Position numbers and translations under genes: made by a program
Source of the DNA: a virus
IMG/VR virus record: IMGVR_UViG_3300044675_005584
Coordinates: 1-64,000 of that record
DNA length: 64,000 nucleotides
Direction: 5' to 3' (one strand)
The notes under the pieces: generated by a model
Told to the model about the DNA's origin: nothing
The model's input: only the letters and a program-made list of their open reading frames with translations
Databases searched by the model: none
Shown: piece by piece, positions 1 through 64,000 of the stretch
How the letters are laid out: every line of letters begins with the position of its first letter
Numbering within the stretch: the stretch's first letter is position 1

Positions 1-4
1 CAGA

Positions 5-349
5 TCACACATCTGGTTCAAGATCTCCCGGACGCCAGGTCAGATCAGTCTTGACTATCTCGATCACACAGTTCTGACACACAGTTTTCAAATTACGCAC
101 AGTAACATTGTTCATGTTGCCATCCACATGATATACCAGCAACTGGGTGCCATACTTGGCTCGGAAGCTACATCTATCACAGGCAACTTTTTTCTTGTAA
201 CCCGAGCTTTTCCAGCGTGGAACTGCGGCTTTTTGCTGTAGACTTTTTCTGATACACACCGTGCATCGGCTACGATAGTATATTTTATCATAGCGATGAT
301 AGGCCACTGCACGTGGCCGTTGCTTGCAGATAGCACAGATGGGTCTCAT
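5..349 (-). CDS. Cys-rich zinc-binding protein, degenerate HNH-like
   Basis: 114 aa on the reverse strand, divergent from the tail sheath gene. It has two or more CxxC knuckles (CAIC, CTVC, CDRC, CQNC). Its C-terminal half contains YHVDGNMNNVTVRNLKTVCQNC, which follows the pattern of HNH nucleases (H-x-D-G-N...N-L...C-x2-C). I infer a zinc-binding DNA-binding or nicking protein; phage genomes often carry such proteins near packaging or tail genes. The second HNH histidine is not evident, so it may bind DNA without cutting it. Start and stop are both inside the window. Family identity is uncertain. Confidence 0.6.
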   Translation of the reverse strand: MRPICAICKQRPRAVAYHRYDKIYYRSRCTVCIRKSLQQKAAVPRWKSSGYKKKVACDRCSFRAKYGTQLLVYHVDGNMNNVTVRNLKTVCQNCVIEIVKTDLTWRPGDLEPDV

Positions 350-362
350 ACTGTACTTATGA

Positions 363-411
363 GCATGGGCCTATATATAGGCCATCAACTACCAATCTTT
401 TAGGCCCATGC
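363..411. repeat. Inverted repeats in the divergent intergenic region upstream of the sheath gene
   Basis: A perfect 16-bp palindrome (GGCCTATATATAGGCC) lies at 368-383. Overlapping it, an 11-bp arm GCATGGGCCTA (363-373) is complementary to TAGGCCCATGC at 401-411, so two alternative hairpins are possible. The second arm abuts the late-promoter box at 412. A transcription barrier between the divergent genes or a protein site is possible. No U-tract follows, so a classical terminator is not shown. Confidence 0.6.
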
Positions 412-419
412 CATAAATA
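412..419 (+). promoter_or_regulatory. T4-type late promoter box (CATAAATA)
   Basis: CATAAATA matches the T4 late -10 element TATAAATA except for the first base. It lies 26 nt before the sheath start and is followed by an AAGGAT ribosome-binding site. The same box recurs before many other structural genes in this window, which supports late promoter activity recognised by a gp55-like sigma factor. Confidence 0.65.
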
Positions 420-445
420 TCTATACTAGAAAAAAGGATTTTGAT

Positions 446-3400
446 ATGGCCCTAACATCCCCCGGCGTAGAAGTAACCATAATTGATCAGAGCAATTATG
501 TTCCTGGCGCTACCAATTCGGTACCGTTTATTTTGTTGGCAACAGCACAGAACAAAATTTCTGGCGCTGGCGTTGGTGTAGCCTCAGGCACACTGGCTGT
601 CAATGCAAACAAGACTTTCTTAATGACCAGTCAGCGCGACTTGTTGAGCACGTTTGGCGTGCCGTTCTTTTACAATACCACAGCAGGTACTCCGATCAAC
701 GGATACGAGCTTAATGAATATGGCCTGTTAGCCGCTTACTCGGCATTGGGCATTACCAATCAATGCTATGTGCAACGAGTAGACGTGGACTTGGCTGCCT
801 TAACTGCCAGTCTAACTAGACCGTTGGGTGCTCCTGACAACAATACCTACTGGCTGGATACTACCAACACTGCTTGGGGAATTTTTGAGTGGAATTTGAC
901 CACTGGTGCATTTACCAATAAGGTTCCGCTGGTGATCACAGACACAGCTGATCTAGAAACTGCCAGTGTGGTGCCACTACAAAGTATTGGCAGCATAGGT
1001 GACTACGCAGTCACAACCGGTCAAACACAAACTGCCAACGTGGCTGGCGCCTTGCAAAATCCTGAATACTACAAGCGCGGTGGACCAACCAGCACACAAA
1101 CAAGTTCAACCGCACTAAGTGATTTATACAACACCTGGGTTGATGTTGGTAGCGATGACTGGAAAACTGCCTGGCCCTCAATAAGCGGCACCTTGGCTCC
1201 TAGTACTCTTGTAGCAGCCAATTCAATCAGAATCAACAACACCAACACTGTAGCAGTACCAGCCTCAGCAAACAACACGCCTACCGGACTTTCTGCTGCT
1301 ATCAACACTGCCAACATAGCTGGTGTTTACTCGGCTGTAATTGGCGGAGCCATGTTTGTGTATGCTGACAGCACTTCAACCGGATTTAACGGCACTGTGT
1401 CAGCAGGTGTAGCCAATGTTACCACTGGCATAGCCACATTGACATTTACCAACACAGGTAATGCTGTACCAACACCGTATGCTGTGGGCAGTACAATCAC
1501 AGTAGCAGGCACAGACAGTAGTAACTATAACGGATCTTATGTGGTTACTGCATCTACAAATATTTCAGTGAGTTTTAGCTTTGATGGGGCCAACGTGGCC
1601 ACAGGCAACGGCCTTATAACCAGTAGTGGCACTGTGTCCATAAACAATGTGACCGGCACACCATTAGCCTCACTGGGCATCACAGCAGGAGCATATTCAA
1701 CACCAACCTATTTGGCCAACCCCAGTTATCTAAACCCAAGATGGAACAGCAGCAACAGTTTTCCGCAACCAACTGGCTCAGTATGGCAAAAGACCAACAA
1801 TGTAAATCTAGGTACCAATCTTGTTGTCAAGAGATACAATGGCACACTGGGATTGTTTGTACAGCAGGCCTGTCCGGTATATGCTACCAACGAAGCAGCC
1901 TTGTATGCGCTGGATCCTGCAGGCGGTGGCTTGAATATTTCAGCCGGCAGTACCTATGCTCAAGTTGATCCATACGGCAACACCACTGGTGGCTTTATGT
2001 TGTTCAGCAGATACGTGGCTGGACCAACCAATATTACTGGCTACACAGTACCAGGAACATTTACAAGCAGTGAGACATTCACTATCAGTGCCAGCGAAAG
2101 CGGCAGCAGTGTGTTGAACACTGCCACAGCAACCTTGACAGGAACTTCAGTAGAAGACTTTATTGCGGCAGTCAGTGCTGCAGCAGTCCCTTATGTGAGT
2201 GCTTCGATAGACAGTTCAGGATTTGTAGTGTTTACACACAGCCAAGGCGGTGATATACAACTATTAGATGTCACAGGTACTCCGGTAGCAGATGCAGGCT
2301 TTGCAATTGGACAAAACATTGTGGGACTGACCTTGCTCAACGTTACTGGTCCAACACTGGTTCTCAGCAACTGGGTCAGCTATCCAACATTCAGTTATAC
2401 CAGCAGTGACACAGCACCTGATCAAGATCCAGCAAATGGTACCTACTGGTACTATAGTGATCCTACACAAGTGGATATCATGATCCAGGATGGCGGAAGA
2501 TGGCAAGGTTATCAGAATGTGACCAGCGACATACGTGGTTATGACCTTAGCATAACCAACGCTACCGGTCCTATTATCAGTGCCACAGCACCAACCACAC
2601 AGACCGACACAGCAGAAAGTCCACTAGAACTGGGCGATCTCTGGATTGACACCAGTAATCTTGAATTGTACCCAGTGATTTATCGTTGGGAATCTGTGGA
2701 CGGAGTTGAACAGTGGGTTGAAATTGACAACAGCAATCAGACCACACAGAATGGTGTGCTGTTTGCTGATGCCAGATGGGCACCAAATGGTACCACAGAT
2801 CCTGTGGCCGATCCATTGCCTACCATAATCAGCTTGCTGACCAGCGATTATCTTGATCCTGATGCAGTCAGTCCAAGCCTGTATCCAGAAGGTATCCTGT
2901 TGTTTAACACTCGCAGAAGTGGGTTCAATGTGAAAACATTCCAGAGCAATTACTTCAATGCCACAGATTATCCAGCGTATCCTTGGAGTAGCACTACCAC
3001 TTACAGTATCGGTAATTTGGTCACAGTGGCCAGTATAACCTACATCAGTTTGGCCGACAACAACTTTAACAACGCTGTGGGTACCAATGCATTTTGGACT
3101 CCGATTACAGTGACCAACACCTGGTTGACTGCCAGTGGCAATCGAGCAGATGGCAGTCCATACATGGGTCGTCAGGCACAACGTAGCATAATCAATCAGG
3201 CCTTGCGTGCTGGTATTGACAGCAACACCGTGATTAGAGAAGAACAAAACCAGTTTAACTTGATTGCATGCCCGGCATATCCTGAGTTGGCCCCCAATTT
3301 GGCCTTGCTCAATGCCGACCGTGGAGAAACTGCATTTGTGGTAGTAGACACTCCGTTGAGATTGACACCGCAAGAAGTTGTAACTTGGGCAACCAACAAC

Positions 3401-4108
3401 AACGGACTGGGTGTGATCACAGGTGACGGTAATCTAAACGCTGGTGATTCTTATGCGGCTGCTTTCTATCCAAGCTGTACTACTAATGACCTTAGTGGTA
3501 ACTTGGTAGTAACTGCACCAAGTCACATGATGTTGCGTACAATTATTCGCAGTGATGAAGTTAGTTTTCCATGGCTAGCACCAGCTGGCACACGACGCGG
3601 TGTAGTAGACAATGCCACACAGATTGGTTATTTGAATGCACAAACTGGTGAATTTGAACCTCTGGGTGTGAGCCAAGGCTTGCGTGATGTGTTGTATCAA
3701 AACAATGTGAATCCAATCACGTTCATTCCGGGTGTGGGTATTACCAACTTTGGTAATCATACACTGCAAGGCACAACTACAGCACTGGATCGTATCAATG
3801 TGGCCAGACTGGTAGCGTTCCTGCGTGCCAGACTAGCAGAAATTGGAAAAACATATCTGTTTGAACCAAATGACACAATTACACGCCAGCAGATAACCAA
3901 TGCAATTACCAACTTGATGATCGATCTTGTGGCCAAGCGAGGTATCTATGATTACTTGGTTGTGTGCGATCTTTCAAACAACACACCAGCCAGAATTGAT
4001 GCCAACGAACTGTATGTTGACATCGCAATTGAGCCAGTGAAAGCCGTGGAGTTTATCTACATACCAGTACGTATACAAAACACAGGCACTATTGGTGCAA
4101 CGGTATAA
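446..4108 (+). CDS. 18: Contractile tail sheath protein (gp18-like), oversized
   Basis: 1220 aa, about twice T4 gp18 (659 aa). The N-terminus (MALTSPGVEVTIIDQSNYVPGATNS) and the C-terminal 300 residues (from about RQAQRSIINQALRAGIDSNTV to the IQNTGTIGATV end) carry typical sheath features: the SPGVEV start, the TGDGNLNAGDSYAAAFYPS core, and the C-terminal strand region used for inter-subunit linkage. The middle (roughly residues 130-900) is a large Thr/Ser/Gly-rich beta-structured insertion. It includes an Ig-like segment near 330-390 and a segment near 838-895 (YPWSSTTTYSIGNLVTV..) shaped like a CBM5/12 carbohydrate-binding module. The protein polymerises around the tube and contracts at infection. 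The tube gene follows directly. Confidence 0.93.
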   Translation: MALTSPGVEVTIIDQSNYVPGATNSVPFILLATAQNKISGAGVGVASGTLAVNANKTFLMTSQRDLLSTFGVPFFYNTTAGTPINGYELNEYGLLAAYSALGITNQCYVQRVDVDLAALTASLTRPLGAPDNNTYWLDTTNTAWGIFEWNLTTGAFTNKVPLVITDTADLETASVVPLQSIGSIGDYAVTTGQTQTANVAGALQNPEYYKRGGPTSTQTSSTALSDLYNTWVDVGSDDWKTAWPSISGTLAPSTLVAANSIRINNTNTVAVPASANNTPTGLSAAINTANIAGVYSAVIGGAMFVYADSTSTGFNGTVSAGVANVTTGIATLTFTNTGNAVPTPYAVGSTITVAGTDSSNYNGSYVVTASTNISVSFSFDGANVATGNGLITSSGTVSINNVTGTPLASLGITAGAYSTPTYLANPSYLNPRWNSSNSFPQPTGSVWQKTNNVNLGTNLVVKRYNGTLGLFVQQACPVYATNEAALYALDPAGGGLNISAGSTYAQVDPYGNTTGGFMLFSRYVAGPTNITGYTVPGTFTSSETFTISASESGSSVLNTATATLTGTSVEDFIAAVSAAAVPYVSASIDSSGFVVFTHSQGGDIQLLDVTGTPVADAGFAIGQNIVGLTLLNVTGPTLVLSNWVSYPTFSYTSSDTAPDQDPANGTYWYYSDPTQVDIMIQDGGRWQGYQNVTSDIRGYDLSITNATGPIISATAPTTQTDTAESPLELGDLWIDTSNLELYPVIYRWESVDGVEQWVEIDNSNQTTQNGVLFADARWAPNGTTDPVADPLPTIISLLTSDYLDPDAVSPSLYPEGILLFNTRRSGFNVKTFQSNYFNATDYPAYPWSSTTTYSIGNLVTVASITYISLADNNFNNAVGTNAFWTPITVTNTWLTASGNRADGSPYMGRQAQRSIINQALRAGIDSNTVIREEQNQFNLIACPAYPELAPNLALLNADRGETAFVVVDTPLRLTPQEVVTWATNNNGLGVITGDGNLNAGDSYAAAFYPSCTTNDLSGNLVVTAPSHMMLRTIIRSDEVSFPWLAPAGTRRGVVDNATQIGYLNAQTGEFEPLGVSQGLRDVLYQNNVNPITFIPGVGITNFGNHTLQGTTTALDRINVARLVAFLRARLAEIGKTYLFEPNDTITRQQITNAITNLMIDLVAKRGIYDYLVVCDLSNNTPARIDANELYVDIAIEPVKAVEFIYIPVRIQNTGTIGATV

Positions 4109-4113
4109 TGTGT

Positions 4114-4131
4114 CGGGACAAAAATGTCCCG
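4114..4131 (+). terminator. Stem-loop between sheath and tube genes
   Basis: CGGGACA-AAAA-TGTCCCG forms a 7-bp stem directly after the sheath stop. There is no T-run after it, so it may be an mRNA 3' end stabiliser or processing site rather than a rho-independent terminator. A late promoter box follows 9 nt later. Confidence 0.5.
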
Positions 4132-4140
4132 GCTCATTGC

Positions 4141-4148
4141 CATAAATA
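4141..4148 (+). promoter_or_regulatory. T4-type late promoter box (CATAAATA)
   Basis: CATAAATA lies 25 nt before the tube start, with an AGGAG ribosome-binding site in between. Placed after the sheath stem-loop, it would let the tube gene be transcribed independently of the sheath. Confidence 0.65.
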
Positions 4149-4173
4149 AAAGCATAACAGGAGATTAGACAAA

Positions 4174-4785
4174 ATGCCTTCATCATTATTAAATATGACC
4201 GTACCGTTTGGTGACGGGGGTCAGGGATTGTTGATGCCCAAACTGAAGTATCGCTTTAGAGTGAGCTTTCAGAATTTTGGAGTATCAAGCCCAGTAACTG
4301 AATTGACCAAGCAGGTGGTGGATTTTCAACGGCCAAATGTGACCTTTGACAACATTGATCTTCCTGTCTACAACAGCACAATCAAATTGGCTGGAAAATA
4401 CACCTGGAATGATATCACCTGCAATCTACGTGATGACGCAGGTGGCAATGTGACCCGATTGGTTGGCGAACAACTACAGAAGCAACTGGACTTTGCTGAA
4501 ATGAGTTCAGCCAGTGCCGGTAATGATTATAAATTTACCACAGTATTTGAAGTGCTCGACGGTGGTAATGGAGCCAACGTTCCAATTGCTCTTGAAACTT
4601 GGGAAATCTACGGTTGTTATCTACAAGGTGTCAACTACGGCGACATGAACTATGGCTCCAACGAAGCGGCGCAGATCGCCTTGACCATTAGATTTGACAA
4701 TGCCCTACAAACCCCACCAGGATCTGGTGTTGGAGCGGCTATTGGTCGTACTCTAGGTGACGTGGCCACAGGTGTTGGTGTATAA
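4174..4785 (+). CDS. 19: Tail tube protein (gp19-like)
   Basis: 203 aa; T4 gp19 is 163 aa. The sequence LMPKLKYRFRVSFQNFG...VTELTKQVVDFQRPNVTF...YNSTIKLAGKYTWNDITCNLRDD and the closing QIALTIRFDNA match the gp19 tube family: a beta-barrel whose hexamers stack to form the inner tail tube. The gene order sheath then tube is the T4 order. A short Gly-rich tail (GSGVGAAIGRTLGDVATGVGV) extends the C-terminus. Confidence 0.9.
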   Translation: MPSSLLNMTVPFGDGGQGLLMPKLKYRFRVSFQNFGVSSPVTELTKQVVDFQRPNVTFDNIDLPVYNSTIKLAGKYTWNDITCNLRDDAGGNVTRLVGEQLQKQLDFAEMSSASAGNDYKFTTVFEVLDGGNGANVPIALETWEIYGCYLQGVNYGDMNYGSNEAAQIALTIRFDNALQTPPGSGVGAAIGRTLGDVATGVGV

Positions 4786-4800
4786 CAATCCAGATCTGAC

Positions 4801-6027
4801 ATGAATCTAGGCTCGTTTGGCCAGAACATACTACAGGGATTTGTTGGAGTCAACGGACTTCGTGATTACACCCATGCTAGTAAAACGTTCAGGAGCAACA
4901 ACTATGAACTGACACCCAGGACAAAGTTCCTATTTCATTGTTATTTCAACATAAACACTGGACAAATTCCAGCGTTGGCCAAGGCGTTTGCCAACAACGA
5001 TGTGGCCAGTATAGGACTCATGGTCAAAACTACAGATCTGCCCAGTTACCAGATCACCAACGAAACACTAAATCAATACAATCGCAAGAGAATTGTCCAG
5101 ACCAAGATAAACTATTCTCCGGTCACGATCACCCTGCATGATGATCAAAGCGATCTCATACGCAATCTCTGGTACAACTACTATACCTATTATTACAAAG
5201 ACAGCACATATGGTTATAATAATATACCCAATCAATCAGGCAGTCTAGGACCTTCTGCTACCTTGCAAAACGGGTTTGGATACGGCACACGCGACACCTA
5301 CAGTGGCAGACAAAACACTGACTGGGGCTATATTGGCGAAGGCTATGCTGACACCAGTCCAGGCACAGCCTCAGGTAACAATGATGGCAAGCCCAGATTT
5401 TTCAATGATATAACCATATATGGTCTGGCACAAAAACGTTTTGCCAGTTATACCTTGATCAATCCCATCATCACAGATTGGAAAAGTGATCAATATGACT
5501 ACAGTCAAGGCGCTGGAACCATGGCTCATACCTTGACTGTGGCCTACGAAACTGTGAAATATCAGAGTGGTACCATCGGTGGTTCTCAACCCAGCACCAG
5601 CGTGCCAGGATTTGCTGATCCAGCACATTACGATTCTACCAAGAGCTCGTTGTCAAGACCCGGCGGAACAAACTCAGTGTTTGGTCAAGGTGGACTCGTT
5701 GATGCATTTGCTGGTGGTGTTGAAGATCTACAAGCCTTGAGAGGTCCGCATGGTGGATTACAAAATGTTATCGGTGCAGTACAAACAGCAGGCACAGCCT
5801 ACAACACATTTAAAAATTCAAATCTTGGACAGATTGCCGGAGCCGAAGCCAGAGCCGGAGCCAAAAGTGTACTACAACAAGGCCTGGCCGGCAGTGTGCG
5901 ACAAGCAGTCAACGCCGGCAATGGTCAGTTTTTTCCAAAAGCACCAATCGATGATGCTACTGGGCGACGTAGTAATATTTTATCTACCGCAGGTGTGCCA
6001 ACTGTGCGATCTCAGATTGGATTATGA
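4801..6027 (+). CDS. Tail-tube-like protein, possible baseplate/tube junction protein
   Basis: 408 aa. The N-terminal 150 residues (LTPRTKFLFHCYFNINTG..., IGLMVKTTDLPSYQITNETLNQYNRKRIVQTKINYSPVTITLHDD) are built like the tail-tube fold, with the same order of strand motifs as the upstream gp19. The central part is Tyr/Gly-rich and the C-terminal 130 residues are Ala/Gly-rich and probably flexible. T4 has tube-like junction proteins gp48 and gp54, and this may be their counterpart, but I assign no number. Starts 15 nt after the tube stop; 3 nt separate its stop from the next ATG. Confidence 0.6.
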   Translation: MNLGSFGQNILQGFVGVNGLRDYTHASKTFRSNNYELTPRTKFLFHCYFNINTGQIPALAKAFANNDVASIGLMVKTTDLPSYQITNETLNQYNRKRIVQTKINYSPVTITLHDDQSDLIRNLWYNYYTYYYKDSTYGYNNIPNQSGSLGPSATLQNGFGYGTRDTYSGRQNTDWGYIGEGYADTSPGTASGNNDGKPRFFNDITIYGLAQKRFASYTLINPIITDWKSDQYDYSQGAGTMAHTLTVAYETVKYQSGTIGGSQPSTSVPGFADPAHYDSTKSSLSRPGGTNSVFGQGGLVDAFAGGVEDLQALRGPHGGLQNVIGAVQTAGTAYNTFKNSNLGQIAGAEARAGAKSVLQQGLAGSVRQAVNAGNGQFFPKAPIDDATGRRSNILSTAGVPTVRSQIGL

Positions 6028-6030
6028 TCC

Positions 6031-6390
6031 ATGGGTACTGTAAACTATTCTGATCCCAAAACTGATCTATCAGTTAGAATTTTTGATAGATTCTACGGAT
6101 ACGAAGTGAGTGTGCCGGTTGATGCCTATGATGCAGTACGCAGCTACTTTAGCAGTGTGTTCGGCACCGGGGAAGCTGCTGATAATTTTGCAGTGACCTT
6201 GTTCCGTGTGGCCGAGACCAGTGAAATTCCAGTCATGACCCTGTTGCAACAGATTCGAGGACAGACCGGTCCTGACTTGACCTTGACCTTGGCCTACTAT
6301 CTGAACGGTACTAGAAGCAACAGTACCTTGTTAGGACTGAACGTGGCCACAACGCCTAACTTCTACGTGGCACACAACATCCGTAACTGA
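6031..6390 (+). CDS. Probable small virion structural protein
   Basis: 119 aa, not recognised as a named family. It lies between the tube-like protein and the gp4-like nuclease, three bases after the preceding stop. The composition is that of a globular alpha/beta protein with no signal or membrane segment. Context suggests a tail or neck component. Confidence 0.6.
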   Translation: MGTVNYSDPKTDLSVRIFDRFYGYEVSVPVDAYDAVRSYFSSVFGTGEAADNFAVTLFRVAETSEIPVMTLLQQIRGQTGPDLTLTLAYYLNGTRSNSTLLGLNVATTPNFYVAHNIRN

Positions 6391-6398
6391 AAACTGCC

Positions 6399-6842
6399 AT
6401 GGCCAACTTTAGACAAGGCATATACATTCCACAAAATCCACAGAAGTACGTGGGCCGCGGCAATATAAAATACAGATCTGGATGGGAAATGACTTTCATG
6501 ATGTTCCTGGACAGCAACGACAACGTGCTACAATGGGCCAGCGAAAGCATTAGAATTCCTTACAGACATCCCCTAACCGGCAAGATGACCAACTATGTGC
6601 CAGACTTCCTGGTCACATATCGCGGTCCAAACAATACCACTGTGGCTGAACTGATAGAAATCAAACCCAAGAAACAAAGCCTGCTTGAAAGCAAAATGAA
6701 CGACCGTGATAGAGCCATTGTGGCTGTTAACTACTGCAAATGGGATGCCGCGACCAAATGGGCCAAGGCACAAGGTCTACGTTTTCGCGTAGTGACAGAG
6801 GATGATATATTTCACCAAGGTAACAAAAAACGCGGTAAATAG
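6399..6842 (+). CDS. 4: Head completion nuclease, gp4-like
   Basis: 147 aa, close to the 150 aa of T4 gp4 (gp50/gp4). Core motifs are KYRSGWEMTFMMFLD, PYRHPLTGKMTNYVPDFLVTY and ELIEIKPKKQ. The last two fit the D...E-x-K active site of a TnsA/PD-(D/E)XK-type nuclease. In T4, gp4 is needed to finish filled heads before tail joining. It sits in the head/tail gene cluster just before the small terminase candidate. Confidence 0.75.
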   Translation: MANFRQGIYIPQNPQKYVGRGNIKYRSGWEMTFMMFLDSNDNVLQWASESIRIPYRHPLTGKMTNYVPDFLVTYRGPNNTTVAELIEIKPKKQSLLESKMNDRDRAIVAVNYCKWDAATKWAKAQGLRFRVVTEDDIFHQGNKKRGK

Positions 6843-6845
6843 GGT

Positions 6846-7337
6846 ATGACAAAGAAATTAGAAGAGCTGTTTGAATTTGACCGACTTGAAACAGCCGAAG
6901 AATCTGATACTCCAGTTCTCACAGTAGAACAGACCCGTGCCGCTATTGTGGCAATTGATACCAACATAGACAAGATTGACCTGGCCCTGCCGGCTGTGCG
7001 TGATCTTGATGCCAGTGATCGTGAACTGGATGAACTGGCTGATCTGGCCAAACAAAGCTATCAAGACCTTAGTGATCTTGGCATGAATGTAGACTCACGT
7101 TTTGCCGCTGAACTGTTTGCAGTAGCTGGCACCATGCTGGGACATGCTCTTGTTGCCAAAACTACCAAACTGAACAAAAAACTAAAGATGATTGATCTAC
7201 AGTTGAAAAAAGCCCGACTGGATCAACAGGCACCTAACACTGAACTGTTGCCCACAGCCGAAGGGCAAATACTAAGCCGCAACGATTTATTGGAACGCCT
7301 AATAGGCTCAAGAGATCAAAAAGACAAAAGTTCATAA
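6846..7337 (+). CDS. 16: Terminase small subunit-like (gp16-like)
   Basis: 163 aa, mostly helical with acidic N-terminus. The central pattern LADLAKQSYQDLSDLGMNVDSRFAAELFAVAGTMLGHALVAKTTKLNKKLKMIDLQLKK resembles the oligomerising helical core of gp16 proteins of T4-like phages, where helices around a ...R.YEVAG.ML...... segment precede a coiled coil. gp16 regulates the gp17 packaging motor, and the large terminase lies 9 kb downstream. Assigned from pattern and context, not an alignment. Confidence 0.6.
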   Translation: MTKKLEELFEFDRLETAEESDTPVLTVEQTRAAIVAIDTNIDKIDLALPAVRDLDASDRELDELADLAKQSYQDLSDLGMNVDSRFAAELFAVAGTMLGHALVAKTTKLNKKLKMIDLQLKKARLDQQAPNTELLPTAEGQILSRNDLLERLIGSRDQKDKSS

Positions 7338-7340
7338 ATA
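7333..7340 (+). promoter_or_regulatory. T4-type late promoter box (CATAAATA)
   Basis: CATAAATA overlaps the stop of the small terminase candidate and lies 18 nt before the start of the first capsid-targeted protein at 7359. Confidence 0.55.
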
Positions 7341-7358
7341 TCATATAGGGAAAAAAGT

Positions 7359-7967
7359 ATGAAAAAATTTCAAGAATACCTCGCTGAATCAGAAAGAACC
7401 TACAATTATCGTATCAAGATCGTGGGCGACACTCCTCCAAATTTCTTAAAAGATATGGAAGAGAAACTCAAACAGTTTGATATCGTCAAGATCTCAGCAC
7501 CCAAGACCACACCAGTGCAGGCCAAGCCTGCAGACTTTCCAGCTTTTGATAACGAGCGTGTGACACATGTGGATGTGGAGTTCCGTTATCCAGCTATTGA
7601 GCCACAGATCCAACAGATCGCACAGTTGTTGATGTTTGATCCTAACCGAATCAGAATGCTTACAACTCCATATGAAAATAGCATGGATCAAGAGCGTGCA
7701 GAAGTAGAAGCTCAAAATAAAAATCTCTTGACTGATACAGATTTTCCTGCACCAAACCGAGAACAAAAAGCCTTGTACAAAGACTACAGTGCTGAATACA
7801 ACAATCATGCTGTGCTTAAAAATGCTTACCGCAGTGACTTTACTGTGGCTGGTGGCAAGACACCACCTGCACAAACCACAAACGATTTGCCAATGGGAAA
7901 CAAAAGTCCAATGAGCAAGATCAAGTTACCACCTAGGCCAGCAACTGGCAACAAACCAAGAGGATAA
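7359..7967 (+). CDS. Putative capsid-targeted internal/virion protein
   Basis: 202 aa. Its first ten residues, MKKFQEYLAE, closely match the T4 capsid-targeting sequence (IPIII begins MKTYQEFIAE) and end in an L-x-E site like those cut by the T4 prohead protease gp21. The body (residues 15-110) looks like a small alpha/beta domain; the C-terminal 70 residues are Pro/Lys-rich and disordered. I infer packaging into the prohead and N-terminal cleavage. The biochemical function is unknown. Confidence 0.65.
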   Translation: MKKFQEYLAESERTYNYRIKIVGDTPPNFLKDMEEKLKQFDIVKISAPKTTPVQAKPADFPAFDNERVTHVDVEFRYPAIEPQIQQIAQLLMFDPNRIRMLTTPYENSMDQERAEVEAQNKNLLTDTDFPAPNREQKALYKDYSAEYNNHAVLKNAYRSDFTVAGGKTPPAQTTNDLPMGNKSPMSKIKLPPRPATGNKPRG

Positions 7968-7970
7968 ACA

Positions 7971-9935
7971 ATGGATAATTTTTTCTACAACCTAAACAAA
8001 AAGATGTCAGATTTGGCCAAACGCCAGGACCTGGCTGAAAGTGCTGTTACTGAACGTGACATGGGCAAACACAATAATGCCACAACTGGATTCAAGGCCT
8101 TGGCCAAGAAAGCTGGAGACAAATACGGAAGCAAAGCCGCAGGTGAACGTGTTGCTGGTGCTCAATTCCAGAAGATGAAAAAAGCTGGACAGTTGGAAGA
8201 AACCGACATGGACGAAAGTGCATTGCAAGCCTACATTGGCGATAAAAAGTATGGCCGTGATGGCATGGAAGCACTGCGTAAGGCCGGACGAGATGGTGCC
8301 AGCAAAGACAAAATGTCCAGCATCAGAAACAAATACAACAAGATGGACGAAGACGATGTAGAAGAAGGCAACCGGTTTGCTCATAATGTGCTCAAGGCCA
8401 AGGCTGCAGGAGTCAAGAAAGCCGATCTTGATGGTGACGGTGATATGGAAACAGTGCGCGAAGCTGACAAGCCAATGAGCCCTAAACAAAAATCATTTGC
8501 CAAACTGGCACCTCCCGCAGATAAAATCACTTTTGCTGACAAGATTGCTGGCGCTAAAAAAGAAGTTGATGAGATGTTGGGCGACGTAGCAGCCACAGCA
8601 ATGAAAAATGCAGTTGCTCCAAGAAAGAATCAAGATGCCATGGCCGGCAAGCAAGATCTAAAAAGACCCAGCAAAGAAACTCCATTGAAGAATGTTGGCA
8701 AAGGATTGAAAGCATTTGTGCAAGGCAAAGACGAACCCATGGATGAGGAAAAGACTCAGGAGCCACGGAGCAAAGGCACAGCATTTGATCCTGATTATCA
8801 GGCTCAGGCAAAAAAAGAAAAAGAAGGAACCGGCAATTTTGACAAGAAAAAAATCAGCACTGGCACTGTTTACACTCGTCGACACAAGGATGACGAGGAA
8901 GAAGTCAAATCAGATGAACCAAAAGCCAAAGGTCGTCCAAAAGGTCCTGCCAAGGGTCCTGAGCGTGTGACAGCCAAGAGCTACAAGTACAAAGGTGGTC
9001 GTCCAGTAAAAGAAAATGACATCTCTATTGCTGACCGTGGCGAGTACGATCAAGAAGGCGACATGGCCAAGGAACAGTTACACACTATTAAATTGGCTGC
9101 AAGAGAACTGGCCAGTATTCTCAGCGACAATGAAAATTTACCAGAATGGGTACAAAGCAAAATCACCAAGGCCATGGACTATATTGACACAGCACGTGAT
9201 TACATGATAGCAACCAAGGCTGATCGAGAAACAATGGCTGAACGATCGGCGCGGCCAGTGCAAAAATCTGCCAAAGGTCGCAAACCAGATTTCTTGGATA
9301 TTGACGGCGACGGCGACAAAAAAGAGCCAATGAAAAAAGCAGTTGCCGACAAGAAAGAGAAAAAAGTCGCTGAAACAACCACAAGTGGTAGTGTGGCAAC
9401 AGCTCCAGAAACTAAAAAATCATCAGGCAGTATGCAGTTTGGCAAAGGTGTTTATGAAGGTGCCATTGCAGAAAGCTATCAAAAGAAATTGAATACAGTG
9501 CTTGCTGAAGCCATGAATGTGACTGTGACCATGAACAATCAAGATGACGGCAATCCTACCAAGACCATAAATGTCAGTGCTGATGGAGAAGATGCTGAGA
9601 AATTGGCAGAGATTTTAAAGTTGGCTGGCCTAGGCGGCCAATCTGGTGGATGTAGCTCATGTGGTCAGGCACCATGCGGTTGCCAAACCATGGACGAAGC
9701 CTACGGTGATACAACTGCTACCATGAATAGTCCAGACTACCCAACTGATACTGAAACCATCGACGGTGACGATCCATACCTACGCAGATTCAGCGGCGGT
9801 CTAAATGGTGCCAAGTCAACTGGTCAGACCACCATTCCGGTCATTGCCGGTCAAATGCGTAGAACAAGTACCATGGAAGAAAATGTGGAACTTGAGCGCA
9901 GTTTGTTTAACACTTGGAAAACGTACAAAGGCTAA
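7971..9935 (+). CDS. Large charged, mostly disordered virion or prohead-core-like protein
   Basis: 654 aa, very rich in Lys, Asp, Glu and Ala. It contains two EF-hand/dockerin-like loops (ADLDGDGDMET near 155; FLDIDGDGDKKE near 442) and a helical domain near 355-415 (YDQEGDMAKEQLHTIKLAARELASILSD...). Cys-rich GGCSSCGQAPCGCQ lies near 560. Several L/I-A-E/S-type sites (DLAES, AIAES, VLAEA) could be prohead protease sites. I infer a core or internal head protein, partly processed. It starts 4 nt after the preceding stop with an AGGAT ribosome-binding site. Confidence 0.6.
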   Translation: MDNFFYNLNKKMSDLAKRQDLAESAVTERDMGKHNNATTGFKALAKKAGDKYGSKAAGERVAGAQFQKMKKAGQLEETDMDESALQAYIGDKKYGRDGMEALRKAGRDGASKDKMSSIRNKYNKMDEDDVEEGNRFAHNVLKAKAAGVKKADLDGDGDMETVREADKPMSPKQKSFAKLAPPADKITFADKIAGAKKEVDEMLGDVAATAMKNAVAPRKNQDAMAGKQDLKRPSKETPLKNVGKGLKAFVQGKDEPMDEEKTQEPRSKGTAFDPDYQAQAKKEKEGTGNFDKKKISTGTVYTRRHKDDEEEVKSDEPKAKGRPKGPAKGPERVTAKSYKYKGGRPVKENDISIADRGEYDQEGDMAKEQLHTIKLAARELASILSDNENLPEWVQSKITKAMDYIDTARDYMIATKADRETMAERSARPVQKSAKGRKPDFLDIDGDGDKKEPMKKAVADKKEKKVAETTTSGSVATAPETKKSSGSMQFGKGVYEGAIAESYQKKLNTVLAEAMNVTVTMNNQDDGNPTKTINVSADGEDAEKLAEILKLAGLGGQSGGCSSCGQAPCGCQTMDEAYGDTTATMNSPDYPTDTETIDGDDPYLRRFSGGLNGAKSTGQTTIPVIAGQMRRTSTMEENVELERSLFNTWKTYKG

Positions 9936-10426
9936 TGAAAACTCTTAAAGACTACATCACAGAAAGTGAAAACTGGATGCAGACTCCTGCCGAAGGTGAT
10001 AACTTTGGCATTGAATTGTCTGATGGCACCTTGATTGAATCTTATATCCTTGAGCTGGCAGATGACAGTATCCTACTTGATGCCACAGTAGATATAGTAA
10101 GTGTGTTAGAGTCCTGGAACTTGCTTAGTGAGCAGGAATCAGAAGACACAGTGATCCTGGAAACTCAGGATGACGACATGGACGAAGCCAAATACCAAGG
10201 TCGCGAAGTTCCGTTAGGAAAACCCATGAAGGGAGATGTAAAAAAATCCAAGGTGTATGTGCGAGATCCGTCAACAGGCAACATCAAAAAAGTAAACTTT
10301 GGTGATCCCAACATGCGTATCAAGAAAACCAGTCCTGCACGTAGGAAAAGTTTCAGAGCCAGACACAACTGTGCAAACCCGGGCCCTAGAACAAAGGCTC
10401 GATATTGGTCGTGCCGAGCTTGGTAA
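9935..10426 (+). CDS. Putative capsid-targeted protein with Cys/His C-terminal motif
   Basis: 163 aa from the ATG that overlaps the preceding stop (TAATG); an in-frame ATG 21 nt upstream is less likely. The N-terminus MKTLKDYITE is a close match to T4 capsid-targeting sequences, with I-T-E as cleavage site. The last 25 residues are basic and contain H-N-C...Y-W-S-C-R-A-W, a possible zinc or nucleic-acid-binding tag. Middle: an acidic domain with a beta-type opening (GDNFGIELSDGTLIESYIL). Function unknown; head-associated by inference. Confidence 0.6.
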   Translation: MKTLKDYITESENWMQTPAEGDNFGIELSDGTLIESYILELADDSILLDATVDIVSVLESWNLLSEQESEDTVILETQDDDMDEAKYQGREVPLGKPMKGDVKKSKVYVRDPSTGNIKKVNFGDPNMRIKKTSPARRKSFRARHNCANPGPRTKARYWSCRAW

Positions 10427-10442
10427 TTAAAAGGAAAATAAA

Positions 10443-10958
10443 ATGAGTGAAGCAAATGTCTCAATAGGAAATATAGCCAACGCAGTCTGGTACACAGACA
10501 AAGCAGAAATTGTCACTGGAAATACAGTAGCCTCCTACAACATCTTTGAAGTCAACGTAGCTCAGCCTGTGACTCTGGGCGGATTTGTTGTAAACGGCAA
10601 TGCCGCATTGACCACTACCTATACAGGAGCCAACATTATTGGATGTGCCATAACCGGCACAGGCATAGCGGCCAATACGACCATATCAAGTCAGACCAAA
10701 AATAGTGATTCAGTCACTACCAGTTTCACACTCAGCGCCAATGCCACAGCCAATAACGGTAATGCCGCCAGCTTCTCACAGTTTACTGTGAACTTTCCTG
10801 CTCCGGGCAATATCTACAGTGCGGCTCCACAAGTGGCTGCAAGTTCAAGACAACAGATCTATGTTGGTGCTGGAAATTATCTCACAGTGACCAGCACAGG
10901 TAACACAACAACCACAAGAGAATTGGGCACAGCAAGTTCAGCCACTGCGGCAGGATAA
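10443..10958 (+). CDS. Thr/Ala/Asn-rich structural protein
   Basis: 171 aa with strong RBS (AAGGAA). The composition (Thr, Ser, Ala, Asn, Gly; almost no Lys or Cys) and repeated beta-strand-like stretches are typical of phage decoration, collar or fibre proteins. It lies between capsid-targeted proteins, so a head decoration role is possible but unproven. Confidence 0.55.
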   Translation: MSEANVSIGNIANAVWYTDKAEIVTGNTVASYNIFEVNVAQPVTLGGFVVNGNAALTTTYTGANIIGCAITGTGIAANTTISSQTKNSDSVTTSFTLSANATANNGNAASFSQFTVNFPAPGNIYSAAPQVAASSRQQIYVGAGNYLTVTSTGNTTTTRELGTASSATAAG

Positions 10959-10962
10959 TCCA

Positions 10963-11337
10963 GTGAGAGCCCAAGAGTTTGTTGTTGAGCACAAAAAAGG
11001 AAAAATCACCCGGCGTTTGCAAAATGCTACAGTTGGTTTGCACACCTTTATTGACAACGAATACAAGGATCGTGTATACGAATTGAACCGCGTGATGATG
11101 GCAGTAGCCATGGCTGACGGGTCAGGTGATCCTATAGATATTGACAGCGAATCATGGGCCGGTCGTAATGATATAGCGGCTCCTTATACTGAGCTAGAAG
11201 ATCGAATGATGCATCAGGCATTTAAAGCAATTGGATCCAAGCATAAAGATCTAAATCGTGGCGACACAAGCAGCCAAGAACATCCATCAGTTCACATTGC
11301 CAGTCCTGTACAGGCATTCAAAGGTTACCCTAGATGA
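10963..11337 (+). CDS. Small putative capsid-targeted protein, paralogue A
   Basis: 124 aa with a GTG start. N-terminus MRAQEFVVE resembles a capsid-targeting sequence. The C-terminus SPVQAFKGYPR is shared, with one substitution, by the next gene (SPVTAFKGYPR). The body is mixed alpha/beta with no recognised domain. The stop overlaps the next ATG (ATGA), so the two are translationally coupled. Confidence 0.6.
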   Translation: MRAQEFVVEHKKGKITRRLQNATVGLHTFIDNEYKDRVYELNRVMMAVAMADGSGDPIDIDSESWAGRNDIAAPYTELEDRMMHQAFKAIGSKHKDLNRGDTSSQEHPSVHIASPVQAFKGYPR

Positions 11338-11720
11338 GAGCACGAGAGTTTATCACTGAAGAACAACGGTTGCCGCCCGAGCAAGCGGACCCAATGCGTC
11401 AAACTTTTCTACTTCCTGGCTTGAGTTCTGATGCACCATATCAAACTTATAGATTTGGCATGGCCATGGCCCGTGCCAGGAGCAATGCAATCAAGGACAA
11501 TATAAATCCTTATATGTTGTCTTGGAATCAAGAAGAAGTCTTTGGCAATCATGCTGTAGTAGCCGGTATAGACAGTAATGTAGATCCCATCATAGATCAA
11601 GCATTACAAATGACTCAGACTCCAGGCGGAAAACAATTGATAGGCGATGCCCACAGTCATGAACCTCCTGGCATTGACACAACCAGTCCTGTTACAGCAT
11701 TCAAAGGCTATCCAAGGTAA
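11334..11720 (+). CDS. Small putative capsid-targeted protein, paralogue B
   Basis: 128 aa. N-terminus MRAREFITE (I-T-E site) and C-terminus DTTSPVTAFKGYPR match paralogue A, while the middle differs strongly. Both ends being conserved suggests they are functional tags, for targeting or assembly, on an old tandem duplication. Function unknown. Confidence 0.6.
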   Translation: MRAREFITEEQRLPPEQADPMRQTFLLPGLSSDAPYQTYRFGMAMARARSNAIKDNINPYMLSWNQEEVFGNHAVVAGIDSNVDPIIDQALQMTQTPGGKQLIGDAHSHEPPGIDTTSPVTAFKGYPR

Positions 11721-11727
11721 ATATTGG

Positions 11728-12165
11728 ATGAAAAAACTACTCCTACTTTTACTGATTGTTCCTGCTCTAGTCACAGCACAACCCCGACAACGTCCTGGAG
11801 TAACATACGATGCAGTTATTACTCGAGTAATCGACGGTGACACCGTGGCTTTTCAAGCCTCCTTTCTACCAGCACCACTCAAAAAAGAACTCAGCATTAG
11901 AGTTTTTGGCGTAGACACTCCTGAAAAAGGATTCCGCGCCCAGTGTGAAAGTGAAAAGCAACGAGGAGAAGCGGCATCGGCATTTACAAAACAAGCCATT
12001 GCTCAGGCAACTCAACGGCAGATTGTGCTGATTGACTGGGACAAATATGGCGGTCGTGTGCTAGGAGATGTGCTGTTAAACGGACAGAGCCTACGTCAAA
12101 TGCTTATTGCCAACGGTTTTGCACGTGAATATTACGGCGAAGCAAAGCAAAGCTGGTGTAATTAG
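11728..12165 (+). CDS. Exported staphylococcal-nuclease-like (thermonuclease) protein
   Basis: 145 aa from ATG at 11728. Residues 1-17 (MKKLLLLLLIVPALVTA) form a signal peptide with an A-x-A-like end. The SNase fold follows: VIDGDTVAF, RVFGVDTPEKG (carrying the Arg and Glu of the active site), KYGGRVLGDV (the second catalytic Arg) and LIANGFAREYYG. SNase enzymes cut DNA or RNA in a calcium-dependent way. An exported nuclease could degrade periplasmic or competing DNA. It lies 7 nt after paralogue B and is followed by a homing endonuclease gene. Confidence 0.85.
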   Translation: MKKLLLLLLIVPALVTAQPRQRPGVTYDAVITRVIDGDTVAFQASFLPAPLKKELSIRVFGVDTPEKGFRAQCESEKQRGEAASAFTKQAIAQATQRQIVLIDWDKYGGRVLGDVLLNGQSLRQMLIANGFAREYYGEAKQSWCN

Positions 12166-12173
12166 ACTAAATA
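12166..12173 (+). promoter_or_regulatory. Late promoter-like box (ACTAAATA)
   Basis: ACTAAATA follows the SNase stop and precedes a hairpin and the GTG start of the homing endonuclease. It matches the CTAAATA form seen before other late genes here. Confidence 0.45.
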
Positions 12174-12178
12174 AGGGT

Positions 12179-12208
12179 GTAGTTCGCGGAAGTGGAATTC
12201 CCAACTAC
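12179..12208 (+). other. RNA hairpin in the homing endonuclease leader
   Basis: GTAGTT (12179-12184) pairs with AACTAC (12203-12208), and GGAA (12188-12191) with TTCC (12198-12201). The hairpin is 12 nt upstream of an AAGGAG ribosome-binding site at 12221. T4 homing endonuclease genes such as I-TevI are known to be restrained by leader hairpins; a similar role here is inferred. Confidence 0.5.
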
Positions 12209-12234
12209 TCTAACGCTTATAAGGAGCAATCAGC

Positions 12235-12915
12235 GTGGATATTTACCACTACACTTATCAAATCACAAACAAGATCAATGGCCATATCTATGTTGGCGTA
12301 AGGCAATCGAAAGTTATTCCAACCGACGATACCAGCTATATGGGATCAGGCAATGCTATTAAAGCTGCTATCTTAAAATATGGAATACAGAACTTTGAAA
12401 AAACTATCATTTCACTTTACGAGAGTAGAGAAGAAGCATTAGTTGCCGAAGCCGCAATAGTAATTTTAGAGTTCGTTCAAAGAAAAGACACATATAATCT
12501 AAAACTTGGAGGTAAAGGTGGTTCCTTGAAAGGAAGACCTGTTTCAGACAAAACTAGGCAAAAAATATCCAAAGCTAATACAGGAAAATATATGCCACCT
12601 TTTTCTGAAGAGCATAAACGAAAAATGTCTGAGTCTATGAAAGGAAGGTCCACTCATAACAAAGGAAAATCCCCATCTGAAGAAACTAAAAGAAAAATGT
12701 CAGAGTCTGGAAAAAGACGAAACCCTATGTCTGAGGAAACCCGACAAAAATTATCCAAGGTAGGAAAAGGAAGACCTCATTCTGAAGAACATAAACGAAA
12801 AATATCTGAATCGAAACAAGGAAATCGCAGAAAGCCATTTTCAGAAGAGCATAAGAAAAAAATATCAGAAGCTCATAAGAAAAAATTATTATCCGCAGTA
12901 AGCACCGAGGCATAA
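12235..12915 (+). CDS. GIY-YIG homing endonuclease with NUMOD3 repeats
   Basis: 226 aa, GTG start behind AAGGAG. The GIY-YIG domain occupies residues 1-95: [22 protein letters not shown] (degenerate GIY/YVG pair), [20 protein letters not shown] and the catalytic Glu near [10 protein letters not shown]. From about 100 on there are five NUMOD3-type DNA-binding repeats (P.SEE(T/H)KRKMSES.KG). This is a free-standing mobile gene of the I-TevI/Seg type, inserted between the SNase and radical SAM genes. It is AT-richer than its neighbours, which fits transfer. Confidence 0.88.
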
Positions 12916-12922
12916 TTACAGT

Positions 12923-14059
12923 ATGACCAACTTCTATTGCGCAGCCCCCTGGCGGGGCTTGCATATCAACCCGCGCGGTGATGTAAAAACCTGCTGTGCT
13001 GGCAATCCCAACATGCTGGGCAATCTCAATACACAAACCATTGAACAGATACTTAATAGTTCGCTTATGGCCAAAATCCGCACCAGTCTGGCACAGGGCA
13101 AACCGCATGACTACTGTTCTAATTGTGTGAGAGCAGAAAGATTTGGTGCTGACAGCGAACGGCAATGGCACAACAATGTGAATCCTGGCTTTGACTATGC
13201 CACAGCCGGAGATCAATACCACTATCCTGTGATTGTAGATGTACGCTGGAACACCACTTGTAATCTGAGTTGTAACTACTGTGGCGAAGCATGCAGTAGC
13301 AAATGGGCCGCAATCAAAGGTATTCCATTCAAGTCCGGAGCAAGACCTTATTACGATGCAGTATGTGATTTTATTGCTGAACATTACGAACACATACATG
13401 AAGTGGCCTTGGTTGGTGGCGAACCTTTGTTGTTGCCAGAAAACGAACGTCTGCTAGATGTCATACCCCAGGATGCCATAGTTACACTGATTACTAATCT
13501 CAGTGTTGATTTAGAAAACAATAAAATTTTTAAAAAGCTATGCAATAGATCCCGGGTAGGCTGGAGTATGAGTTTTGACAACACAGGTGATCGACTGGAA
13601 TATGTCAGACACGGAGCCAAATGGGATCAAATACAGCAAAACTTGTCCACTATCAAAGGACTTATGAAGTCGCAAGGCCAATGGGGCGGCATACATGCAG
13701 TATACAATATTTACAATGCCACACGCATTTGTGAGTTGCGTGAGTTTGCTGAACAAACCGGAACCACTGTGCTATGGCAAAACTTGTTTCAACCCGAATA
13801 TCTTGATCCGTTTTTGCATGGACCCAGAGTTGCGCTAGAGGCCATTGCCGAGATTGAACGTTTTTATGCCATGAACATTGCAACACCCGCAGAAAAATCA
13901 TTCTTTGATCAGGCCTTGACCAATTATCATGCTGTGACCCAAGCCAGAAACGGCATTGAACACCAGTTTGCACAACATATTCAACGGATTGAAACCCAAT
14001 ATCACCCTGCCACACAAGGACAGTTTGCCCGATTGTGGCCTGAACTGGCAACGCTATGA
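12923..14059 (+). CDS. Radical SAM protein with SPASM/twitch-like N-terminus (1)
   Basis: 378 aa. The N-terminal 75 residues (FYCAAPWRGLHINPRGDVKTCCAG...GNLNTQTIEQILNS...YCSNCVRAE) have the Cys pattern of a SPASM/twitch auxiliary Fe-S domain. The radical SAM core follows, with CNLSCNYC near 113-120 holding the [4Fe-4S] cluster and VGGEPLLL as the SAM-binding GGE motif. Such enzymes make peptide or small-molecule modifications by radical chemistry; the substrate is unknown and no precursor peptide is visible nearby. The stop overlaps the next start (ATGA). Confidence 0.85.
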   Translation: MTNFYCAAPWRGLHINPRGDVKTCCAGNPNMLGNLNTQTIEQILNSSLMAKIRTSLAQGKPHDYCSNCVRAERFGADSERQWHNNVNPGFDYATAGDQYHYPVIVDVRWNTTCNLSCNYCGEACSSKWAAIKGIPFKSGARPYYDAVCDFIAEHYEHIHEVALVGGEPLLLPENERLLDVIPQDAIVTLITNLSVDLENNKIFKKLCNRSRVGWSMSFDNTGDRLEYVRHGAKWDQIQQNLSTIKGLMKSQGQWGGIHAVYNIYNATRICELREFAEQTGTTVLWQNLFQPEYLDPFLHGPRVALEAIAEIERFYAMNIATPAEKSFFDQALTNYHAVTQARNGIEHQFAQHIQRIETQYHPATQGQFARLWPELATL

Positions 14060-15195
14060 CAATCTTAAAGAGCCCTACATTTTGTTCTGCACCCTGGACC
14101 AGTTTAAATATTGATCAAACTGGTCGAGTAAGTCCTTGCTTTCACTGCCGTAGTGTGGTAGGCAATATCAAAGAGACGTCTATTCAAGAAGTTATCCATG
14201 GACCTGCATTAACAAGCATGCGCGAACACATGGCTCGTGGAGAATGGTACCCAGGATGTAGCTGGTGCAAAGAACTTGAAGAAACCACAGGCGTCAGTGG
14301 GCGTACAGTTCGATCTGCAAGCGAGCAAACTTTGAAAGCTATCGAGCATGATCCAGTTGATTATTTTGAACTACAACACATTGTGGTCAACTGGAGCAAT
14401 TTGTGCAATCTTGCCTGTACCTATTGCAATCCCGATACCAGTACAGCCTGGCAAAGCATCAAGGGTATTCCTATTAACCATGTCAAAAACGAACATCCAG
14501 ATTTAATTGAATTGATTCAAACACAAGGACACACTGTAAAAGGGCTGGCATTGGGTGGTGGTGAACCGCTTTTGCAAAAAGGTCTCGTGGATTTTTTGCA
14601 ATATCTTGTGCCCGAGCAGGTGCAAGTGTTGGTTACGACTAATCTCAGCATTGACATTACCAACAACCCCATATACAATGAACTACGCACCTGGCCAGGA
14701 GTACAGTGGCAAATCAGTTTTGACAATGTCAACAAAGATAAATTTGAATATGTCCGACATGGTGCCACGTGGGAAACTTTTGTTGACAATATTAAAATCA
14801 TGAAACAGCATGGGCAACGTGTAGTGGCACATCCTGCATATAGCATATATTGTGCTATGGATTTGGTTGAGTATTATGAATTTTGTATTGCGTACCAACT
14901 TGATTTATTCTGGTGCGAACTGATACATCCACAACATCTGGATGTAAGACGCTATTCAGAGTCAATACGACAACAAGCCATTGCGGAAATTGATCGAGTG
15001 GTGGAAAAATACAGTGATCATAAGAATCTGGCCATAGACACCTTGAAACGTTACCGTATGACCCTGGTAGACAATAGTTATCTTTATAAATTTCCAGAGT
15101 TTAACCCTCCACAGTTTCATGAAACAAAGGAACGAGAACTAAAAACAGCGCATACATTTGCACAACTATGGCCAGAACTGGAAAATCAAATATGA
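14056..15195 (+). CDS. Radical SAM protein with SPASM/twitch-like N-terminus (2)
   Basis: 379 aa, a paralogue of the preceding gene with the same layout: FCSAPWTSLNIDQTGRVSPCFHC...GNIKETSIQEVI, then CNLACTYC near 118-125 and LGGGEPLLQ. Shared downstream motifs include SFDN...YVRHGA and FAQLWPELE. The two may act as partners or as a heterodimer. Translationally coupled to both neighbours. Confidence 0.85.
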   Translation: MTILKSPTFCSAPWTSLNIDQTGRVSPCFHCRSVVGNIKETSIQEVIHGPALTSMREHMARGEWYPGCSWCKELEETTGVSGRTVRSASEQTLKAIEHDPVDYFELQHIVVNWSNLCNLACTYCNPDTSTAWQSIKGIPINHVKNEHPDLIELIQTQGHTVKGLALGGGEPLLQKGLVDFLQYLVPEQVQVLVTTNLSIDITNNPIYNELRTWPGVQWQISFDNVNKDKFEYVRHGATWETFVDNIKIMKQHGQRVVAHPAYSIYCAMDLVEYYEFCIAYQLDLFWCELIHPQHLDVRRYSESIRQQAIAEIDRVVEKYSDHKNLAIDTLKRYRMTLVDNSYLYKFPEFNPPQFHETKERELKTAHTFAQLWPELENQI

Positions 15196-16034
15196 CAAAC
15201 AATACTACTGAATCATCGGGCTTTGCAATTGAAATGGCCAACCCTAGTCAAGCAAGTTTAAAAGCAACTCAGCTGGACATTCCAGAACATAGTGGAAAAC
15301 ATCACGTCAATCAAACGCTAGAGTGGCTACCCACTGATACTAAAGAAAACTATGAAAAACTAATACAGGATCCAGAGCATCGTGCCTATTTTTCAGAACA
15401 AGGGTGGGATCAGCCTGGCGCAATCACTTATCGATTTAATAGTCACGGATTCCGTGCTGATGAATTTGATGGCGGCCCATATATGGTTGCTCTAGGATGT
15501 AGTTACACCATAGGGATTGGTCTACCCAATTCAGTGACCTGGCCTCAACAGACAGCCACAGCTATGGGACTTAAATGTGCCAACCTGGCATGGGGAGGAT
15601 ACAGTGCAGATTCTTGTTATCGCCTGGCTGAGTATTGGATTCCTGAACTCCGACCCAAATATGTATGCATGCTGGTACCACCCAGTCATAGAGTAGAAGT
15701 GCTTTTGGATGCTGGGGATCCATTGGTAATGCCTCACCAGTCTCTATTTGAAATTTTTATGCCACAAAATAAAAGTCAACTGTACAATCCCAATGATCAT
15801 TATCTCAAACATTGGTTTTTAAATGATGAAAATGCCATGGTAAACCAGCGTAAGAATATTCGAGCTATATATCAATTGTGTGCAGAATTTGATATACCAT
15901 GTACCATATTAGATGCTGTCGAACACATGTGTTGGAGTCGCGAAGAAATTGGCTATGCTAGAGATTTTTTACACGGTGGTCCCAGGATTCATAAAATACT
16001 TGCAGAAAAATTTGTAAATGCCTACACCAAATAA
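15192..16034 (+). CDS. SGNH/GDSL-type hydrolase-like protein
   Basis: 280 aa from the ATG overlapping the radical SAM stop. The segment MVALGCSYTIGIGLPNSVTWPQQTATAMG contains the block I Ser (GCSYT). NLAWGGYSADSCYRL resembles block II, and ARDFLHGGPRIHKILAEKF carries the D-x-x-H of block V. SGNH enzymes are esterases, lipases or deacylases. Its coupling to two radical SAM genes suggests a shared pathway, with unknown substrate. The end overlaps the large terminase start by 17 nt. Confidence 0.75.
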   Translation: MTNNTTESSGFAIEMANPSQASLKATQLDIPEHSGKHHVNQTLEWLPTDTKENYEKLIQDPEHRAYFSEQGWDQPGAITYRFNSHGFRADEFDGGPYMVALGCSYTIGIGLPNSVTWPQQTATAMGLKCANLAWGGYSADSCYRLAEYWIPELRPKYVCMLVPPSHRVEVLLDAGDPLVMPHQSLFEIFMPQNKSQLYNPNDHYLKHWFLNDENAMVNQRKNIRAIYQLCAEFDIPCTILDAVEHMCWSREEIGYARDFLHGGPRIHKILAEKFVNAYTK

Positions 16035-17583
16035 CACTGAAAGTGTACTGGTCAAAGCACCATACCGTCGCACAGTATTCACGGAACAGCAATTGGCCGA
16101 GTTTATCGCCTGTGCTGATCCTGAGACTGGTCCAGAGTATTTCATGGATAACTTCTTTCATATACAACATCCTACTCGAGGAAAAATGTTGTATCATCCG
16201 TTTGAATATCAAAAACGCCTGATCCACACCTATCACAACTACAGATTCAGCATCAGCATGATGCCCAGGCAAACTGGTAAAAGTACCAGTGCTGCTGGGT
16301 ACCTGTTATGGATGGCCATGTTTCACCCAGATTCAACCATCCTGATCGCCGCACACAAGTACACTGGCTCACAGGAGATCATGCAACGTATCCGTTATGC
16401 TTATGAACTGTGCCCAGATCATATTAGAGCTGGAGTGACCAGCTACAACAAAGGTAACCTAGACTTTGAAAACGGATCAAGAATAGTATCAACTACCACA
16501 ACTGAAAACACTGGCCGGGGTATGAGTATATCACTCTTGTACTGTGACGAGTTTGCGTTTGTGCGACCCACTATAGCTAAAGAATTTTGGACATCCATAA
16601 GCCCTACCTTGGCAACTGGTGGTAAGGCAATTATTACAAGTACACCAAACAGTGATGAAGATCAATTTGCCCTGCTTTGGAAGGGTGCTAACAAGTGTGA
16701 AGATAGCTATGGTAATCCTACAGAAATGGGCGTGAATGGATTCCGAGCATATCGCAGTTACTGGAATGAACATCCTGATCGTGATGAGACCTGGGCCTCG
16801 GAACAACGGGCACAACTGGGCGACGATCGATTCAGACGTGAAATGGGCTGTGAATTTTTAATCTTTGATGAGACCTTGATTGCACCAGCCAAACTGGTTG
16901 AAATGACTGGCTCAGAACCCACTCACATGATGGGACAGGTACGCTGGTATCAAACACCCAAGAAAGATAGAATCTACACAGTTGCTCTAGATCCCAGTCT
17001 GGGCACCGGCGGAGACAATGCAGCCATACAGGTATTTGAAGCCAACACCACCGAACAGATTGCTGAATGGAAACACAATCGCACACCTATACCCGAACAG
17101 ATCCGGTTGTTGGCGTCTATATGTAATCACCTAAACGAAACTGTACAAAATCCAGAAAGCATATACTACAGCGTGGAAAACAATACCATTGGTGAAGCGG
17201 CCTTGATCAGTATAAATCAGTATGGCGAAGAAAATATCAAAGGATACTTTTTGTCCGACCGAAGCAATAACAGTTACCGGAAAGGGTTTAACACCACAAA
17301 CAAGAGCAAACTCACTGCCTGTAGCAAGTTAAAAACTCTGATTGAAACGGGCAAAATGAAAGTACGCAGTAGATCTTTGATCAGCGAGCTCAAAACCTTT
17401 GTAGCAAGTGGACTGGGATATGCAGCCAAAGTGGGCGAATCAGATGATTTGGTCATGAGTACAATCCTGGCAGTAAGAATGATGCAACAGTTACAGGGCT
17501 ATCACCCAGAAATGGACAAACAGTTGCGAGATTTTGCTGATACCTACATACCTCCTATGCCGTTCATAGCAACCATGCGCTAA
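16018..17583 (+). CDS. 17: Terminase large subunit (gp17-like)
   Basis: 521 aa; T4 gp17 is 610 aa. The N-terminal ATPase has Walker A PRQTGKST (83-90), Walker B ISLLYCDE (171-178) and coupling motif ITSTPN (206-211). The C-terminal RNase H-like nuclease has VALDPS with Asp325, SVENN with Glu387 and a late SDD. It powers DNA translocation into the prohead and cuts the concatemer. It lies apart from the small subunit candidate, with mobile and accessory genes between. Confidence 0.95.
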   Translation: MPTPNNTESVLVKAPYRRTVFTEQQLAEFIACADPETGPEYFMDNFFHIQHPTRGKMLYHPFEYQKRLIHTYHNYRFSISMMPRQTGKSTSAAGYLLWMAMFHPDSTILIAAHKYTGSQEIMQRIRYAYELCPDHIRAGVTSYNKGNLDFENGSRIVSTTTTENTGRGMSISLLYCDEFAFVRPTIAKEFWTSISPTLATGGKAIITSTPNSDEDQFALLWKGANKCEDSYGNPTEMGVNGFRAYRSYWNEHPDRDETWASEQRAQLGDDRFRREMGCEFLIFDETLIAPAKLVEMTGSEPTHMMGQVRWYQTPKKDRIYTVALDPSLGTGGDNAAIQVFEANTTEQIAEWKHNRTPIPEQIRLLASICNHLNETVQNPESIYYSVENNTIGEAALISINQYGEENIKGYFLSDRSNNSYRKGFNTTNKSKLTACSKLKTLIETGKMKVRSRSLISELKTFVASGLGYAAKVGESDDLVMSTILAVRMMQQLQGYHPEMDKQLRDFADTYIPPMPFIATMR

Positions 17584-17593
17584 ATACAACACC

Positions 17594-19954
17594 ATGGCAA
17601 AAGAAACCACAGAAAAGAAACTCTACGATCTACTAGCAACCAGAGATTACGAAAACTTCCAGGCCCTAGATAGTCGCACTGGAAAAGTACCCACCAACCC
17701 ACAAACCGGTGCGCAAGATGTCAGCCAGGCTGATATGTTTGTGTTTGACTGGAGTAGCAGCCGCGGCAAACATTATGGCACCGCAGTTATATTGCTAACT
17801 CCTCAACACGAACTAGAACTGTACTTTGGTGACAACCTGGGCAAGACCATGGAAGATCCCGACGACAAAAACGAATGGTTTGCGTTCATGGAGCAACTGA
17901 GACATTTTGCCACAAGAACAAACTTCAACGGATTTAGACCCTTGAACATCAATCAGCTTAGACACAGCCTACAAGGCCAGGCTGCAATCAAGGAAGGCCT
18001 ATTTGAAAGCTGGCAAGGTCGTAAAAACATGAGCTGGAGTGCTGGTCCTACAGAAGCTAGATTAATGATCAAACACAAACGTAACCTGGACGAAACAGAT
18101 GCTAGACATTTGTATATTGAAAGCCTGTTTATTGAAACAGCCGAAGGTGAGCGTTACAAATTACCATTTAACAAACTGACAGGTGGCCGTGCCATGCTGG
18201 AGCATGTGCGCCAAGGTGGCAGACCCTACGACATCCGTGGACAGCATATAACTGACATAGTAGAAGAACTCAACGTGCTGGGTCGCTTTGAACGAAGTGT
18301 TGCCAGAGAAACTGTACTAGAAGGCGATACTGCCCAGTTGGTATCAGAAGCCGCTGTGTATCGCAAAACGCTAAAAGAAAATCTTAAAAGACTAGGAACC
18401 GGTCGTGGATATGCCACTTACTTTGAATCATGGAATCCGGTAGAACTGACCGAACAGGATGTGGTGATTGAAAGTTTAAAACACATGTTTGTCAAACAGA
18501 CATTAGACGCAAGGATTGAGCAGGCACTGCCCGTGTTAGCTCGTATACAACAACAAGGAAACGCTATGAAAGAAGCTAACATATTTGAAGCCTGGGCTGA
18601 ACGCCTGGTAGAAGGAACCTGGAGCACTCCAGATTCTCCAGAAGCCCAACAAAAATTATTGGACTTGATGAGTAAGGAATTGCCAGTGGGTGCTGATGCT
18701 ACCAACGCCACTGAGCAGTTGTATGACTTGTTGGGCGATGACAAATTGTTTGATTTACTAGAATCTTTAGCCCAACAAGATCCCAATGCTGACTGCCGTC
18801 AGGTGATACTGGACCGCATGCAAGAACTCAGCGACAATCCTGATGTGCGTGAGGTGCTTGAACAGTTGAACATTGATGCTGATGCCACAATGAATCCTCC
18901 AGAAAGCATGCCTGCTGATCTAGGTGACGAGGAACAAGCCATGGCTGAAGGATCAGATCACAGCCTTAAAAAAGTTTTTGATCGATATGCCAGACATCTT
19001 CCAGCTTCACGTGGTGATACTTCCGATGTCGATCAAATGATGCGTAGTAGTAAAATTTTGAAAGATATTACAAAATACGTAAGAGATAACTACGGCGAAG
19101 ATGCGGTAGACAACATGGAACGTTACGCCAATCGGCAACCTGGCGTGACTGAAGATGCAGTCAGATCTCTACGCAGAGCCGCTGGCCTAACCGAAGGTCG
19201 CATGCTGGACGAAGATAAATCAAAACTTGATCATATCCTGGATCGTTTCAAATATGAAGTTCGCAACTTTGAACAAGGTGGCGATTTAGACGACGATTTA
19301 TATGATGCCTTGTTTGACTACTATATGGACACTGGTGACATGCCGTATGGCACAGCCAAGGCACGTGATGGCGATCCATATGAATGGGTAGCACAGAACC
19401 TAGAAAGCCATTTACGTGGCGGTGGTATCATTGGTGGTGTTCCTGATGAAGACTACGGTCTTGAGCGTGAAAGTGCAGGCGACTATGCACCAGAAGAAAT
19501 CCGTTCCGCACACAGCGTGGATGGTGGCATGGACAATTCAATCTTGTACGATGACTCCACTTGTAACATGACCGAAGCTGGTGAAGCATGTCCAGTACAC
19601 GGTGTCCAAGAGTGCTGGGGATCTATGGCCAATGAAGGAGAATTGGGCACAGCCGTTGGTGCTGGCCTTGGAGGCACATTTGGTGGACTTCCTGGGGCTG
19701 CTATCGGTGGTACAGCCGGGCACCTTTTAACCAAAGACGAAACTGACGAAGGCACCAATTCGGATAACATAAAAAATTCAGCAGTTGGTGGACTTGCATG
19801 GGGAGCTGGAGCCACAGCCGCACAGGCCGCACTCAGTGCATTGGAAGAAAAATCACCCTTAGCTGGCCAGTATGGTCACTCGGGCAAGATGAAGGAAGTG
19901 GATAAAGACACCAGTTTCTTGGATCGCCTAAAAACACTTTCTGGAATGAAATAG
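17594..19954 (+). CDS. Large virion-associated protein of unknown function
   Basis: 786 aa, 10 nt after the terminase. The N-terminal domain (FDWSSSRGKHYGTAVILLTPQHELELYFGD...) looks globular. The acidic C-terminal half contains helical segments, a Cys pair region (CNMTEAGEACPVHGVQEC), and a glycine zipper near 680-715 (GTAVGAGLGGTFGGLPGAAIGGTAGHLL). The pattern (L/I/Y)FE(S/A)W occurs three times (GLFESW, TYFESW, NIFEAW) and could be recognition or cleavage sites of the prohead protease. Not recognised as a named family; head or injected protein by inference. Confidence 0.6.
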   Translation: MAKETTEKKLYDLLATRDYENFQALDSRTGKVPTNPQTGAQDVSQADMFVFDWSSSRGKHYGTAVILLTPQHELELYFGDNLGKTMEDPDDKNEWFAFMEQLRHFATRTNFNGFRPLNINQLRHSLQGQAAIKEGLFESWQGRKNMSWSAGPTEARLMIKHKRNLDETDARHLYIESLFIETAEGERYKLPFNKLTGGRAMLEHVRQGGRPYDIRGQHITDIVEELNVLGRFERSVARETVLEGDTAQLVSEAAVYRKTLKENLKRLGTGRGYATYFESWNPVELTEQDVVIESLKHMFVKQTLDARIEQALPVLARIQQQGNAMKEANIFEAWAERLVEGTWSTPDSPEAQQKLLDLMSKELPVGADATNATEQLYDLLGDDKLFDLLESLAQQDPNADCRQVILDRMQELSDNPDVREVLEQLNIDADATMNPPESMPADLGDEEQAMAEGSDHSLKKVFDRYARHLPASRGDTSDVDQMMRSSKILKDITKYVRDNYGEDAVDNMERYANRQPGVTEDAVRSLRRAAGLTEGRMLDEDKSKLDHILDRFKYEVRNFEQGGDLDDDLYDALFDYYMDTGDMPYGTAKARDGDPYEWVAQNLESHLRGGGIIGGVPDEDYGLERESAGDYAPEEIRSAHSVDGGMDNSILYDDSTCNMTEAGEACPVHGVQECWGSMANEGELGTAVGAGLGGTFGGLPGAAIGGTAGHLLTKDETDEGTNSDNIKNSAVGGLAWGAGATAAQAALSALEEKSPLAGQYGHSGKMKEVDKDTSFLDRLKTLSGMK

Positions 19955-19955
19955 T

Positions 19956-19963
19956 CATAAATA
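19956..19963 (+). promoter_or_regulatory. Late promoter-like box (CATAAATA) upstream of gp32
   Basis: CATAAATA begins 2 nt after the preceding stop, at the head of the gp32 leader. Together with the sigma70-type promoter that follows, it would allow both early and late transcription of the ssDNA-binding protein gene. Confidence 0.45.
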
Positions 19964-19966
19964 CTC

Positions 19967-19995
19967 TTGCAATAAAAAGTAGTGCATGCTATAAT
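19967..19995 (+). promoter_or_regulatory. Sigma70-type promoter for gp32
   Basis: TTGCAA (19967-19972), 17-nt spacer, TATAAT (19990-19995) with a TG extended -10. A second TATAAT lies at 20073-20078 behind TGTG, with a poorer -35 (TAGCAA, 17 nt). The leader to the ATG at 20149 is over 140 nt. Confidence 0.65.
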
Positions 19996-20011
19996 AACAC
20001 ATGCGCCCGAC

Positions 20012-20143
20012 AGGCAACCCAAATAAAAAAAGTAATTTAACCAGTTTTGTAGCAAACACAATCAGTGATGTGTATAATAACACTGTAGGCAACCATTTAA
20101 GGCAACTTAAATCAATCATATTAAATCAACTCGGAAAGGCAAC
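20012..20143 (+). repeat. Four AGGCAAC repeats in the gp32 mRNA leader
   Basis: AGGCAAC occurs at 20012, 20087, 20100 and 20137; the last copy contains the ribosome-binding site 5 nt before the ATG. T4 gp32 is known to repress its own translation by binding its leader, so these repeats are candidate operator elements. Confidence 0.6.
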
Positions 20144-20148
20144 ATAAT

Positions 20149-21129
20149 ATGGCATCCTTAGCAGAAATCAGAGCAAGACTAGCAGCATCAGAAAACAAAC
20201 CAGGCAGTGGTGGATCCGGCGGCGATGGATCAATTTATCCACACTGGAACATGGAAGAAGGTCAGTCGGCCACACTACGCTTCCTACCAGACGGCAACAC
20301 TAAAAACACATTCTTTTGGGCAGAACGGGCCATGATCCGATTGCCATTCAATGGCGTCAAAGGTGAGATGGAATCCAAACAAGTTTTTGTACAAGTACCT
20401 TGCGTGGAAATGTGGGGAGACACTTGTCCAGTACTTACCGAAGTAAGAACCTGGTTCAAGGACAAGAGCCTGGAAGATATGGGTCGTAAGTATTGGAAGA
20501 AACGCAGTTACATTTTCCAAGGCTTTGTGCGTGAGAATCCCTTGCACGATGACAAGACACCGGCCAACCCAATCCGTAGATTTATCATTGGTCCTCAGAT
20601 CTTTACCATTATCAAAGGTGCCTTGATGGATCCAGAATTAGAAGAATTGCCAACAGACCTGTTGCGTGGCCTGGACTTCCGTATTACCAAAGGCGCCAAA
20701 GGTGGCTTTGCTGACTACAACAGCAGTAAGTGGAGCAGAAAAGAAAGTGCCTTGACTGAAGTGGAACAGGCGGCCATTGCTGAACACGGCTTGTATGATC
20801 TTGGATCGTTCTTGCCCAAGAAGCCAACTGACGTTGAACTCAAGATTGTCAAAGAAATGTTTGAAGCAAGTGTTGATGGTCAGAGTTATGACACCGAGCG
20901 TTGGGGTACTTACTTCAGACCAGCAGGTGTATCTGCTCCAGCAGGCGCAACTCCAGCAGTGGAAACTGATGAAGATGCTCCGGCACCAGTGGCTAAACCA
21001 GCACCGGTTGCGACCAGCAACTTTGATGACGATGAACCAGCAGTGGCCACAGCACCAGTTGCGGCAAAAGCATCCACAGACAAGGCTCAAGATATCTTGG
21101 CCATGATCCGTAGCCGTCAAAAAGCGTAA
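20149..21129 (+). CDS. 32: Single-stranded DNA-binding protein (gp32-like)
   Basis: 326 aa; T4 gp32 is 301 aa. Layout matches gp32: N-terminal cooperativity segment (SLAEIRARLAAS), OB-fold core (IYPHWNMEEGQSATLRFLPDGN...FFWAER...), and an acidic, flexible C-terminal tail (ETDEDAPAP...DDDEPAVA) ending in a short basic helix. Only two closely spaced Cys (VPCVEMWGDTCPV) are visible in the zinc-ribbon region, fewer than in T4. It coats ssDNA in replication and recombination; uvsX follows. Confidence 0.92.
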   Translation: MASLAEIRARLAASENKPGSGGSGGDGSIYPHWNMEEGQSATLRFLPDGNTKNTFFWAERAMIRLPFNGVKGEMESKQVFVQVPCVEMWGDTCPVLTEVRTWFKDKSLEDMGRKYWKKRSYIFQGFVRENPLHDDKTPANPIRRFIIGPQIFTIIKGALMDPELEELPTDLLRGLDFRITKGAKGGFADYNSSKWSRKESALTEVEQAAIAEHGLYDLGSFLPKKPTDVELKIVKEMFEASVDGQSYDTERWGTYFRPAGVSAPAGATPAVETDEDAPAPVAKPAPVATSNFDDDEPAVATAPVAAKASTDKAQDILAMIRSRQKA

Positions 21130-21137
21130 CTTAAAAT

Positions 21138-21162
21138 AGTCCAGGTGCTCTGCATCTGGACT
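21138..21162 (+). terminator. Stem-loop after gp32
   Basis: An 11-bp stem with one G-U pair: AGTCCAGGTGC (21138-21148), loop TCT, GCATCTGGACT (21152-21162). It is not followed by a strong T-run, so it may protect the gp32 mRNA 3' end or attenuate rather than terminate. Confidence 0.6.
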
Positions 21163-21178
21163 TGACTATTATACAAAA

Positions 21179-22087
21179 ATGAAATTTTCTTTGGTGTTCG
21201 ATAACTCCGGCGATATTATACCTTTTGAAGTTCTATACAATCACGAATTGTTTGAGTTTTTTGTAGATAAATCAAACAAAGAAGGACAAAACAGTTTTTC
21301 AAATCGGCAAGTGTTGTTTCGAGATCTTGATAAAAAAATTACACATTTGCATTGGGCTATTTCAAAGATCAATGAAGTGTTGTATTTTTTAACGGGCAAG
21401 TCATTGGATCAACATAACAATTTAGAAAATTATTTGAACCAAGATTTCTTAAATAAGACACATTGTGATTGGGTTTTTTCTCAGGCAAATACTGTTGATA
21501 TTGATAGTCTTAGATTTAGTAACGATTCAAATTTGGCCAGAATTGGTAATCAGTTACATGACATGTATCCAGATCACATACGCATTGTAAAAGTGGCTGC
21601 TGTACTAGAAAAGTTAGGATATATATATCCATATGAAGAAGTAAACATAGGAGTACACAGGTTGGAAAATTCTTTCATCAAAACAAATTTAGAATTCAGT
21701 GCCGACAACAAATGGGAAGTGTTTCCAAATCCATTTCAGGATTCAATGGTTTCTAATAATAACGTAGTAAATTTTTCTTTTGGATACACTTATGTGGGTA
21801 GGCAATACTATAACAAGTTTCTATATTTTGATAATGATTTGAAATACCAAGACCATTACAATTATGAAACCTTGGAATTTTCATTCCAGATAAATTTACA
21901 ACAACCACAGACGATAGCGTACAGTCCTGAATCAGTTGCGTGGGCAGAAAAAAATAATATTCCGTTAATTGCTGAACAATTACCTATAGCCAATATATCA
22001 AATTTGACAGAAAATTTATTTGAGTATAGAAAACTTTTATATCGTAATTCTCGAGATAACAACCGAGCAACGCTTGTTTTAAATTAA
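21179..22087 (+). CDS. AT-rich hypothetical protein between gp32 and uvsX
   Basis: 302 aa, not recognised. Rich in Asn, Phe, Tyr and Leu with clearly lower GC than gp32 and uvsX around it. The start (MKFSLVFDNSGDIIPFEV) resembles that of the unknown protein at 25226 (MKLLFSNNEAIDFHI), so the two may be distant relatives. No signal or membrane helix. Probably an accessory gene inserted into the replication module. Confidence 0.6.
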   Translation: MKFSLVFDNSGDIIPFEVLYNHELFEFFVDKSNKEGQNSFSNRQVLFRDLDKKITHLHWAISKINEVLYFLTGKSLDQHNNLENYLNQDFLNKTHCDWVFSQANTVDIDSLRFSNDSNLARIGNQLHDMYPDHIRIVKVAAVLEKLGYIYPYEEVNIGVHRLENSFIKTNLEFSADNKWEVFPNPFQDSMVSNNNVVNFSFGYTYVGRQYYNKFLYFDNDLKYQDHYNYETLEFSFQINLQQPQTIAYSPESVAWAEKNNIPLIAEQLPIANISNLTENLFEYRKLLYRNSRDNNRATLVLN

Positions 22088-22109
22088 TACACGAAAGAGA
22101 GAATATAAC

Positions 22110-23168
22110 ATGGGAAAACCATTTGACGTAAGTAAATTTAGAAGAGACATCACCAAAAGTATCGATGGTCTCAGTATTGGATTTAATGATCCCACAGACT
22201 GGATCAGCACAGGCAACTTTGCCTTGAACTATTTGATCAGCGGAGACTTCAACAGGGGTATTCCGCTGGGCAAAGTAACTGTGTTTGCTGGCGAGTCAGG
22301 TGCGGGCAAGAGTTACATCTGTTCAGGCAACATAGTCAAGAACGCACAGGATCAGGGCATCTTTGTGATCCTGGTCGATACAGAAAATGCGCTAGACGAA
22401 GATTGGCTCAAGCGATTGAACGTGGACACCAGTGAAGAAAAACTGCTCAAGCTAAACATGAGCATGATTGATGATGTGGCCAAAGCCATTAGCACATTCA
22501 TGAGCGACTACAAGGCCCTGCCAGATGGCGAGCGAATGAAAGTGTTATGGGTAATCGACAGCCTAGGCATGATGCTGACACCCACAGATGTAAATCAATT
22601 TGATGCAGGTGAAATGAAAGGTGACCTGGGTCGTAAGCCTAAAGCACTCACAGCCCTGGTGCGTAACTGTGTCAACATGTTTGGTAGTTACAATGTTGGA
22701 TTAGTGTGCACCAACCATACCTATGCCAGTCAAGACATGTTTGATCCAGATGACAAGATATCAGGCGGACAAGGATTTATCTATGCGTCAAGTATTGTAG
22801 TTGCCATGAAGAAAATGAAACTCAAAGAAGACGAAGATGGCAACAAGATCTCCGAAGTCATGGGTATCCGTGCCGGTTGTAAGGTAATGAAAACACGTTA
22901 TGCCAAGCCGTTTGAAGGCATGCAGGTCAAGATTCCATACGAAACAGGAATGAATCCTTACTCAGGCCTAACTGACTTGGCCGAGAAAAAAGGCCTGTTA
23001 AAGAAAGATGGTAATAGACTGATGTTTGTTACTAGCGATGGCGAAATCATCAAACAGTTCCGCAAGGCCTGGGAATCAAACGAAGCTGGCTGTCTCGACA
23101 AGGTCATGGCAGACTTTGTAAATCAGAAAGAAACGGTAAGTACAGAAGAAACTGCAACGGAGGAATAA
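22110..23168 (+). CDS. uvsX: UvsX recombinase (RecA family)
   Basis: 352 aa; T4 UvsX is 391 aa. Walker A GESGAGKS at 61-68, VILVDTENALDEDW, Walker B VLWVIDSLGMM, and the VGLVCTNHTYAS and DKISGGQGFIYASSIVV motifs typical of UvsX. It forms filaments on ssDNA with gp32 and UvsY and drives recombination-dependent replication. An acidic protein and a UvsY-like gene follow within a few bases. Confidence 0.95.
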   Translation: MGKPFDVSKFRRDITKSIDGLSIGFNDPTDWISTGNFALNYLISGDFNRGIPLGKVTVFAGESGAGKSYICSGNIVKNAQDQGIFVILVDTENALDEDWLKRLNVDTSEEKLLKLNMSMIDDVAKAISTFMSDYKALPDGERMKVLWVIDSLGMMLTPTDVNQFDAGEMKGDLGRKPKALTALVRNCVNMFGSYNVGLVCTNHTYASQDMFDPDDKISGGQGFIYASSIVVAMKKMKLKEDEDGNKISEVMGIRAGCKVMKTRYAKPFEGMQVKIPYETGMNPYSGLTDLAEKKGLLKKDGNRLMFVTSDGEIIKQFRKAWESNEAGCLDKVMADFVNQKETVSTEETATEE

Positions 23169-23170
23169 CA

Positions 23171-23431
23171 ATGAGCATTGAACTAAGTCGAGAAATTTGG
23201 AGTGAATTAAAACGCTATATCAACACAGTTGATCGTGATGAAGCTGCTGAGACACTAGTAGCTGTGTTAATTGACAACGATGGTGCCGCAGACGAAATTA
23301 AATCGGTCTTCAAGACTGATCCAGACATCAAACGTGCCTTGGCCAGTTATCTCAAAGATCATGCTGATGACGAAGATGATGACGAGGATCTACACGACGA
23401 TGAGGATGATCCATACAGCGATCAGTACTGA
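23171..23431 (+). CDS. Small acidic protein downstream of uvsX
   Basis: 86 aa with a GGAGG ribosome-binding site overlapping the uvsX end. The N-terminal 60 residues are helical; the last 25 are almost all Asp/Glu (DDEDDDEDLHDDEDDPYSD). Such tails can mimic DNA or compete with the gp32 tail. Function unknown. The stop overlaps the next ATG. Confidence 0.65.
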   Translation: MSIELSREIWSELKRYINTVDRDEAAETLVAVLIDNDGAADEIKSVFKTDPDIKRALASYLKDHADDEDDDEDLHDDEDDPYSDQY

Positions 23432-23883
23432 TGTGGTATAGTCGAGTAGTAGCAGATCTCTCTGCGATTCCTGATTTCATAAGCTATTATGAACAGGAAT
23501 TGCTGTCAGCTAAAAAAGAATGTCATGTGGGCGGCTTGGTTGAAAAAAACATAACCAACTTGCCCGGCATCACTGAACACAGATTTAATCAACTGCAAGA
23601 GATCGAAGCGGTACTGAATCTTCTCAACATACAGTTGAGAAAGATCCGTCGCAAGCACTTCCAAAAGTATCTGGAAGGATATGCCAGGGCATTGACTGCT
23701 CGAGACGCTGAAAAGTATGTGGATGGCGAAGACGAAGTAATTGACTTTGAAACACTAATCAATGAAGTGGCATTGTTACGCAACAAATTCCTGGGCATCA
23801 TCAAGGCATTCGAAAGCAAGAATTTTATGCTAGGGCATGTGGTACGCCTTAGAGCCGCTGGGATGGAAGATATCCAGGTATGA
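23431..23883 (+). CDS. uvsY: UvsY-like recombination mediator (tentative)
   Basis: 150 aa, similar to the 137 aa of T4 UvsY. It is helical and basic, with segments LQEIEAVLNLLNIQLRKIRRKHFQKYLEG and EVALLRNKFLGIIKAFESKNFMLGHVVRLR that fit the UvsY plan of a charged helix and a C-terminal oligomerisation helix. It sits just downstream of uvsX. UvsY loads UvsX onto gp32-coated ssDNA. Assigned from size, composition and neighbours. Confidence 0.5.
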   Translation: MWYSRVVADLSAIPDFISYYEQELLSAKKECHVGGLVEKNITNLPGITEHRFNQLQEIEAVLNLLNIQLRKIRRKHFQKYLEGYARALTARDAEKYVDGEDEVIDFETLINEVALLRNKFLGIIKAFESKNFMLGHVVRLRAAGMEDIQV

Positions 23884-23909
23884 TCGTGTAGTTCAAATTC
23901 AAACAGAAG

Positions 23910-23931
23910 CCCTACTAAGTGGGGTTTTTTT
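23910..23931 (+). terminator. Rho-independent terminator after the uvsX operon
   Basis: CCCTAC (23910-23915), loop TAA, GTGGGG (23919-23924), followed by seven T. The 6-bp stem includes one G-U pair. It separates the uvsX operon from the tandem promoters downstream. Confidence 0.75.
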
Positions 23932-23935
23932 ATGG

Positions 23936-23964
23936 TTGACCCCAAATGCTTTTTAGCTTATAAT
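23936..23964 (+). promoter_or_regulatory. Sigma70-type promoter, first of two before the AAA+ gene
   Basis: TTGACC (23936-23941), 17-nt spacer, TATAAT (23959-23964). It starts right after the terminator. The transcript would include a GAGTGTTG/CAACACTC stem-loop at about 24005-24028. Confidence 0.75.
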
Positions 23965-24004
23965 AGCTTTATGAAATCAAGTGCTGTAGACCTAGCGTTT
24001 ACGG

Positions 24005-24028
24005 AGTGTTGTTTTTATGCAACACTCA
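24005..24028 (+). other. Stem-loop between tandem promoters
   Basis: GAGTGTTG pairs with CAACACTC across an 8-nt loop (TTTTTATG), followed by a run of A. It falls in the leader made from the upstream promoter. A related GTTGTTT/AAAACAAC sequence occurs near 55683, before another member of the same promoter family. Confidence 0.5.
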
Positions 24029-24049
24029 AAAAACAGTAGAATACAGTGG

Positions 24050-24078
24050 TTGACCCAAAATACGCCATTTGTTATAAT
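24050..24078 (+). promoter_or_regulatory. Sigma70-type promoter for the AAA+ ATPase gene
   Basis: TTGACC (24050-24055), 17-nt spacer, TATAAT (24073-24078). The 23 nt from the -10 box (24073-24095) are identical to 55760-55782, downstream of another promoter of the same family. A CAGGAG ribosome-binding site and TTG start follow. Confidence 0.8.
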
Positions 24079-24109
24079 AGTAGTATAGTAACTAAACAGG
24101 AGCAGAAAA

Positions 24110-25129
24110 TTGAGTAAAGTCAATATTAAAAACGGAACATACCGTAACCAACCCGTAAGGGACGTAGCATTTACCCTGGTAAAAGGTTTACAAACCGGTA
24201 CCCGAGGTAGTTTTGTAACAGTGGACAGTGATGGCTATTTTGGTCCAGATCATGATGTAGTCCGCGTCAAGGTAGACAGTATCGAAGATGTAGAGTTTGT
24301 AGGAGGAGACACAGCAACAGCCGTTCCAGTAGTTAAAACAGTCGCTCCAGTGGAGACTGACGACGAAGTAATGGCCCGTATCGGCGAACGCTTCGATATC
24401 TTGGATCAAATGACCAAGGCCACCATTGCTGGCGATGTTAGAGCAATGATCGTGGTTGGGCCTCCTGGAGTAGGCAAGAGTTACGGTGTAGAAAAACAAC
24501 TAGAACAGTCAGGTCTTTTTGACAAGTTAGCTGGACGTAGAATCAAGTATGAAATTATCAAGGGTGCAATGACTCCAATCGGCCTGTACTGTACCTTGTA
24601 CAAGAGTTCGGATCCGTGTAATGTGCTGGTATTTGATGACTGTGATAGTGTATTCCAAGATGACTTGAGCTTGAACATTCTCAAGGCGGCCCTGGATTCA
24701 GGCAAGAAGCGTAGAATCTACTGGAACAGCGATAGTGCCATGCTAAGACGTGAAGGTGTTCCTGACTGTTTTGACTTCAAGGGTGCCTGTATCTTTATCA
24801 CCAACTTGCAGTTCCAGAATCTCAAAAGCAAGAAGCTACAAGACCACTTGGCGGCCTTACAGAGTCGGTGTCACTTTCTTGATCTTACTTTGAACACACA
24901 ACGTGACCGTTTCTTGCGTATCAAACAGATCTTCCGCAAGGGCGACCTGTTCCAGGACTATGATTTTACACCTGAACAAGGTGAAGAGATCTTGGCATTC
25001 ATGGACCAGAACAAGAATCGCCTGAGAGAAATGAGCCTGCGCATGGCACTCAAGATTGCAGACTTGACCAAGGTTAGTGCAACCAACTGGAAGGCACTTG
25101 CGGCATCAACATGTATGAACAATGCATAA
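24110..25129 (+). CDS. AAA+ ATPase
   Basis: 339 aa, TTG start behind AGGAG. Residues 1-85 form a beta-rich N-terminal domain. The AAA+ module has Walker A GPPGVGKS (117-124), Walker B NVLVFDDCDS (171-180) and sensor 1 ACIFITNLQF. Similar single-domain AAA+ proteins in phages act as helicase loaders or remodelers, and some are annotated CobS-like, but the partner is not evident. It has its own strong tandem promoters and is closed by tandem terminators, so it is a single-gene unit. Confidence 0.8.
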   Translation: MSKVNIKNGTYRNQPVRDVAFTLVKGLQTGTRGSFVTVDSDGYFGPDHDVVRVKVDSIEDVEFVGGDTATAVPVVKTVAPVETDDEVMARIGERFDILDQMTKATIAGDVRAMIVVGPPGVGKSYGVEKQLEQSGLFDKLAGRRIKYEIIKGAMTPIGLYCTLYKSSDPCNVLVFDDCDSVFQDDLSLNILKAALDSGKKRRIYWNSDSAMLRREGVPDCFDFKGACIFITNLQFQNLKSKKLQDHLAALQSRCHFLDLTLNTQRDRFLRIKQIFRKGDLFQDYDFTPEQGEEILAFMDQNKNRLREMSLRMALKIADLTKVSATNWKALAASTCMNNA

Positions 25130-25140
25130 ACAGTAGCTCC

Positions 25141-25194
25141 TGGACAGTATTAATACTGTCCATTTTACACAGGCACTTAGGTGCCTGTTTTTTT
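25141..25194 (+). terminator. Tandem terminator hairpins after the AAA+ gene
   Basis: First, a perfect 22-bp palindrome at 25141-25162 (arms TGGACAGTATT / AATACTGTCCA) followed by TTTT. Second, ACAGGCAC (25169-25176), loop TTAG, GTGCCTGT (25181-25188) and a run of eight T ending at 25194. Strong insulation before the AT-rich genes downstream. Confidence 0.85.
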
Positions 25195-25225
25195 AATATT
25201 AGCAAAAGGCTTCAATAAATAACTT

Positions 25226-26026
25226 ATGAAATTATTGTTTTCAAACAATGAAGCTATTGATTTTCACATAGACGATAGTCCTTTGGGACTAATGTATCAA
25301 AAAATTTATAAGAATCTTTCAAAAGTGCCAATTCCGTGGCGACCATGGGACAATCCTTGTTACAAGGAAAATTTAACTTACTCAGAAATGGTCGATCACT
25401 TGGTGCATTATGCACAAAACTTATCAATTGATATTGATACCGCAAAATGTATCAACCGTGACCAAGACTATTTTAATAGCATACACAAAATTTACGAAGA
25501 CAATTATAACGGTAATCCAGTCTGGCTAGACTTTCATGAACATATTCATTTGTGCGAGTACTATAACTATCCACCTAAGGAATTTTTGTGCATAGATTAT
25601 CGAGAAAAATCTGGATTGTTAGAAAAACCCATGGATCCAATTTGGTTACTTAATACCACAACAAAAATTTGTGCTGGAGACATATACGTGCGATGGGCCG
25701 AGTTAGGCAAAACTCCTTACCACTATTGGGAAAATAACGAACCCAATGACCTGCAACGGATGTGTCAATTGGCCAAACCGTGGTTAAAACTTAGACCAAA
25801 CATACATATAGCACTTAAAGATATAGATACATTGAAAGATATACAGTGTAACAACTTTGCAACCTGGTGGAAAACTTATCAAACCGGGTGGACAGCACAC
25901 TGGAATATATCCAAGTGGACTATTGACGATATTTTTGGAGTCAGTGTATTCGGAAAAACAACTCAGACTGCTTTATTAAAAAAGCAATTAAAAAATAATT
26001 TGATTCCAACCAAGATTACCCTGTAA
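25226..26026 (+). CDS. AT-rich accessory protein of unknown function
   Basis: 266 aa, not recognised. Trp/Tyr/Asn-rich with a motif DFHEHIHLCEYYN and an N-terminus (MKLLFSNNEAIDFHIDD) resembling the protein at 21179. First gene of a three-gene AT-rich cassette ending in an oxygenase. The stop overlaps the next ATG (TAATG). No clear ribosome-binding site; AATAAATA lies immediately upstream. Confidence 0.6.
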   Translation: MKLLFSNNEAIDFHIDDSPLGLMYQKIYKNLSKVPIPWRPWDNPCYKENLTYSEMVDHLVHYAQNLSIDIDTAKCINRDQDYFNSIHKIYEDNYNGNPVWLDFHEHIHLCEYYNYPPKEFLCIDYREKSGLLEKPMDPIWLLNTTTKICAGDIYVRWAELGKTPYHYWENNEPNDLQRMCQLAKPWLKLRPNIHIALKDIDTLKDIQCNNFATWWKTYQTGWTAHWNISKWTIDDIFGVSVFGKTTQTALLKKQLKNNLIPTKITL

Positions 26027-27180
26027 TGACCTGGCCAGTAATTATTAAAGATGGACCCGACAGAAATCAAACTTTAGCAACCATAAAGTTTGACACGTTT
26101 GGTAACAACACCAACCAGCAAATTTTTATTTGCAAAGAGTGGACAGAAGGATTTACCTGGGTCAAACAACAAGGCCACACTCAGGCTCTTTTTGTCAAAA
26201 GCGGAACCATAATCACTGATTGGGTACAATGGAAACAACTAGTTGATCAGTATCCACACTATGGTTTGATTGCTCATTTAATTTGGCACCCAGAGCAACT
26301 GTTATATCTTGACGACCAATGTTGGTTCATGAATATCAACAATTTTGAAGTTGATGATTTTACACTTACAAAAGTTAATCATCCCTTACCGGTAAGAAGT
26401 GACCAGAATTTGCACGACGATTACACACCATTGTGGGTTAGGCCGAGCGTGAATCAAACTGAATATCTTGTTACTAATTTTGGGCAAGGATTGATAGCTC
26501 GTCAATTACAAAATAATCGACCTATTGTAAATTGGAATAATTCTGCTAGAGATTTGAAATCATACCTCTACAACAGACCACTAGACTTATCTAAATTTCA
26601 AGACTACAAAGATATTGCTGAAAATCAATTATGGATTTTCAATAATGAGCCTATTGTAGTGGTCAAAAAAGCTAACATAGTGTCACCAGGGTCAGGATTG
26701 TCTTGGATACTAAACTGTTTAGATCCTGCCACAACTGAAATACAAATAGTCGATATAAGCAACATACAGATTAAATTTTGCCAGGCGTTGTGGAATACGT
26801 GGACAGGTGTTGACTATGGAAATTTTGTTTGGAATTTTATTGAAGAAAATAAACTTGTACATTATGAATTAGACAACCCTGATTTAACTCCATTGGAGAG
26901 ACTAAAGTTAAAAGGAAAAACAAAATTTATAGAATATGTCAATGATAGATTTAACACCATTGTCGATAAAAATTTTGAAGCCCAGTGGTTGATAGCAAAA
27001 CAAACAAAACAAGTTAATTTTTGTAATGATAATTTAATCAACTGGGTATTGGTCAATGACACCGATAAGTATGATAACATATGGTGTTCAAACATACTAG
27101 AATATAAATGGACACTTTTACATACCACTGTTGAACAGTATAACATATTTCAAGAAAAAATATGCAAAAGCAAAAAATAA
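26026..27180 (+). CDS. AT-rich accessory protein, possibly glycosyltransferase- or methyltransferase-like
   Basis: 384 aa, not recognised with confidence. The N-terminal half (ALFVKSGTIITDWVQWKQLVDQYPHYGLIAHLIWHPEQLLYLDDQCWFMN) has the feel of glycan-modifying proteins. The segment SPGSGLSWILNCLDPATTEIQIVDISNIQIKFCQALW has the glycine loop followed by an acidic strand end of a Rossmann/SAM-binding fold. AT-rich like both neighbours. Overlaps the next start by 19 nt. Confidence 0.5.
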   Translation: MTWPVIIKDGPDRNQTLATIKFDTFGNNTNQQIFICKEWTEGFTWVKQQGHTQALFVKSGTIITDWVQWKQLVDQYPHYGLIAHLIWHPEQLLYLDDQCWFMNINNFEVDDFTLTKVNHPLPVRSDQNLHDDYTPLWVRPSVNQTEYLVTNFGQGLIARQLQNNRPIVNWNNSARDLKSYLYNRPLDLSKFQDYKDIAENQLWIFNNEPIVVVKKANIVSPGSGLSWILNCLDPATTEIQIVDISNIQIKFCQALWNTWTGVDYGNFVWNFIEENKLVHYELDNPDLTPLERLKLKGKTKFIEYVNDRFNTIVDKNFEAQWLIAKQTKQVNFCNDNLINWVLVNDTDKYDNIWCSNILEYKWTLLHTTVEQYNIFQEKICKSKK

Positions 27181-27887
27181 GCCAGTTAATGGCTAAAAAA
27201 TATATTGAATATCAATATCAATTGCCTGAATACAATTCAATGGCAGACTTTAATTGGATACAATCTTGGTCAGGACTACCATGGTTGCCGTTAACTTTAT
27301 CAATCCCGCATGAATCTATTTTGGCAGAAATTAAAAATATAGAACCATTACTGTCAATACATCGTGATGACTATGGTGAGCATTTTGGGTGGAAGAGTTT
27401 TTGCATTCATGGTAAAGCATATAACGCCACTAGAGAAACTGAATACTACGCAGACCATCGCCCATACAACTGGACACAAGAAGCACAAACACTTATGCCT
27501 GCAACTGTTGACTATTTTAAAACACAATGGCCAGGCGATCAATTTGGGAGATTACGTGTTATGCTTTTAGAGCCCGGGGGGTATGTAAGCATTCATCAAG
27601 ACTACACAACCCCAGGGCTAACTGCAATTAATATTGCTATAACTCAACCTATTGGTTGTAATTTTGTTATGGAGAAAAAAGGAACTGTGCCGTTTGCTCC
27701 AGGTACAGCTTTTTGGTTGGATATTTCCAATAATCATACCGTTTTTAATAATAGTGATCAAAATCGTTGGCATATTATTGTCCATCAAAATATTAAAAAT
27801 CTAAAATTTCAAGAAGAGGTTGTAAAATCTTACAATACAATGTATAATAATTACAATGAGAACAGCCACAATAATCATACGAGATGA
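27162..27887 (+). CDS. 2OG-Fe(II) oxygenase, aspartyl/asparaginyl hydroxylase-like
   Basis: 241 aa. The cupin core is LRVMLLEPGGYVSIHQDY (His-x-Asp iron ligands), TAINIAITQPIGCNFVMEKKGTVPFAPGTAFWLDISNNHTVFNNS (distal His) and NRWHIIVHQN (Arg for 2-oxoglutarate). This is the Asp/Asn beta-hydroxylase type. The substrate may be a protein or a product of the two upstream genes. A second ATG at 27189, after the preceding stop, is an alternative start. Confidence 0.75.
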   Translation: MQKQKISQLMAKKYIEYQYQLPEYNSMADFNWIQSWSGLPWLPLTLSIPHESILAEIKNIEPLLSIHRDDYGEHFGWKSFCIHGKAYNATRETEYYADHRPYNWTQEAQTLMPATVDYFKTQWPGDQFGRLRVMLLEPGGYVSIHQDYTTPGLTAINIAITQPIGCNFVMEKKGTVPFAPGTAFWLDISNNHTVFNNSDQNRWHIIVHQNIKNLKFQEEVVKSYNTMYNNYNENSHNNHTR

Positions 27888-29316
27888 AGTCAACGTCAAG
27901 ATAGAAGGCTTAGAACTTGATGCTCGCCGTGCCCTGGTTAACGCATTCAAGTATGATGTTCCGGGTGCTAGATATCTTCCTGCTGTTAGACTAGGCAGGT
28001 GGGATGGCAAGGTCAGTTACTTCCAGTTAGGCGGTAGCAGTTATGTAAACCTACTGCCCGAGATCATTCCTATCTTGGAAAAGTTCAATTATGATATTGA
28101 ACTGGATGACCAAAGAGAGTACAGCACCACATTTGAATTTTCTGAAGTGACAGAAAGCACATTCAGTCACATTGCCTGGGGCAAGGGTCATCCGTTAGAA
28201 GGTCAACCCATGGTCATGCGTGACTACCAAGTGGAAGTGATCAATCGCTTCCTGGCCAATCCACAATGCATACAAGAAATAGCAACCGGCGCTGGTAAAA
28301 CAGTAATCACAGCTGCCTTGAGCAATGCCGTGGCACCGCATGGACGTACGATCATCATTGTTCCAAATAAAAGCCTGGTAACACAAACAGAACGAGACTA
28401 CATCAACATGCAACAGGATGTGGGTGTGTTTTTTGGAGACCGCAAGGAGTGGGGTCGCCAGCATACCATCTGTACTTGGCAAAGTTTAAATGTGCTATTA
28501 AAAAACACCAAGAACAGCGTGGGCGATGTCACCATACAAGAGTTCTTGGAAGATGTAGTATGTGTCATTGTTGATGAAGTACACATGGCCAAGGCCGACG
28601 CATTAAAGACCTTGTTAACTGGTGTCATGAGCCGTGTGCCATTGCGCTGGGGACTCACAGGAACTGTGCCCAAGGAACCCTACGAATTCCAAGCACTCAA
28701 ATGCAGTCTCGGCCCGGTTATCAATCAGCTCAGTGCCAGCGAACTACAGGACCGTGGTGTACTGGCACAATGCCATGTAAATGTGGTGCAGTTGGTAGAC
28801 CATGCTGAGTTTACCAACTATCAAAGTGAATTAAAGTTCTTGTTAGAAGAACCCGATCGACTCAAGACCATGGCTGGATTAATAGCACAGGTCAACGCCA
28901 CAGGCAATACCTTGGTGTTAGTAGACCGTGTGGCCGCAGGACATGCCTTGGCTGAACTGCTAGGCGAAGCGGCAGTATTTGTATCAGGAGCAACCAAAGC
29001 AAAGGCCAGACAGGATGAATACGATGAGATTAGCGTCAGTAGTGGTAAGATTATTATTGCTACCTATGGCATTGCTGCTGTTGGTATTAATATTCCTAGG
29101 ATATTCAATCTTGTGCTTATTGAACCGGGCAAATCCTTTGTCAGGGTTATACAGTCGATCGGGCGGGGCATTCGCAAGGCCGAAGACAAAGACCACGTGG
29201 AAATCTGGGACGTGACCAGCACTTGCAAGTTTGCAAAAAGACACCTGACCAAACGCAAAGTATTTTATAAGGAAGCCAACTATCCATTCACACAAGAAAA
29301 GCTGGAATGGAAATGA
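27856..29316 (+). CDS. uvsW: UvsW helicase (superfamily 2)
   Basis: 486 aa; T4 UvsW is 587 aa. The N-terminal domain (VKIEGLELDARRALVNAFKYDVPGARYLPAVRLGRWDGKVSYF) is typical of UvsW. Walker A ATGAGKT at 143-149, motif II IVDEVH, motif III LTGT, and motif VI QSIGRGIRK follow. UvsW unwinds branched DNA and R-loops and helps the switch from origin to recombination-dependent replication. Overlaps the oxygenase end by 32 nt. Confidence 0.93.
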   Translation: MRTATIIIRDEVNVKIEGLELDARRALVNAFKYDVPGARYLPAVRLGRWDGKVSYFQLGGSSYVNLLPEIIPILEKFNYDIELDDQREYSTTFEFSEVTESTFSHIAWGKGHPLEGQPMVMRDYQVEVINRFLANPQCIQEIATGAGKTVITAALSNAVAPHGRTIIIVPNKSLVTQTERDYINMQQDVGVFFGDRKEWGRQHTICTWQSLNVLLKNTKNSVGDVTIQEFLEDVVCVIVDEVHMAKADALKTLLTGVMSRVPLRWGLTGTVPKEPYEFQALKCSLGPVINQLSASELQDRGVLAQCHVNVVQLVDHAEFTNYQSELKFLLEEPDRLKTMAGLIAQVNATGNTLVLVDRVAAGHALAELLGEAAVFVSGATKAKARQDEYDEISVSSGKIIIATYGIAAVGINIPRIFNLVLIEPGKSFVRVIQSIGRGIRKAEDKDHVEIWDVTSTCKFAKRHLTKRKVFYKEANYPFTQEKLEWK

Positions 29317-30002
29317 CAACTGTGTACTCGTTAGGGTGCAGTTTCATGAGTTCAGACACTCGTTGGCCTGAGCAACCCAGTTTCCTAGATCAGTATGCTG
29401 ACTATCGTGGGTGGCAACATGTGAGTCTAGCCAGACCTGGAGCCACCAACTTGTGCATACATCTGCAGATAGAACGTGCCATACAGGATCATGCCGATTA
29501 TGTCATAATAGGTGCAACCAGCAGTGACCGTATTGACGTCGCAGGCAACGCCTACAGTCAAAACTTGCCCATTAGATTAGATCTGATACACTATGCCAAC
29601 TATCATGCTGCCAGCGAACAGTGGGTCGATCACACACAGGCCTGTATCATAAGTGATACACTCAACAACGTAATCGAGCACAGCTATACGGATTTAGATG
29701 TTACAACAAAAAACACCGTCAAGCAATACCTACGTGATGTACACAACTTTGATATAGAAGATCGACGAAACTACTACATCATTCGGGACGGACTACGCGA
29801 ACTTGAGCGGGCTGGCATTCCGTATTTGTTCATTCCAGGCCCGTTGTTTTATTTTGATTGGTCAGGATTCTCAGTCTGGCAAGGCACACAACCCTGGGAC
29901 ATGCCCGACGGAGTTGGAACCAGAATAATCAATCATAATCCACCCAGCGCACACAAGAAGTTTTTTGATCTTGTTGTGCAACAAACAGCCGAATGGGCTT
30001 GA
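29307..30002 (+). CDS. SGNH-hydrolase-like protein, possibly degenerate
   Basis: 231 aa, overlapping the uvsW end by 10 nt. VYSLGCSFMSSDTRWPEQ and HVSLARPGATNLCIHLQI match blocks I and II of SGNH hydrolases; VIIGATSSDRID resembles block III. Near the C-terminus, INHNPPSAHKKF lies where D-x-x-H is expected but has Asn instead of a clear Asp. It may be inactive or use another arrangement. Substrate unknown. Confidence 0.6.
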   Translation: MEMTTVYSLGCSFMSSDTRWPEQPSFLDQYADYRGWQHVSLARPGATNLCIHLQIERAIQDHADYVIIGATSSDRIDVAGNAYSQNLPIRLDLIHYANYHAASEQWVDHTQACIISDTLNNVIEHSYTDLDVTTKNTVKQYLRDVHNFDIEDRRNYYIIRDGLRELERAGIPYLFIPGPLFYFDWSGFSVWQGTQPWDMPDGVGTRIINHNPPSAHKKFFDLVVQQTAEWA

Positions 30003-30025
30003 CTTTTACCTTTAATTACTATAAT
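29999..30025 (+). promoter_or_regulatory. Possible sigma70-type promoter
   Basis: TTGACT (29999-30004) and TATAAT (30020-30025) with a short 15-nt spacer, just before the 30034 start. The spacer is below the optimal 17 nt and there is almost no leader before the ATG, so activity is uncertain. Confidence 0.35.
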
Positions 30026-30033
30026 ATACAACT

Positions 30034-30537
30034 ATGCGGATCCTTACCTTAGACAACAATACAGCATTTGATCTTGACCATCTTCCAGAAGAAGTAGATG
30101 ATATGAGATTTGCCATCCTGGACAATTCAAACCCACAAGATCCAGACTATCATTACATACCCTTGATCTTTCTGGAGAGTTTTACTGCGCCAGCTTTGGT
30201 ATTGAGAATAGGTAACAACAAGATACGCATGCCTGTAGACTGGCAGATCTTGATTGGAGAACCCGATCTGGGCGATCTCGAAGTGTTGCCACTCACTGCA
30301 ATCAATGATCGAGGATTCAAGGCATTCCAGTTCAATCCACTTACCAGCTTCCGTCCTAGCTTTTTGGATATTGAAATTGTGGATGTGTATCAAGAGATGT
30401 CCTGGTATGCTCCTAAATTAAAAAATGGACAGATGTTGTGTGTGCCAGTCACCGAAGGAGATCGACCTGACTGTGTGTATTTTGTCAAAGACATCAGTCG
30501 TAACTGTGAAATTGTAGATTATAACAAGGCTTGGTAA
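30034..30537 (+). CDS. Conserved-looking hypothetical protein in the replication cluster
   Basis: 167 aa, not recognised as a named family. Mostly beta (IPLIFLESFTAPALVLRIGNNKIRMPVDWQILIGEPDLGDLEVLPLTAIN). Co-directional with and 1 nt from the next gene, in a run leading to the gp62-like subunit, so a replication or DNA-metabolism role is plausible. Confidence 0.6.
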   Translation: MRILTLDNNTAFDLDHLPEEVDDMRFAILDNSNPQDPDYHYIPLIFLESFTAPALVLRIGNNKIRMPVDWQILIGEPDLGDLEVLPLTAINDRGFKAFQFNPLTSFRPSFLDIEIVDVYQEMSWYAPKLKNGQMLCVPVTEGDRPDCVYFVKDISRNCEIVDYNKAW

Positions 30538-30538
30538 T

Positions 30539-30823
30539 ATGGGTACCCTTACACCCGGAGCAACATACATATACGAACGCAATGGTGATATTGTGTATGC
30601 CAGAGAGTTGGGAGCAGATCCCAGCACAAGAAAAGAGATAGGTTGGGATTATGATCCTAGCAATCCCGACCATCTTGAACGTCAAGAACGACTGAATTCT
30701 CTTAGAGATGACCAGTTATGGCACAAAATTAGGCTAGCGGCACGGAACAATGTCACACTACAAGATGCATTGGATCGTGTGATAGAACTATATCATTTGA
30801 GCAAAGACGATGGACAAACTTAG
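30539..30823 (+). CDS. Small hypothetical protein
   Basis: 94 aa, unrecognised. N-terminus GTLTPGATYIYERNGDIVYARE is beta-like; the C-terminal half is helical (LWHKIRLAARNNVTLQDALDRVIELYHLS). Overlaps the gp62-like gene by 14 nt. Confidence 0.6.
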   Translation: MGTLTPGATYIYERNGDIVYARELGADPSTRKEIGWDYDPSNPDHLERQERLNSLRDDQLWHKIRLAARNNVTLQDALDRVIELYHLSKDDGQT

Positions 30824-31262
30824 TATAGGCAATGAAATGGCACAGTTTGATTCAAAGAATCGACAGTTCTTTGATGAGCTCTCTGATGAAGAACGCAAAA
30901 AGTTCAGCCCATTTCTCATGATACGCTACGGCAGTTCAGTATCGGGCAATCGAGACCTGCAGGAGTTTTACTTGATTGCTACAAACGAACGCCTGAACAA
31001 AAAGTTCTTTGCTGTGAATACCGCCCAGCATAAAAAACTACAGTGGTTGATGGCCACCACAGTAAGTCCAGGACTGGGTAACTTTAGACACAACTGGATC
31101 GCACCTAAAAAGAAAGAACCCGGTGCAGGCAGCATGCGTAAACAGTTGATGGAACTGTTTCCACACTTGAAAGATGACGAAATAGATCTATTGTCGCAGA
31201 TAACTACTAAAAAAGAACTTGACGCACACTTACGAGAACTCGGCCAGGACAAATCAAAATAG
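30810..31262 (+). CDS. 62: Clamp loader small subunit-like (gp62-like)
   Basis: 150 aa; T4 gp62 is 187 aa. The sequence MAQFDSKNRQFFDELSDEERKKFSPFLMIRYGSSVSGNRDLQEFYLIATNERLNKKFF...HKKLQWLMATTVSPGLGNFRHNWIAPKKK resembles gp62 of T4-like phages, in which small helical modules occur around a PF...R..S......Q.YLI.TNE motif. gp62 with gp44 loads the sliding clamp. No gp44 or gp45 is visible in this window. Confidence 0.65.
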   Translation: MDKLSIGNEMAQFDSKNRQFFDELSDEERKKFSPFLMIRYGSSVSGNRDLQEFYLIATNERLNKKFFAVNTAQHKKLQWLMATTVSPGLGNFRHNWIAPKKKEPGAGSMRKQLMELFPHLKDDEIDLLSQITTKKELDAHLRELGQDKSK

Positions 31263-31263
31263 C

Positions 31264-31938
31264 ATGAAGTATACCTGTCAGTACTGCAAGAAAGACTTTG
31301 TGAAAGAAGCAAGCCTGTCAGTACATAGTTGCGAACCACGTCGTCGTAGGCAAGAGCAAAATGAAGCTGGAGTGAGATTGGGATTCCAGGCCTATATCAA
31401 GTTCTATGAACTCACACAAGGATCTGCACGTCTTAAAACATTTGATAACTTTGCTGACAGTCCGTATTACCGAGCATTTGTGCGGTTTGGAAGATATTGT
31501 GTAGATATCCGTGCCGTCAATCCGGCCAGATTTGTTGAATGGGTACTCAAACAAAACAAAAAAATTGATCATTGGTGTCGAGACACTGTGTACACTGAAT
31601 ACTTGATTGCATATTTACAAGTGGAAAATGTCAATGACGCTCTAGCTCGTGCCATGGAGTTTGGCCTAGACTGGAATGAGAAGACTGGCAACCCACCTGA
31701 ACATTGTTTACGTTATGGCAATACCAACAGCATGGTGTATGCTGTCACAACTGGTCGAGTCAGTCCATGGGTGATCTACAACAGTGATTCAGGACAGAAA
31801 TTCCTAAGCGAACTAGATGCCAGCCAAGTGGCCATGGTATGGCCCTACATTGATGCAGACATATGGCAAAAGAAATTTAAGGACTATCCAGCAGACCAAG
31901 AGTATGCTAGAGATATATTACAAAAGGCAGGTTGGTAA
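31264..31938 (+). CDS. Zinc-finger protein of the replication cluster
   Basis: 224 aa from ATG at 31264, 1 nt after the gp62-like stop; an upstream extension in the same frame is unlikely since it lies inside gp62. Residues 2-25 (YTCQYCKKDFVKEASLSVHSCEPRRRR) form a C2HC-type zinc finger followed by a basic stretch. The rest is a helical domain with many aromatic residues. DNA or RNA binding is inferred. The stop overlaps the next ATG. Confidence 0.65.
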   Translation: MKYTCQYCKKDFVKEASLSVHSCEPRRRRQEQNEAGVRLGFQAYIKFYELTQGSARLKTFDNFADSPYYRAFVRFGRYCVDIRAVNPARFVEWVLKQNKKIDHWCRDTVYTEYLIAYLQVENVNDALARAMEFGLDWNEKTGNPPEHCLRYGNTNSMVYAVTTGRVSPWVIYNSDSGQKFLSELDASQVAMVWPYIDADIWQKKFKDYPADQEYARDILQKAGW

Positions 31939-32516
31939 TGAGCGCAGATATTGATTTGGACTTTGCTGACAGAGACACAGTACTACGACTCGTAAAGGCT
32001 ACTCCCGCACATCAAGTACACCAAGGACAGATACGCCGACACAATTCTGGTGTGTATGTCACAGACATACCGTATGATCCCATCAACCAGTGTGCGGCTA
32101 TAGATTATGAAACAGCAGAAACACGTGGATACTTCAAGATAGATCTCTTAAACATGACAGTGTATCAGTTGATTAAAAATCCTGAACACTATCAGACCAT
32201 GTTGGATCAAGAACCTGATTGGACACGTCTATGGACAGATTCTACGTGGGCTAGTCAATTGGCCCATGTGGGCAATTACACACAGTTATTAAACGCTATG
32301 CGTCCTGATAGTATACCAAGGATGGCCGCATTTATCAGTATAATCAGGCCCGGCAAAGCACATTTACAAAATCGTCCGTGGGCAGAAGTGTTTGAAACTG
32401 TTTGGGATGGTGATGATTCTAAAGGGTTTGTGTTTAAAAAGGCTCATGCTGTTGGCTATGCGGCCTTGGTAGCACTACACATGAACTTGCTCAGTCAAGA
32501 CGTCGTACCAGCGTAA
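31938..32516 (+). CDS. Miniature DnaE-palm-like protein (C-family polymerase fragment)
   Basis: 192 aa from the ATG overlapping the preceding stop; a TTG 6 nt upstream is an alternative. The start ADIDLDFADRDTVL matches the DnaE palm motif (P-D-F-D-V-D-F..D). RRHNSGVYVTDIP parallels DnaE KHAGGVVIAP, GYFKIDLLNMTVYQLI parallels GLVKFDFLGLRTLTII, and FKKAHAVGYAALVALHMNLL parallels FNKSHAAAYALV. The three catalytic Asp positions (about D6, D8, D69) appear kept, while PHP, fingers and thumb are missing. Function unknown; perhaps a replisome accessory. Its end overlaps the convergent gene by 26 nt. Confidence 0.6.
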   Translation: MSADIDLDFADRDTVLRLVKATPAHQVHQGQIRRHNSGVYVTDIPYDPINQCAAIDYETAETRGYFKIDLLNMTVYQLIKNPEHYQTMLDQEPDWTRLWTDSTWASQLAHVGNYTQLLNAMRPDSIPRMAAFISIIRPGKAHLQNRPWAEVFETVWDGDDSKGFVFKKAHAVGYAALVALHMNLLSQDVVPA

Positions 32517-32868
32517 TCGATTTACGTTTGGATTTTTTACGGGCCATTTCAAGCAAGCTGCAAACGGGTCCATGTAGCACAGCTAAATCTTTGTTGATAA
32601 AAGTGCGCAGACAAGGTCTGAACTGATCCCATTCTGTTTTGAGGAATATGTTGATGGGTATGGTCCTGTTGCTTTCCCACCACCAAACATTGGCTAGTTC
32701 TAAGAAACGACGTTTATCTTCTAGATCTTGTATGCTACCAAAGTCATAAATCGTAGTCACAATTTCGTCTTGATTTTGTATGATTCCCACATATTCTGTA
32801 GTAGCATAAACACAGAGGGAGATAAAAGGGTACTTGTCAGCCAGTTGGGCAAAGATATCATTACCCAT
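32491..32868 (-). CDS. Reverse-strand conserved-looking hypothetical protein
   Basis: 125 aa on the reverse strand, convergent with the DnaE-like gene (26-nt overlap). Sequence features: DIFAQLADKYPFISLCVYATTEYVGIIQNQDEIVTTIYDF, then ANVWWWESNRTIPINIFLKTEWDQF and a basic C-terminus (ARKKSKRKSITLVRRLD). It reads as a compact protein with a nucleic-acid-binding tail. Not a named family, but its coding composition is like its neighbours. One of only two reverse-strand genes here. Confidence 0.7.
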   Translation of the reverse strand: MGNDIFAQLADKYPFISLCVYATTEYVGIIQNQDEIVTTIYDFGSIQDLEDKRRFLELANVWWWESNRTIPINIFLKTEWDQFRPCLRTFINKDLAVLHGPVCSLLEMARKKSKRKSITLVRRLD

Positions 32869-32873
32869 AAATA
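32866..32873 (+). promoter_or_regulatory. Possible late promoter box (CATAAATA)
   Basis: CATAAATA lies 92 nt before the structural gene at 32966, overlapping the start of the reverse-strand gene. A second box, GCTAAATA (32952-32959), is only 6 nt from the ATG and probably too close. Confidence 0.4.
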
Positions 32874-32965
32874 TTATATAATAAATTGATCACGAGATAT
32901 TTACCAAAAATGAATCCAACCCAAACGAATGAGTCACCGGATGACACCGCCGCTAAATAGTATGT

Positions 32966-34114
32966 ATGTACTCAACCACCCTATATCTGTACCAACAAAT
33001 AACCCAGGTCCTGAGCATAGACACCGGCGCTGGTTCCACATTCACCTACAGGTATAATCCCGTGTACGCCAAAGTCCTAACCATAAACAAAGGCATCGAC
33101 AATGTGTTGCTGTTTGAGTTTATCAATCAAAATGAAAAACCGGTCAATATCACTGGCAGTAGTTTTGTGTTCCGTGTGATCAACACTGAAGGAACCACTG
33201 TATTGCTAGAAGAGCCCTTGGTTGCACTCAATGCTGCCACAGGCCGGGCCAAGGTCACTTTGTTGACCAGTCAGTTGTTGACAGTGCTTGCTCAACCAGC
33301 CTTTTATAGTATAACTAGAGCCAGTGGAAACTTGATAGAACCAGTATTTGTTGATGCCCAGTCGGGCGGTCGTGCACCTCTTAACATAGTGGACAGTGTG
33401 TTGCCACAGTATGTGCCCAGTGCTCCACTTACTATACCCACAGTCAAGCTCTCGGCACAAGGATCAGCAGATGGCACCAGTTTTGGAAACGCCGGCGGAG
33501 ACTATTATTGGAATGGTAACCCCAACGGAGCCAACTATTTTAACAGTTTTGCTCTTACCGAATACTACAGCAGTTTTATTACACCCAGACAAGGCATTAC
33601 TACCATACAAATGACCCTGGATGGCTATACAGGCACAATCAAGGCACAGGCAGCTGCTGACTACGAAAGTGTACCGTACAACGTGACCGAAAGTACTACC
33701 TATCTCAATGAGACCAGTACCATTTATCTCAATGTGATTGGTTGGCATCCACTATTGCGAGTATGTTTCAACAACAGTATCTTTGCTGTGCCTGGTGGTC
33801 AAGGCATACCGGCACAGGCCACTGCCATCTGTGAAGACGGTGTAGTGACCAGTATCAACGTTATCAATGCTGGTAACGGTTATTTGGCTCCGCCCCGGAT
33901 CAGCATTGTGGGCGAAGGTGCCGGTGCCACTGCTACTGCCACCATAGGTGGCGATGGCGAAATAGCAAGTATCACAGTGACTGACGGCGGATCTGGTTAT
34001 TGGTTTGCACCCAATGCCGGAATCAACACACCTTATTATCCGGTGCCTGCCAACAACCAAGGTGCCGCAGTGGTGATCAGCACTGGCTATGTAGTGGACC
34101 TTTTCTATAGGTAA
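32966..34114 (+). CDS. Virion structural protein with GSGY-type repeats
   Basis: 382 aa. The N-terminal 130 residues (LTINKGIDNVLLFEFINQNEKPVNITGSSFVFRVINTEGTTVLLEEPL) resemble BppU/Ig-like N-terminal domains of tail and baseplate proteins. Near 285-350 there are two copies of a ...NAGNGYLAPPRISIVGEGAGATATATIGGDGEI / DGGSGYWFAP repeat common in phage fibres. Likely a tail or fibre-attachment protein. Confidence 0.7.
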   Translation: MYSTTLYLYQQITQVLSIDTGAGSTFTYRYNPVYAKVLTINKGIDNVLLFEFINQNEKPVNITGSSFVFRVINTEGTTVLLEEPLVALNAATGRAKVTLLTSQLLTVLAQPAFYSITRASGNLIEPVFVDAQSGGRAPLNIVDSVLPQYVPSAPLTIPTVKLSAQGSADGTSFGNAGGDYYWNGNPNGANYFNSFALTEYYSSFITPRQGITTIQMTLDGYTGTIKAQAAADYESVPYNVTESTTYLNETSTIYLNVIGWHPLLRVCFNNSIFAVPGGQGIPAQATAICEDGVVTSINVINAGNGYLAPPRISIVGEGAGATATATIGGDGEIASITVTDGGSGYWFAPNAGINTPYYPVPANNQGAAVVISTGYVVDLFYR

Positions 34115-34130
34115 ATGCAAAAAATCGTGC

Positions 34131-34136
34131 TATAAT
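34131..34136 (+). promoter_or_regulatory. Extended -10 promoter before primase
   Basis: TGCTATAAT (TG extended -10, TATAAT at 34131-34136) precedes the primase ATG at 34142; no good -35 is seen. The leader would be very short, so it may instead be incidental. Confidence 0.3.
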
Positions 34137-34141
34137 AAAGC

Positions 34142-35098
34142 ATGATTGATGTGATCGCTTTCTTACCTGGCAAACGCAAACAAACCAGTAGTGGTTGGAT
34201 TTCAGTAAATGCACCTTGTTGTGTACATCGTGGAGAATCAGCTGACCGACGATTGCGTGGCGGCATAAAAAATACAGATACAGGCTGGAATTGGCATTGT
34301 TTCAATTGTGGATACACCGCCAGTTTTGTACTTGGGCGCACACTCACCTTCAAGGCCCGCAAGTTATTGTCATGGTTGAATGTGCCACAAGAAGAAATTG
34401 AACGTATCAATCTTGAAAGCCTTAGACATAAAAACATCGAAGGCATACTGAACGAACGACAACAGGCTGTTCGACCAGTTGAGATAGAATTTGAAGAATG
34501 CGATTTACCAGCCGACACTGAGGAACTGACAGACACAGCCCGAGCATATTTGACCAACCGCGGTATCATGTTAGACTATCCATACCTGTCCAAGCGAGGA
34601 ACAAGACCTGGCATTGTTGTGCCATTTACCCACGATAATCAGATAGTTGGACACACTACAAGATTTTTAGATGATAGAACACCCAAATATATCCAGGACA
34701 TACAGCCAGGATATGTGTTTGGCACAGACCTACAACGTAACAATTGGCAATCAGTGATTGTTGTAGAAGGAGTATTTGATGCACTCAGCGTCAACGGTGT
34801 GGCTGTGCTACACGCAGACATAAATGATGCACAGGTCAGATTGATAAGAAGTCTTGAACGAGAAATAGTTGTTGTGCCAGATCAAGATGTACCGGGCATG
34901 CGATTGGTAGAACGTGCAGTTGAACTAGGTTGGTCAGTCAGCATGCCCGAATGGCCAGCGGGAATCAAAGATGTGAATGATGCAGTAATTTGTATGGGAA
35001 GGTTGGCCACTTTGCTAACTATAATGCGATACAAAGAAACCAGTCGAATTAAAATAGAACTAAGGAAAAAACAACTTGTTAAAAGATTACGGACTTGA
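34142..35098 (+). CDS. 61: DNA primase (gp61-like)
   Basis: 318 aa; T4 gp61 is 342 aa. N-terminal zinc-binding domain: PCCVHRGE (Cys26/27, His29) and WHCFNCG (Cys53, Cys56). TOPRIM domain: VIVVEGVFDALS followed by VVVPDQDVPG, then PEWPAGIKDVNDAV. It makes RNA primers with the gp41 helicase, whose gene overlaps its end. Confidence 0.92.
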   Translation: MIDVIAFLPGKRKQTSSGWISVNAPCCVHRGESADRRLRGGIKNTDTGWNWHCFNCGYTASFVLGRTLTFKARKLLSWLNVPQEEIERINLESLRHKNIEGILNERQQAVRPVEIEFEECDLPADTEELTDTARAYLTNRGIMLDYPYLSKRGTRPGIVVPFTHDNQIVGHTTRFLDDRTPKYIQDIQPGYVFGTDLQRNNWQSVIVVEGVFDALSVNGVAVLHADINDAQVRLIRSLEREIVVVPDQDVPGMRLVERAVELGWSVSMPEWPAGIKDVNDAVICMGRLATLLTIMRYKETSRIKIELRKKQLVKRLRT

Positions 35099-36479
35099 TG
35101 TCCAACGCTTATTCTTAGAAATGATGTTGCAGGACGCAGAGAGTTATGTGCGTGTACAAAACATTTACAATCCAGAAAACTTTGATCGCAGTCTAAGACC
35201 AGCAGCCGAGTTTATTGCTAAACACAGCAATGACCATAAAACTCTACCTTCTGCGGAACAGATATCTGCAACAACAGGGGTTAAACTACAACACATTCCT
35301 GATCTCAATGCAGGACACTTTGATTGGTTCATGGAAGAGTTTGAAGCATTTACTCGACGCCAAGAACTGGAACGTGCCATCCTTAAGAGTGCAGACCTAT
35401 TAGAAAAAGGTGAGTATGATCCGGTGGAAAAACTGATCAAGGATGCAGTGCAGATCAGCTTGACCAAGGACATGGGCACAGACTACTGGGCTGATCCAAG
35501 AGCCCGAATAGACAAGTATTTTAACAGTGGCGGACAAGTTTCAACAGGCTGGCCACAGATGGATCGTATCTTGTATGGCGGATTCAGTCGCGGAGAACTT
35601 AATATTTTTGCTGGTGGATCTGGATCGGGCAAGAGTCTTGTCATGATGAATATAGCATTGAGTTGGCTACAGGCCGGTCTAAGTGGTGTGTATATCAGTC
35701 TAGAATTAAGCGAAGAACTTTGTGCGTTGAGAACTGATGCCATGTTGGCTGGAATGAGCACAAAAGAAATACGCAAAGACATCGACCAAACAGAACTTAA
35801 AGTTAAATTGGTTAGTAAGAAAGCTGGACAGTATAGAATCAAGGCCATACCAGCGCAGAGCAACATCAACGACATCCGTAGTTATATCAAAGAAGTGCAG
35901 GTACAGACCGGAATTCGAGTAGACTTTGTGATGTGTGATTACCTAGATTTATTAATGCCGGTCAGTGCCAAGGTAAGCCCAAATGACCTGTTTGTCAAAG
36001 ACAAGTATGTGAGTGAAGAACTACGAAACTTGGCCAAGGAACTCAATGTGTTGTTTGTGACTGCGTCGCAGTTGAATCGTAGTGCAGTAGAAGAAGTTGA
36101 GTTTGATCATAGTCATATTAGTGGCGGTATCAGCAAGATTAATACTGCGGACAATGTGTTTGGTATTTTTACAAGCAGAGCTATGAAAGAGCGTGGCAAG
36201 TACCAGATACAATGCATGAAGTCAAGAAGCAGTACTGGTGTGGGCATGAAGATTGATCTAGACTACAATATTGAAACCATGCGGATTACCGACCCAGGCG
36301 ATGATGAGCAGACCAGTAGTGGGTTTAAAAAGCCCAACATCTACGAAAGCATCAAGGCACAAAGCAGAGTTACTCCGACAGAAACTGTAGATCAGACTAC
36401 TGGTGAAATCAGCAAGATTAATGCTGATGTGCAAAATGCCAAACTAAAACAATTACTAGGACAGATTAAAACCGGCTGA
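35076..36479 (+). CDS. 41: Replicative DNA helicase (gp41-like, DnaB family)
   Basis: 467 aa; T4 gp41 is 475 aa. TTG start behind TAAGGA, overlapping primase by 23 nt. The N-terminal helical domain is followed by STGWPQMDRILYGGFSRGELNIFAGGSGSGKS (Walker A at 180-187), VDFVMCDYLDLLMP (Walker B) and VTASQLNR (motif H3). Hexameric 5'-3' helicase of the replication fork. Primase-helicase coupling is as in other T4-like phages. Confidence 0.94.
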   Translation: MLKDYGLDVQRLFLEMMLQDAESYVRVQNIYNPENFDRSLRPAAEFIAKHSNDHKTLPSAEQISATTGVKLQHIPDLNAGHFDWFMEEFEAFTRRQELERAILKSADLLEKGEYDPVEKLIKDAVQISLTKDMGTDYWADPRARIDKYFNSGGQVSTGWPQMDRILYGGFSRGELNIFAGGSGSGKSLVMMNIALSWLQAGLSGVYISLELSEELCALRTDAMLAGMSTKEIRKDIDQTELKVKLVSKKAGQYRIKAIPAQSNINDIRSYIKEVQVQTGIRVDFVMCDYLDLLMPVSAKVSPNDLFVKDKYVSEELRNLAKELNVLFVTASQLNRSAVEEVEFDHSHISGGISKINTADNVFGIFTSRAMKERGKYQIQCMKSRSSTGVGMKIDLDYNIETMRITDPGDDEQTSSGFKKPNIYESIKAQSRVTPTETVDQTTGEISKINADVQNAKLKQLLGQIKTG

Positions 36480-36480
36480 T

Positions 36481-36528
36481 TCAGGACCAATTAGTTTAAA
36501 AACCCACTAAATAATACAAAGGTCCTGA
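36481..36528 (+). repeat. Inverted repeat flanking a late promoter
   Basis: TCAGGACC (36481-36488) and GGTCCTGA (36521-36528) are perfect 8-bp complements enclosing the ACTAAATA late box. They could form a long-loop hairpin or be operator half-sites. Confidence 0.45.
36506..36513 (+). promoter_or_regulatory. Late promoter box (ACTAAATA)
   Basis: ACTAAATA lies 20 nt before the start at 36534 and marks the switch from replication genes back to late genes. Confidence 0.55.
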
Positions 36529-36533
36529 CCCGT

Positions 36534-36782
36534 ATGCAAAAGAAAACCCGTAGTATTCTCGAAGAATTAGAAACCTTGTACGCCGAGCGTGATCAGCGTC
36601 ATGTGATCGAAAATCGTGCCGCAAACATCATTGCCAGTGCCATACGCCTGCTTGAGCAAATAGATAGTAGTTACACAGCTGAACAGGCTGAAAACCTACA
36701 GCGCAAGTTGATCAATGCTATCAAACTGAGAGATCCTGCTAAATTTACAAGAACAGTGAGACGTACTGATGCAAATACATGA
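36534..36782 (+). CDS. Small helical hypothetical protein
   Basis: 82 aa, entirely helical and charged (LEELETLYAERDQRHVIENRAANIIASAIRLLEQIDSSYTAEQAENLQRKLINAIKLRDPAKFTRTVRR). Not a named family. Driven by a late box and overlapping the next gene by 14 nt, so likely a virion or assembly protein. Confidence 0.65.
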   Translation: MQKKTRSILEELETLYAERDQRHVIENRAANIIASAIRLLEQIDSSYTAEQAENLQRKLINAIKLRDPAKFTRTVRRTDANT

Positions 36783-37584
36783 ACTAACACAGCCCAAAAA
36801 ATCTAAATTGGATGAAGTTGATTTTGTTGGTCCTGACAGTGTGTTTGCACAGGCCAAATCTGCTATACAGACCCGCGGCCGATCACTAATCGATCCACAA
36901 GCAGCCAAGGATGCTCAACAAGCCAGATACCAGGCTGATATTGCAAACAGCCTGGCACAAGGTAAAGCAGCTGGACTTGATAAAAAGCCCACTCTGAATT
37001 CAGCATTGATTAAATTAAAAGCAAATCCTGCAGCCACGCAGTATGTTGCTGGAATAGTGGCCAAGTGGCCCAGTGTAAGTAGCATGGGTGGCACGTTAAC
37101 ACAAACAACCACTGGTCAGATAAACAAAGCCAATCCAAATAATCCCAATGTTGAGTTGGATTATTATAAGCGCAATCCACCAAAGACTCAACCGGCTCAG
37201 CCTGCTCCAACTACTCCTGTTGCAGGCACACCAGCAACAGCACCCGTCGCTGATAAAGCAGCAAAGAATAAAGCAGATGCTGCTCAACGCAATGCTGACA
37301 TAGAAAAAACAAAACAAGCAAATGCCGTAAAAAATCAACAAGATGCTGCTATCAAAGCAGCCGCTGACGCAGCCAAGGCCAAACCTGGATTTCAACAAAC
37401 AGCCGCTGACAAACTAGCTATCAAATCCGCTAACACTAGAGGTATACGTGAAGATAACGCACAGGCATTTCAAGACACGACACAGAAACTTGGTCAAACA
37501 TTCAAAGATGGAGAACGTGTATTGAATCCAAACGATGAACAGGTCAAGGCAAAAATTAAAGCCTGGATCGATAGCCAACTATAA
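36769..37584 (+). CDS. Ala/Lys/Gln-rich putative internal virion protein
   Basis: 271 aa. N-terminus MQIHELTQPKKSKLDEVD is a possible short targeting sequence with an L-x-E site. Pro/Thr-rich linker (TQPAQPAPTTPVAGTPATAPV) near 140-165 and a long Ala/Lys helix or coiled coil (AAKNKADAAQRNADIEKTKQANAVKNQQDAAIKAAADAAKAK) near 165-210. No enzymatic motif. Confidence 0.6.
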   Translation: MQIHELTQPKKSKLDEVDFVGPDSVFAQAKSAIQTRGRSLIDPQAAKDAQQARYQADIANSLAQGKAAGLDKKPTLNSALIKLKANPAATQYVAGIVAKWPSVSSMGGTLTQTTTGQINKANPNNPNVELDYYKRNPPKTQPAQPAPTTPVAGTPATAPVADKAAKNKADAAQRNADIEKTKQANAVKNQQDAAIKAAADAAKAKPGFQQTAADKLAIKSANTRGIREDNAQAFQDTTQKLGQTFKDGERVLNPNDEQVKAKIKAWIDSQL

Positions 37585-37945
37585 GGCTGAACAGGATGGG
37601 CTTGAAGGACTAAAAGGATTTGGCGAACAAATAGGAATCTATCTAGATAGCATGGTCCAAGATCACAACAACATACCTGCACAACAAAAAACTCTAGAAA
37701 GTCTTGTGTCCTTGGTTGTGGCTGCCAACCACTTGGTTGATTTTGAACGGCGTATAGGAGCCGGAAACAATTTACGCTATCAGGCTCGGCAAGGTACACA
37801 GGCTCAACCGGTCCAGACTGGATTGACCCCTGCTCAATTACAGAAGCTAAATGCTCAGGCTGCACAAGCTGGTGGGCCCGATCCCCAAAAAACTGGAAAC
37901 GACTTCTGGGACAATCTAATAATACAAGCACTAGGATCAAGATAA
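37535..37945 (+). CDS. Gln/Ala-rich hypothetical protein
   Basis: 136 aa; the ATG at 37535 overlaps the preceding gene by 50 nt and a later non-ATG start cannot be excluded. Helical domain (GLKGFGEQIGIYLDSMVQDHNN...TLESLVSLVVAANHLVDFERR) followed by a Gln/Ala/Pro tail. The stop overlaps the next ATG. Probably part of the same packaged-protein set. Confidence 0.55.
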   Translation: MNRSRQKLKPGSIANYKAEQDGLEGLKGFGEQIGIYLDSMVQDHNNIPAQQKTLESLVSLVVAANHLVDFERRIGAGNNLRYQARQGTQAQPVQTGLTPAQLQKLNAQAAQAGGPDPQKTGNDFWDNLIIQALGSR

Positions 37946-39870
37946 TGAAGATTTTTGAAGGTGGCAACGTATTCAAAGATGCCGACGGTCGTGCGCTCAC
38001 ACAACGCATCAATCAGGCCGATGTCAAACCTACTCTGGCCTGGCTAGAACAACTGGTTCCTGGCCTGGATCTACTGAACAACACACTGGGCAGTACTGGT
38101 ATCAAGGACACATCGGGTGATCTAGATATCGCCGTGGATGCCAATAAAGTTACCAAAGAACAACTGCAACAAAGACTGGAGCAATGGGCTATCAGCCACG
38201 GCTTCAAACCACAAGAATGGGTCAGGAAGTCGGGCACAGCGGTGCATTTCAAAACACCCATCACAGGCAGACCCGACCGCGGCTATGTGCAAACTGATTT
38301 TATGTTGATGAACAATGTGCCATGGTCCAAGTTTGTGCTAGGTGCCATGCCAGTAGACAGCCAGTTCAAAGGCCGTGAGCGTAATGTGTTAATGAACAGT
38401 CTGGCCAAAAGTATGGGTTACAAACTGAATCAAATAGCTGGTATAGCCGATCGTGACACAAACAAAATAATCACTGACGATCCTGATCGAGTGGCCAAAT
38501 TGCTCCTGAACAAAACTGCCACACGCCAAGACTTGGCCAGTGTAGAAAGCATAGTACAGGCATTGAGCCGAGACCCCCAACGTGATGCCAAGTTGGCTGA
38601 CTTTCGGGCACACCTGGAACGTGAAGGCATTCCATTCATGGAAAGTGCCGTGGTCAATCCTTATCAAGCGTACGACGAAGTAAACTTCCTGGCTAGACTA
38701 CGAGATCGTATAGTCAATCAAGGCATGCAGATCATTGTAGAAGCCGAAGTACAAGGAGGACGTGCCAAGGGCATTGAACATCTAGAAGACTATGTGTTCC
38801 GTAACGGTAGTGCAGGTATTAAAAAAGCCATGGACATAGTAAAGAACACGGCAGAGAACACTGGTGCCACTACCACAGTCAAGTGGGATGGCAAACCAGC
38901 ATTAGTATTTGGTCGTGATCCAGCAGGAACTTTTGTCTTGACTGATGTGTCTGGGTTTACAGCCAAAGGCTACAATGGCCTGTTTACCAGTCCACGTCAA
39001 GCAATTGGATTGTTAGCACAGCGCGATCAAGATGCAGCCGCCAAAGGCAAGCCAGCTGGGCGTGTGGAATATCTTGGTCCCATATATGAAAAATTATGGC
39101 CTTTATTAAGTGCCGCATTACCCAAAACATTCCGTGGCTATGTACAAGGTGATTTGTTATACACCGACCGGCCCCCTGAGGATGCTGGCAATTTTGTGTT
39201 TACTCCTAATGCTATTACCTATAGGATCCCTATTGCCAGCGACGTAGGACAACGTATAGGCAATAGTGAAGTTGGCATCGCCATGCATACCCGGTACGAT
39301 GAACCTGGTTCGCCAAAAGAACCAATCGGTAATGTTGATTTCAAACGTGTTCCAGGACTGTTGTTACTAGAACCTGTGTATGCCAAAGAAAATGTACGAC
39401 CAAATAGAAACTTGGTACAAGCTCTTAGAGACGTATACAAAACATCAGGATCGGCCATAGATGGCCTATTCAATCCAACAGAACTACGAGCCTTGCAAAT
39501 CACTGACTTGCCTAAACTGTGCATTGATTATATCAACAGTAGGGTTGGTGCTGACTTTGATAACTTGATCGCCGGCTTTGGACCTTGGCTACAAAGCACA
39601 CAAAGTCCAAGAAAGTTTGCCAACATTGTAGAATATCTACAAAGTCCACGTAGCAATCTAGAAGGCATGGCCGCGGCATTTGAAGCCTGGGCCTTGCTAC
39701 ACGACATCAAGATGGACATATTACGCCAGCTGGATCTACAACATCCAGGACAAGAAGGCTGGGTAATGGCCACAGCAGGTGGCATGGCCAAGGCTGTGAA
39801 CCGACTGGCAGGTGGATTCACCAGCGCCAACCGTGCCATAAACAATCCAGATCAACTGCCTACACCGTGA
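37945..39870 (+). CDS. Fusion of pol-beta-type nucleotidyltransferase and ligase-like KWDG domain
   Basis: 641 aa. Residues 1-10 (MKIFEGGNVF) look like a targeting peptide with an I-F-E site. Residues 45-135 hold NTase signs: GSTGIKDTSGDLDIAVD and GYVQTDFMLM (three acidic residues of the pol-beta family). From about 270, GIEHLEDYVFRNGSAGIKKAMDIV leads to TVKWDGKPALVFGRD, the K-x-D-G motif of ATP-dependent ligases and capping enzymes, with VQGDLLYTD as a motif III-like element. This second half resembles the phage family known as DUF6267. Two nucleotidyl-transfer folds in a late, possibly packaged protein is unusual. Confidence 0.65.
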   Translation: MKIFEGGNVFKDADGRALTQRINQADVKPTLAWLEQLVPGLDLLNNTLGSTGIKDTSGDLDIAVDANKVTKEQLQQRLEQWAISHGFKPQEWVRKSGTAVHFKTPITGRPDRGYVQTDFMLMNNVPWSKFVLGAMPVDSQFKGRERNVLMNSLAKSMGYKLNQIAGIADRDTNKIITDDPDRVAKLLLNKTATRQDLASVESIVQALSRDPQRDAKLADFRAHLEREGIPFMESAVVNPYQAYDEVNFLARLRDRIVNQGMQIIVEAEVQGGRAKGIEHLEDYVFRNGSAGIKKAMDIVKNTAENTGATTTVKWDGKPALVFGRDPAGTFVLTDVSGFTAKGYNGLFTSPRQAIGLLAQRDQDAAAKGKPAGRVEYLGPIYEKLWPLLSAALPKTFRGYVQGDLLYTDRPPEDAGNFVFTPNAITYRIPIASDVGQRIGNSEVGIAMHTRYDEPGSPKEPIGNVDFKRVPGLLLLEPVYAKENVRPNRNLVQALRDVYKTSGSAIDGLFNPTELRALQITDLPKLCIDYINSRVGADFDNLIAGFGPWLQSTQSPRKFANIVEYLQSPRSNLEGMAAAFEAWALLHDIKMDILRQLDLQHPGQEGWVMATAGGMAKAVNRLAGGFTSANRAINNPDQLPTP

Positions 39871-39884
39871 TTTTCTCTCCAGAT

Positions 39885-39892
39885 CATAAATA
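39885..39892 (+). promoter_or_regulatory. T4-type late promoter box (CATAAATA)
   Basis: CATAAATA lies 40 nt before the 39933 start; a strong AAGGAG ribosome-binding site (39920-39925) follows. A terminator after the gene makes this a high-output single-gene unit. Confidence 0.65.
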
Positions 39893-39932
39893 ATAGTAGG
39901 ACCTTAGAGTCCATACATAAAGGAGATTCAAA

Positions 39933-40361
39933 ATGGCATTCATAACCGTAGTTTCCGGTGGCGCACAACCGGTATTCGCAACAGACGTACTCAATGGTAA
40001 TCCAGCACAAACAGCCAACATGGCTAACGCTGCAGTTACCAACTTCCAAGGTCCTAAATTAGACTTTTTTGCTTTGGTAGCTAACACAGCTTTAACTGGC
40101 ACAGTTGGTAATGCAGGTGGATACGTTAGTAACGTTCTACAAGCAATCCAGCAAACAGCTACAGTAGCTATGTATCAAATTAGTGGTGCACAAAATGCAA
40201 CCATCAACTTGGCAGTGTATCCAGTTGCTGCTTACACAACCTCAACTTTGGTTGCTGCTGCTCAAACAGCCAATGCAAGTGGTGGTGTAAACATTGGTAT
40301 TCCAACTGCTAACGTAAGCGCAACTGCAAGCTTCATCACTCAAGGTACATTCTACGTTTAA
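39933..40361 (+). CDS. Highly expressed small structural protein
   Basis: 142 aa, Ala/Thr/Val/Asn-rich, with no Lys after residue 50 and no Cys: typical of a surface beta-structured virion protein (capsid decoration, head fibre). The strong late box, near-ideal ribosome-binding site and own terminator suggest a protein needed in many copies. Family not recognised. The first 20 residues (FITVVSGGAQPVFATDV) are not a convincing signal peptide. Confidence 0.6.
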   Translation: MAFITVVSGGAQPVFATDVLNGNPAQTANMANAAVTNFQGPKLDFFALVANTALTGTVGNAGGYVSNVLQAIQQTATVAMYQISGAQNATINLAVYPVAAYTTSTLVAAAQTANASGGVNIGIPTANVSATASFITQGTFYV

Positions 40362-40393
40362 TTGAGTTGATAGCACGACTTTCGTCGTTGATC

Positions 40394-40424
40394 AACCCCA
40401 GATTAAAAACCTGGGGTTTTTCTT
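40394..40424 (+). terminator. Rho-independent terminator
   Basis: AACCCCAG (40394-40401), 9-nt loop, CTGGGGTT (40411-40418) and a T-rich tail. A smaller ACGAC/GTCGT hairpin precedes it. It ends the 39933 transcription unit. Confidence 0.85.
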
Positions 40425-40428
40425 TGGC

Positions 40429-40436
40429 ATTAAATA
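40429..40436 (+). promoter_or_regulatory. Late promoter-like box (ATTAAATA)
   Basis: ATTAAATA follows the terminator and lies 25 nt before the 40462 start, the usual spacing for late boxes here. Confidence 0.45.
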
Positions 40437-40461
40437 TACACTCGATGCTACACACTAATCA

Positions 40462-40881
40462 ATGAGATTCTCCTGCACCACTTTGTTTGATATCACTGCC
40501 ACCGGCGTCACTGGACACTTTAAATCGTCGCGAATACCTTTTGAAGATCGTGCTGGCAATACCATACTGGATGTTGCAGATTGGAATAGATCCAGGAACC
40601 AACAACGCAACTGGGAAACAGTAAATCAAATTATTGGCATGCGAACACAGGTCGATTCGACCATGCCGCAACGCCAAGGTTCCAGTTGGAGTTTTGAATT
40701 TGAAACAGAAACTCCTGGAGCATATGGCACTGATACTGATCCTGTGGCAGTATTGTACAGCGATGCAGCGGGTGTTCCCATGCTGACTGATCTGGATAAC
40801 CGTCAAGACTTGGCATCAGTACTGGTAACGTCTGGACCCGAACAAAACATCTGGTTCAGTCCAATCACGGTAAATAAGTGA
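40462..40881 (+). CDS. Hypothetical late protein
   Basis: 139 aa, not a named family. MRFSCTTLFDITATGVTGHFKSSRIPFEDRAG...WNRSRNQQRNWETVNQIIGMRTQ looks like a compact conserved protein; the second half is beta-rich (WSFEFETETPGAYG). Late context suggests assembly or structural function. Confidence 0.6.
   Translation: MRFSCTTLFDITATGVTGHFKSSRIPFEDRAGNTILDVADWNRSRNQQRNWETVNQIIGMRTQVDSTMPQRQGSSWSFEFETETPGAYGTDTDPVAVLYSDAAGVPMLTDLDNRQDLASVLVTSGPEQNIWFSPITVNK
40869..40876 (+). promoter_or_regulatory. Late promoter-like box (GGTAAATA)
   Basis: GGTAAATA overlaps the end of the preceding gene and lies 19 nt before the 40896 start. First two bases differ from the stronger boxes. Confidence 0.35.
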
Positions 40882-40895
40882 ACTAGGAAAAAGCC

Positions 40896-41159
40896 ATGAG
40901 TGGAACCACAGAAATTGAAAAAAAGAGCCTGGAAGCACATGTTGAATTGTGTGCCGAAAGATACAATGCCTTGGAAGACCGCATAGACAATGTGGATAGC
41001 AAAATCTCCAGTCTGGCTACCGTGGTCCGCGAAGTGCATGACATGATACAACACATGGGCAACAAGCAAACAGATCGGTTGATTGCCTGGGGAATTGGTA
41101 TTATTGGTTCATTAGTGGCCACTATTGCCTGGTTGGTAGCACACTACGTTATTAAATGA
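40896..41159 (+). CDS. Small membrane protein with coiled coil, holin/anchor-like
   Basis: 87 aa. A coiled coil (YNALEDRIDNVDSKISSLATVVREVHDMIQHM) is followed by one C-terminal transmembrane helix (LIAWGIGIIGSLVATIAWLVAHYVI). This layout resembles XhlA-type lysis accessory proteins and other phage membrane anchors. No endolysin lies beside it, so a lysis role is only possible. The stop overlaps the next ATG. Confidence 0.6.
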   Translation: MSGTTEIEKKSLEAHVELCAERYNALEDRIDNVDSKISSLATVVREVHDMIQHMGNKQTDRLIAWGIGIIGSLVATIAWLVAHYVIK

Positions 41160-41650
41160 ATACAGAACAAGAATTTGACCGGATTTTCCGACAGGAATTC
41201 CGAGGCCTGATGGACCAGATGATTTTCCAAAATGACAATGGTGAATACGAAGCATTTGGCCGTTACGTTATACAACCAGGACCCACAGGATACAGGGTAT
41301 CTTGCGCCGCAACTGATGTGGGTGTGTTTACCAATACTCGTCATGCACTAAGTTGGTGTATAGCCGACAAAAATCAATCATACGCATTGGCACGAGATCT
41401 ATTCAATCTAGATCAAAAATTAGGATATATCACCGACGACATAGCCGTAAGAGCCGCTATTGGCGACCGTAGCACCCGACCGCAGTTCCGTGAAGATATC
41501 GAAATCAAGCTGGAAGGTAAGATAATACTGAAAAAACAACTTGAACTGGCGTTGGCCAAATGTGTCAATCAGGCTAAATATTATCAACAACGAGGATTAG
41601 ACAATGAAACTGCAAGAACTGGCCGCAAGCCCAACAAAACAAGCCGCTAA
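41156..41650 (+). CDS. Hypothetical late protein
   Basis: 164 aa, unrecognised. An N-terminal region (EQEFDRIFRQEFRGLMDQMIFQNDNGEYEAFGRYVIQPGPTGYRVSCAATDVGVFTNTRHALSWCIADKNQ) is followed by a helical, basic tail. Coupled by ATGA to the upstream membrane protein and overlapping the next gene by 47 nt. Confidence 0.6.
   Translation: MNTEQEFDRIFRQEFRGLMDQMIFQNDNGEYEAFGRYVIQPGPTGYRVSCAATDVGVFTNTRHALSWCIADKNQSYALARDLFNLDQKLGYITDDIAVRAAIGDRSTRPQFREDIEIKLEGKIILKKQLELALAKCVNQAKYYQQRGLDNETARTGRKPNKTSR
41573..41580 (+). promoter_or_regulatory. Late promoter box (GCTAAATA)
   Basis: GCTAAATA lies 23 nt before the 41604 start, inside the preceding gene. Confidence 0.5.
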
Positions 41651-42527
41651 GGTATTTGAAAGTTATTTTGGTGGTCGTATACGCCTGAATACCATCAGTC
41701 GTCGACAAACTCGCGATTTGCTTGGCCGTGTACGTGGCCTAGTAAAAGAGCATCGCAAGACTCCAGAATTTCATCAGAGTGAAAAGAATCCCACCTATTT
41801 AAAATTGATCATGCTTGAGCAAGTGTTGACCAAGAAGATGCACGAAGAGATTGCTGGTGGAGCCACAGTGCCCATGGGTCAGCCCACTAACGGAACTCCT
41901 AGCACTACCCCTACTACCAATCCTGCACAAGCCGAACAGGCACGCAAAAAAGCATTGACTGATCAAATTGCAGCCACTACCAAACAGATAGAAGAATTAA
42001 ACAAGCGTAAAACTCAGTTGTCACAGGCCATGAACAATCCTGCAGCCATGGCGGCCATGGAAAATCGCAAGCACAATCGTTTATATCGTCGCCTACAAGA
42101 AAGTGAAATTCAGCAGGCACAGGTAGTATTGGCCGCCCAGGACATGGTTGACCGTGTTCAAAAGATGTTGGAAGATGTGACCAGCATGCAGTTCAAAGAT
42201 TTACCTGCATTAGCTGATCAAGTCAAAAATGAAGTTGGTGTTGAACAGTCTGCACAATTCAACGCTGATGCCACTGCCGCATTGGGTGGGCTGGTACAAA
42301 ATTTACAGGCCAGCAAACAACAACTAGAACAGGCTCTTGGTGTAGTAACTGGCCAAGGCAGTGGTGCCCCTCCAGCCATGGATGCACTGGCTGGCGCAGA
42401 ATTACCAGACGATGGTCAAATGCCTGCTCCAGATTCTGACAATGACACAGCTGATCTTGAGGCCGATCTTGACATTGATGCCAACCTAGAAACACCCCCA
42501 GCAGCGTTGGGTCGTGGTCGTAGATAA
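41604..42527 (+). CDS. Coiled-coil putative prohead core/scaffold-like protein
   Basis: 307 aa. N-terminus MKLQELAASPTKQAAKVFESYFGGRI carries a V-F-E/S site similar to other candidate cleavage sites. A helical domain (RRQTRDLLGRVRGLVKEHRKT...) and long coiled coils (KQIEELNKRKTQLSQAM; LYRRLQESEIQQAQVVLAAQDMVDRVQKMLEDV) are followed by an acidic tail (DNDTADLEADLDIDANLE) and a basic end. This resembles prohead core proteins, but I cannot equate it with gp22. Confidence 0.55.
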   Translation: MKLQELAASPTKQAAKVFESYFGGRIRLNTISRRQTRDLLGRVRGLVKEHRKTPEFHQSEKNPTYLKLIMLEQVLTKKMHEEIAGGATVPMGQPTNGTPSTTPTTNPAQAEQARKKALTDQIAATTKQIEELNKRKTQLSQAMNNPAAMAAMENRKHNRLYRRLQESEIQQAQVVLAAQDMVDRVQKMLEDVTSMQFKDLPALADQVKNEVGVEQSAQFNADATAALGGLVQNLQASKQQLEQALGVVTGQGSGAPPAMDALAGAELPDDGQMPAPDSDNDTADLEADLDIDANLETPPAALGRGRR

Positions 42528-42871
42528 TGCGTTTCCGTGAAATTTGTGAGTCTGCTGATGCCAGCACACAAAAATTATTGGCCTTGAGTCAATTTTTATC
42601 TGGTCGGGCCGATGATGAAAATGCTCGAAAAGAAATCAGCACAGAAGCATTTATGCAAGCGGCAAACAGTCTTGGCATTGAAGTAAATCCACAAAACTTG
42701 CCTGAATATATTGCCAAAAACCCGCTCAAAGATATTCTTGAACCGTTTGATCCAAACAGTGGTGTGATCAGATTCCGTGGCAATACCAACGGTGACACAG
42801 GCATGCCAGTTGATCAAGCCAGAGCTATTGTAGACAAAAACGCCAAAGCAGCCTTGAACCGCCGCACCTAA
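42527..42871 (+). CDS. Small putative capsid-targeted protein
   Basis: 114 aa. The N-terminus MRFREICESAD resembles a capsid-targeting sequence with I-C-E as cleavage site. The body is helical; C-terminus MPVDQARAIVDKNAKAALNRR. The ATG overlaps the preceding stop. Confidence 0.55.
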   Translation: MRFREICESADASTQKLLALSQFLSGRADDENARKEISTEAFMQAANSLGIEVNPQNLPEYIAKNPLKDILEPFDPNSGVIRFRGNTNGDTGMPVDQARAIVDKNAKAALNRRT

Positions 42872-42875
42872 TCCA

Positions 42876-42904
42876 TTGACTTTGTGTCATAAGTATCATA
42901 TACT
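42876..42904 (+). promoter_or_regulatory. Sigma70-type promoter for iscU-iscA
   Basis: TTGACT (42876-42881), 17-nt spacer, TATACT (42899-42904), 26 nt before the iscU ATG, with TAGGAA as ribosome-binding site. It suggests expression with early or middle host-type transcription rather than only late. Confidence 0.6.
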
Positions 42905-42930
42905 TGTAAAAAATACTATAGGAAACTGAC

Positions 42931-43305
42931 ATGGCATATTCTGAAGCAGTGATTAGACATTATGAAAATCCGTCTAATGTAGGCAAAATGGACTCGTCTG
43001 ATATTGATGTAGGCACAGGGCTTGTAGGAGCTCCAGCATGCGGAGACGTGTTGCGTTTACAGATCAAAGTAGAAGATGGGATTATCACAGATGCAAAGTT
43101 TAAAACGTATGGCTGTGGTTCGGCGATTGCGTCGAGTTCGCTTATCACCGAGTGGGTTAAAGGCAAAACTCTGGATCAAGCAGGAGAAATCAAGAACAGT
43201 CAGATCGCCCAGGAACTTGCGCTACCACCTGTCAAGATCCATTGTAGCATCCTTGCGGAAGATGCCATAAAAGCTGCCATAGCAGATTACAGAGAAAAGC
43301 ATTGA
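42931..43305 (+). CDS. iscU: IscU-like Fe-S cluster scaffold protein
   Basis: 124 aa, the size of bacterial IscU (about 128). Three conserved Cys are present: APACGDV (Cys37, with Asp39), YGCGSAIASSS (Cys62) and PPVKIHCSILAEDAI (Cys105); the LPPVK chaperone-binding motif is intact. It assembles [2Fe-2S] clusters and passes them to carriers. No iscS or hscA is visible, so it would use host sulfur donor and chaperones. It would support Fe-S enzymes, including the two radical SAM proteins of this phage. Confidence 0.93.
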   Translation: MAYSEAVIRHYENPSNVGKMDSSDIDVGTGLVGAPACGDVLRLQIKVEDGIITDAKFKTYGCGSAIASSSLITEWVKGKTLDQAGEIKNSQIAQELALPPVKIHCSILAEDAIKAAIADYREKH

Positions 43306-43622
43306 TCCACGTCACACCCAAAGCCGCAGGTAAAATTGCTACCAGCCTTGACCGTAGAGGCCACGGCATTGGTATAAGACTTGGAGTAAGAACTACCGGT
43401 TGCTCGGGCTTGGCCTATGTGTTAGAATACGTAGACGGCACAGCAGAATCTGATATTGTATTTGAATCAGAAGGTTTTAAAATTGTAGTAGATCCCAAAG
43501 ACTTTCCTATCCTGGATGAACTGCTGGTAGACTATGTTCGTGCAGGCCTTAATGAAGGCTTTGAATTTGTCAATCCTCAAGAAAAAGATCGTTGCGGTTG
43601 CGGCGAATCATTCAGAATATAA
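43302..43622 (+). CDS. iscA: IscA-type Fe-S cluster carrier
   Basis: 106 aa, TTG start overlapping the iscU stop. It has the A-type carrier signature: TTGCSGLAYVLEY (Cys34) and DRCGCGESF (Cys98, Cys100). It transfers clusters from the scaffold to apoproteins. Complete and probably active. Confidence 0.93.
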   Translation: MIHVTPKAAGKIATSLDRRGHGIGIRLGVRTTGCSGLAYVLEYVDGTAESDIVFESEGFKIVVDPKDFPILDELLVDYVRAGLNEGFEFVNPQEKDRCGCGESFRI

Positions 43623-43625
43623 AAC

Positions 43626-44345
43626 GTGTTTAATCCAAAATTTGATTACAAACCCATACCCAGGGAAACAGTAGACGGCCGTAGACTGTACGCCACACCA
43701 GATGGCAAAAAATTGCCCAGCGTGACCACAATACTAGAAGCTACCAAGCCTGAAGAAAAAAAGCAGGCTCTGCAAAACTGGCGTAACCGTGTGGGACATG
43801 CGCAGGCACAGGCCATCACCACAGAAGCAGCCAATCGTGGAACCAGAATGCACAAGTATCTGGAAGACTATACCAAGACCGGGCAGATTGCCGAAGCCGG
43901 TAGTAATCCTTACAGCCGACAAAGTCATGTCATGGCACAGACCGTGATTGATCATGGACTGTGTAATGTTACAGAATTTTGGGGCTATGAAGTTCCCTTG
44001 TATTTTCCAGGAATCTATGCAGGAACCACAGATGCCGCTGGGGTGCATCTCAATGAACAAAGCATCTTGGACTACAAACAGACCAACAAGCCCAAACGGC
44101 GCGACTGGATCGATGATTATTTCCTACAGTTATGCGCTTACGCCGAAGCACACAATGAAGTACATGGTACCACAATCCAAAAAGGTGTGGTTTTGATGTG
44201 CGTCAAACCTGAAATGGACGATTCCGGCAACATTGTTGGACAGCCTGAATATCAAGAATTTGTAATATCCGGTGCAGAATTTGAACAGTATCGCCAACAA
44301 TGGTGGCAACGTGTAGAGCAGTATTATCTGCTAAATACACCATAG
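43626..44345 (+). CDS. PD-(D/E)XK exonuclease, MGME1/RecB-like
   Basis: 239 aa, GTG start 3 nt after iscA. LPSVTTILEATKP and ANRGTRMHKYLEDY are typical of MGME1-like nucleases; YAGTTDAAGVHLNEQSILDYKQTNKPKR holds the D...D-Y-K (PD-ExK) active site. In T4-like phages this type may process DNA ends in recombination or repair. Confidence 0.82.
   Translation: MFNPKFDYKPIPRETVDGRRLYATPDGKKLPSVTTILEATKPEEKKQALQNWRNRVGHAQAQAITTEAANRGTRMHKYLEDYTKTGQIAEAGSNPYSRQSHVMAQTVIDHGLCNVTEFWGYEVPLYFPGIYAGTTDAAGVHLNEQSILDYKQTNKPKRRDWIDDYFLQLCAYAEAHNEVHGTTIQKGVVLMCVKPEMDDSGNIVGQPEYQEFVISGAEFEQYRQQWWQRVEQYYLLNTP
44330..44337 (+). promoter_or_regulatory. Late promoter box (GCTAAATA)
   Basis: GCTAAATA lies 24 nt before the tail-fibre-like gene at 44362, at the end of the exonuclease gene. 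Confidence 0.55.
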
Positions 44346-44361
44346 ACACAAAGGACAACAA

Positions 44362-44856
44362 ATGGCTATTGTACAGATCAGTCAGATCACCAATCGTAAA
44401 GGACTACAATCAAATCTACCGCAACTGGCCGGTGCAGAATTTGGCTGGAGCACAGACACACGTCAACTATACATAGGAAACGGCACACTGCAAGATGGTG
44501 CGCCTGTTATTGGTAATACTGAGATACTGACTGAATTTAGTGTAATTCCCGCGCCTGTGCCAGAAACTGTGACACTTATAGCAAACACTGTGTCCAGCAC
44601 TACAGCTTTCTCTTTGGTGGCCAATGCTGTGGTATTTTCATACACTATCATCCGTGATACTGCTTATCGTGCAGGCACCATTACCATAGCGGCGGATGGT
44701 GCAGGTGTTTTGGCCTACAATGATGCCAACGTGCAAAACGCCACAACCGGCATTGTGTTAAGTGCCGTTACTTCTGGTTCCTTGATTGAAGTACGATATA
44801 CCAGCACTGCTGGATCAACTGCTCAATTGAGCTACATTGTAACAATTTCGGCCTGA
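44362..44856 (+). CDS. Tail fibre-like structural protein
   Basis: 164 aa. The N-terminal 45 residues (VQISQITNRKGLQSNLPQLAGAEFGWSTDTRQLYIGNGTLQDGAPVIGNTEIL) carry the LAxAE.GW.TDTRQLYIGNG motif found at the start of many phage fibre and appendage proteins. The rest is Thr/Val/Ala beta structure. The stop overlaps the next ATG. Confidence 0.7.
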   Translation: MAIVQISQITNRKGLQSNLPQLAGAEFGWSTDTRQLYIGNGTLQDGAPVIGNTEILTEFSVIPAPVPETVTLIANTVSSTTAFSLVANAVVFSYTIIRDTAYRAGTITIAADGAGVLAYNDANVQNATTGIVLSAVTSGSLIEVRYTSTAGSTAQLSYIVTISA

Positions 44857-45281
44857 TGTGGGCCAAGACCTTTGCTGGCCGGCTGGAAAGCTGGTACAGC
44901 ATGCGGCAACAGTGCCACAATTTACCGGTTGAATCAGTATTGTTACTCATCAACTCTTGGTGGTCCACAACCCCCTGGCAACCCTATTACCTTGACTGGC
45001 TTGATCTGGCAACATGGCCAGATCCCTGGCAACTTTTGAACGACAATGTCTACTGCGATCTTGCAAGAGCACTGGGAATCCTGTATACTATAAGTTTGCT
45101 GGACCGTGCAGATTTGACGGATGCAACCTTGGTTTTGTCACAAGATGGACATAATTTAGTCATGGTCGACAAATCAAAATATATACTTAATTGGAACCCC
45201 GATACTGTTGTAAATACCAGCCAGACAATAGAAATACATCGGCAGTTATCACAAAGCCAAATAAAACAGCAGTACAATTAA
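44856..45281 (+). CDS. Trp-rich hypothetical protein
   Basis: 141 aa with unusually many Trp (WAKTF, SWY, NSWWSTTPWQPYYLDWLDLATWPDPWQLL). The region YCDLARALGILYTISLLDR resembles a small folded core. Not a named family. Coupled to the fibre-like gene and 14 nt before nrdA. Confidence 0.6.
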   Translation: MWAKTFAGRLESWYSMRQQCHNLPVESVLLLINSWWSTTPWQPYYLDWLDLATWPDPWQLLNDNVYCDLARALGILYTISLLDRADLTDATLVLSQDGHNLVMVDKSKYILNWNPDTVVNTSQTIEIHRQLSQSQIKQQYN

Positions 45282-45295
45282 AAACGAAGGTAGCA

Positions 45296-47617
45296 ATGAC
45301 CCAAATTACAGTAGTCAAAAGAAGTGGCCAAAGAGAGTCACTGGATCTAGAAAAATGGCAGGCACAAATAGCCAAGGTCTGTAGCGGTACAGCTGATGTC
45401 AGTCAGAGCATGATCGAGATCAAGAGCCAGTTGCATTTTTATGATGGTATCACCACAAAAGAAATTGACGGTATCACATTAAGATCTTGCGTGGATCTTA
45501 TTGATGTAGAAACCAATCCCGAAGTGGGCCACACCAACTATCAGTATGTGGCCGGTAAGCAGAGACTCAGCATGTTGAGAAAAGACGTTTATGGATCATA
45601 TGATCCTCCCCACCTGTATGAAATTGTCAAACGCAATGTGGCCACTGGCCTGTACACACCCGAGTTGTTGGAATGGTACACGGAAGATGATTGGAATCGC
45701 ATGGAAGACATCATTGATCATGACCGTGACGAATTGTATTCGTATGCAGCCATCGAACAGTTGATTGAAAAGTATCTGGTCAAGAACAGAGCCACAAAAG
45801 AAATTTATGAAACACCACAGGTCAGGTACATAATCGCGGCTGCCACAGTGTTCCATCGAGAAGAACCCAACAACGCAAGAATGCGTTATATCAAAGAATA
45901 TTATAACTGTGCCAGTGATGGACTATTCACTCTTGCCACACCTGTGTTGGCTGGTCTTGGTACTCCTACCAAACAGTTTAGTAGTTGTGTGCTTATTCGA
46001 TCAGATGATGACCTAGACAGTATCTTTGCTTCAGGTGAGATGATGGCCAAGTATGCCAGCAAGCGAGCTGGTATTGGATTGGAGATTGGTCGACTGAGAC
46101 CACTAGGCAGTCCCATCCGTGGTGGAGAAATCATGCATACTGGTATGATTCCATTCTTGAAAAAATGGTTTGGTGATCTAAGAAGTTGCAGTCAAGGAGG
46201 TATTCGTAATGCAAGTGCTACAGTTTTTTATCCTATTTGGCATCATCAGTTTGATGATCTTATTGTGCTCAAGAATAACCAAGGCACAGAAGAAACCCGA
46301 GTCCGTCATATGGATTATGGGGTTGTGCTTAGTGCTTTCTTCTGGAGACGATTCAAGAACAAAGAAAACATAACATTCTTTGATCCAAACGAAGTGCCCG
46401 ATTTGTATGAAGCATTTTACAAAGACACTCCGCGGTTTGAAGAACTGTATGTCAAGTATGAAAAGCGTAAGGATCTACGAACCAAGACCATGGCCGCTGA
46501 AGATGTGTTCAAAGGTGGCATACTTAAAGAACGCACAGACACAGGCCGTATCTATCTTGTGTTCATTGATAACGTACAAAATCAAGGACCGTTTGATCCT
46601 GAGTATCATACCATATACCAAAGTAATCTGTGCTGTGAGATTTTGCTTCCCACCAAGAGTTTCAAAAGATTAGACGATGAATCAGGTCGTATCGCATTGT
46701 GTACTTTAGGATCGATCAACTGGGGAGCATTCCGTAATCCCGAAGACATGCGCCGTGCTTGCCGTATCCTACAGCGCAGCCTATGTAACATCTTAGACTA
46801 CCAAGACTTTTTAAGCATACAAAGCAAATTAAGCAATGATGAAATACAACCTCTGGGCATTGGCATTACCAATCTTGCATATTGGCATGCCAAGCGCAGT
46901 TTGCACTACGGAGAAAAAGATGCCCTAGCTGAAGTCAAGAGCTGGATGGAACATCAGGCATTTTACTTGACAGAAGCCACAGTAGAACTGGCTAAAGAAC
47001 GTGGTGCCTGCCTACACAGTGAGCACACACGCTATGGTAAGGGCGAGTTTCCTTGGGAACGTCGTGCCGCAGCAGTAAATGAATTGACCAGTTTTGAACC
47101 TGAACTGGACTGGGAGACACTACGGACCAACATGAAGCAGTATGGTGTTCGTAATGCTACTCTAATGGCAATAGCACCTGTTGAGTCAAGCTCGGTCGTA
47201 ATCAACAGTACCAATGGTATCGAAATGCCCATGAGCTTGATCACAGTCAAAGAAAGCAAGGCTGGAAGTTTAATACAGGTAGCACCCGAATACAACAAAC
47301 TCAAGAACCGTTATCAACTCATGTGGGAACAACGTGATTGCGATGGCTATCTTAAAACTGCTGCGGTTTTAGCTGCTTATGTCGATCAAAGCATAAGTAC
47401 TAATACATTCTATTCGCCAAAGCATTTTCCAGATCGTAAAATACCATCGACCTTAATTGCTAAGAATTTAATGATGGCACATCGTTGGGGTTTAAAAACC
47501 TTCTACTACTCTCTAATAGATAAGCAAGGTAGTAAATCTGATAAGTCAGACGATGTACCGGCCTTAGAAGCAATAGATTTTGATAATGAAGAGGATTGCC
47601 TGGCTTGTAAATTATGA
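45296..47617 (+). CDS. nrdA: Ribonucleotide reductase class I alpha subunit (NrdA)
   Basis: 773 aa from ATG at 45296 (GAAGG ribosome-binding site); E. coli NrdA is 761. N-terminal ATP-cone (VVKRSGQRESLDLEKWQAQI). Catalytic set: FSSCVLIRSDDDL (Cys225-type), NLCCEI (Asn-Leu-Cys thiyl site and Glu), ALCTLGSINWG (Cys462-type) and TFYYSL (Tyr-Tyr radical path). The C-terminal tail ends EDCLACKL with C-x2-C, where E. coli has C-x4-C. It makes deoxynucleotides for replication. The stop overlaps the HNH gene. Confidence 0.95.
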   Translation: MTQITVVKRSGQRESLDLEKWQAQIAKVCSGTADVSQSMIEIKSQLHFYDGITTKEIDGITLRSCVDLIDVETNPEVGHTNYQYVAGKQRLSMLRKDVYGSYDPPHLYEIVKRNVATGLYTPELLEWYTEDDWNRMEDIIDHDRDELYSYAAIEQLIEKYLVKNRATKEIYETPQVRYIIAAATVFHREEPNNARMRYIKEYYNCASDGLFTLATPVLAGLGTPTKQFSSCVLIRSDDDLDSIFASGEMMAKYASKRAGIGLEIGRLRPLGSPIRGGEIMHTGMIPFLKKWFGDLRSCSQGGIRNASATVFYPIWHHQFDDLIVLKNNQGTEETRVRHMDYGVVLSAFFWRRFKNKENITFFDPNEVPDLYEAFYKDTPRFEELYVKYEKRKDLRTKTMAAEDVFKGGILKERTDTGRIYLVFIDNVQNQGPFDPEYHTIYQSNLCCEILLPTKSFKRLDDESGRIALCTLGSINWGAFRNPEDMRRACRILQRSLCNILDYQDFLSIQSKLSNDEIQPLGIGITNLAYWHAKRSLHYGEKDALAEVKSWMEHQAFYLTEATVELAKERGACLHSEHTRYGKGEFPWERRAAAVNELTSFEPELDWETLRTNMKQYGVRNATLMAIAPVESSSVVINSTNGIEMPMSLITVKESKAGSLIQVAPEYNKLKNRYQLMWEQRDCDGYLKTAAVLAAYVDQSISTNTFYSPKHFPDRKIPSTLIAKNLMMAHRWGLKTFYYSLIDKQGSKSDKSDDVPALEAIDFDNEEDCLACKL

Positions 47618-48297
47618 ACTATCAAAAGATTTACATTAATTTAATGGACCGTGCCCAAGGTAGGGTCAGTCAAGGCTATGTTGAAAAACATCACATAGTT
47701 CCTCGTTGCCTTGGTGGTACCGACATCAAAGAAAATATTGTAAGTCTTTATCCCGAAGAACATTATCTTGCTCACATGTTGTTGTGTAAGTTAAACAAAG
47801 GTAACTCAAGGTTATTGTATGCCGCAATGAATATGACATCGGGTTCAATGATCAACAACGGTAAGAGAAATAACAAAGCCTATGGATGGCTTCGTAGACA
47901 GTATGCCGAATCAATGTCGGGCGATAATAACCCTGCTCGTCGCATCCCTAATTTACAAAAAGAAGCCGCCAAGAAACGAGTAGGACAAAAGAGATCAGAA
48001 GAAACCAAAGTGAGAATGTCAGCGGCACAAAAAGGTAGAACATTTACAGAAGAAACAAAACGCAACATGGCAGAAGCAGCCAAGAATCGTCCACCTATCA
48101 GCGAAGAAACAAGACAGCGGTTAAAGAAACGGGCTCCAAATAAAGGTATGCTTGGCCAGACAATGTCAGAAGAAACACGAGCTAAAATGTCAGTATCGCA
48201 ACAAGGTAAAAAAATGTCTGAAGAAGCAAAAGCAAAGATGAGAATTGCGGCAAAAATTAGAGAAGAAAATAAACGCAAAATAAAAGAAGAATCATGA
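47614..48297 (+). CDS. HNH homing endonuclease with NUMOD3 repeats
   Basis: 227 aa. HNH core in residues 22-60: EKHHIVPRCLGGTDIKENIVSLYPEEHYLAHMLL (His-His, Asn, His). Four to five NUMOD3-type repeats follow (KRSEETKVRMSAAQKG, FTEETKRNMAEAAKN, ISEETRQRL, MSEETRAKMS, MSEEAKAKM). ATGA-coupled to nrdA. T4 carries the homing endonuclease gene mobE between nrdA and nrdB, so this is a hot spot for such elements. Confidence 0.9.
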   Translation: MNYQKIYINLMDRAQGRVSQGYVEKHHIVPRCLGGTDIKENIVSLYPEEHYLAHMLLCKLNKGNSRLLYAAMNMTSGSMINNGKRNNKAYGWLRRQYAESMSGDNNPARRIPNLQKEAAKKRVGQKRSEETKVRMSAAQKGRTFTEETKRNMAEAAKNRPPISEETRQRLKKRAPNKGMLGQTMSEETRAKMSVSQQGKKMSEEAKAKMRIAAKIREENKRKIKEES

Positions 48298-48304
48298 GTC
48301 AAGC

Positions 48305-49234
48305 ATGATGAATTTCCTAAACAGGATTGACTGGCACAATCACGATGGTGTTAATCTTGGCATGATCAATGACTTTGTGCGAAATCAATTCTATGACAGG
48401 ATCCTTTCTCGTTATGTTACTGATCAACATTGTACTGACATTGGATTTGGCACAGGGTTGTTGACAATGTTGGCATTAAAACATGGCGCCAAACATGTTC
48501 AAGCATTTGAAAGTGATCTGGATCGATTTCAGTTGGGTTGTGAAATAATCAAGCAACTAGGTTTAAACGATCGAGTTGAACTGTTCAACGAACGATACGA
48601 TCACGACTACCAGCCCAGACCAATCACATTTACAGAAACTGTGAATGGCAATTTATGGTGGGAAGGCTTGTGGAACAGCTTGCCACGCAATAATGAAACT
48701 GTATTTTTGCCAGGCTCGTATTTTTTAGAACTATGGGCCATAGAGGTACCTGAAAGTTTTGCTCGTGGACTTTGTAGGCCTGGTCAAAGCCAGAATTGTT
48801 TTAATCCTGGTGTTGAGGTTGATCAAGCATTTGTATCAGTTGTCAATTCATTGGCAGGAAAAATCAGCTCAGTTGACTTGCCGTTGACGTCTGGTATCAT
48901 GAACTTTGAACGACAGCAAGAAACTGATTGGGGCTGGGTTCCTTATTTACGAGCAGTTCAAACAGGATCAGTTGTTGCCAGTTATTCTGCCAAGCATTGG
49001 AATGAGAACACGGAATCTTTTGTGCTTGATGTACCAACCGACCATTGGAAAAACAGCACAGTATTAATTGTGCCACGCATGGGTATGCAACAAGATACTG
49101 ACAAACTTTACCTGGACACCGGTCATTGGGGACCAGGCGAAGACCCTATTTTACTAGTCAAGCCGCAAGCAAGTCTAGTTGTTGCGCATCATGTGCGCAA
49201 CGGAACAATTACATACTCACTGGATACTAAATGA
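48305..49234 (+). CDS. SAM-dependent methyltransferase, PRMT-like fold
   Basis: 309 aa. Motif I DIGFGTGLLTMLALKHGAKHVQAFESD with the acidic end of strand 2; the rest (FTETVNGNLWWEGLWNSLPR, a beta-barrel-like C-terminal half) resembles protein arginine methyltransferase layout, although the PRMT double-E loop is not clear. Substrate unknown. Its stop overlaps the aminotransferase start, so both are made together inside the nrd operon. Confidence 0.7.
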   Translation: MMNFLNRIDWHNHDGVNLGMINDFVRNQFYDRILSRYVTDQHCTDIGFGTGLLTMLALKHGAKHVQAFESDLDRFQLGCEIIKQLGLNDRVELFNERYDHDYQPRPITFTETVNGNLWWEGLWNSLPRNNETVFLPGSYFLELWAIEVPESFARGLCRPGQSQNCFNPGVEVDQAFVSVVNSLAGKISSVDLPLTSGIMNFERQQETDWGWVPYLRAVQTGSVVASYSAKHWNENTESFVLDVPTDHWKNSTVLIVPRMGMQQDTDKLYLDTGHWGPGEDPILLVKPQASLVVAHHVRNGTITYSLDTK

Positions 49235-50340
49235 GCCAATACAAACAACTAAAAGAATTTTCAGTAGTCTACACCAATCGAAGTCTCAATCACATGAGCG
49301 ACGAATTTGTGGATGTCATGCAAGATATCAGTCGACTGCTTAAAACTGTATACAACACTAGCAGTGCTGTGATAGTGCCAGGATCAGGAACATTTGGTAT
49401 GGAGGCAGTGGCACGTCAGTTTGCCAATCAGGCTCGAGTCTTGATCATACGCAACGGATTTTTCAGCTATCGCTGGACAGAAATATTTGACATGGCGGCA
49501 ATTACCGACGATGTCACCGTGATGAACGGACAGGCCAGCAGTGATCAATACCAGGCACAATATTCACCTCCGCCAATACAAGATGTAGTTGATTGGATAC
49601 AGACCAATAGACCTGCTGTGGTATTTGCACCACATGTGGAAACCAGTGCTGGTATCATTTTGCCCGATGACTATCTGGTCCAGATTGGCCAGGCATGTAG
49701 AGCAGTTGATGCCTTGTTTGTGTTGGACTGTATTGCATCTGGAGCAGCCTGGGTAGACATGTCCGCCTGTGCAGTTGATGTGTTGATTTCAGCACCGCAA
49801 AAAGGCTGGAGTAGCACGCCTTGTTGTGCCTTGGTAGCCATGAATGATCGTGCTAGAACTGTAATCGACAGCACAACCAGCAGTACCTATAGCATGGATC
49901 TCAAAAAATGGCTCACTGTGATGGAAACCTACGAACAAGGTCGATTTATCTATCATACCACCATGGCCACAGATGGCTTGAAGGAACTGCGTGATACCAT
50001 GCTTGAAACTGAACAGTTGGGTTTTGATTTGCTTAAACAGCAACAGTACCAGCTGGGTCAACGCATACACGAACTGTTGCAATCGTATGGATATCCGCGA
50101 GTGGCCGAAGATGCATTCTGCTCCCCTGGTGTGATAGTGTGTTATACTACAGACAGTAACATACAAAACGCCACCAAGTTTCGTGAGCTGGGTTATCAAA
50201 CTGCAGCAGGTGTACCACTCAAGGTAGGCGAGCGTACAGATTTCCAAACATTCCGTATTGGTCTGTTTGGCATAGACAAATGGACAAACATCGATCACAC
50301 GGTCGATAGCCTGAAACAGGCACTGGAACAATTAAAATAA
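49231..50340 (+). CDS. Class V PLP-dependent aminotransferase
   Basis: 369 aa, full length for the alanine-glyoxylate / serine-pyruvate aminotransferase group. PGSGTFGMEAV binds PLP phosphate; APHVETSAGI, FVLDCIASGAAW (Asp166) and ISAPQKGWSS (Lys191, Schiff base) are the fold's hallmark. The likely reaction is amino transfer from serine, alanine or a phosphonate amine to a keto acid. Rare in phages; placed between nrdA and nrdB with a methyltransferase. Confidence 0.88.
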   Translation: MSQYKQLKEFSVVYTNRSLNHMSDEFVDVMQDISRLLKTVYNTSSAVIVPGSGTFGMEAVARQFANQARVLIIRNGFFSYRWTEIFDMAAITDDVTVMNGQASSDQYQAQYSPPPIQDVVDWIQTNRPAVVFAPHVETSAGIILPDDYLVQIGQACRAVDALFVLDCIASGAAWVDMSACAVDVLISAPQKGWSSTPCCALVAMNDRARTVIDSTTSSTYSMDLKKWLTVMETYEQGRFIYHTTMATDGLKELRDTMLETEQLGFDLLKQQQYQLGQRIHELLQSYGYPRVAEDAFCSPGVIVCYTTDSNIQNATKFRELGYQTAAGVPLKVGERTDFQTFRIGLFGIDKWTNIDHTVDSLKQALEQLK

Positions 50341-50352
50341 GAAAGAAAAATC

Positions 50353-51453
50353 ATGAGCCAAGCACAATACAATTTAAAGACCCCTACGAATTACACACAA
50401 AGAAAAATGTTCCTGGACCCTGCTGGTCCTGTGACCATACAGCGATTTGAAGAAGTCAAATACAACAAGATAGTCAAGTTTGAACAAGAAGCCCGTGGAT
50501 TTTTCTGGGTGCCTGAAGAAGTAAGTCTTACCAAGGATGCCAACGACTTCAAAGAAGCCACTGACACAGTGCGTCATATCTTCACAAGCAATCTGCTAAG
50601 ACAGACAGCTCTTGATAGTTTACAAGGACGTGGACCTACACAGGTGTTTACTCCTGTAGTGTCAATTCCTGAACTAGAATCGCTCATGTTCAATTGGGGT
50701 TTCTTTGAAACCAATATCCATAGTAGAAGCTACAGTCATATCATACGCAACATCTACAATGTGCCTAAGGATGAATTTAATAGGATACACGACATTGAGG
50801 AAATCGTAGGCATGGCAAGTAGTATTGGTCGCTATTATGATCGGCTACACATGATCAACTGCCGCAAAGAACTTGAAGAAGATTTTGATGAGTATGAACA
50901 CATCAAGGCCATCTGGTTGGCACTCAATGCCAGCTACGGTCTTGAAGCATTTAGATTTATGGTGTCATTTGCTACAAGTTTAGCTATGGTAGAGAATCGT
51001 ATTTTCATTGGCAATGGCAACATTATCAGCCTGATTCTACAAGATGAAATCTTGCACAAGGATTGGACAGCCTGGATTATCAATCAAGTGGTCAAGGAAG
51101 ATCCGCGTTTTGCCCAAGCTCGGATTGACTGTGAAGAAGAAGTGTATGAGATGTATGCTGATGTGATCCGCGAAGAAAAAGACTGGGCCACCTACCTGTT
51201 CAAGAAAGGACCTGTGATTGGACTCAATGCCAACATACTCAGAGACTTTGTGGACTTTACCGCAGTGGGTGCCCTGAAAGAAATTGGTATCAAGTATCGT
51301 GGTACTGCACCTCGTAGCACACCAGTTCCGTGGTTCATGAAACACGTGAACACCAGCAACAAACAGACAGCGTTACAAGAGTCAGAAAGCACCAACTATG
51401 TTATTGGTGTCATGTCAGATAGTCTTGACTACGACCAACTGCCTGCGTTATAA
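50353..51453 (+). CDS. nrdB: Ribonucleotide reductase class I beta subunit (NrdB)
   Basis: 366 aa; E. coli NrdB is 376. LDSLQGRGP, ISIPELESLMFNWGFFETNIHSRSYSHIIRNIYN (metal ligands and radical Tyr in SRSY), SYGLEAFRFMVSF and LQDEILHKDWTAW (E-x2-H ligands) identify it. The first Glu-His pair reads E-T-N-I-H rather than E-T-I-H. The C-terminal YVIGVMSDSLDYDQLPAL is the NrdA-binding tail. Provides the tyrosyl radical. Confidence 0.95.
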   Translation: MSQAQYNLKTPTNYTQRKMFLDPAGPVTIQRFEEVKYNKIVKFEQEARGFFWVPEEVSLTKDANDFKEATDTVRHIFTSNLLRQTALDSLQGRGPTQVFTPVVSIPELESLMFNWGFFETNIHSRSYSHIIRNIYNVPKDEFNRIHDIEEIVGMASSIGRYYDRLHMINCRKELEEDFDEYEHIKAIWLALNASYGLEAFRFMVSFATSLAMVENRIFIGNGNIISLILQDEILHKDWTAWIINQVVKEDPRFAQARIDCEEEVYEMYADVIREEKDWATYLFKKGPVIGLNANILRDFVDFTAVGALKEIGIKYRGTAPRSTPVPWFMKHVNTSNKQTALQESESTNYVIGVMSDSLDYDQLPAL

Positions 51454-51472
51454 TTAAAAGAAGGAGAATTTT

Positions 51473-51694
51473 ATGAAAGCCATAGTTTGGAGCAAGTACC
51501 ATTGCCCTTATTGTGATCAGGCCCGAGCATTACTGACACAACACGGTATTGAGTTTGAAGAACGCAAGATCGGAGATGGCTATACCCGTGAAGATTTATT
51601 GGCTGCTGTGCCCACAGCAAGAACCGTGCCACAGATATTCTTGGATGATGTGTTAATCGGTGGATTTACAGAATTACGAGATCATTTACAATAG
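51473..51694 (+). CDS. Glutaredoxin (NrdC/NrdH-like)
   Basis: 73 aa with a strong GAAGGAGA ribosome-binding site. CPYC active site at residues 11-14, RTVPQIFLDDVLIGGFTEL (cis-Pro and glutathione site). It re-reduces NrdA. Downstream of nrdB as in other phage nrd operons. Confidence 0.93.
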   Translation: MKAIVWSKYHCPYCDQARALLTQHGIEFEERKIGDGYTREDLLAAVPTARTVPQIFLDDVLIGGFTELRDHLQ

Positions 51695-51701
51695 GAACCC
51701 A

Positions 51702-52001
51702 ATGACAATAGAATTAGACCGAGTATACACAATCAAGATCGCCAACGGCGATGAAATAGTTGCTAAAATCACAGCAGAAGACGATGCCACATATACTGCC
51801 CTTAAACCCTTGACAGTAGTGCCCAGCCAACAAGGTATACAGATGATCATAAGCCTGTTTACCGCAGATCCTGAGAAATCTATCACTATAAATAAAGCAC
51901 AAGTATCAATTATTGCTGCCAGTAGACTGGAAGTATGCGATAGTTATCTTGAAGCAACAACTGGTATCAAACCAGTTCGCAATAAAATTTTAATGGGCTA
52001 A
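51702..52001 (+). CDS. Small hypothetical protein, possibly Sm-like fold
   Basis: 99 aa from ATG at 51702. VYTIKIANGDEIVAKITAEDDATYTALKPLTVVPSQQGIQMIISLFTADPEKSITINKAQV reads as five short beta strands like an Sm/Hfq barrel. Family not certain. 7 nt after glutaredoxin; contains a late promoter box for the PAAR gene. Confidence 0.6.
   Translation: MTIELDRVYTIKIANGDEIVAKITAEDDATYTALKPLTVVPSQQGIQMIISLFTADPEKSITINKAQVSIIAASRLEVCDSYLEATTGIKPVRNKILMG
51887..51894 (+). promoter_or_regulatory. Perfect T4 late promoter box (TATAAATA)
   Basis: An exact TATAAATA inside the preceding gene, 109 nt before the PAAR start at 52004. It would let the PAAR and following structural genes be transcribed late, independent of the nrd operon. 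Confidence 0.5.
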
Positions 52002-52003
52002 AC

Positions 52004-52294
52004 GTGGGCAAGGCAGTTATGCGAGTAGGAGATCCAAACGCAGCAGGTGGAGTGATATTGCAGGGTGATTCCTCTGTGCTGGTAAATGGTCGTGCGATAG
52101 CATTCACAAATAGTCCGGTAAGTCCCCATCCTCCATGTGGACGCAAGGGCGGACAAGCACATTGTTCGGCTCGCACATCCGGCACTGGTTCACCCAATAT
52201 CATGGTCAACGGCAAGCCAGTGTTGCTGGCAGACAGCACTGACACTTGCGGACACAAACGCTCAAGTGGATCAAACAATGTTTCAGCAGGATAA
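52004..52294 (+). CDS. PAAR-domain spike tip protein (gp5.4-like)
   Basis: 96 aa, GTG start. VMRVGDPNAAGGVILQGDSSVLVNGRAIA...PPCGRKGGQAHCSARTSGTGSPNIMVNGKPVLLADSTDTCGHKRSSGSNNV is the PAAR pattern, with Cys/His residues for the metal at the cone tip. In T4, gp5.4 caps the gp5 needle. Two structural genes follow. Confidence 0.9.
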   Translation: MGKAVMRVGDPNAAGGVILQGDSSVLVNGRAIAFTNSPVSPHPPCGRKGGQAHCSARTSGTGSPNIMVNGKPVLLADSTDTCGHKRSSGSNNVSAG

Positions 52295-52297
52295 TTA

Positions 52298-53290
52298 ATG
52301 GCAGCTAGTTTTCTTACTGCACTTCAACTCAATGCCGGAGCTGGTCTGTTGCAAAATACAGGGCTTGCAGCCAACACTGACTTGACCAACAATATCAACA
52401 GCTATAATGCACTGCCCTTGATTGCGCCGTACCTGATCACACTGGCCAACAGTGCCGCAGCCAATTTGTCCAATACCACTGTGGCCACGTTGAAAACCCT
52501 TGCATCTAATACCTGTCCGGCCTTGGCCGATTCGGTACCAGTTGGCTATGCTACACTGATTGTGACCAATACTCTTTTTACTGGCCTGCTCAGCACTACG
52601 GCTGCAACCTATATGGGCAATGGCGACCTGACTAAATTTGCACAGGCTCTGAGTCAGGCTCAAAGCTATGCTGACCAAACCAGTGTGTTTATCAATTCGG
52701 CCATCAACAGTCAAACTTATCTGGCCGATACCTTTACCGGCATGAATGACATGATAACTGGAGGTATCACCCAGGTCAGTTTGGCCACATCTGCATTGGG
52801 TACTGATTTGTCCAATCTTGGACGGCTAGTGAATTTGGCCTTGCTAGATGATTTTGGTAGTCCGCTTGGCCTGATACAGCAGATCTACACTGTGACTGGC
52901 GCTATACCCAGTGTTAGCATAGCCTTTATCAGTGCTGGAGTTCCTGTAGATGTTGTGTTGTCATTGAATAGACCAGCCATAAGTGTGACAGATGCAGTAC
53001 AACGGCTAATGTACGAAGCAATGAGCGAAATTACTGGATCAGCCCTGCAACAAATTTTGAGCGTGATGCAAGTGAGCACACCTGGTATAAACACCATGGC
53101 TGACCTGTTGAATCCGTTACGGCTGTTTCCACTCAGTTATCAAACGCTGACTGTGCCTACCAAGTTTGGCAAGCGAGCAATTTATCTTAATGCATCAGGA
53201 AGCGTGAATCAGAATCTTGCTACAGAATTACCCAACTATGTGATCAATGGTTCAAACACTGAGCTGGGCAATCAAGGAACCAACGCATGA
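52298..53290 (+). CDS. Structural protein next to the PAAR gene (1)
   Basis: 330 aa, Thr/Ala/Asn/Leu-rich, few charged residues. Helical N-terminal two thirds, then LNPLRLFPLSYQTLTVPTKFGKRAIYLNASGSVN. Not a named family. Its place behind PAAR suggests a spike- or baseplate-associated protein. The stop overlaps the next ATG. Confidence 0.65.
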   Translation: MAASFLTALQLNAGAGLLQNTGLAANTDLTNNINSYNALPLIAPYLITLANSAAANLSNTTVATLKTLASNTCPALADSVPVGYATLIVTNTLFTGLLSTTAATYMGNGDLTKFAQALSQAQSYADQTSVFINSAINSQTYLADTFTGMNDMITGGITQVSLATSALGTDLSNLGRLVNLALLDDFGSPLGLIQQIYTVTGAIPSVSIAFISAGVPVDVVLSLNRPAISVTDAVQRLMYEAMSEITGSALQQILSVMQVSTPGINTMADLLNPLRLFPLSYQTLTVPTKFGKRAIYLNASGSVNQNLATELPNYVINGSNTELGNQGTNA

Positions 53291-54222
53291 TACCTTACAA
53301 CCGACTGAGAGAAATTGTACCCAGCGATCAGGCTTTGGCTGCCAAGGCAGTCAGTGTGAGCCTACAACAGATTTCGGGCATATCACTTCTGCGTCTGGCT
53401 GATCTAGCACAGGCAGTCACGCCACAAGAGACCACACGCAACTTGGCTGAGATCACTGCATTGACCACAGCAGTACCGGCCAGTGTGGCCAATTATTATA
53501 CCACTACCCTGGCCACAGGTACAGGGCCAAATGGCACAATACTGGTGGTGGACATACTGGGCACAGCCGCAGGCTATGTCAGTGCCGGAGCCATGGCCAA
53601 CACCATCAGTAACCTGGCCAGTGTCAATGTCACGGCCTTGACTTCAACCTATACAACCATGGCCAATGTGGTCAACGGTGTATATGGAGATCCCACTGTG
53701 GGACCGGTAATTATTCCCAGTGGGCCTTACGCAAATACCTACACTGATGCAAACGAAGCATTTGCCAATGCCCTGATTCCGGGAGCGCAAAGTGAAATCA
53801 CCACAGTCATATCCGGGTATCCCACCTACACTGCCAATCTCAATGCCAACTGGACAAATATGGCCAATCAATTGGTTCTGGAACAAACCACTCAGGCTTC
53901 AGCAGATATAATTTTTGCCAATCTAGTACCCAACAGCACCACGTCCATGTATGCATTTATTTTTGGATTGCCTGGTGCAGGACTACAGACCGAAAATGGG
54001 GGACAGGTGCAAATGATTGAATCTGTAGCCGATACCAACACATTTACCGGCCAGGCCGTGATTGCCAGCCTACGTCAAGGAAAAAATCAGCCATTTTTAC
54101 AAGCTGTGGGTATCGAAACCAACAACGATGTTCCGTCGGATCCTGTTCCATTGCCACCAACTGCCAATTTAATACCCAGCACATACACAGCCGCAGAAGC
54201 TGCTGCGCTGGTCGTCAGATAA
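53287..54222 (+). CDS. Structural protein next to the PAAR gene (2)
   Basis: 311 aa with similar composition to the previous gene. N-terminus IPYNRLREIVPSDQALAAKAVSVSLQQISGISLLRLADLAQ; the central part is Thr/Ala/Asn-rich and the C-terminus has a Pro-rich stretch (DPVPLPPTANLIP). Probably acts with the previous protein in the tail. Confidence 0.65.
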   Translation: MIPYNRLREIVPSDQALAAKAVSVSLQQISGISLLRLADLAQAVTPQETTRNLAEITALTTAVPASVANYYTTTLATGTGPNGTILVVDILGTAAGYVSAGAMANTISNLASVNVTALTSTYTTMANVVNGVYGDPTVGPVIIPSGPYANTYTDANEAFANALIPGAQSEITTVISGYPTYTANLNANWTNMANQLVLEQTTQASADIIFANLVPNSTTSMYAFIFGLPGAGLQTENGGQVQMIESVADTNTFTGQAVIASLRQGKNQPFLQAVGIETNNDVPSDPVPLPPTANLIPSTYTAAEAAALVVR

Positions 54223-54247
54223 TCCAGTTGTGCTGTCCTAGACAAGG

Positions 54248-54276
54248 TTGACCCAAAATTGATTTACAGCTATAAT
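54248..54276 (+). promoter_or_regulatory. Sigma70-type promoter for the lipoprotein gene
   Basis: TTGACC (54248-54253), 17-nt spacer, TATAAT (54271-54276), TAGGAG ribosome-binding site. Same GGTTGACCcaaaa form as the promoters at 24050, 55737 and 56112. Confidence 0.8.
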
Positions 54277-54306
54277 AGTCATTATAGTTAAATTTTAGGA
54301 GTCTGT

Positions 54307-55680
54307 ATGTTTGGGAACACACACATAATCCATGCAGTTAGTCTGGCCTGCACCTTGATCTTGGTTGCGTGTGGGGCCGGTGGAGGTGGTCCCGGCACTC
54401 CTGGTGCCGCCAACAACGCAATTCCTACTGTTGTCCAGGCGGCCACTTTTCTTGGTACCAAGACATCTGCTGGATCATTTGCATATTACCAAGATGGAAG
54501 TACAAGCAATCCAGTCAGTTATATGTACTCCCGGGATATTAACAATGATGGCGTAGACGAAGTTTTCTTTGTGGCATTTGAAACACAACCCAACACACAG
54601 GCCAACTATAGTAATACTTCAATACATATTTTTGGTTGGGAAAACAGTGTTTTCAAAGAAATAACTTCTACCTGGCTTCCTGGAACTAGCAATCAAGTGG
54701 AAGGAGTAGGAGATTTGGTATTTGGCGACTTCAACGGCGATGGCAAGATTGATGTGTTTTTGTCTGCGTACACAGACATGGACTTTGATACAAATGCCTA
54801 TGCCCTCATGAACACTGGTAGTTCGTTCACTAGAGTATCGCTTGGTCTTGCGAGATGGCAACATGGAGTGGCATCAGCTGACGTCAATCGTGACGGATTT
54901 GACGATGTGATTGTTGCAGGTTACGCTAATTTTCCACAATACATGGGTTCTGCTACAGGACTTGTACAGTATTCTGGAATGATTGGTAGCTCGGGTGTTG
55001 CGGTAGGAGATTTCCTAGGTACTGGTACAGCACAGGCGGTATTTGTGGATGCTAGTTCTAACGGTGGAGCCGATTCTTTCATTTATACCATGACCATAAA
55101 CAATGTGGCTAAACAGATCACGTTTACAAAAACCGTGACCCTACCGGCTCCAAGACTGGTTGCAACCGAAGATAGTACCAATCGCAGTCATGACATCCGA
55201 GCAAGAGCCGTTGATTTTGATTCAGACGGACGTTTGGATATTGTGATTTTCAGTTACAAGTCAAACATGGTCAGAGGCTTGACCGAAACCGAATACAAGA
55301 GCGAAATACAATTCTTACGCAATATGGGCAATGGAGTATTTGTTGATGTAACAGACACAGTCAGATCTGGATATGACACCACTGGATATCCCGGATACTA
55401 TCCAGTGTTCCAAGATTTCAATGGCGATGGACGACTGGATTTGTTCCTGAGCCAACCTGATTATTTTCCAAGTAGAACTCACAAATCAACTACTCTGTTG
55501 ATACAACAGGCCAACGGCACATACAAAGATACTGGCAAGAGTGATTTTGCTAATGCTGTGGGGTATGGTGGGCAAGGATTGTTGGCAAAAGGTCCAGCAG
55601 GGAAGACCTATTTGGTCACAGAATCAGCTTGGGCTAGGACCAGTTTCACCACAGTTTATATACAACCAGTTAATTTTTAA
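54307..55680 (+). CDS. Lipoprotein with FG-GAP/VCBS beta-propeller
   Basis: 457 aa. Residues 1-22 form a type II signal peptide with lipobox LVAC (Cys22), followed by a Gly-rich linker. At least five calcium-binding FG-GAP/VCBS loops are visible: DINNDGVDEVFF, DFNGDGKIDVFLS, DVNRDGFDDVIVAG, DFDSDGRLDIVIF, DFNGDGRLDLFLS, consistent with an integrin-alpha-like propeller. The mature protein would be anchored to the host envelope. With an own host-type promoter, it fits an early surface protein such as a receptor blocker. No homologous function proven. Confidence 0.85.
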   Translation: MFGNTHIIHAVSLACTLILVACGAGGGGPGTPGAANNAIPTVVQAATFLGTKTSAGSFAYYQDGSTSNPVSYMYSRDINNDGVDEVFFVAFETQPNTQANYSNTSIHIFGWENSVFKEITSTWLPGTSNQVEGVGDLVFGDFNGDGKIDVFLSAYTDMDFDTNAYALMNTGSSFTRVSLGLARWQHGVASADVNRDGFDDVIVAGYANFPQYMGSATGLVQYSGMIGSSGVAVGDFLGTGTAQAVFVDASSNGGADSFIYTMTINNVAKQITFTKTVTLPAPRLVATEDSTNRSHDIRARAVDFDSDGRLDIVIFSYKSNMVRGLTETEYKSEIQFLRNMGNGVFVDVTDTVRSGYDTTGYPGYYPVFQDFNGDGRLDLFLSQPDYFPSRTHKSTTLLIQQANGTYKDTGKSDFANAVGYGGQGLLAKGPAGKTYLVTESAWARTSFTTVYIQPVNF

Positions 55681-55736
55681 CTGTTGTTTAAAAACAACAC
55701 TTGATTGTGGCGTAAAAACAACACCTAAAACACCGG

Positions 55737-55765
55737 TTGACCAAAAACACCATTTCGGCTATAAT
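55737..55765 (+). promoter_or_regulatory. Sigma70-type promoter
   Basis: TTGACC (55737-55742), 17-nt spacer, TATAAT (55760-55765). The stretch 55760-55782 repeats that at 24073-24095 exactly (23 nt). A TAAGGAG ribosome-binding site follows. Confidence 0.8.
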
Positions 55766-55795
55766 AGTAGTATAGTAACTAATAAGGAGCCGAAT

Positions 55796-56107
55796 ATGTC
55801 AGTAATAGAATTCTACAAACAGCATGCCAAAAGGATCAGTCTCGAGGACGCAGTTGCCTGGATTGAGGCGTCACGTAGGGCCTACAACAAGGGTTCAGGA
55901 GAACGAGTTACCTTTGCAGGAATGTTGGCTATCATCGACGAGGATCAAGGGGCCACCGGTCCCAACGATTGGGCCGCGGCATTGGCTGTACACAAACACC
56001 TGGACCGCGAACTAAAGACACAGCGTAAATTGTTGTTGCAAAATTTGCAACAAGGAGCCAATTCTGTGAAGGTTGCCAAACTTATAAAAGAAGATGATTG
56101 GGAATAA
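55796..56107 (+). CDS. Small early hypothetical protein
   Basis: 103 aa from ATG at 55796, the first start after the promoter and ribosome-binding site; a longer reading into the lipoprotein gene is rejected. Helical, with a basic C-terminus (RELKTQRKLLLQNLQQGANSVKVAKLIKED). Family unknown. Confidence 0.7.
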   Translation: MSVIEFYKQHAKRISLEDAVAWIEASRRAYNKGSGERVTFAGMLAIIDEDQGATGPNDWAAALAVHKHLDRELKTQRKLLLQNLQQGANSVKVAKLIKEDDWE

Positions 56108-56111
56108 GTGG

Positions 56112-56140
56112 TTGACCCGAAATGGGTCAACTGTTATAAT
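56112..56140 (+). promoter_or_regulatory. Sigma70-type promoter with operator-like inverted repeat
   Basis: TTGACC (56112-56117), 17-nt spacer, TATAAT (56135-56140). TTGACCC (56112-56118) and GGGTCAA (56124-56130) form a 7-bp inverted repeat over the -35 region that could be an operator. Confidence 0.75.
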
Positions 56141-56169
56141 ATATGTATAGTAAATAAAAAGGAATTGAA

Positions 56170-56274
56170 ATGTTTAGAAATATAAATGATATAGTGTTTA
56201 CAGTATTTGCAGTATTGGCCGGAATCACAGTTGGTCTTACTATTGCAGAATTAATTACTGGAGTTTGTCGATAA
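56170..56274 (+). CDS. 34-aa membrane protein
   Basis: A short frame directly after the promoter with AAGGAA 6 nt upstream of the ATG. It encodes MFRNINDIVFTVFAVLAGIT and on to ...ELITGVCR: one hydrophobic helix. Promoter and ribosome-binding site placement make it likely real. Host-membrane role possible. Confidence 0.55.
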   Translation: MFRNINDIVFTVFAVLAGITVGLTIAELITGVCR

Positions 56275-56408
56275 TATCCAGGCTGTAATGGGGCCAGTGC
56301 GGTCCTTGGAGAGCCTTGATACTCCAAAATAAAATGCGAGTTAATTTTTGCTGGTGGTTGCAACTTTAAAAACTAAAACCAGCACTTATACAACAACCAG
56401 GAGTGGCA

Positions 56409-56597
56409 ATGGAAAATGAACCGTTTAAAAAATATAATCTAATACGCCAAACAATCAGCCGTGACCAGATTGTGGATTTTGTAAATGAATTACATCGGGT
56501 GCAACATGACATGATTGAAATGTTGGTCGCCAGTAAAGAACGTCAAGGCTTTCCAGAAGCTGTGACATTGATCAAACACATACAAGGATTAAAATAA
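56409..56597 (+). CDS. Small hypothetical protein
   Basis: 62 aa from ATG at 56409 (CAGGAG upstream; GTG at 56403 also possible). Helical: DQIVDFVNELHRVQHDMIEMLVASKERQGFPEAVTLIKHIQG. Unrecognised. The stop overlaps the next ATG. Confidence 0.6.
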   Translation: MENEPFKKYNLIRQTISRDQIVDFVNELHRVQHDMIEMLVASKERQGFPEAVTLIKHIQGLK

Positions 56598-57049
56598 TGG
56601 GATTAGACATGTATGCTTATACCGCGGGTCGCAACGGACAATACAGCGACTGGTGGGCGGATGCTGAACTGGATGAACACAAAAAGCAGTTTGTCAATCC
56701 CAAAATAACCAAGCCTGTGGAAATAGCCTACTGGCGTAAGCATCCAAACCTACATGGATGGATGGAACAGTTATGGCGCGATCGGCAATACCAAACCCAG
56801 CCCGCTGACGCCATGGAAGTAGTAGACCCAGAGTCGGATACGTTTAACAACGTAGAACTTGAACTCACACGAGAAGACATCGACCAACTGGAACAATGTA
56901 TACTTGAAAATCAGTTACCAGTTACCCGTGGATTCTTCTTTGGAGATGACAGTGGCGACTACTACCGCGAACAAGATTTACGATTTATTACCGAAGCCCG
57001 TGCAAACCTGTTTCTAGGTCTGCGTGTATTTTACAACTCCAGCTGGTAG
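56597..57049 (+). CDS. Conserved phage hypothetical protein (MGLDMYAY family)
   Basis: 150 aa. MGLDMYAYTAG, EIAYWRKHPNLHGWMEQLW, VELELTREDIDQLEQ, LPVTRGFFFGDDSGDYY and FLGLRVFYNSSW are the hallmarks of a phage family widely seen but without established function; it is sometimes labelled as a kinase without good reason. Precedes DNA ligase. Confidence 0.7.
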   Translation: MGLDMYAYTAGRNGQYSDWWADAELDEHKKQFVNPKITKPVEIAYWRKHPNLHGWMEQLWRDRQYQTQPADAMEVVDPESDTFNNVELELTREDIDQLEQCILENQLPVTRGFFFGDDSGDYYREQDLRFITEARANLFLGLRVFYNSSW

Positions 57050-57054
57050 TAAAT

Positions 57055-58437
57055 ATGACAATGACAACAGATTTTACGTCAGAACAATTTAACGAGATCA
57101 AAGTGGCCGCAGACTGGATAAGAGACTTGGAAAGTAGCGATAGCCGATTACACAAAGAATCAGTGATTGAAAAGGCCTTGATGGCTGCCAAGTTAGGATC
57201 AGCCAATGCCCAATGCTTCTTGTTCAACTGCTATCAAACATACAACCCCTACTATGTGTTCGGTGTCAAGAAAGTGCCTGAGACTACTGGATTAGAAAAT
57301 TGTCCTAACCCATGGCCCAAGTTCTGGGCTATGTTGGAAGGTCTCCGTACTAGAAGCCTTACCGGACACAACGCCAAGACAGCCATTGAGGTCATGAGCC
57401 AACAGTTTGACAGTGTAGAATGGAACAACCTGTGCCGTAGAGTAATCATCAAAGACCTACGCTGTGGCATCAGTGAAAAGACTCTTAACAAGGTGCTGGG
57501 TAATACCGAATGGAAGATTCCAGTATTCACTTGCCAGTTGGCCACAGACAGCGAAAAGCACGTGGCCAAGATGACCGGAATCAAGCGACTTGAACAGAAG
57601 CTGGATGGAGTGCGTGTGCTGGCCGTTGTGACCAAGACCACAGTGAATCTATACAGTCGTAATGGCAAACCGTTTGATAACTTTCCACAGATTGTGAAAT
57701 CACTTGAAGATATCAAAAACAAGTTTGCCAAACTACTACAGGCCTACCCAAGAGGGATTGTGTTGGATGGTGAAATTATTGGAGAAAGTTTCCAAGCTCT
57801 AATGAAACAGGCACAACGCAAGACCGATGTTCAAACAGATGGCATGACTTATAGTGTGTTTGATATCATACCATTGGTGGACTTTGAACGTGGTTACTGG
57901 AATGCTCAACAACACAAACGTCTCCATCAATTAGAAGAATATCGTGCAGTATTTGAGATGACTGATTGCGTTCGTATCATGGATGGTATTGATGTGGACT
58001 TGGACACAGCCGAAGGGCATGATATCCTTAGACGCTATGCAGAGGACGCAGTCGCAGCCGGATTCGAAGGCATCATGATTAAAGATCTGGATGCGCCATA
58101 CGAGTGTAAGCGTAGCACTTTTTGGATGAAATGGAAGCCAGTTATAACAGTAGACTTAAATATTGTTGGATTCGAACAAGGCACTGGTCGTAATCTTGGT
58201 AGGTTGGGTGCCATAATATGTGAAGGAGTAGACAATGAGCGTAATATTTTTGTTAATGTGGGCAGTGGCCTTTCCGATGCTAATCGTGATGAATATTGGA
58301 GTGCCCGAGATGACTTACTTGGCCGAGTGGTTGAGGTGGCGGCAGATGCTGTCACACAAAATCAAGACGGAACTTACAGTCTAAGATTTCCAAGATTCTT
58401 GAGATTTCGCGGATTTGAACCTGGAGAAAAATTATGA
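57055..58437 (+). CDS. 30: ATP-dependent DNA ligase (gp30-like)
   Basis: 460 aa; T4 gp30 is 487. N-terminal helical DNA-binding domain, motif I EQKLDGVRVLA (adenylated Lys), motif III IVLDGEIIGESF, motif IV GFEGIMIKD and motif V WMKWKP. Joins nicks in replication and repair. Start may be 57055 or the ATG at 57061. Stop overlaps a small downstream frame. Confidence 0.93.
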   Translation: MTMTTDFTSEQFNEIKVAADWIRDLESSDSRLHKESVIEKALMAAKLGSANAQCFLFNCYQTYNPYYVFGVKKVPETTGLENCPNPWPKFWAMLEGLRTRSLTGHNAKTAIEVMSQQFDSVEWNNLCRRVIIKDLRCGISEKTLNKVLGNTEWKIPVFTCQLATDSEKHVAKMTGIKRLEQKLDGVRVLAVVTKTTVNLYSRNGKPFDNFPQIVKSLEDIKNKFAKLLQAYPRGIVLDGEIIGESFQALMKQAQRKTDVQTDGMTYSVFDIIPLVDFERGYWNAQQHKRLHQLEEYRAVFEMTDCVRIMDGIDVDLDTAEGHDILRRYAEDAVAAGFEGIMIKDLDAPYECKRSTFWMKWKPVITVDLNIVGFEQGTGRNLGRLGAIICEGVDNERNIFVNVGSGLSDANRDEYWSARDDLLGRVVEVAADAVTQNQDGTYSLRFPRFLRFRGFEPGEKL

Positions 58438-58523
58438 TACACTACCGGGAATGGATACCCTACATCAAGTGGCGCATACAAAAATGGCTCAAAGCCATTG
58501 ACAGCAAGAAAAAATTCATGTAA
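58434..58523 (+). CDS. Possible 29-aa basic peptide
   Basis: ATG overlaps the ligase stop (ATGA). Encodes MIHYREWIPYIKWRIQKWLK and nine more residues: Trp/Lys-rich amphipathic helix. Translational coupling supports it, but so short a frame could be chance. Confidence 0.35.
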   Translation: MIHYREWIPYIKWRIQKWLKAIDSKKKFM

Positions 58524-58549
58524 AATACACAGTATATCAGGAGAAGATC

Positions 58550-58690
58550 ATGGACACATCTTTCGTTTGGTTATATGAAGCACTGGGAACTATGGCATTG
58601 GCCTTTGTGGTAATTGGCATAGTCGCAACAGTAATACACTACTTAGAACAGGAAACACCATGGCAACCCGAGAAGAAAAACAAGCACTGA
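58550..58690 (+). CDS. 46-aa membrane protein
   Basis: ATG with AGGAG upstream. One transmembrane helix (LGTMALAFVVIGIVATVIHYL) and a charged C-terminus (QETPWQPEKKNKH). Overlaps the next gene's start by 31 nt. Function unknown. Confidence 0.55.
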   Translation: MDTSFVWLYEALGTMALAFVVIGIVATVIHYLEQETPWQPEKKNKH

Positions 58691-59799
58691 TCGACACACT
58701 GAAATTCACACCAAGAACCTACAAGATATCCCTGTGGGGCTATGGTGGCGAACGAGTAATGGGCACAGTAAGTCGCGAATCTTGGGATTACTGTATGGCC
58801 AATCAAGTTGACTTGATGGATGTTGCCTGGAGCGATGAAGATACTGTGCAATATGACATGGGGCTTGATCTTGATCGTTTGCCATTCCACCCTGGTAACT
58901 GGTACGAGTGCGACAATCTTGCACACTCCAATGGAGCAAGCAAGGACGCTGGTACACTTCATATTACCGATGAAAACGGAGACACTGTATTTGAACAATC
59001 ACTGGACAGTTTAGATGGTTCTAGCGATGATAGTCCACAATGGGAATGTGGTGATGAAGTCTGGATAGGACAAGAACCTGAAGGCTCTGTGGTGTTTGTG
59101 GGATCCAGCAACGAAAAGGGCACTTTCTTTGAAGGTGACATACCGCTTCGAGCACCGTTTGATATTACCAAACTGACCTTGATCTATGAAGAAATTGACG
59201 GCGAAGCCATGGTCAATAGTGCAACGTATGATGGCGAAGACATTGATAACTGGGGAGGCAGCACCGACGGTAAAAGTTCTGACATGAACATGTATCTGGT
59301 CAAGGCCGATAACGAATGGGATAGATACGAGCCCGAAGACAAAGACTGGGGTCATCCTGAATACGGAACAGGCCCAAGCACCTGGGAAAAGTCTGAGACA
59401 TTCAAGTTCAAGAAACACAAACCCACTATTCCAGGTTATTACAGTTGTACATGGAGCCACTACGGTACAACCTATGGTACAGCCTACTGGGATGGCAAAC
59501 AGTTTGGCGAATGGGAATACGGCAAGTTTAATCCAATCACTGGAGAAGTCATTAGCTGGTCGGGTTATAATTGGAATACTGGTTCGTGGGCAAATCGACC
59601 ACCTGAGCCAGTGGAATTAGTATGTGAAAATAAAACATGTGGATGGGCAGGCAAAAATGAAGATCGTCGAGAAGACGATAACTACGATAGCCATTGCCCC
59701 AAATGCGATGGCACAGAGTTTAACTGGATTGACTATGATCCTGATACCAAAGAGGGTCGTGCCAATCGCAAGCAGTATGTAAAAATAACAGGAGAATAA
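58660..59799 (+). CDS. Acidic hypothetical protein with C-terminal zinc ribbon
   Basis: 379 aa, rich in Asp, Gly, Trp and Tyr. Two-thirds beta-rich (SLWGYGGERVMGTVSRESWDYC; DWGHPEYGTGPSTWEKSETFKFKKH; TIPGYYSCTWSHYGTTYGTAYWDGKQF). Near the end CENKTCGWAG...HCPKCDG is a four-Cys zinc ribbon. Not a named family. One base separates it from the BI-1 gene. Confidence 0.65.
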   Translation: MATREEKQALIDTLKFTPRTYKISLWGYGGERVMGTVSRESWDYCMANQVDLMDVAWSDEDTVQYDMGLDLDRLPFHPGNWYECDNLAHSNGASKDAGTLHITDENGDTVFEQSLDSLDGSSDDSPQWECGDEVWIGQEPEGSVVFVGSSNEKGTFFEGDIPLRAPFDITKLTLIYEEIDGEAMVNSATYDGEDIDNWGGSTDGKSSDMNMYLVKADNEWDRYEPEDKDWGHPEYGTGPSTWEKSETFKFKKHKPTIPGYYSCTWSHYGTTYGTAYWDGKQFGEWEYGKFNPITGEVISWSGYNWNTGSWANRPPEPVELVCENKTCGWAGKNEDRREDDNYDSHCPKCDGTEFNWIDYDPDTKEGRANRKQYVKITGE

Positions 59800-59800
59800 A

Positions 59801-60475
59801 ATGGAAAATGTAATTTATCGCAGTGCCGAGGCTGTGAATTCAGCCATGCTGAGAGTGTACAATCAAATGTGCATGGCTGTAATAGTATCGGGAATCGTAT
59901 CTATGGCAGTGAGTAGCAGTCCAGCTCTAATGCAGTTCTTGTTTACAGGCGTGATGAAGTGGATAGTGATTTTTGCACCACTAGGCATGTCCTTGTTGTT
60001 GGGATTCAAGATACGAGACATGGCGCCTGACATGGCTAGACTCATGCTGTATCTGTTTGCGGCCTTGATGGGTGTGAGCTTTAGCATGATCTTTGTGGTG
60101 TTTGGCTTGGGATCTATTGTGAGTGCGTTTATGGGTGCGGCTGTGTTGTTTGGCACCATGACCATGTACGGATATTTTACCAAACGCAGTCTTGAAAGTG
60201 TAGGACAGTTCATGTTTATCGGCTTGATTGCAATTATCATTGCGTCAGTCGTGAACATCTTTATTGGGTCAACTGCTATGACCATGATGATTTCAGCCTT
60301 GGCCATTATTATATTCCTTGGACTCACTGCCTACGACACACAACAGATCCGTGAAATGGTCAGTGTGGAAAATCCTGAAGGCAATGCCGAGATAGCGGGT
60401 GCCTTGACCTTGTACATGGATTTCATCAACCTGTTCTTGAACCTGTTACAACTGTTTGGCGACAAAAAAGAATGA
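59801..60475 (+). CDS. Bax inhibitor-1/YccA-family membrane protein
   Basis: 224 aa with about seven transmembrane helices. NSAMLRVYNQMCMAVIVSGIVSM at the start, GYFTKRSL in the middle and FLGLTAYDTQQIREM near the end are typical of the bacterial BI-1 (YbhL/YccA) family. In E. coli YccA inhibits the FtsH protease; other members conduct calcium or protons. A phage copy may protect phage or envelope proteins or delay host death. Overlaps the next gene by ATGA. Confidence 0.88.
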   Translation: MENVIYRSAEAVNSAMLRVYNQMCMAVIVSGIVSMAVSSSPALMQFLFTGVMKWIVIFAPLGMSLLLGFKIRDMAPDMARLMLYLFAALMGVSFSMIFVVFGLGSIVSAFMGAAVLFGTMTMYGYFTKRSLESVGQFMFIGLIAIIIASVVNIFIGSTAMTMMISALAIIIFLGLTAYDTQQIREMVSVENPEGNAEIAGALTLYMDFINLFLNLLQLFGDKKE

Positions 60476-61110
60476 CCGACTTCTGGAAATATTTTGAACA
60501 AGAAGCCGAGCCTCGACTGGATAAACGAGCCAAGACATTTAGACAGATATTTGAATACCTGGACCAGCAGGCAGGTCCAATCCTGATCATTGAAACCGGA
60601 GTGGCCAGACAACCTGATAACTGGGCTGGCGACGGACAGAGTACTGTCATGTTTGATCGTTATGTGACAGCCCGTGGTCCTGACAGTCATGTGCATGCTG
60701 TGGATATCAGCACAGATTCTGTCGCAGCTTGCCGTGCTATGGTTGGCGATCAAACCACAGTTCATTTACAAGACAGCGTGAAGTTTTTAGATAATTTGGC
60801 AAGAAATGCCGACGGCCCAAGTCCTAATTTGGTTTATCTGGACAGTTATGATCTTGATTGGGACTACTGGTTTGCCAGTGCCGCACACTGTATCAAAGAG
60901 TTTGCCGCAATCACTCCTTTACTAAATCCAGACACATTGTTGGTAGTAGATGACAGTCCACCAGTGACACATATTTTGGAATCTGGAGAGCGCACACTTA
61001 TTGCCCCTGGCAAGATTGCTGGTAAAGGTCGTTTGTTGGCCGAGTATGCTGACCAAATTGGTGTAGCACCTTATTTCGCACAATATCAAGCAGGATGGAT
61101 TGGATTATGA
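60472..61110 (+). CDS. Class I SAM-dependent methyltransferase-like protein
   Basis: 212 aa. LIIETGVARQPDNWAGDGQSTVMFDRYV (motif I-like), HVHAVDIS (acidic strand 2), VYLDSYDLDWDYW and TLLVVDDSPP form the Methyltransf_24-like Rossmann pattern. Target unknown. The stop overlaps the next ATG. Confidence 0.7.
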   Translation: MTDFWKYFEQEAEPRLDKRAKTFRQIFEYLDQQAGPILIIETGVARQPDNWAGDGQSTVMFDRYVTARGPDSHVHAVDISTDSVAACRAMVGDQTTVHLQDSVKFLDNLARNADGPSPNLVYLDSYDLDWDYWFASAAHCIKEFAAITPLLNPDTLLVVDDSPPVTHILESGERTLIAPGKIAGKGRLLAEYADQIGVAPYFAQYQAGWIGL

Positions 61111-61331
61111 ACCCTATTGTATTACTAACAAATGGTGTCAATGATTTATGGATCTGGACCTACGGTATCATAGCCGGATGGGGTGTGACCATGACCGTGG
61201 TCATAGCAATCATAACATTTTGTATCATTAGACTGTATCGGGTAGAAGCCAGGCTTGCTACACTAGAAAATAGATTGGTACAGGCCGAACGAGATTTTAA
61301 CCTAACGGTGAACAATTGGAAGAACAAGTAA
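61107..61331 (+). CDS. Small membrane protein with coiled coil
   Basis: 74 aa from the ATG overlapping the methyltransferase stop. One N-terminal transmembrane helix (WTYGIIAGWGVTMTVVIAIITFCII) then a coiled coil (VEARLATLENRLVQAERDFNLTVNNW). Overlaps the next gene by 16 nt. Confidence 0.65.
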   Translation: MNPIVLLTNGVNDLWIWTYGIIAGWGVTMTVVIAIITFCIIRLYRVEARLATLENRLVQAERDFNLTVNNWKNK

Positions 61332-61876
61332 ATCAGTGTTCAGTATGCAGTTGTGAGCACACCGAAGACGAAGGTGGTATAGACGGATACTTTGGCATGT
61401 TGCCTGTGAGTTTTTGTCCCACCTGCTTCAGTTGCATGTGTGATATGGCTGCACAGTATCTGGACATTGGGCCAGACGGAGAATCAAATCCTGAACATGA
61501 CAACCTGATAGCACACCTGCGCGGTGTGCGTCATGTGGTCATAAACAGCGAGCATGGTGGATTCAGCGTTAGTAGAGCCGCTGAGTTGGCTTACCTGAGC
61601 CGCACAGGGACTGCCTACACTTTTCAAGATCGAGAGGATCGTGCCGCAACCTTGAGCAAAGGTCAATATATCATGGTAAATGATCAGTACTGGAATGGTA
61701 GCACCATCAAAAGGGATGATCCAGTACTGGTCGATATTGTGAGAGAAATGGGCGAAGAGGCCGATGGCGATTATGCTCGACTCAAGGTAGTACAACTGCC
61801 TGCCAATGTGGATTGGACTATTGAAGAATACGATGGCCGGGAATGGGTGGCTGAACGGCACAGGACCTGGACATAA
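61316..61876 (+). CDS. Cys-rich hypothetical protein
   Basis: 186 aa, TTG start inside the preceding gene. N-terminal CSVCSCEH and CPTCFSCMCD clusters likely bind zinc; the rest (HVVINSEHGGFSVSRAAELAYLSRTG...) is a small alpha/beta domain. Function unknown. Confidence 0.6.
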   Translation: MEEQVNQCSVCSCEHTEDEGGIDGYFGMLPVSFCPTCFSCMCDMAAQYLDIGPDGESNPEHDNLIAHLRGVRHVVINSEHGGFSVSRAAELAYLSRTGTAYTFQDREDRAATLSKGQYIMVNDQYWNGSTIKRDDPVLVDIVREMGEEADGDYARLKVVQLPANVDWTIEEYDGREWVAERHRTWT

Positions 61877-61892
61877 AAACGGTAAATACGAT

Positions 61893-63425
61893 ATGATATT
61901 TGGATTCACAATTTTGGCCACAGCATTGTTATTGAGCTTGGTGGCAGCTTATTATAGCATCATGGGACTTACGGCCATTTTTGCTGCGGCCACCATACCT
62001 GTGATCATCATGGGTGCCAGTTTAGAACTGGGCAAAATAGTTGCCACAGTGTGGTTGCACAATAACTGGCAACGTGCCAGCTGGCTGTTTAAAACCTATC
62101 TGATCCCGGCTGTGTTCTTTTTGATGATGCTGACCAGCATGGGCATCTATGGCTTCTTGTCAAAAGCACACAGTGATCAAAGCCTGGTGTCAGGAGATGT
62201 CACTGCCAAGATTGCCATATATGATGAAAAGATCAAGATTGAACGGGAGAATATAGATGCTGATCGCAAACAACTCAAACAAATGGACGAGGCTGTGGAC
62301 CAAGTTATGGCACGTTCAACTTCGGAAGAAGGGGCAAGTAGATCCAGTGCTATTCGCCGAAGCCAGCAGAAAGAACGTGCTCGCCTGCTTGCGGACATTA
62401 CAACATCTCAACAAAAGATCACTGCTCTCAACCAGGAGCGAGCACCGATTGCCGCGGAAGTTAGGAAAGTTGAAGCTGAAGTTGGTCCTATAAAATACAT
62501 CGCGGCCTTGTTGTATGGTGATAACCCTGATGCCAATGTGCTGGAAAAGGCTGTGCGATTTGTTATTATAATGATTGTGTTAGTGTTTGATCCGTTAGCC
62601 TTGTGCCTGATCCTGGCTGCTAACAAACAGTTTGAATGGGCACGACGTGGCACAGGCGGTTGGGTGCATGATGAAAAAACACAAGATGATGATAAAAAAG
62701 TAGCAGAATGGTTCGACCATGCCCGAGAACGAGCAAAATTTTGGGATAAACAGCAACAAGAGCCACCACCAGGTCCAGAGCCATTTAAATCAGGACCATT
62801 TGTGAGTGGTACATTTCAACAGGCCAAATACGAACAAGATGACGGACCATTGACTGACAATCAAGTTGAACAGATCCAAGCGACAGCTACGGAAGAATTG
62901 CCCAAGGGTGAGTTGCTTGCCAAAGAGGAATTGTTTCCAGAACCCACTGTTGCAGAAACTTTACCTGAGCCGGCATTGCCCCAGCCCACAGTTGATCTAG
63001 TGGTCAATGCCGGTAGTGACTATGTAGAAGTCAACGGCAAACGGGTACATCACAAGTCATTTGACATACACAGCCAAAATGCAGGTCATGCTGTTGAGCG
63101 ACATGCCGCTGCCCGCCTCCAAGCCGACAACGAGCTTGCCGGCACAGCTTCAACTACAGGATTTGGCATAGTCTTTCCAGATGTACCCAACAAAGGCGAC
63201 ACTTTTCTTAGAGTGGATCGGTTACCTACCATGTTATACAAATACAACGGACGAGACTGGATTGAAATAGACAAAGAAATCAGTACAAGTTATGTGTATG
63301 AAGATTCCTATATTGATCATCTCATCACTCGTATCAGCAGTGGCGAGTATGATCCTGATCTTTTGAGTGACATGGAACGTGAAGCAATCGCTCAACGATT
63401 ACGAACAAATCCACCAACGGTGTAA
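61893..63425 (+). CDS. Multi-pass membrane protein with coiled coil
   Basis: 510 aa from ATG at 61893. Three N-terminal transmembrane helices (residues 1-95), a long coiled coil (about 105-195: AIYDEKIKIERENIDADRKQLKQMDEAVDQ...), a fourth helix (FVIIMIVLVFDPLALCLILAAN near 225-245) and a soluble, acidic/Pro-rich C-terminal region. Not a named family, but the membrane/coiled-coil/membrane plan suggests an inner-membrane sensor or lysis regulator. A GGTAAATA box precedes the ATG by only 4 nt. Confidence 0.65.
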   Translation: MIFGFTILATALLLSLVAAYYSIMGLTAIFAAATIPVIIMGASLELGKIVATVWLHNNWQRASWLFKTYLIPAVFFLMMLTSMGIYGFLSKAHSDQSLVSGDVTAKIAIYDEKIKIERENIDADRKQLKQMDEAVDQVMARSTSEEGASRSSAIRRSQQKERARLLADITTSQQKITALNQERAPIAAEVRKVEAEVGPIKYIAALLYGDNPDANVLEKAVRFVIIMIVLVFDPLALCLILAANKQFEWARRGTGGWVHDEKTQDDDKKVAEWFDHARERAKFWDKQQQEPPPGPEPFKSGPFVSGTFQQAKYEQDDGPLTDNQVEQIQATATEELPKGELLAKEELFPEPTVAETLPEPALPQPTVDLVVNAGSDYVEVNGKRVHHKSFDIHSQNAGHAVERHAAARLQADNELAGTASTTGFGIVFPDVPNKGDTFLRVDRLPTMLYKYNGRDWIEIDKEISTSYVYEDSYIDHLITRISSGEYDPDLLSDMEREAIAQRLRTNPPTV

Positions 63426-63426
63426 C

Positions 63427-64000
63427 ATGTCAGAAATCAATACCTGTAATTTTTGTACCAAAACAAAAGATCAAGTATTAAAATTAATTGTAGGTGATGA
63501 TGCTGCCATTTGTAATGAATGCGTAAATCTCTGTAGCACCTTGTTGGTTGATACCAAAAAGTCACGACGCAACAAAGGCAGTCAGCTAAAAGTCCCAGAT
63601 CCGCGAGCAGTATGCGACTATCTTGATCAGCATGTGGTTGGACAACGTGATGCCAAACAAGTGATAAGTGTGGCTATAGTGAATCATTACAAACGTATCA
63701 GCAATCCTGATCCTGATATTGAAATACAAAAAGCCAATATCTTGATGCTGGGGCCAACCGGCACTGGCAAGACCTTGATGGCTCGCACTGTGGCAAGATA
63801 CTTGAATGTGCCTTTTGTGATAGCAGATGCTACCACATTAACAGAAGCTGGTTATGTAGGTGATGATGTCGAAAGTCTTATTTCTAGATTGTACATCGCA
63901 GCCAATGGCGATGTTGAACAGTGTGAACGTGGTATTGTATTTCTAGATGAAATTGATAAAATTTCTAGAAAAAGCGAAAGCAGTACAGTAAGCCGTGATG
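63427..64000 (+). CDS. clpX: ClpX ATP-dependent unfoldase (partial, cut by window end)
   Basis: 191 residues visible; bacterial ClpX is about 420. N-terminal zinc-binding domain with Cys7, Cys10, Cys29, Cys32 (CNFC...CNEC) as in host ClpX. AAA+ module: VVGQRDAKQVISVAIVNHYKR, Walker A GPTGTGKT (109-116), DATTLTEAGYVGDDVE with pore-loop GYVG (142-145), Walker B VFLDEID (171-177), KISRKSESSTVSRD. It could redirect host ClpP, or remodel complexes alone. Starts 1 nt after the upstream stop. The IGF loop that binds ClpP would lie beyond the window. Confidence 0.93.
   Translation, partial: MSEINTCNFCTKTKDQVLKLIVGDDAAICNECVNLCSTLLVDTKKSRRNKGSQLKVPDPRAVCDYLDQHVVGQRDAKQVISVAIVNHYKRISNPDPDIEIQKANILMLGPTGTGKTLMARTVARYLNVPFVIADATTLTEAGYVGDDVESLISRLYIAANGDVEQCERGIVFLDEIDKISRKSESSTVSRD

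Follow-up and report, generated by a model that had tools for sequence, protein, structure and literature searches.

The clpX gene at the end of the analysed window, a stretch of DNA comprising bases 1–64,000 of the 87,685-base virus record IMGVR_UViG_3300044675_005584, is confirmed at the level of sequence as an intact, functional-looking ClpX whose match to this family is far above chance. We put at roughly 70% the probability that the encoded protein serves as unfoldase in a Clp protease encoded largely by the phage, a reading in which both the partner and the activity are predicted.

The gene lies on the plus strand, beginning at the ATG at 63427, running to the end of the window (63427..64000) and continuing to a stop codon at 64626 of the contig, and it encodes 399 aa without any internal stop. 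It is separated by a one-base gap from the stop codon of the upstream gene, p539, and its own stop overlaps the start codon of a downstream bS21 gene (ATGA). In Pfam, the C4 zinc finger (PF06689, 50 bits) and the AAA_2 and ClpB_D2-small domains all exceed their cut-offs, as do the scores against two NCBIfam equivalog models, NF003745 (503 bits, cut-off 359) and TIGR00382 (473 bits, cut-off 371), and residues 6–388 align with solved ClpX structures. An earlier note on the window had identified the four-Cys domain, the Walker A and B motifs and the GYVG pore loop of ClpX, and all of these are present in the intact frame, the Walker motifs reading GPTGTGKT and FLDEID. The note had proposed looking beyond position 64,000 for the IGF loop and sensor motifs and for signs of a remnant; there, the frame stays open and an AIGFGA docking loop, a LIPEFVGR arginine finger and a GARGL sensor 2 motif are found. 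The RKH substrate loop reads RRT, with H230 changed, a feature of specificity that membership of the ClpX family does not require. ATP-dependent unfolding and ClpP binding are predicted activities of the phage ClpX, with the use of ClpP inferred from the docking residues.

A first scan yielded 27 related loci and a second scan at least 552 related IMG/VR stretches, and ClpX is also encoded by phages G, Lak, PA5oct, and Atu_ph07; the earlier note's view that a complete phage ClpX is rare therefore does not hold. Eighty loci of the second scan were kept, and because they were chosen by ClpX similarity and include some near-copies, counts among them are not independent. In a survey of 82 distinct phage ClpX proteins, the four Cys residues, the Walker A Lys, the Walker B Asp-Glu, the pore Tyr, the arginine finger, and the sensor 2 Arg are invariant. 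The GF of the IGF loop is likewise invariant, and its first position, I267, is I in 59 sequences, M in 22 and L in one. H230 is kept in 39 of the 82 and changed in 43. Because the RKH loop of Escherichia coli ClpX helps to choose ssrA-tagged substrates, its alteration predicts that the substrate specificity of these proteins may differ from that of bacterial ClpX.

The gene is embedded in a block with a fixed order, for which we counted, among the 80 kept loci, only those with enough flanking sequence to be eligible. The membrane protein p539 (61806..63425, plus strand) is the upstream neighbour of clpX in 75 of 75 eligible loci. Downstream, all on the plus strand, follow bS21 (contig 64623–64844; PF01165, 59.5 bits; 65/74 loci), an Hsp20 of the IbpA type (contig 64953–65393; PF00011, 68.7 bits; 61/61 loci) whose start is preceded by AAGGAG, and ClpS (contig 65464–65772; PF02617, 82.6 bits; 57/57 loci), and then, on the minus strand, a 263-aa protein, MPE263 (contig 65769–66560; 55/55 loci). 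Also conserved near the block is an ATP-dependent DNA ligase (57055..58437, plus strand; PF01068, 73.9 bits), in 59 of 60 loci. The suggestion of a proteostasis gene cluster in the earlier note is thus borne out by Hsp20 and ClpS downstream of clpX and by ClpP and ClpA in relatives. Its more specific proposal, a takeover module built on a BI-1 protein and FtsH, was rejected as the core of the arrangement: the BI-1 (Bax1-I) membrane protein (59801..60475, plus strand; PF01027, 176 bits) is accessory, occurring in 21 of 69 loci and exceeding the cut-off in three of 15 virus records, and FtsH was found in none of the 15 records of the window-phage clade that were searched.

The protein p539 has hydrophobic segments near residues 30–70, 99–118, and 252–270, and its AlphaFold model (mean pLDDT 76, pTM 0.43) suggests a long coiled-coil hairpin at approximately 130–225 and a small C-terminal beta domain; comparison of this model with the PDB gave no match at E ≤ 0.001 and none that was confident. 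Partial homologues of p539 occur in RAS14 and XacN1, with no clpX annotated beside them. A search of the region from 55 to 64 kb against Rfam gave no matches, and among promoter-like sites (23 vs 14 expected) and terminator-like sites (9 vs 5 expected) none stood out.

The contig is of phage type over its whole length, with genes for tail sheath, tail tube, terminase large subunit, SSB, UvsX, primase, a DnaB-like helicase, and ribonucleotide reductase. Several other genes were observed. A tandem pair of radical SAM/SPASM-type proteins lies near structural genes (12923–15195). A curli cluster (contig 66999–71068) encodes CsgF (PF10614), a FecR-domain protein, CsgG (PF03783, 149 bits), and a pair of proteins with curlin repeats. 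CsgF/CsgG recur in 16 of the related loci that were fetched, not all of them distinct, and relatives of CsgG occur in 47 IMG/VR loci; existing annotations name CsgG in pelagiphage HTVC008M and in Melnitz phages. A CHASE2 sensor fused to an adenylate/guanylate cyclase domain (contig 73303–75354; PF05226, PF00211) has relatives in further loci of the clade, and the contig also encodes a UV-damage endonuclease, UvdE (contig 80054–81103), and a fatty acid desaturase (contig 83457–84164).

The earlier note had also asked for a clpP gene beyond position 64,000, and the answer is divided: a divergent ClpP-fold serine peptidase, ClpP2, is encoded on the plus strand at contig 86904–87479 (PF00574, 97 bits), as supported by its triad and pocket columns, and neither a canonical ClpP1 nor ClpA was found in the 87,685-base fragment, so that ClpP2 is the only ClpP detected there. 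Only 206 bases separate the end of ClpP2 from the end of the contig; in contigs with both proteins ClpP1 sits approximately 1.7–3 kb past ClpP2, and the contig of the window phage stops where ClpP1 would follow in such relatives. Some relatives nevertheless carry ClpP2 alone in 83–200 kb of sequence. Partners were surveyed in 38 contigs, of which most are fragments and some are redundant: 25 encode canonical ClpP1, 20 ClpP2, 30 one or the other, and 13 ClpA. All three contigs longer than 300 kb encode ClpX, ClpP1, and ClpA together. ClpP1 has kept both its triad (S97, H122, and D171) and its docking columns (Y62, F82 [F/Y], I90 [I/V], and L114) in all 25 copies of the clade. In ClpP2 the triad is intact; a first impression that the catalytic Asp was missing was rejected, as D171 aligns with the Asp of LLPxxD. 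The docking pocket residues Y60, Y62, F82, and L189 are replaced by L, M, S/A, and S, respectively, in 18 of 18 copies, so docking of ClpX to ClpP2 in the standard way is unlikely. The phage ClpA (757–759 aa) has the ClpA model as its best match, at 810 and 804 bits, below the equivalog cut-off of 993, and bears an IGF-type loop.

These data bear on whether the main role of the phage ClpX is to hijack ClpP of the host, displacing host ClpX in ClpXP and redirecting the protease to phage-chosen substrates. The retained IGF loop, the lack of a canonical ClpP in the sequenced part of the window phage and the changed RKH loop, which fits a new choice of substrates, are all consistent with such retargeting, but most long relatives have a canonical ClpP themselves, in which the docking residues are retained, and we consider hijacking as the main role unlikely. 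Retargeting of host ClpP, as raised in the earlier note, is possible, but many relatives encode canonical ClpP (25 of 38 contigs), so a partner supplied by the phage is no less probable. Somewhat less probable still is a protease-independent remodeller with a part in replicating DNA or assembling virions, comparable to that of host ClpX towards MuA or lambda O. Replication genes do lie nearby, a ligase in the window phage and topoisomerase genes in Atu_ph07, SCTP-2, and Phosso, and control of replication was proposed by the authors who described Atu_ph07 (PMC6102473); against this, an invariant GF in the IGF loops of 82 copies would hardly be expected without a ClpP partner, and ClpP and ClpS co-occur with the phage ClpX.

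That the gene takes part in maturing the capsid, the ClpP-like proteins being the head protease, was rejected as very improbable. PHROGs assigns ClpP2 to head maturation protease, and Paride-type and RefSeq PA5oct records (GenBank OR805292–OR805295, NC_071039) give their ClpP the same label; yet a distinct S77 prohead protease, separate from the ClpPs, is encoded in four long relatives, and ClpP1 scores below the cut-off of the head-maturation model while exceeding, in G053, that of the ClpP subfamily model NF001368 (303 bits, cut-off 249) and falling narrowly under that of equivalog TIGR00493 (284 bits, cut-off 309). Given the company of ClpX, ClpS, and ClpA and the S77 protease in relatives of the window phage, the label on the Paride and PA5oct ClpP looks like a misannotation.

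The tree of ClpX proposed in the earlier note was built by a quick method from 83 proteins, including 47 bacterial ClpX that were partly chosen by similarity, and in it the 30 ClpX of the window-phage clade form one group (SH-aLRT 100) outside the bacterial sequences sampled, indicating an ancestry separate from these. Phage G ClpX places within Firmicutes, and SCTP-2, PA5oct, and Lak ClpX have long branches and unsure placement. Between close relatives the dN/dS of clpX is 0.04–0.07, with synonymous sites near saturation in several pairs, and the gene is under strong purifying selection. That clpX was recently captured from a host or is a chimera of the assembly, with no function in the phage, is favoured only by a slightly low clpX GC3 (0.34 vs 0.43 for the whole window) and is contradicted by the tree, by a best bacterial identity of approximately 50%, by purifying selection, and by neighbours unchanged in dozens of contigs, making it barely credible.

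Compared with bacterial ClpX of the ClpXP system, the window ClpX shares the domain order, zinc finger, catalytic motifs, and IGF loop, but it is at most approximately 50% identical to the bacterial ClpX found, falls in a separate clade and has lost H230 of the RKH loop; its gene neighbours are bS21, Hsp20, and ClpS, in contrast to the tig-clpP-clpX order of one bacterial contig. Clp matches in the INPHARED entry 'Acinetobacter phage MD-2021a' (CAKLQH020000005) were set aside because their tig-clpP-clpX order looks bacterial; CAKLQF020000005 gives the same matches for ClpX and ClpP.

Among cultured phages, we compared the Wroclawvirus jumbo phages (Arenbergviridae) PA5oct, MIJ3, Paride, and Callisto, whose ClpX is 38.6% identical to the window ClpX. 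PA5oct and Paride have the order of the clade, from ribonucleotide reductase through ClpX-bS21-Hsp20-ClpS and ligase to ClpP, and also encode ClpA; upstream of clpX, Wroclawvirus has other genes in place of p539. PA5oct and MIJ3 encode FtsH, unlike the searched records of the window-phage clade, and in PA5oct its gene immediately precedes the ligase and adjoins that of a protein with weak similarity to BI-1; according to the PA5oct record, ClpP and FtsH were detected by mass spectrometry. Salicola phage SCTP-2 has a p539 homologue, ClpX, bS21, and ClpS in the same order as the window phage, with ClpP elsewhere and no Hsp20 annotated in the block, but its ClpX is 35% identical and has the degenerate motifs GYMG and IGY. 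Atu_ph07 (Agrobacterium) and AP-J-162 and Phosso (Sinorhizobium) encode ClpX plus other Clp proteins, like the clade, with 46–48% identity to the window ClpX in Atu_ph07 and Phosso; unlike in the window phage, their clpX lies beside IF-3 and topoisomerase genes. Seven Clp proteins were reported in Atu_ph07 (PMC6102473), Clp genes were noted in AP-J-162 (PMC11242549) and a survey of jumbo phages lists ClpP, ClpS, ClpA, and ClpX (PMC7824862). Phage Clp genes, including a phage with multiple Clp proteins, are therefore already published, and what we describe is an unusually fixed and testable arrangement; full-text searches, which cover few subscription journals, returned no publication describing ClpX-bS21-Hsp20-ClpS as a fixed block.

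In the preferred reading, that of a largely phage-encoded Clp protease, the phage ClpX would act as an AAA+ unfoldase, predicted to be a hexamer, that pulls apart selected host or phage proteins and, by way of its IGF-type loops, delivers the unfolded chains to a ClpP chamber, preferably that of phage ClpP1 and alternatively that of the host. ClpS and ClpA would take N-degron substrates and Hsp20 would hold unfolded protein. ClpX would form the centre of a proteostasis block that T4-like jumbo phages have retained by vertical descent. This block, p539-ClpX-bS21-Hsp20-ClpS, is complemented by ClpP1/ClpP2 and ClpA genes at other sites of the genome, and it may let the phage control protein degradation during infection. 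More speculatively, and with appreciably less confidence, a complete, rewired two-motor Clp machine (ClpX, ClpA, ClpS, canonical and divergent ClpP, and Hsp20) might free infection from proteolysis by the host Clp system and destroy chosen host proteins, with p539 tethering ClpX to the membrane and a contribution to growth on dormant cells in relatives of Paride.

Phages are usually viewed as exploiting the Clp proteases of their hosts. Here, a large clade of environmental phages, together with cultured phages of Pseudomonas that are of interest for therapy, appears to supply the greater part of a Clp system in a fixed gene order. Clp goes unmentioned in the papers searched on PA5oct, Paride, and Callisto, and that on MIJ3 treats FtsH only. 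Cultured phages would thus allow a direct test of which proteins a phage degrades, and when.
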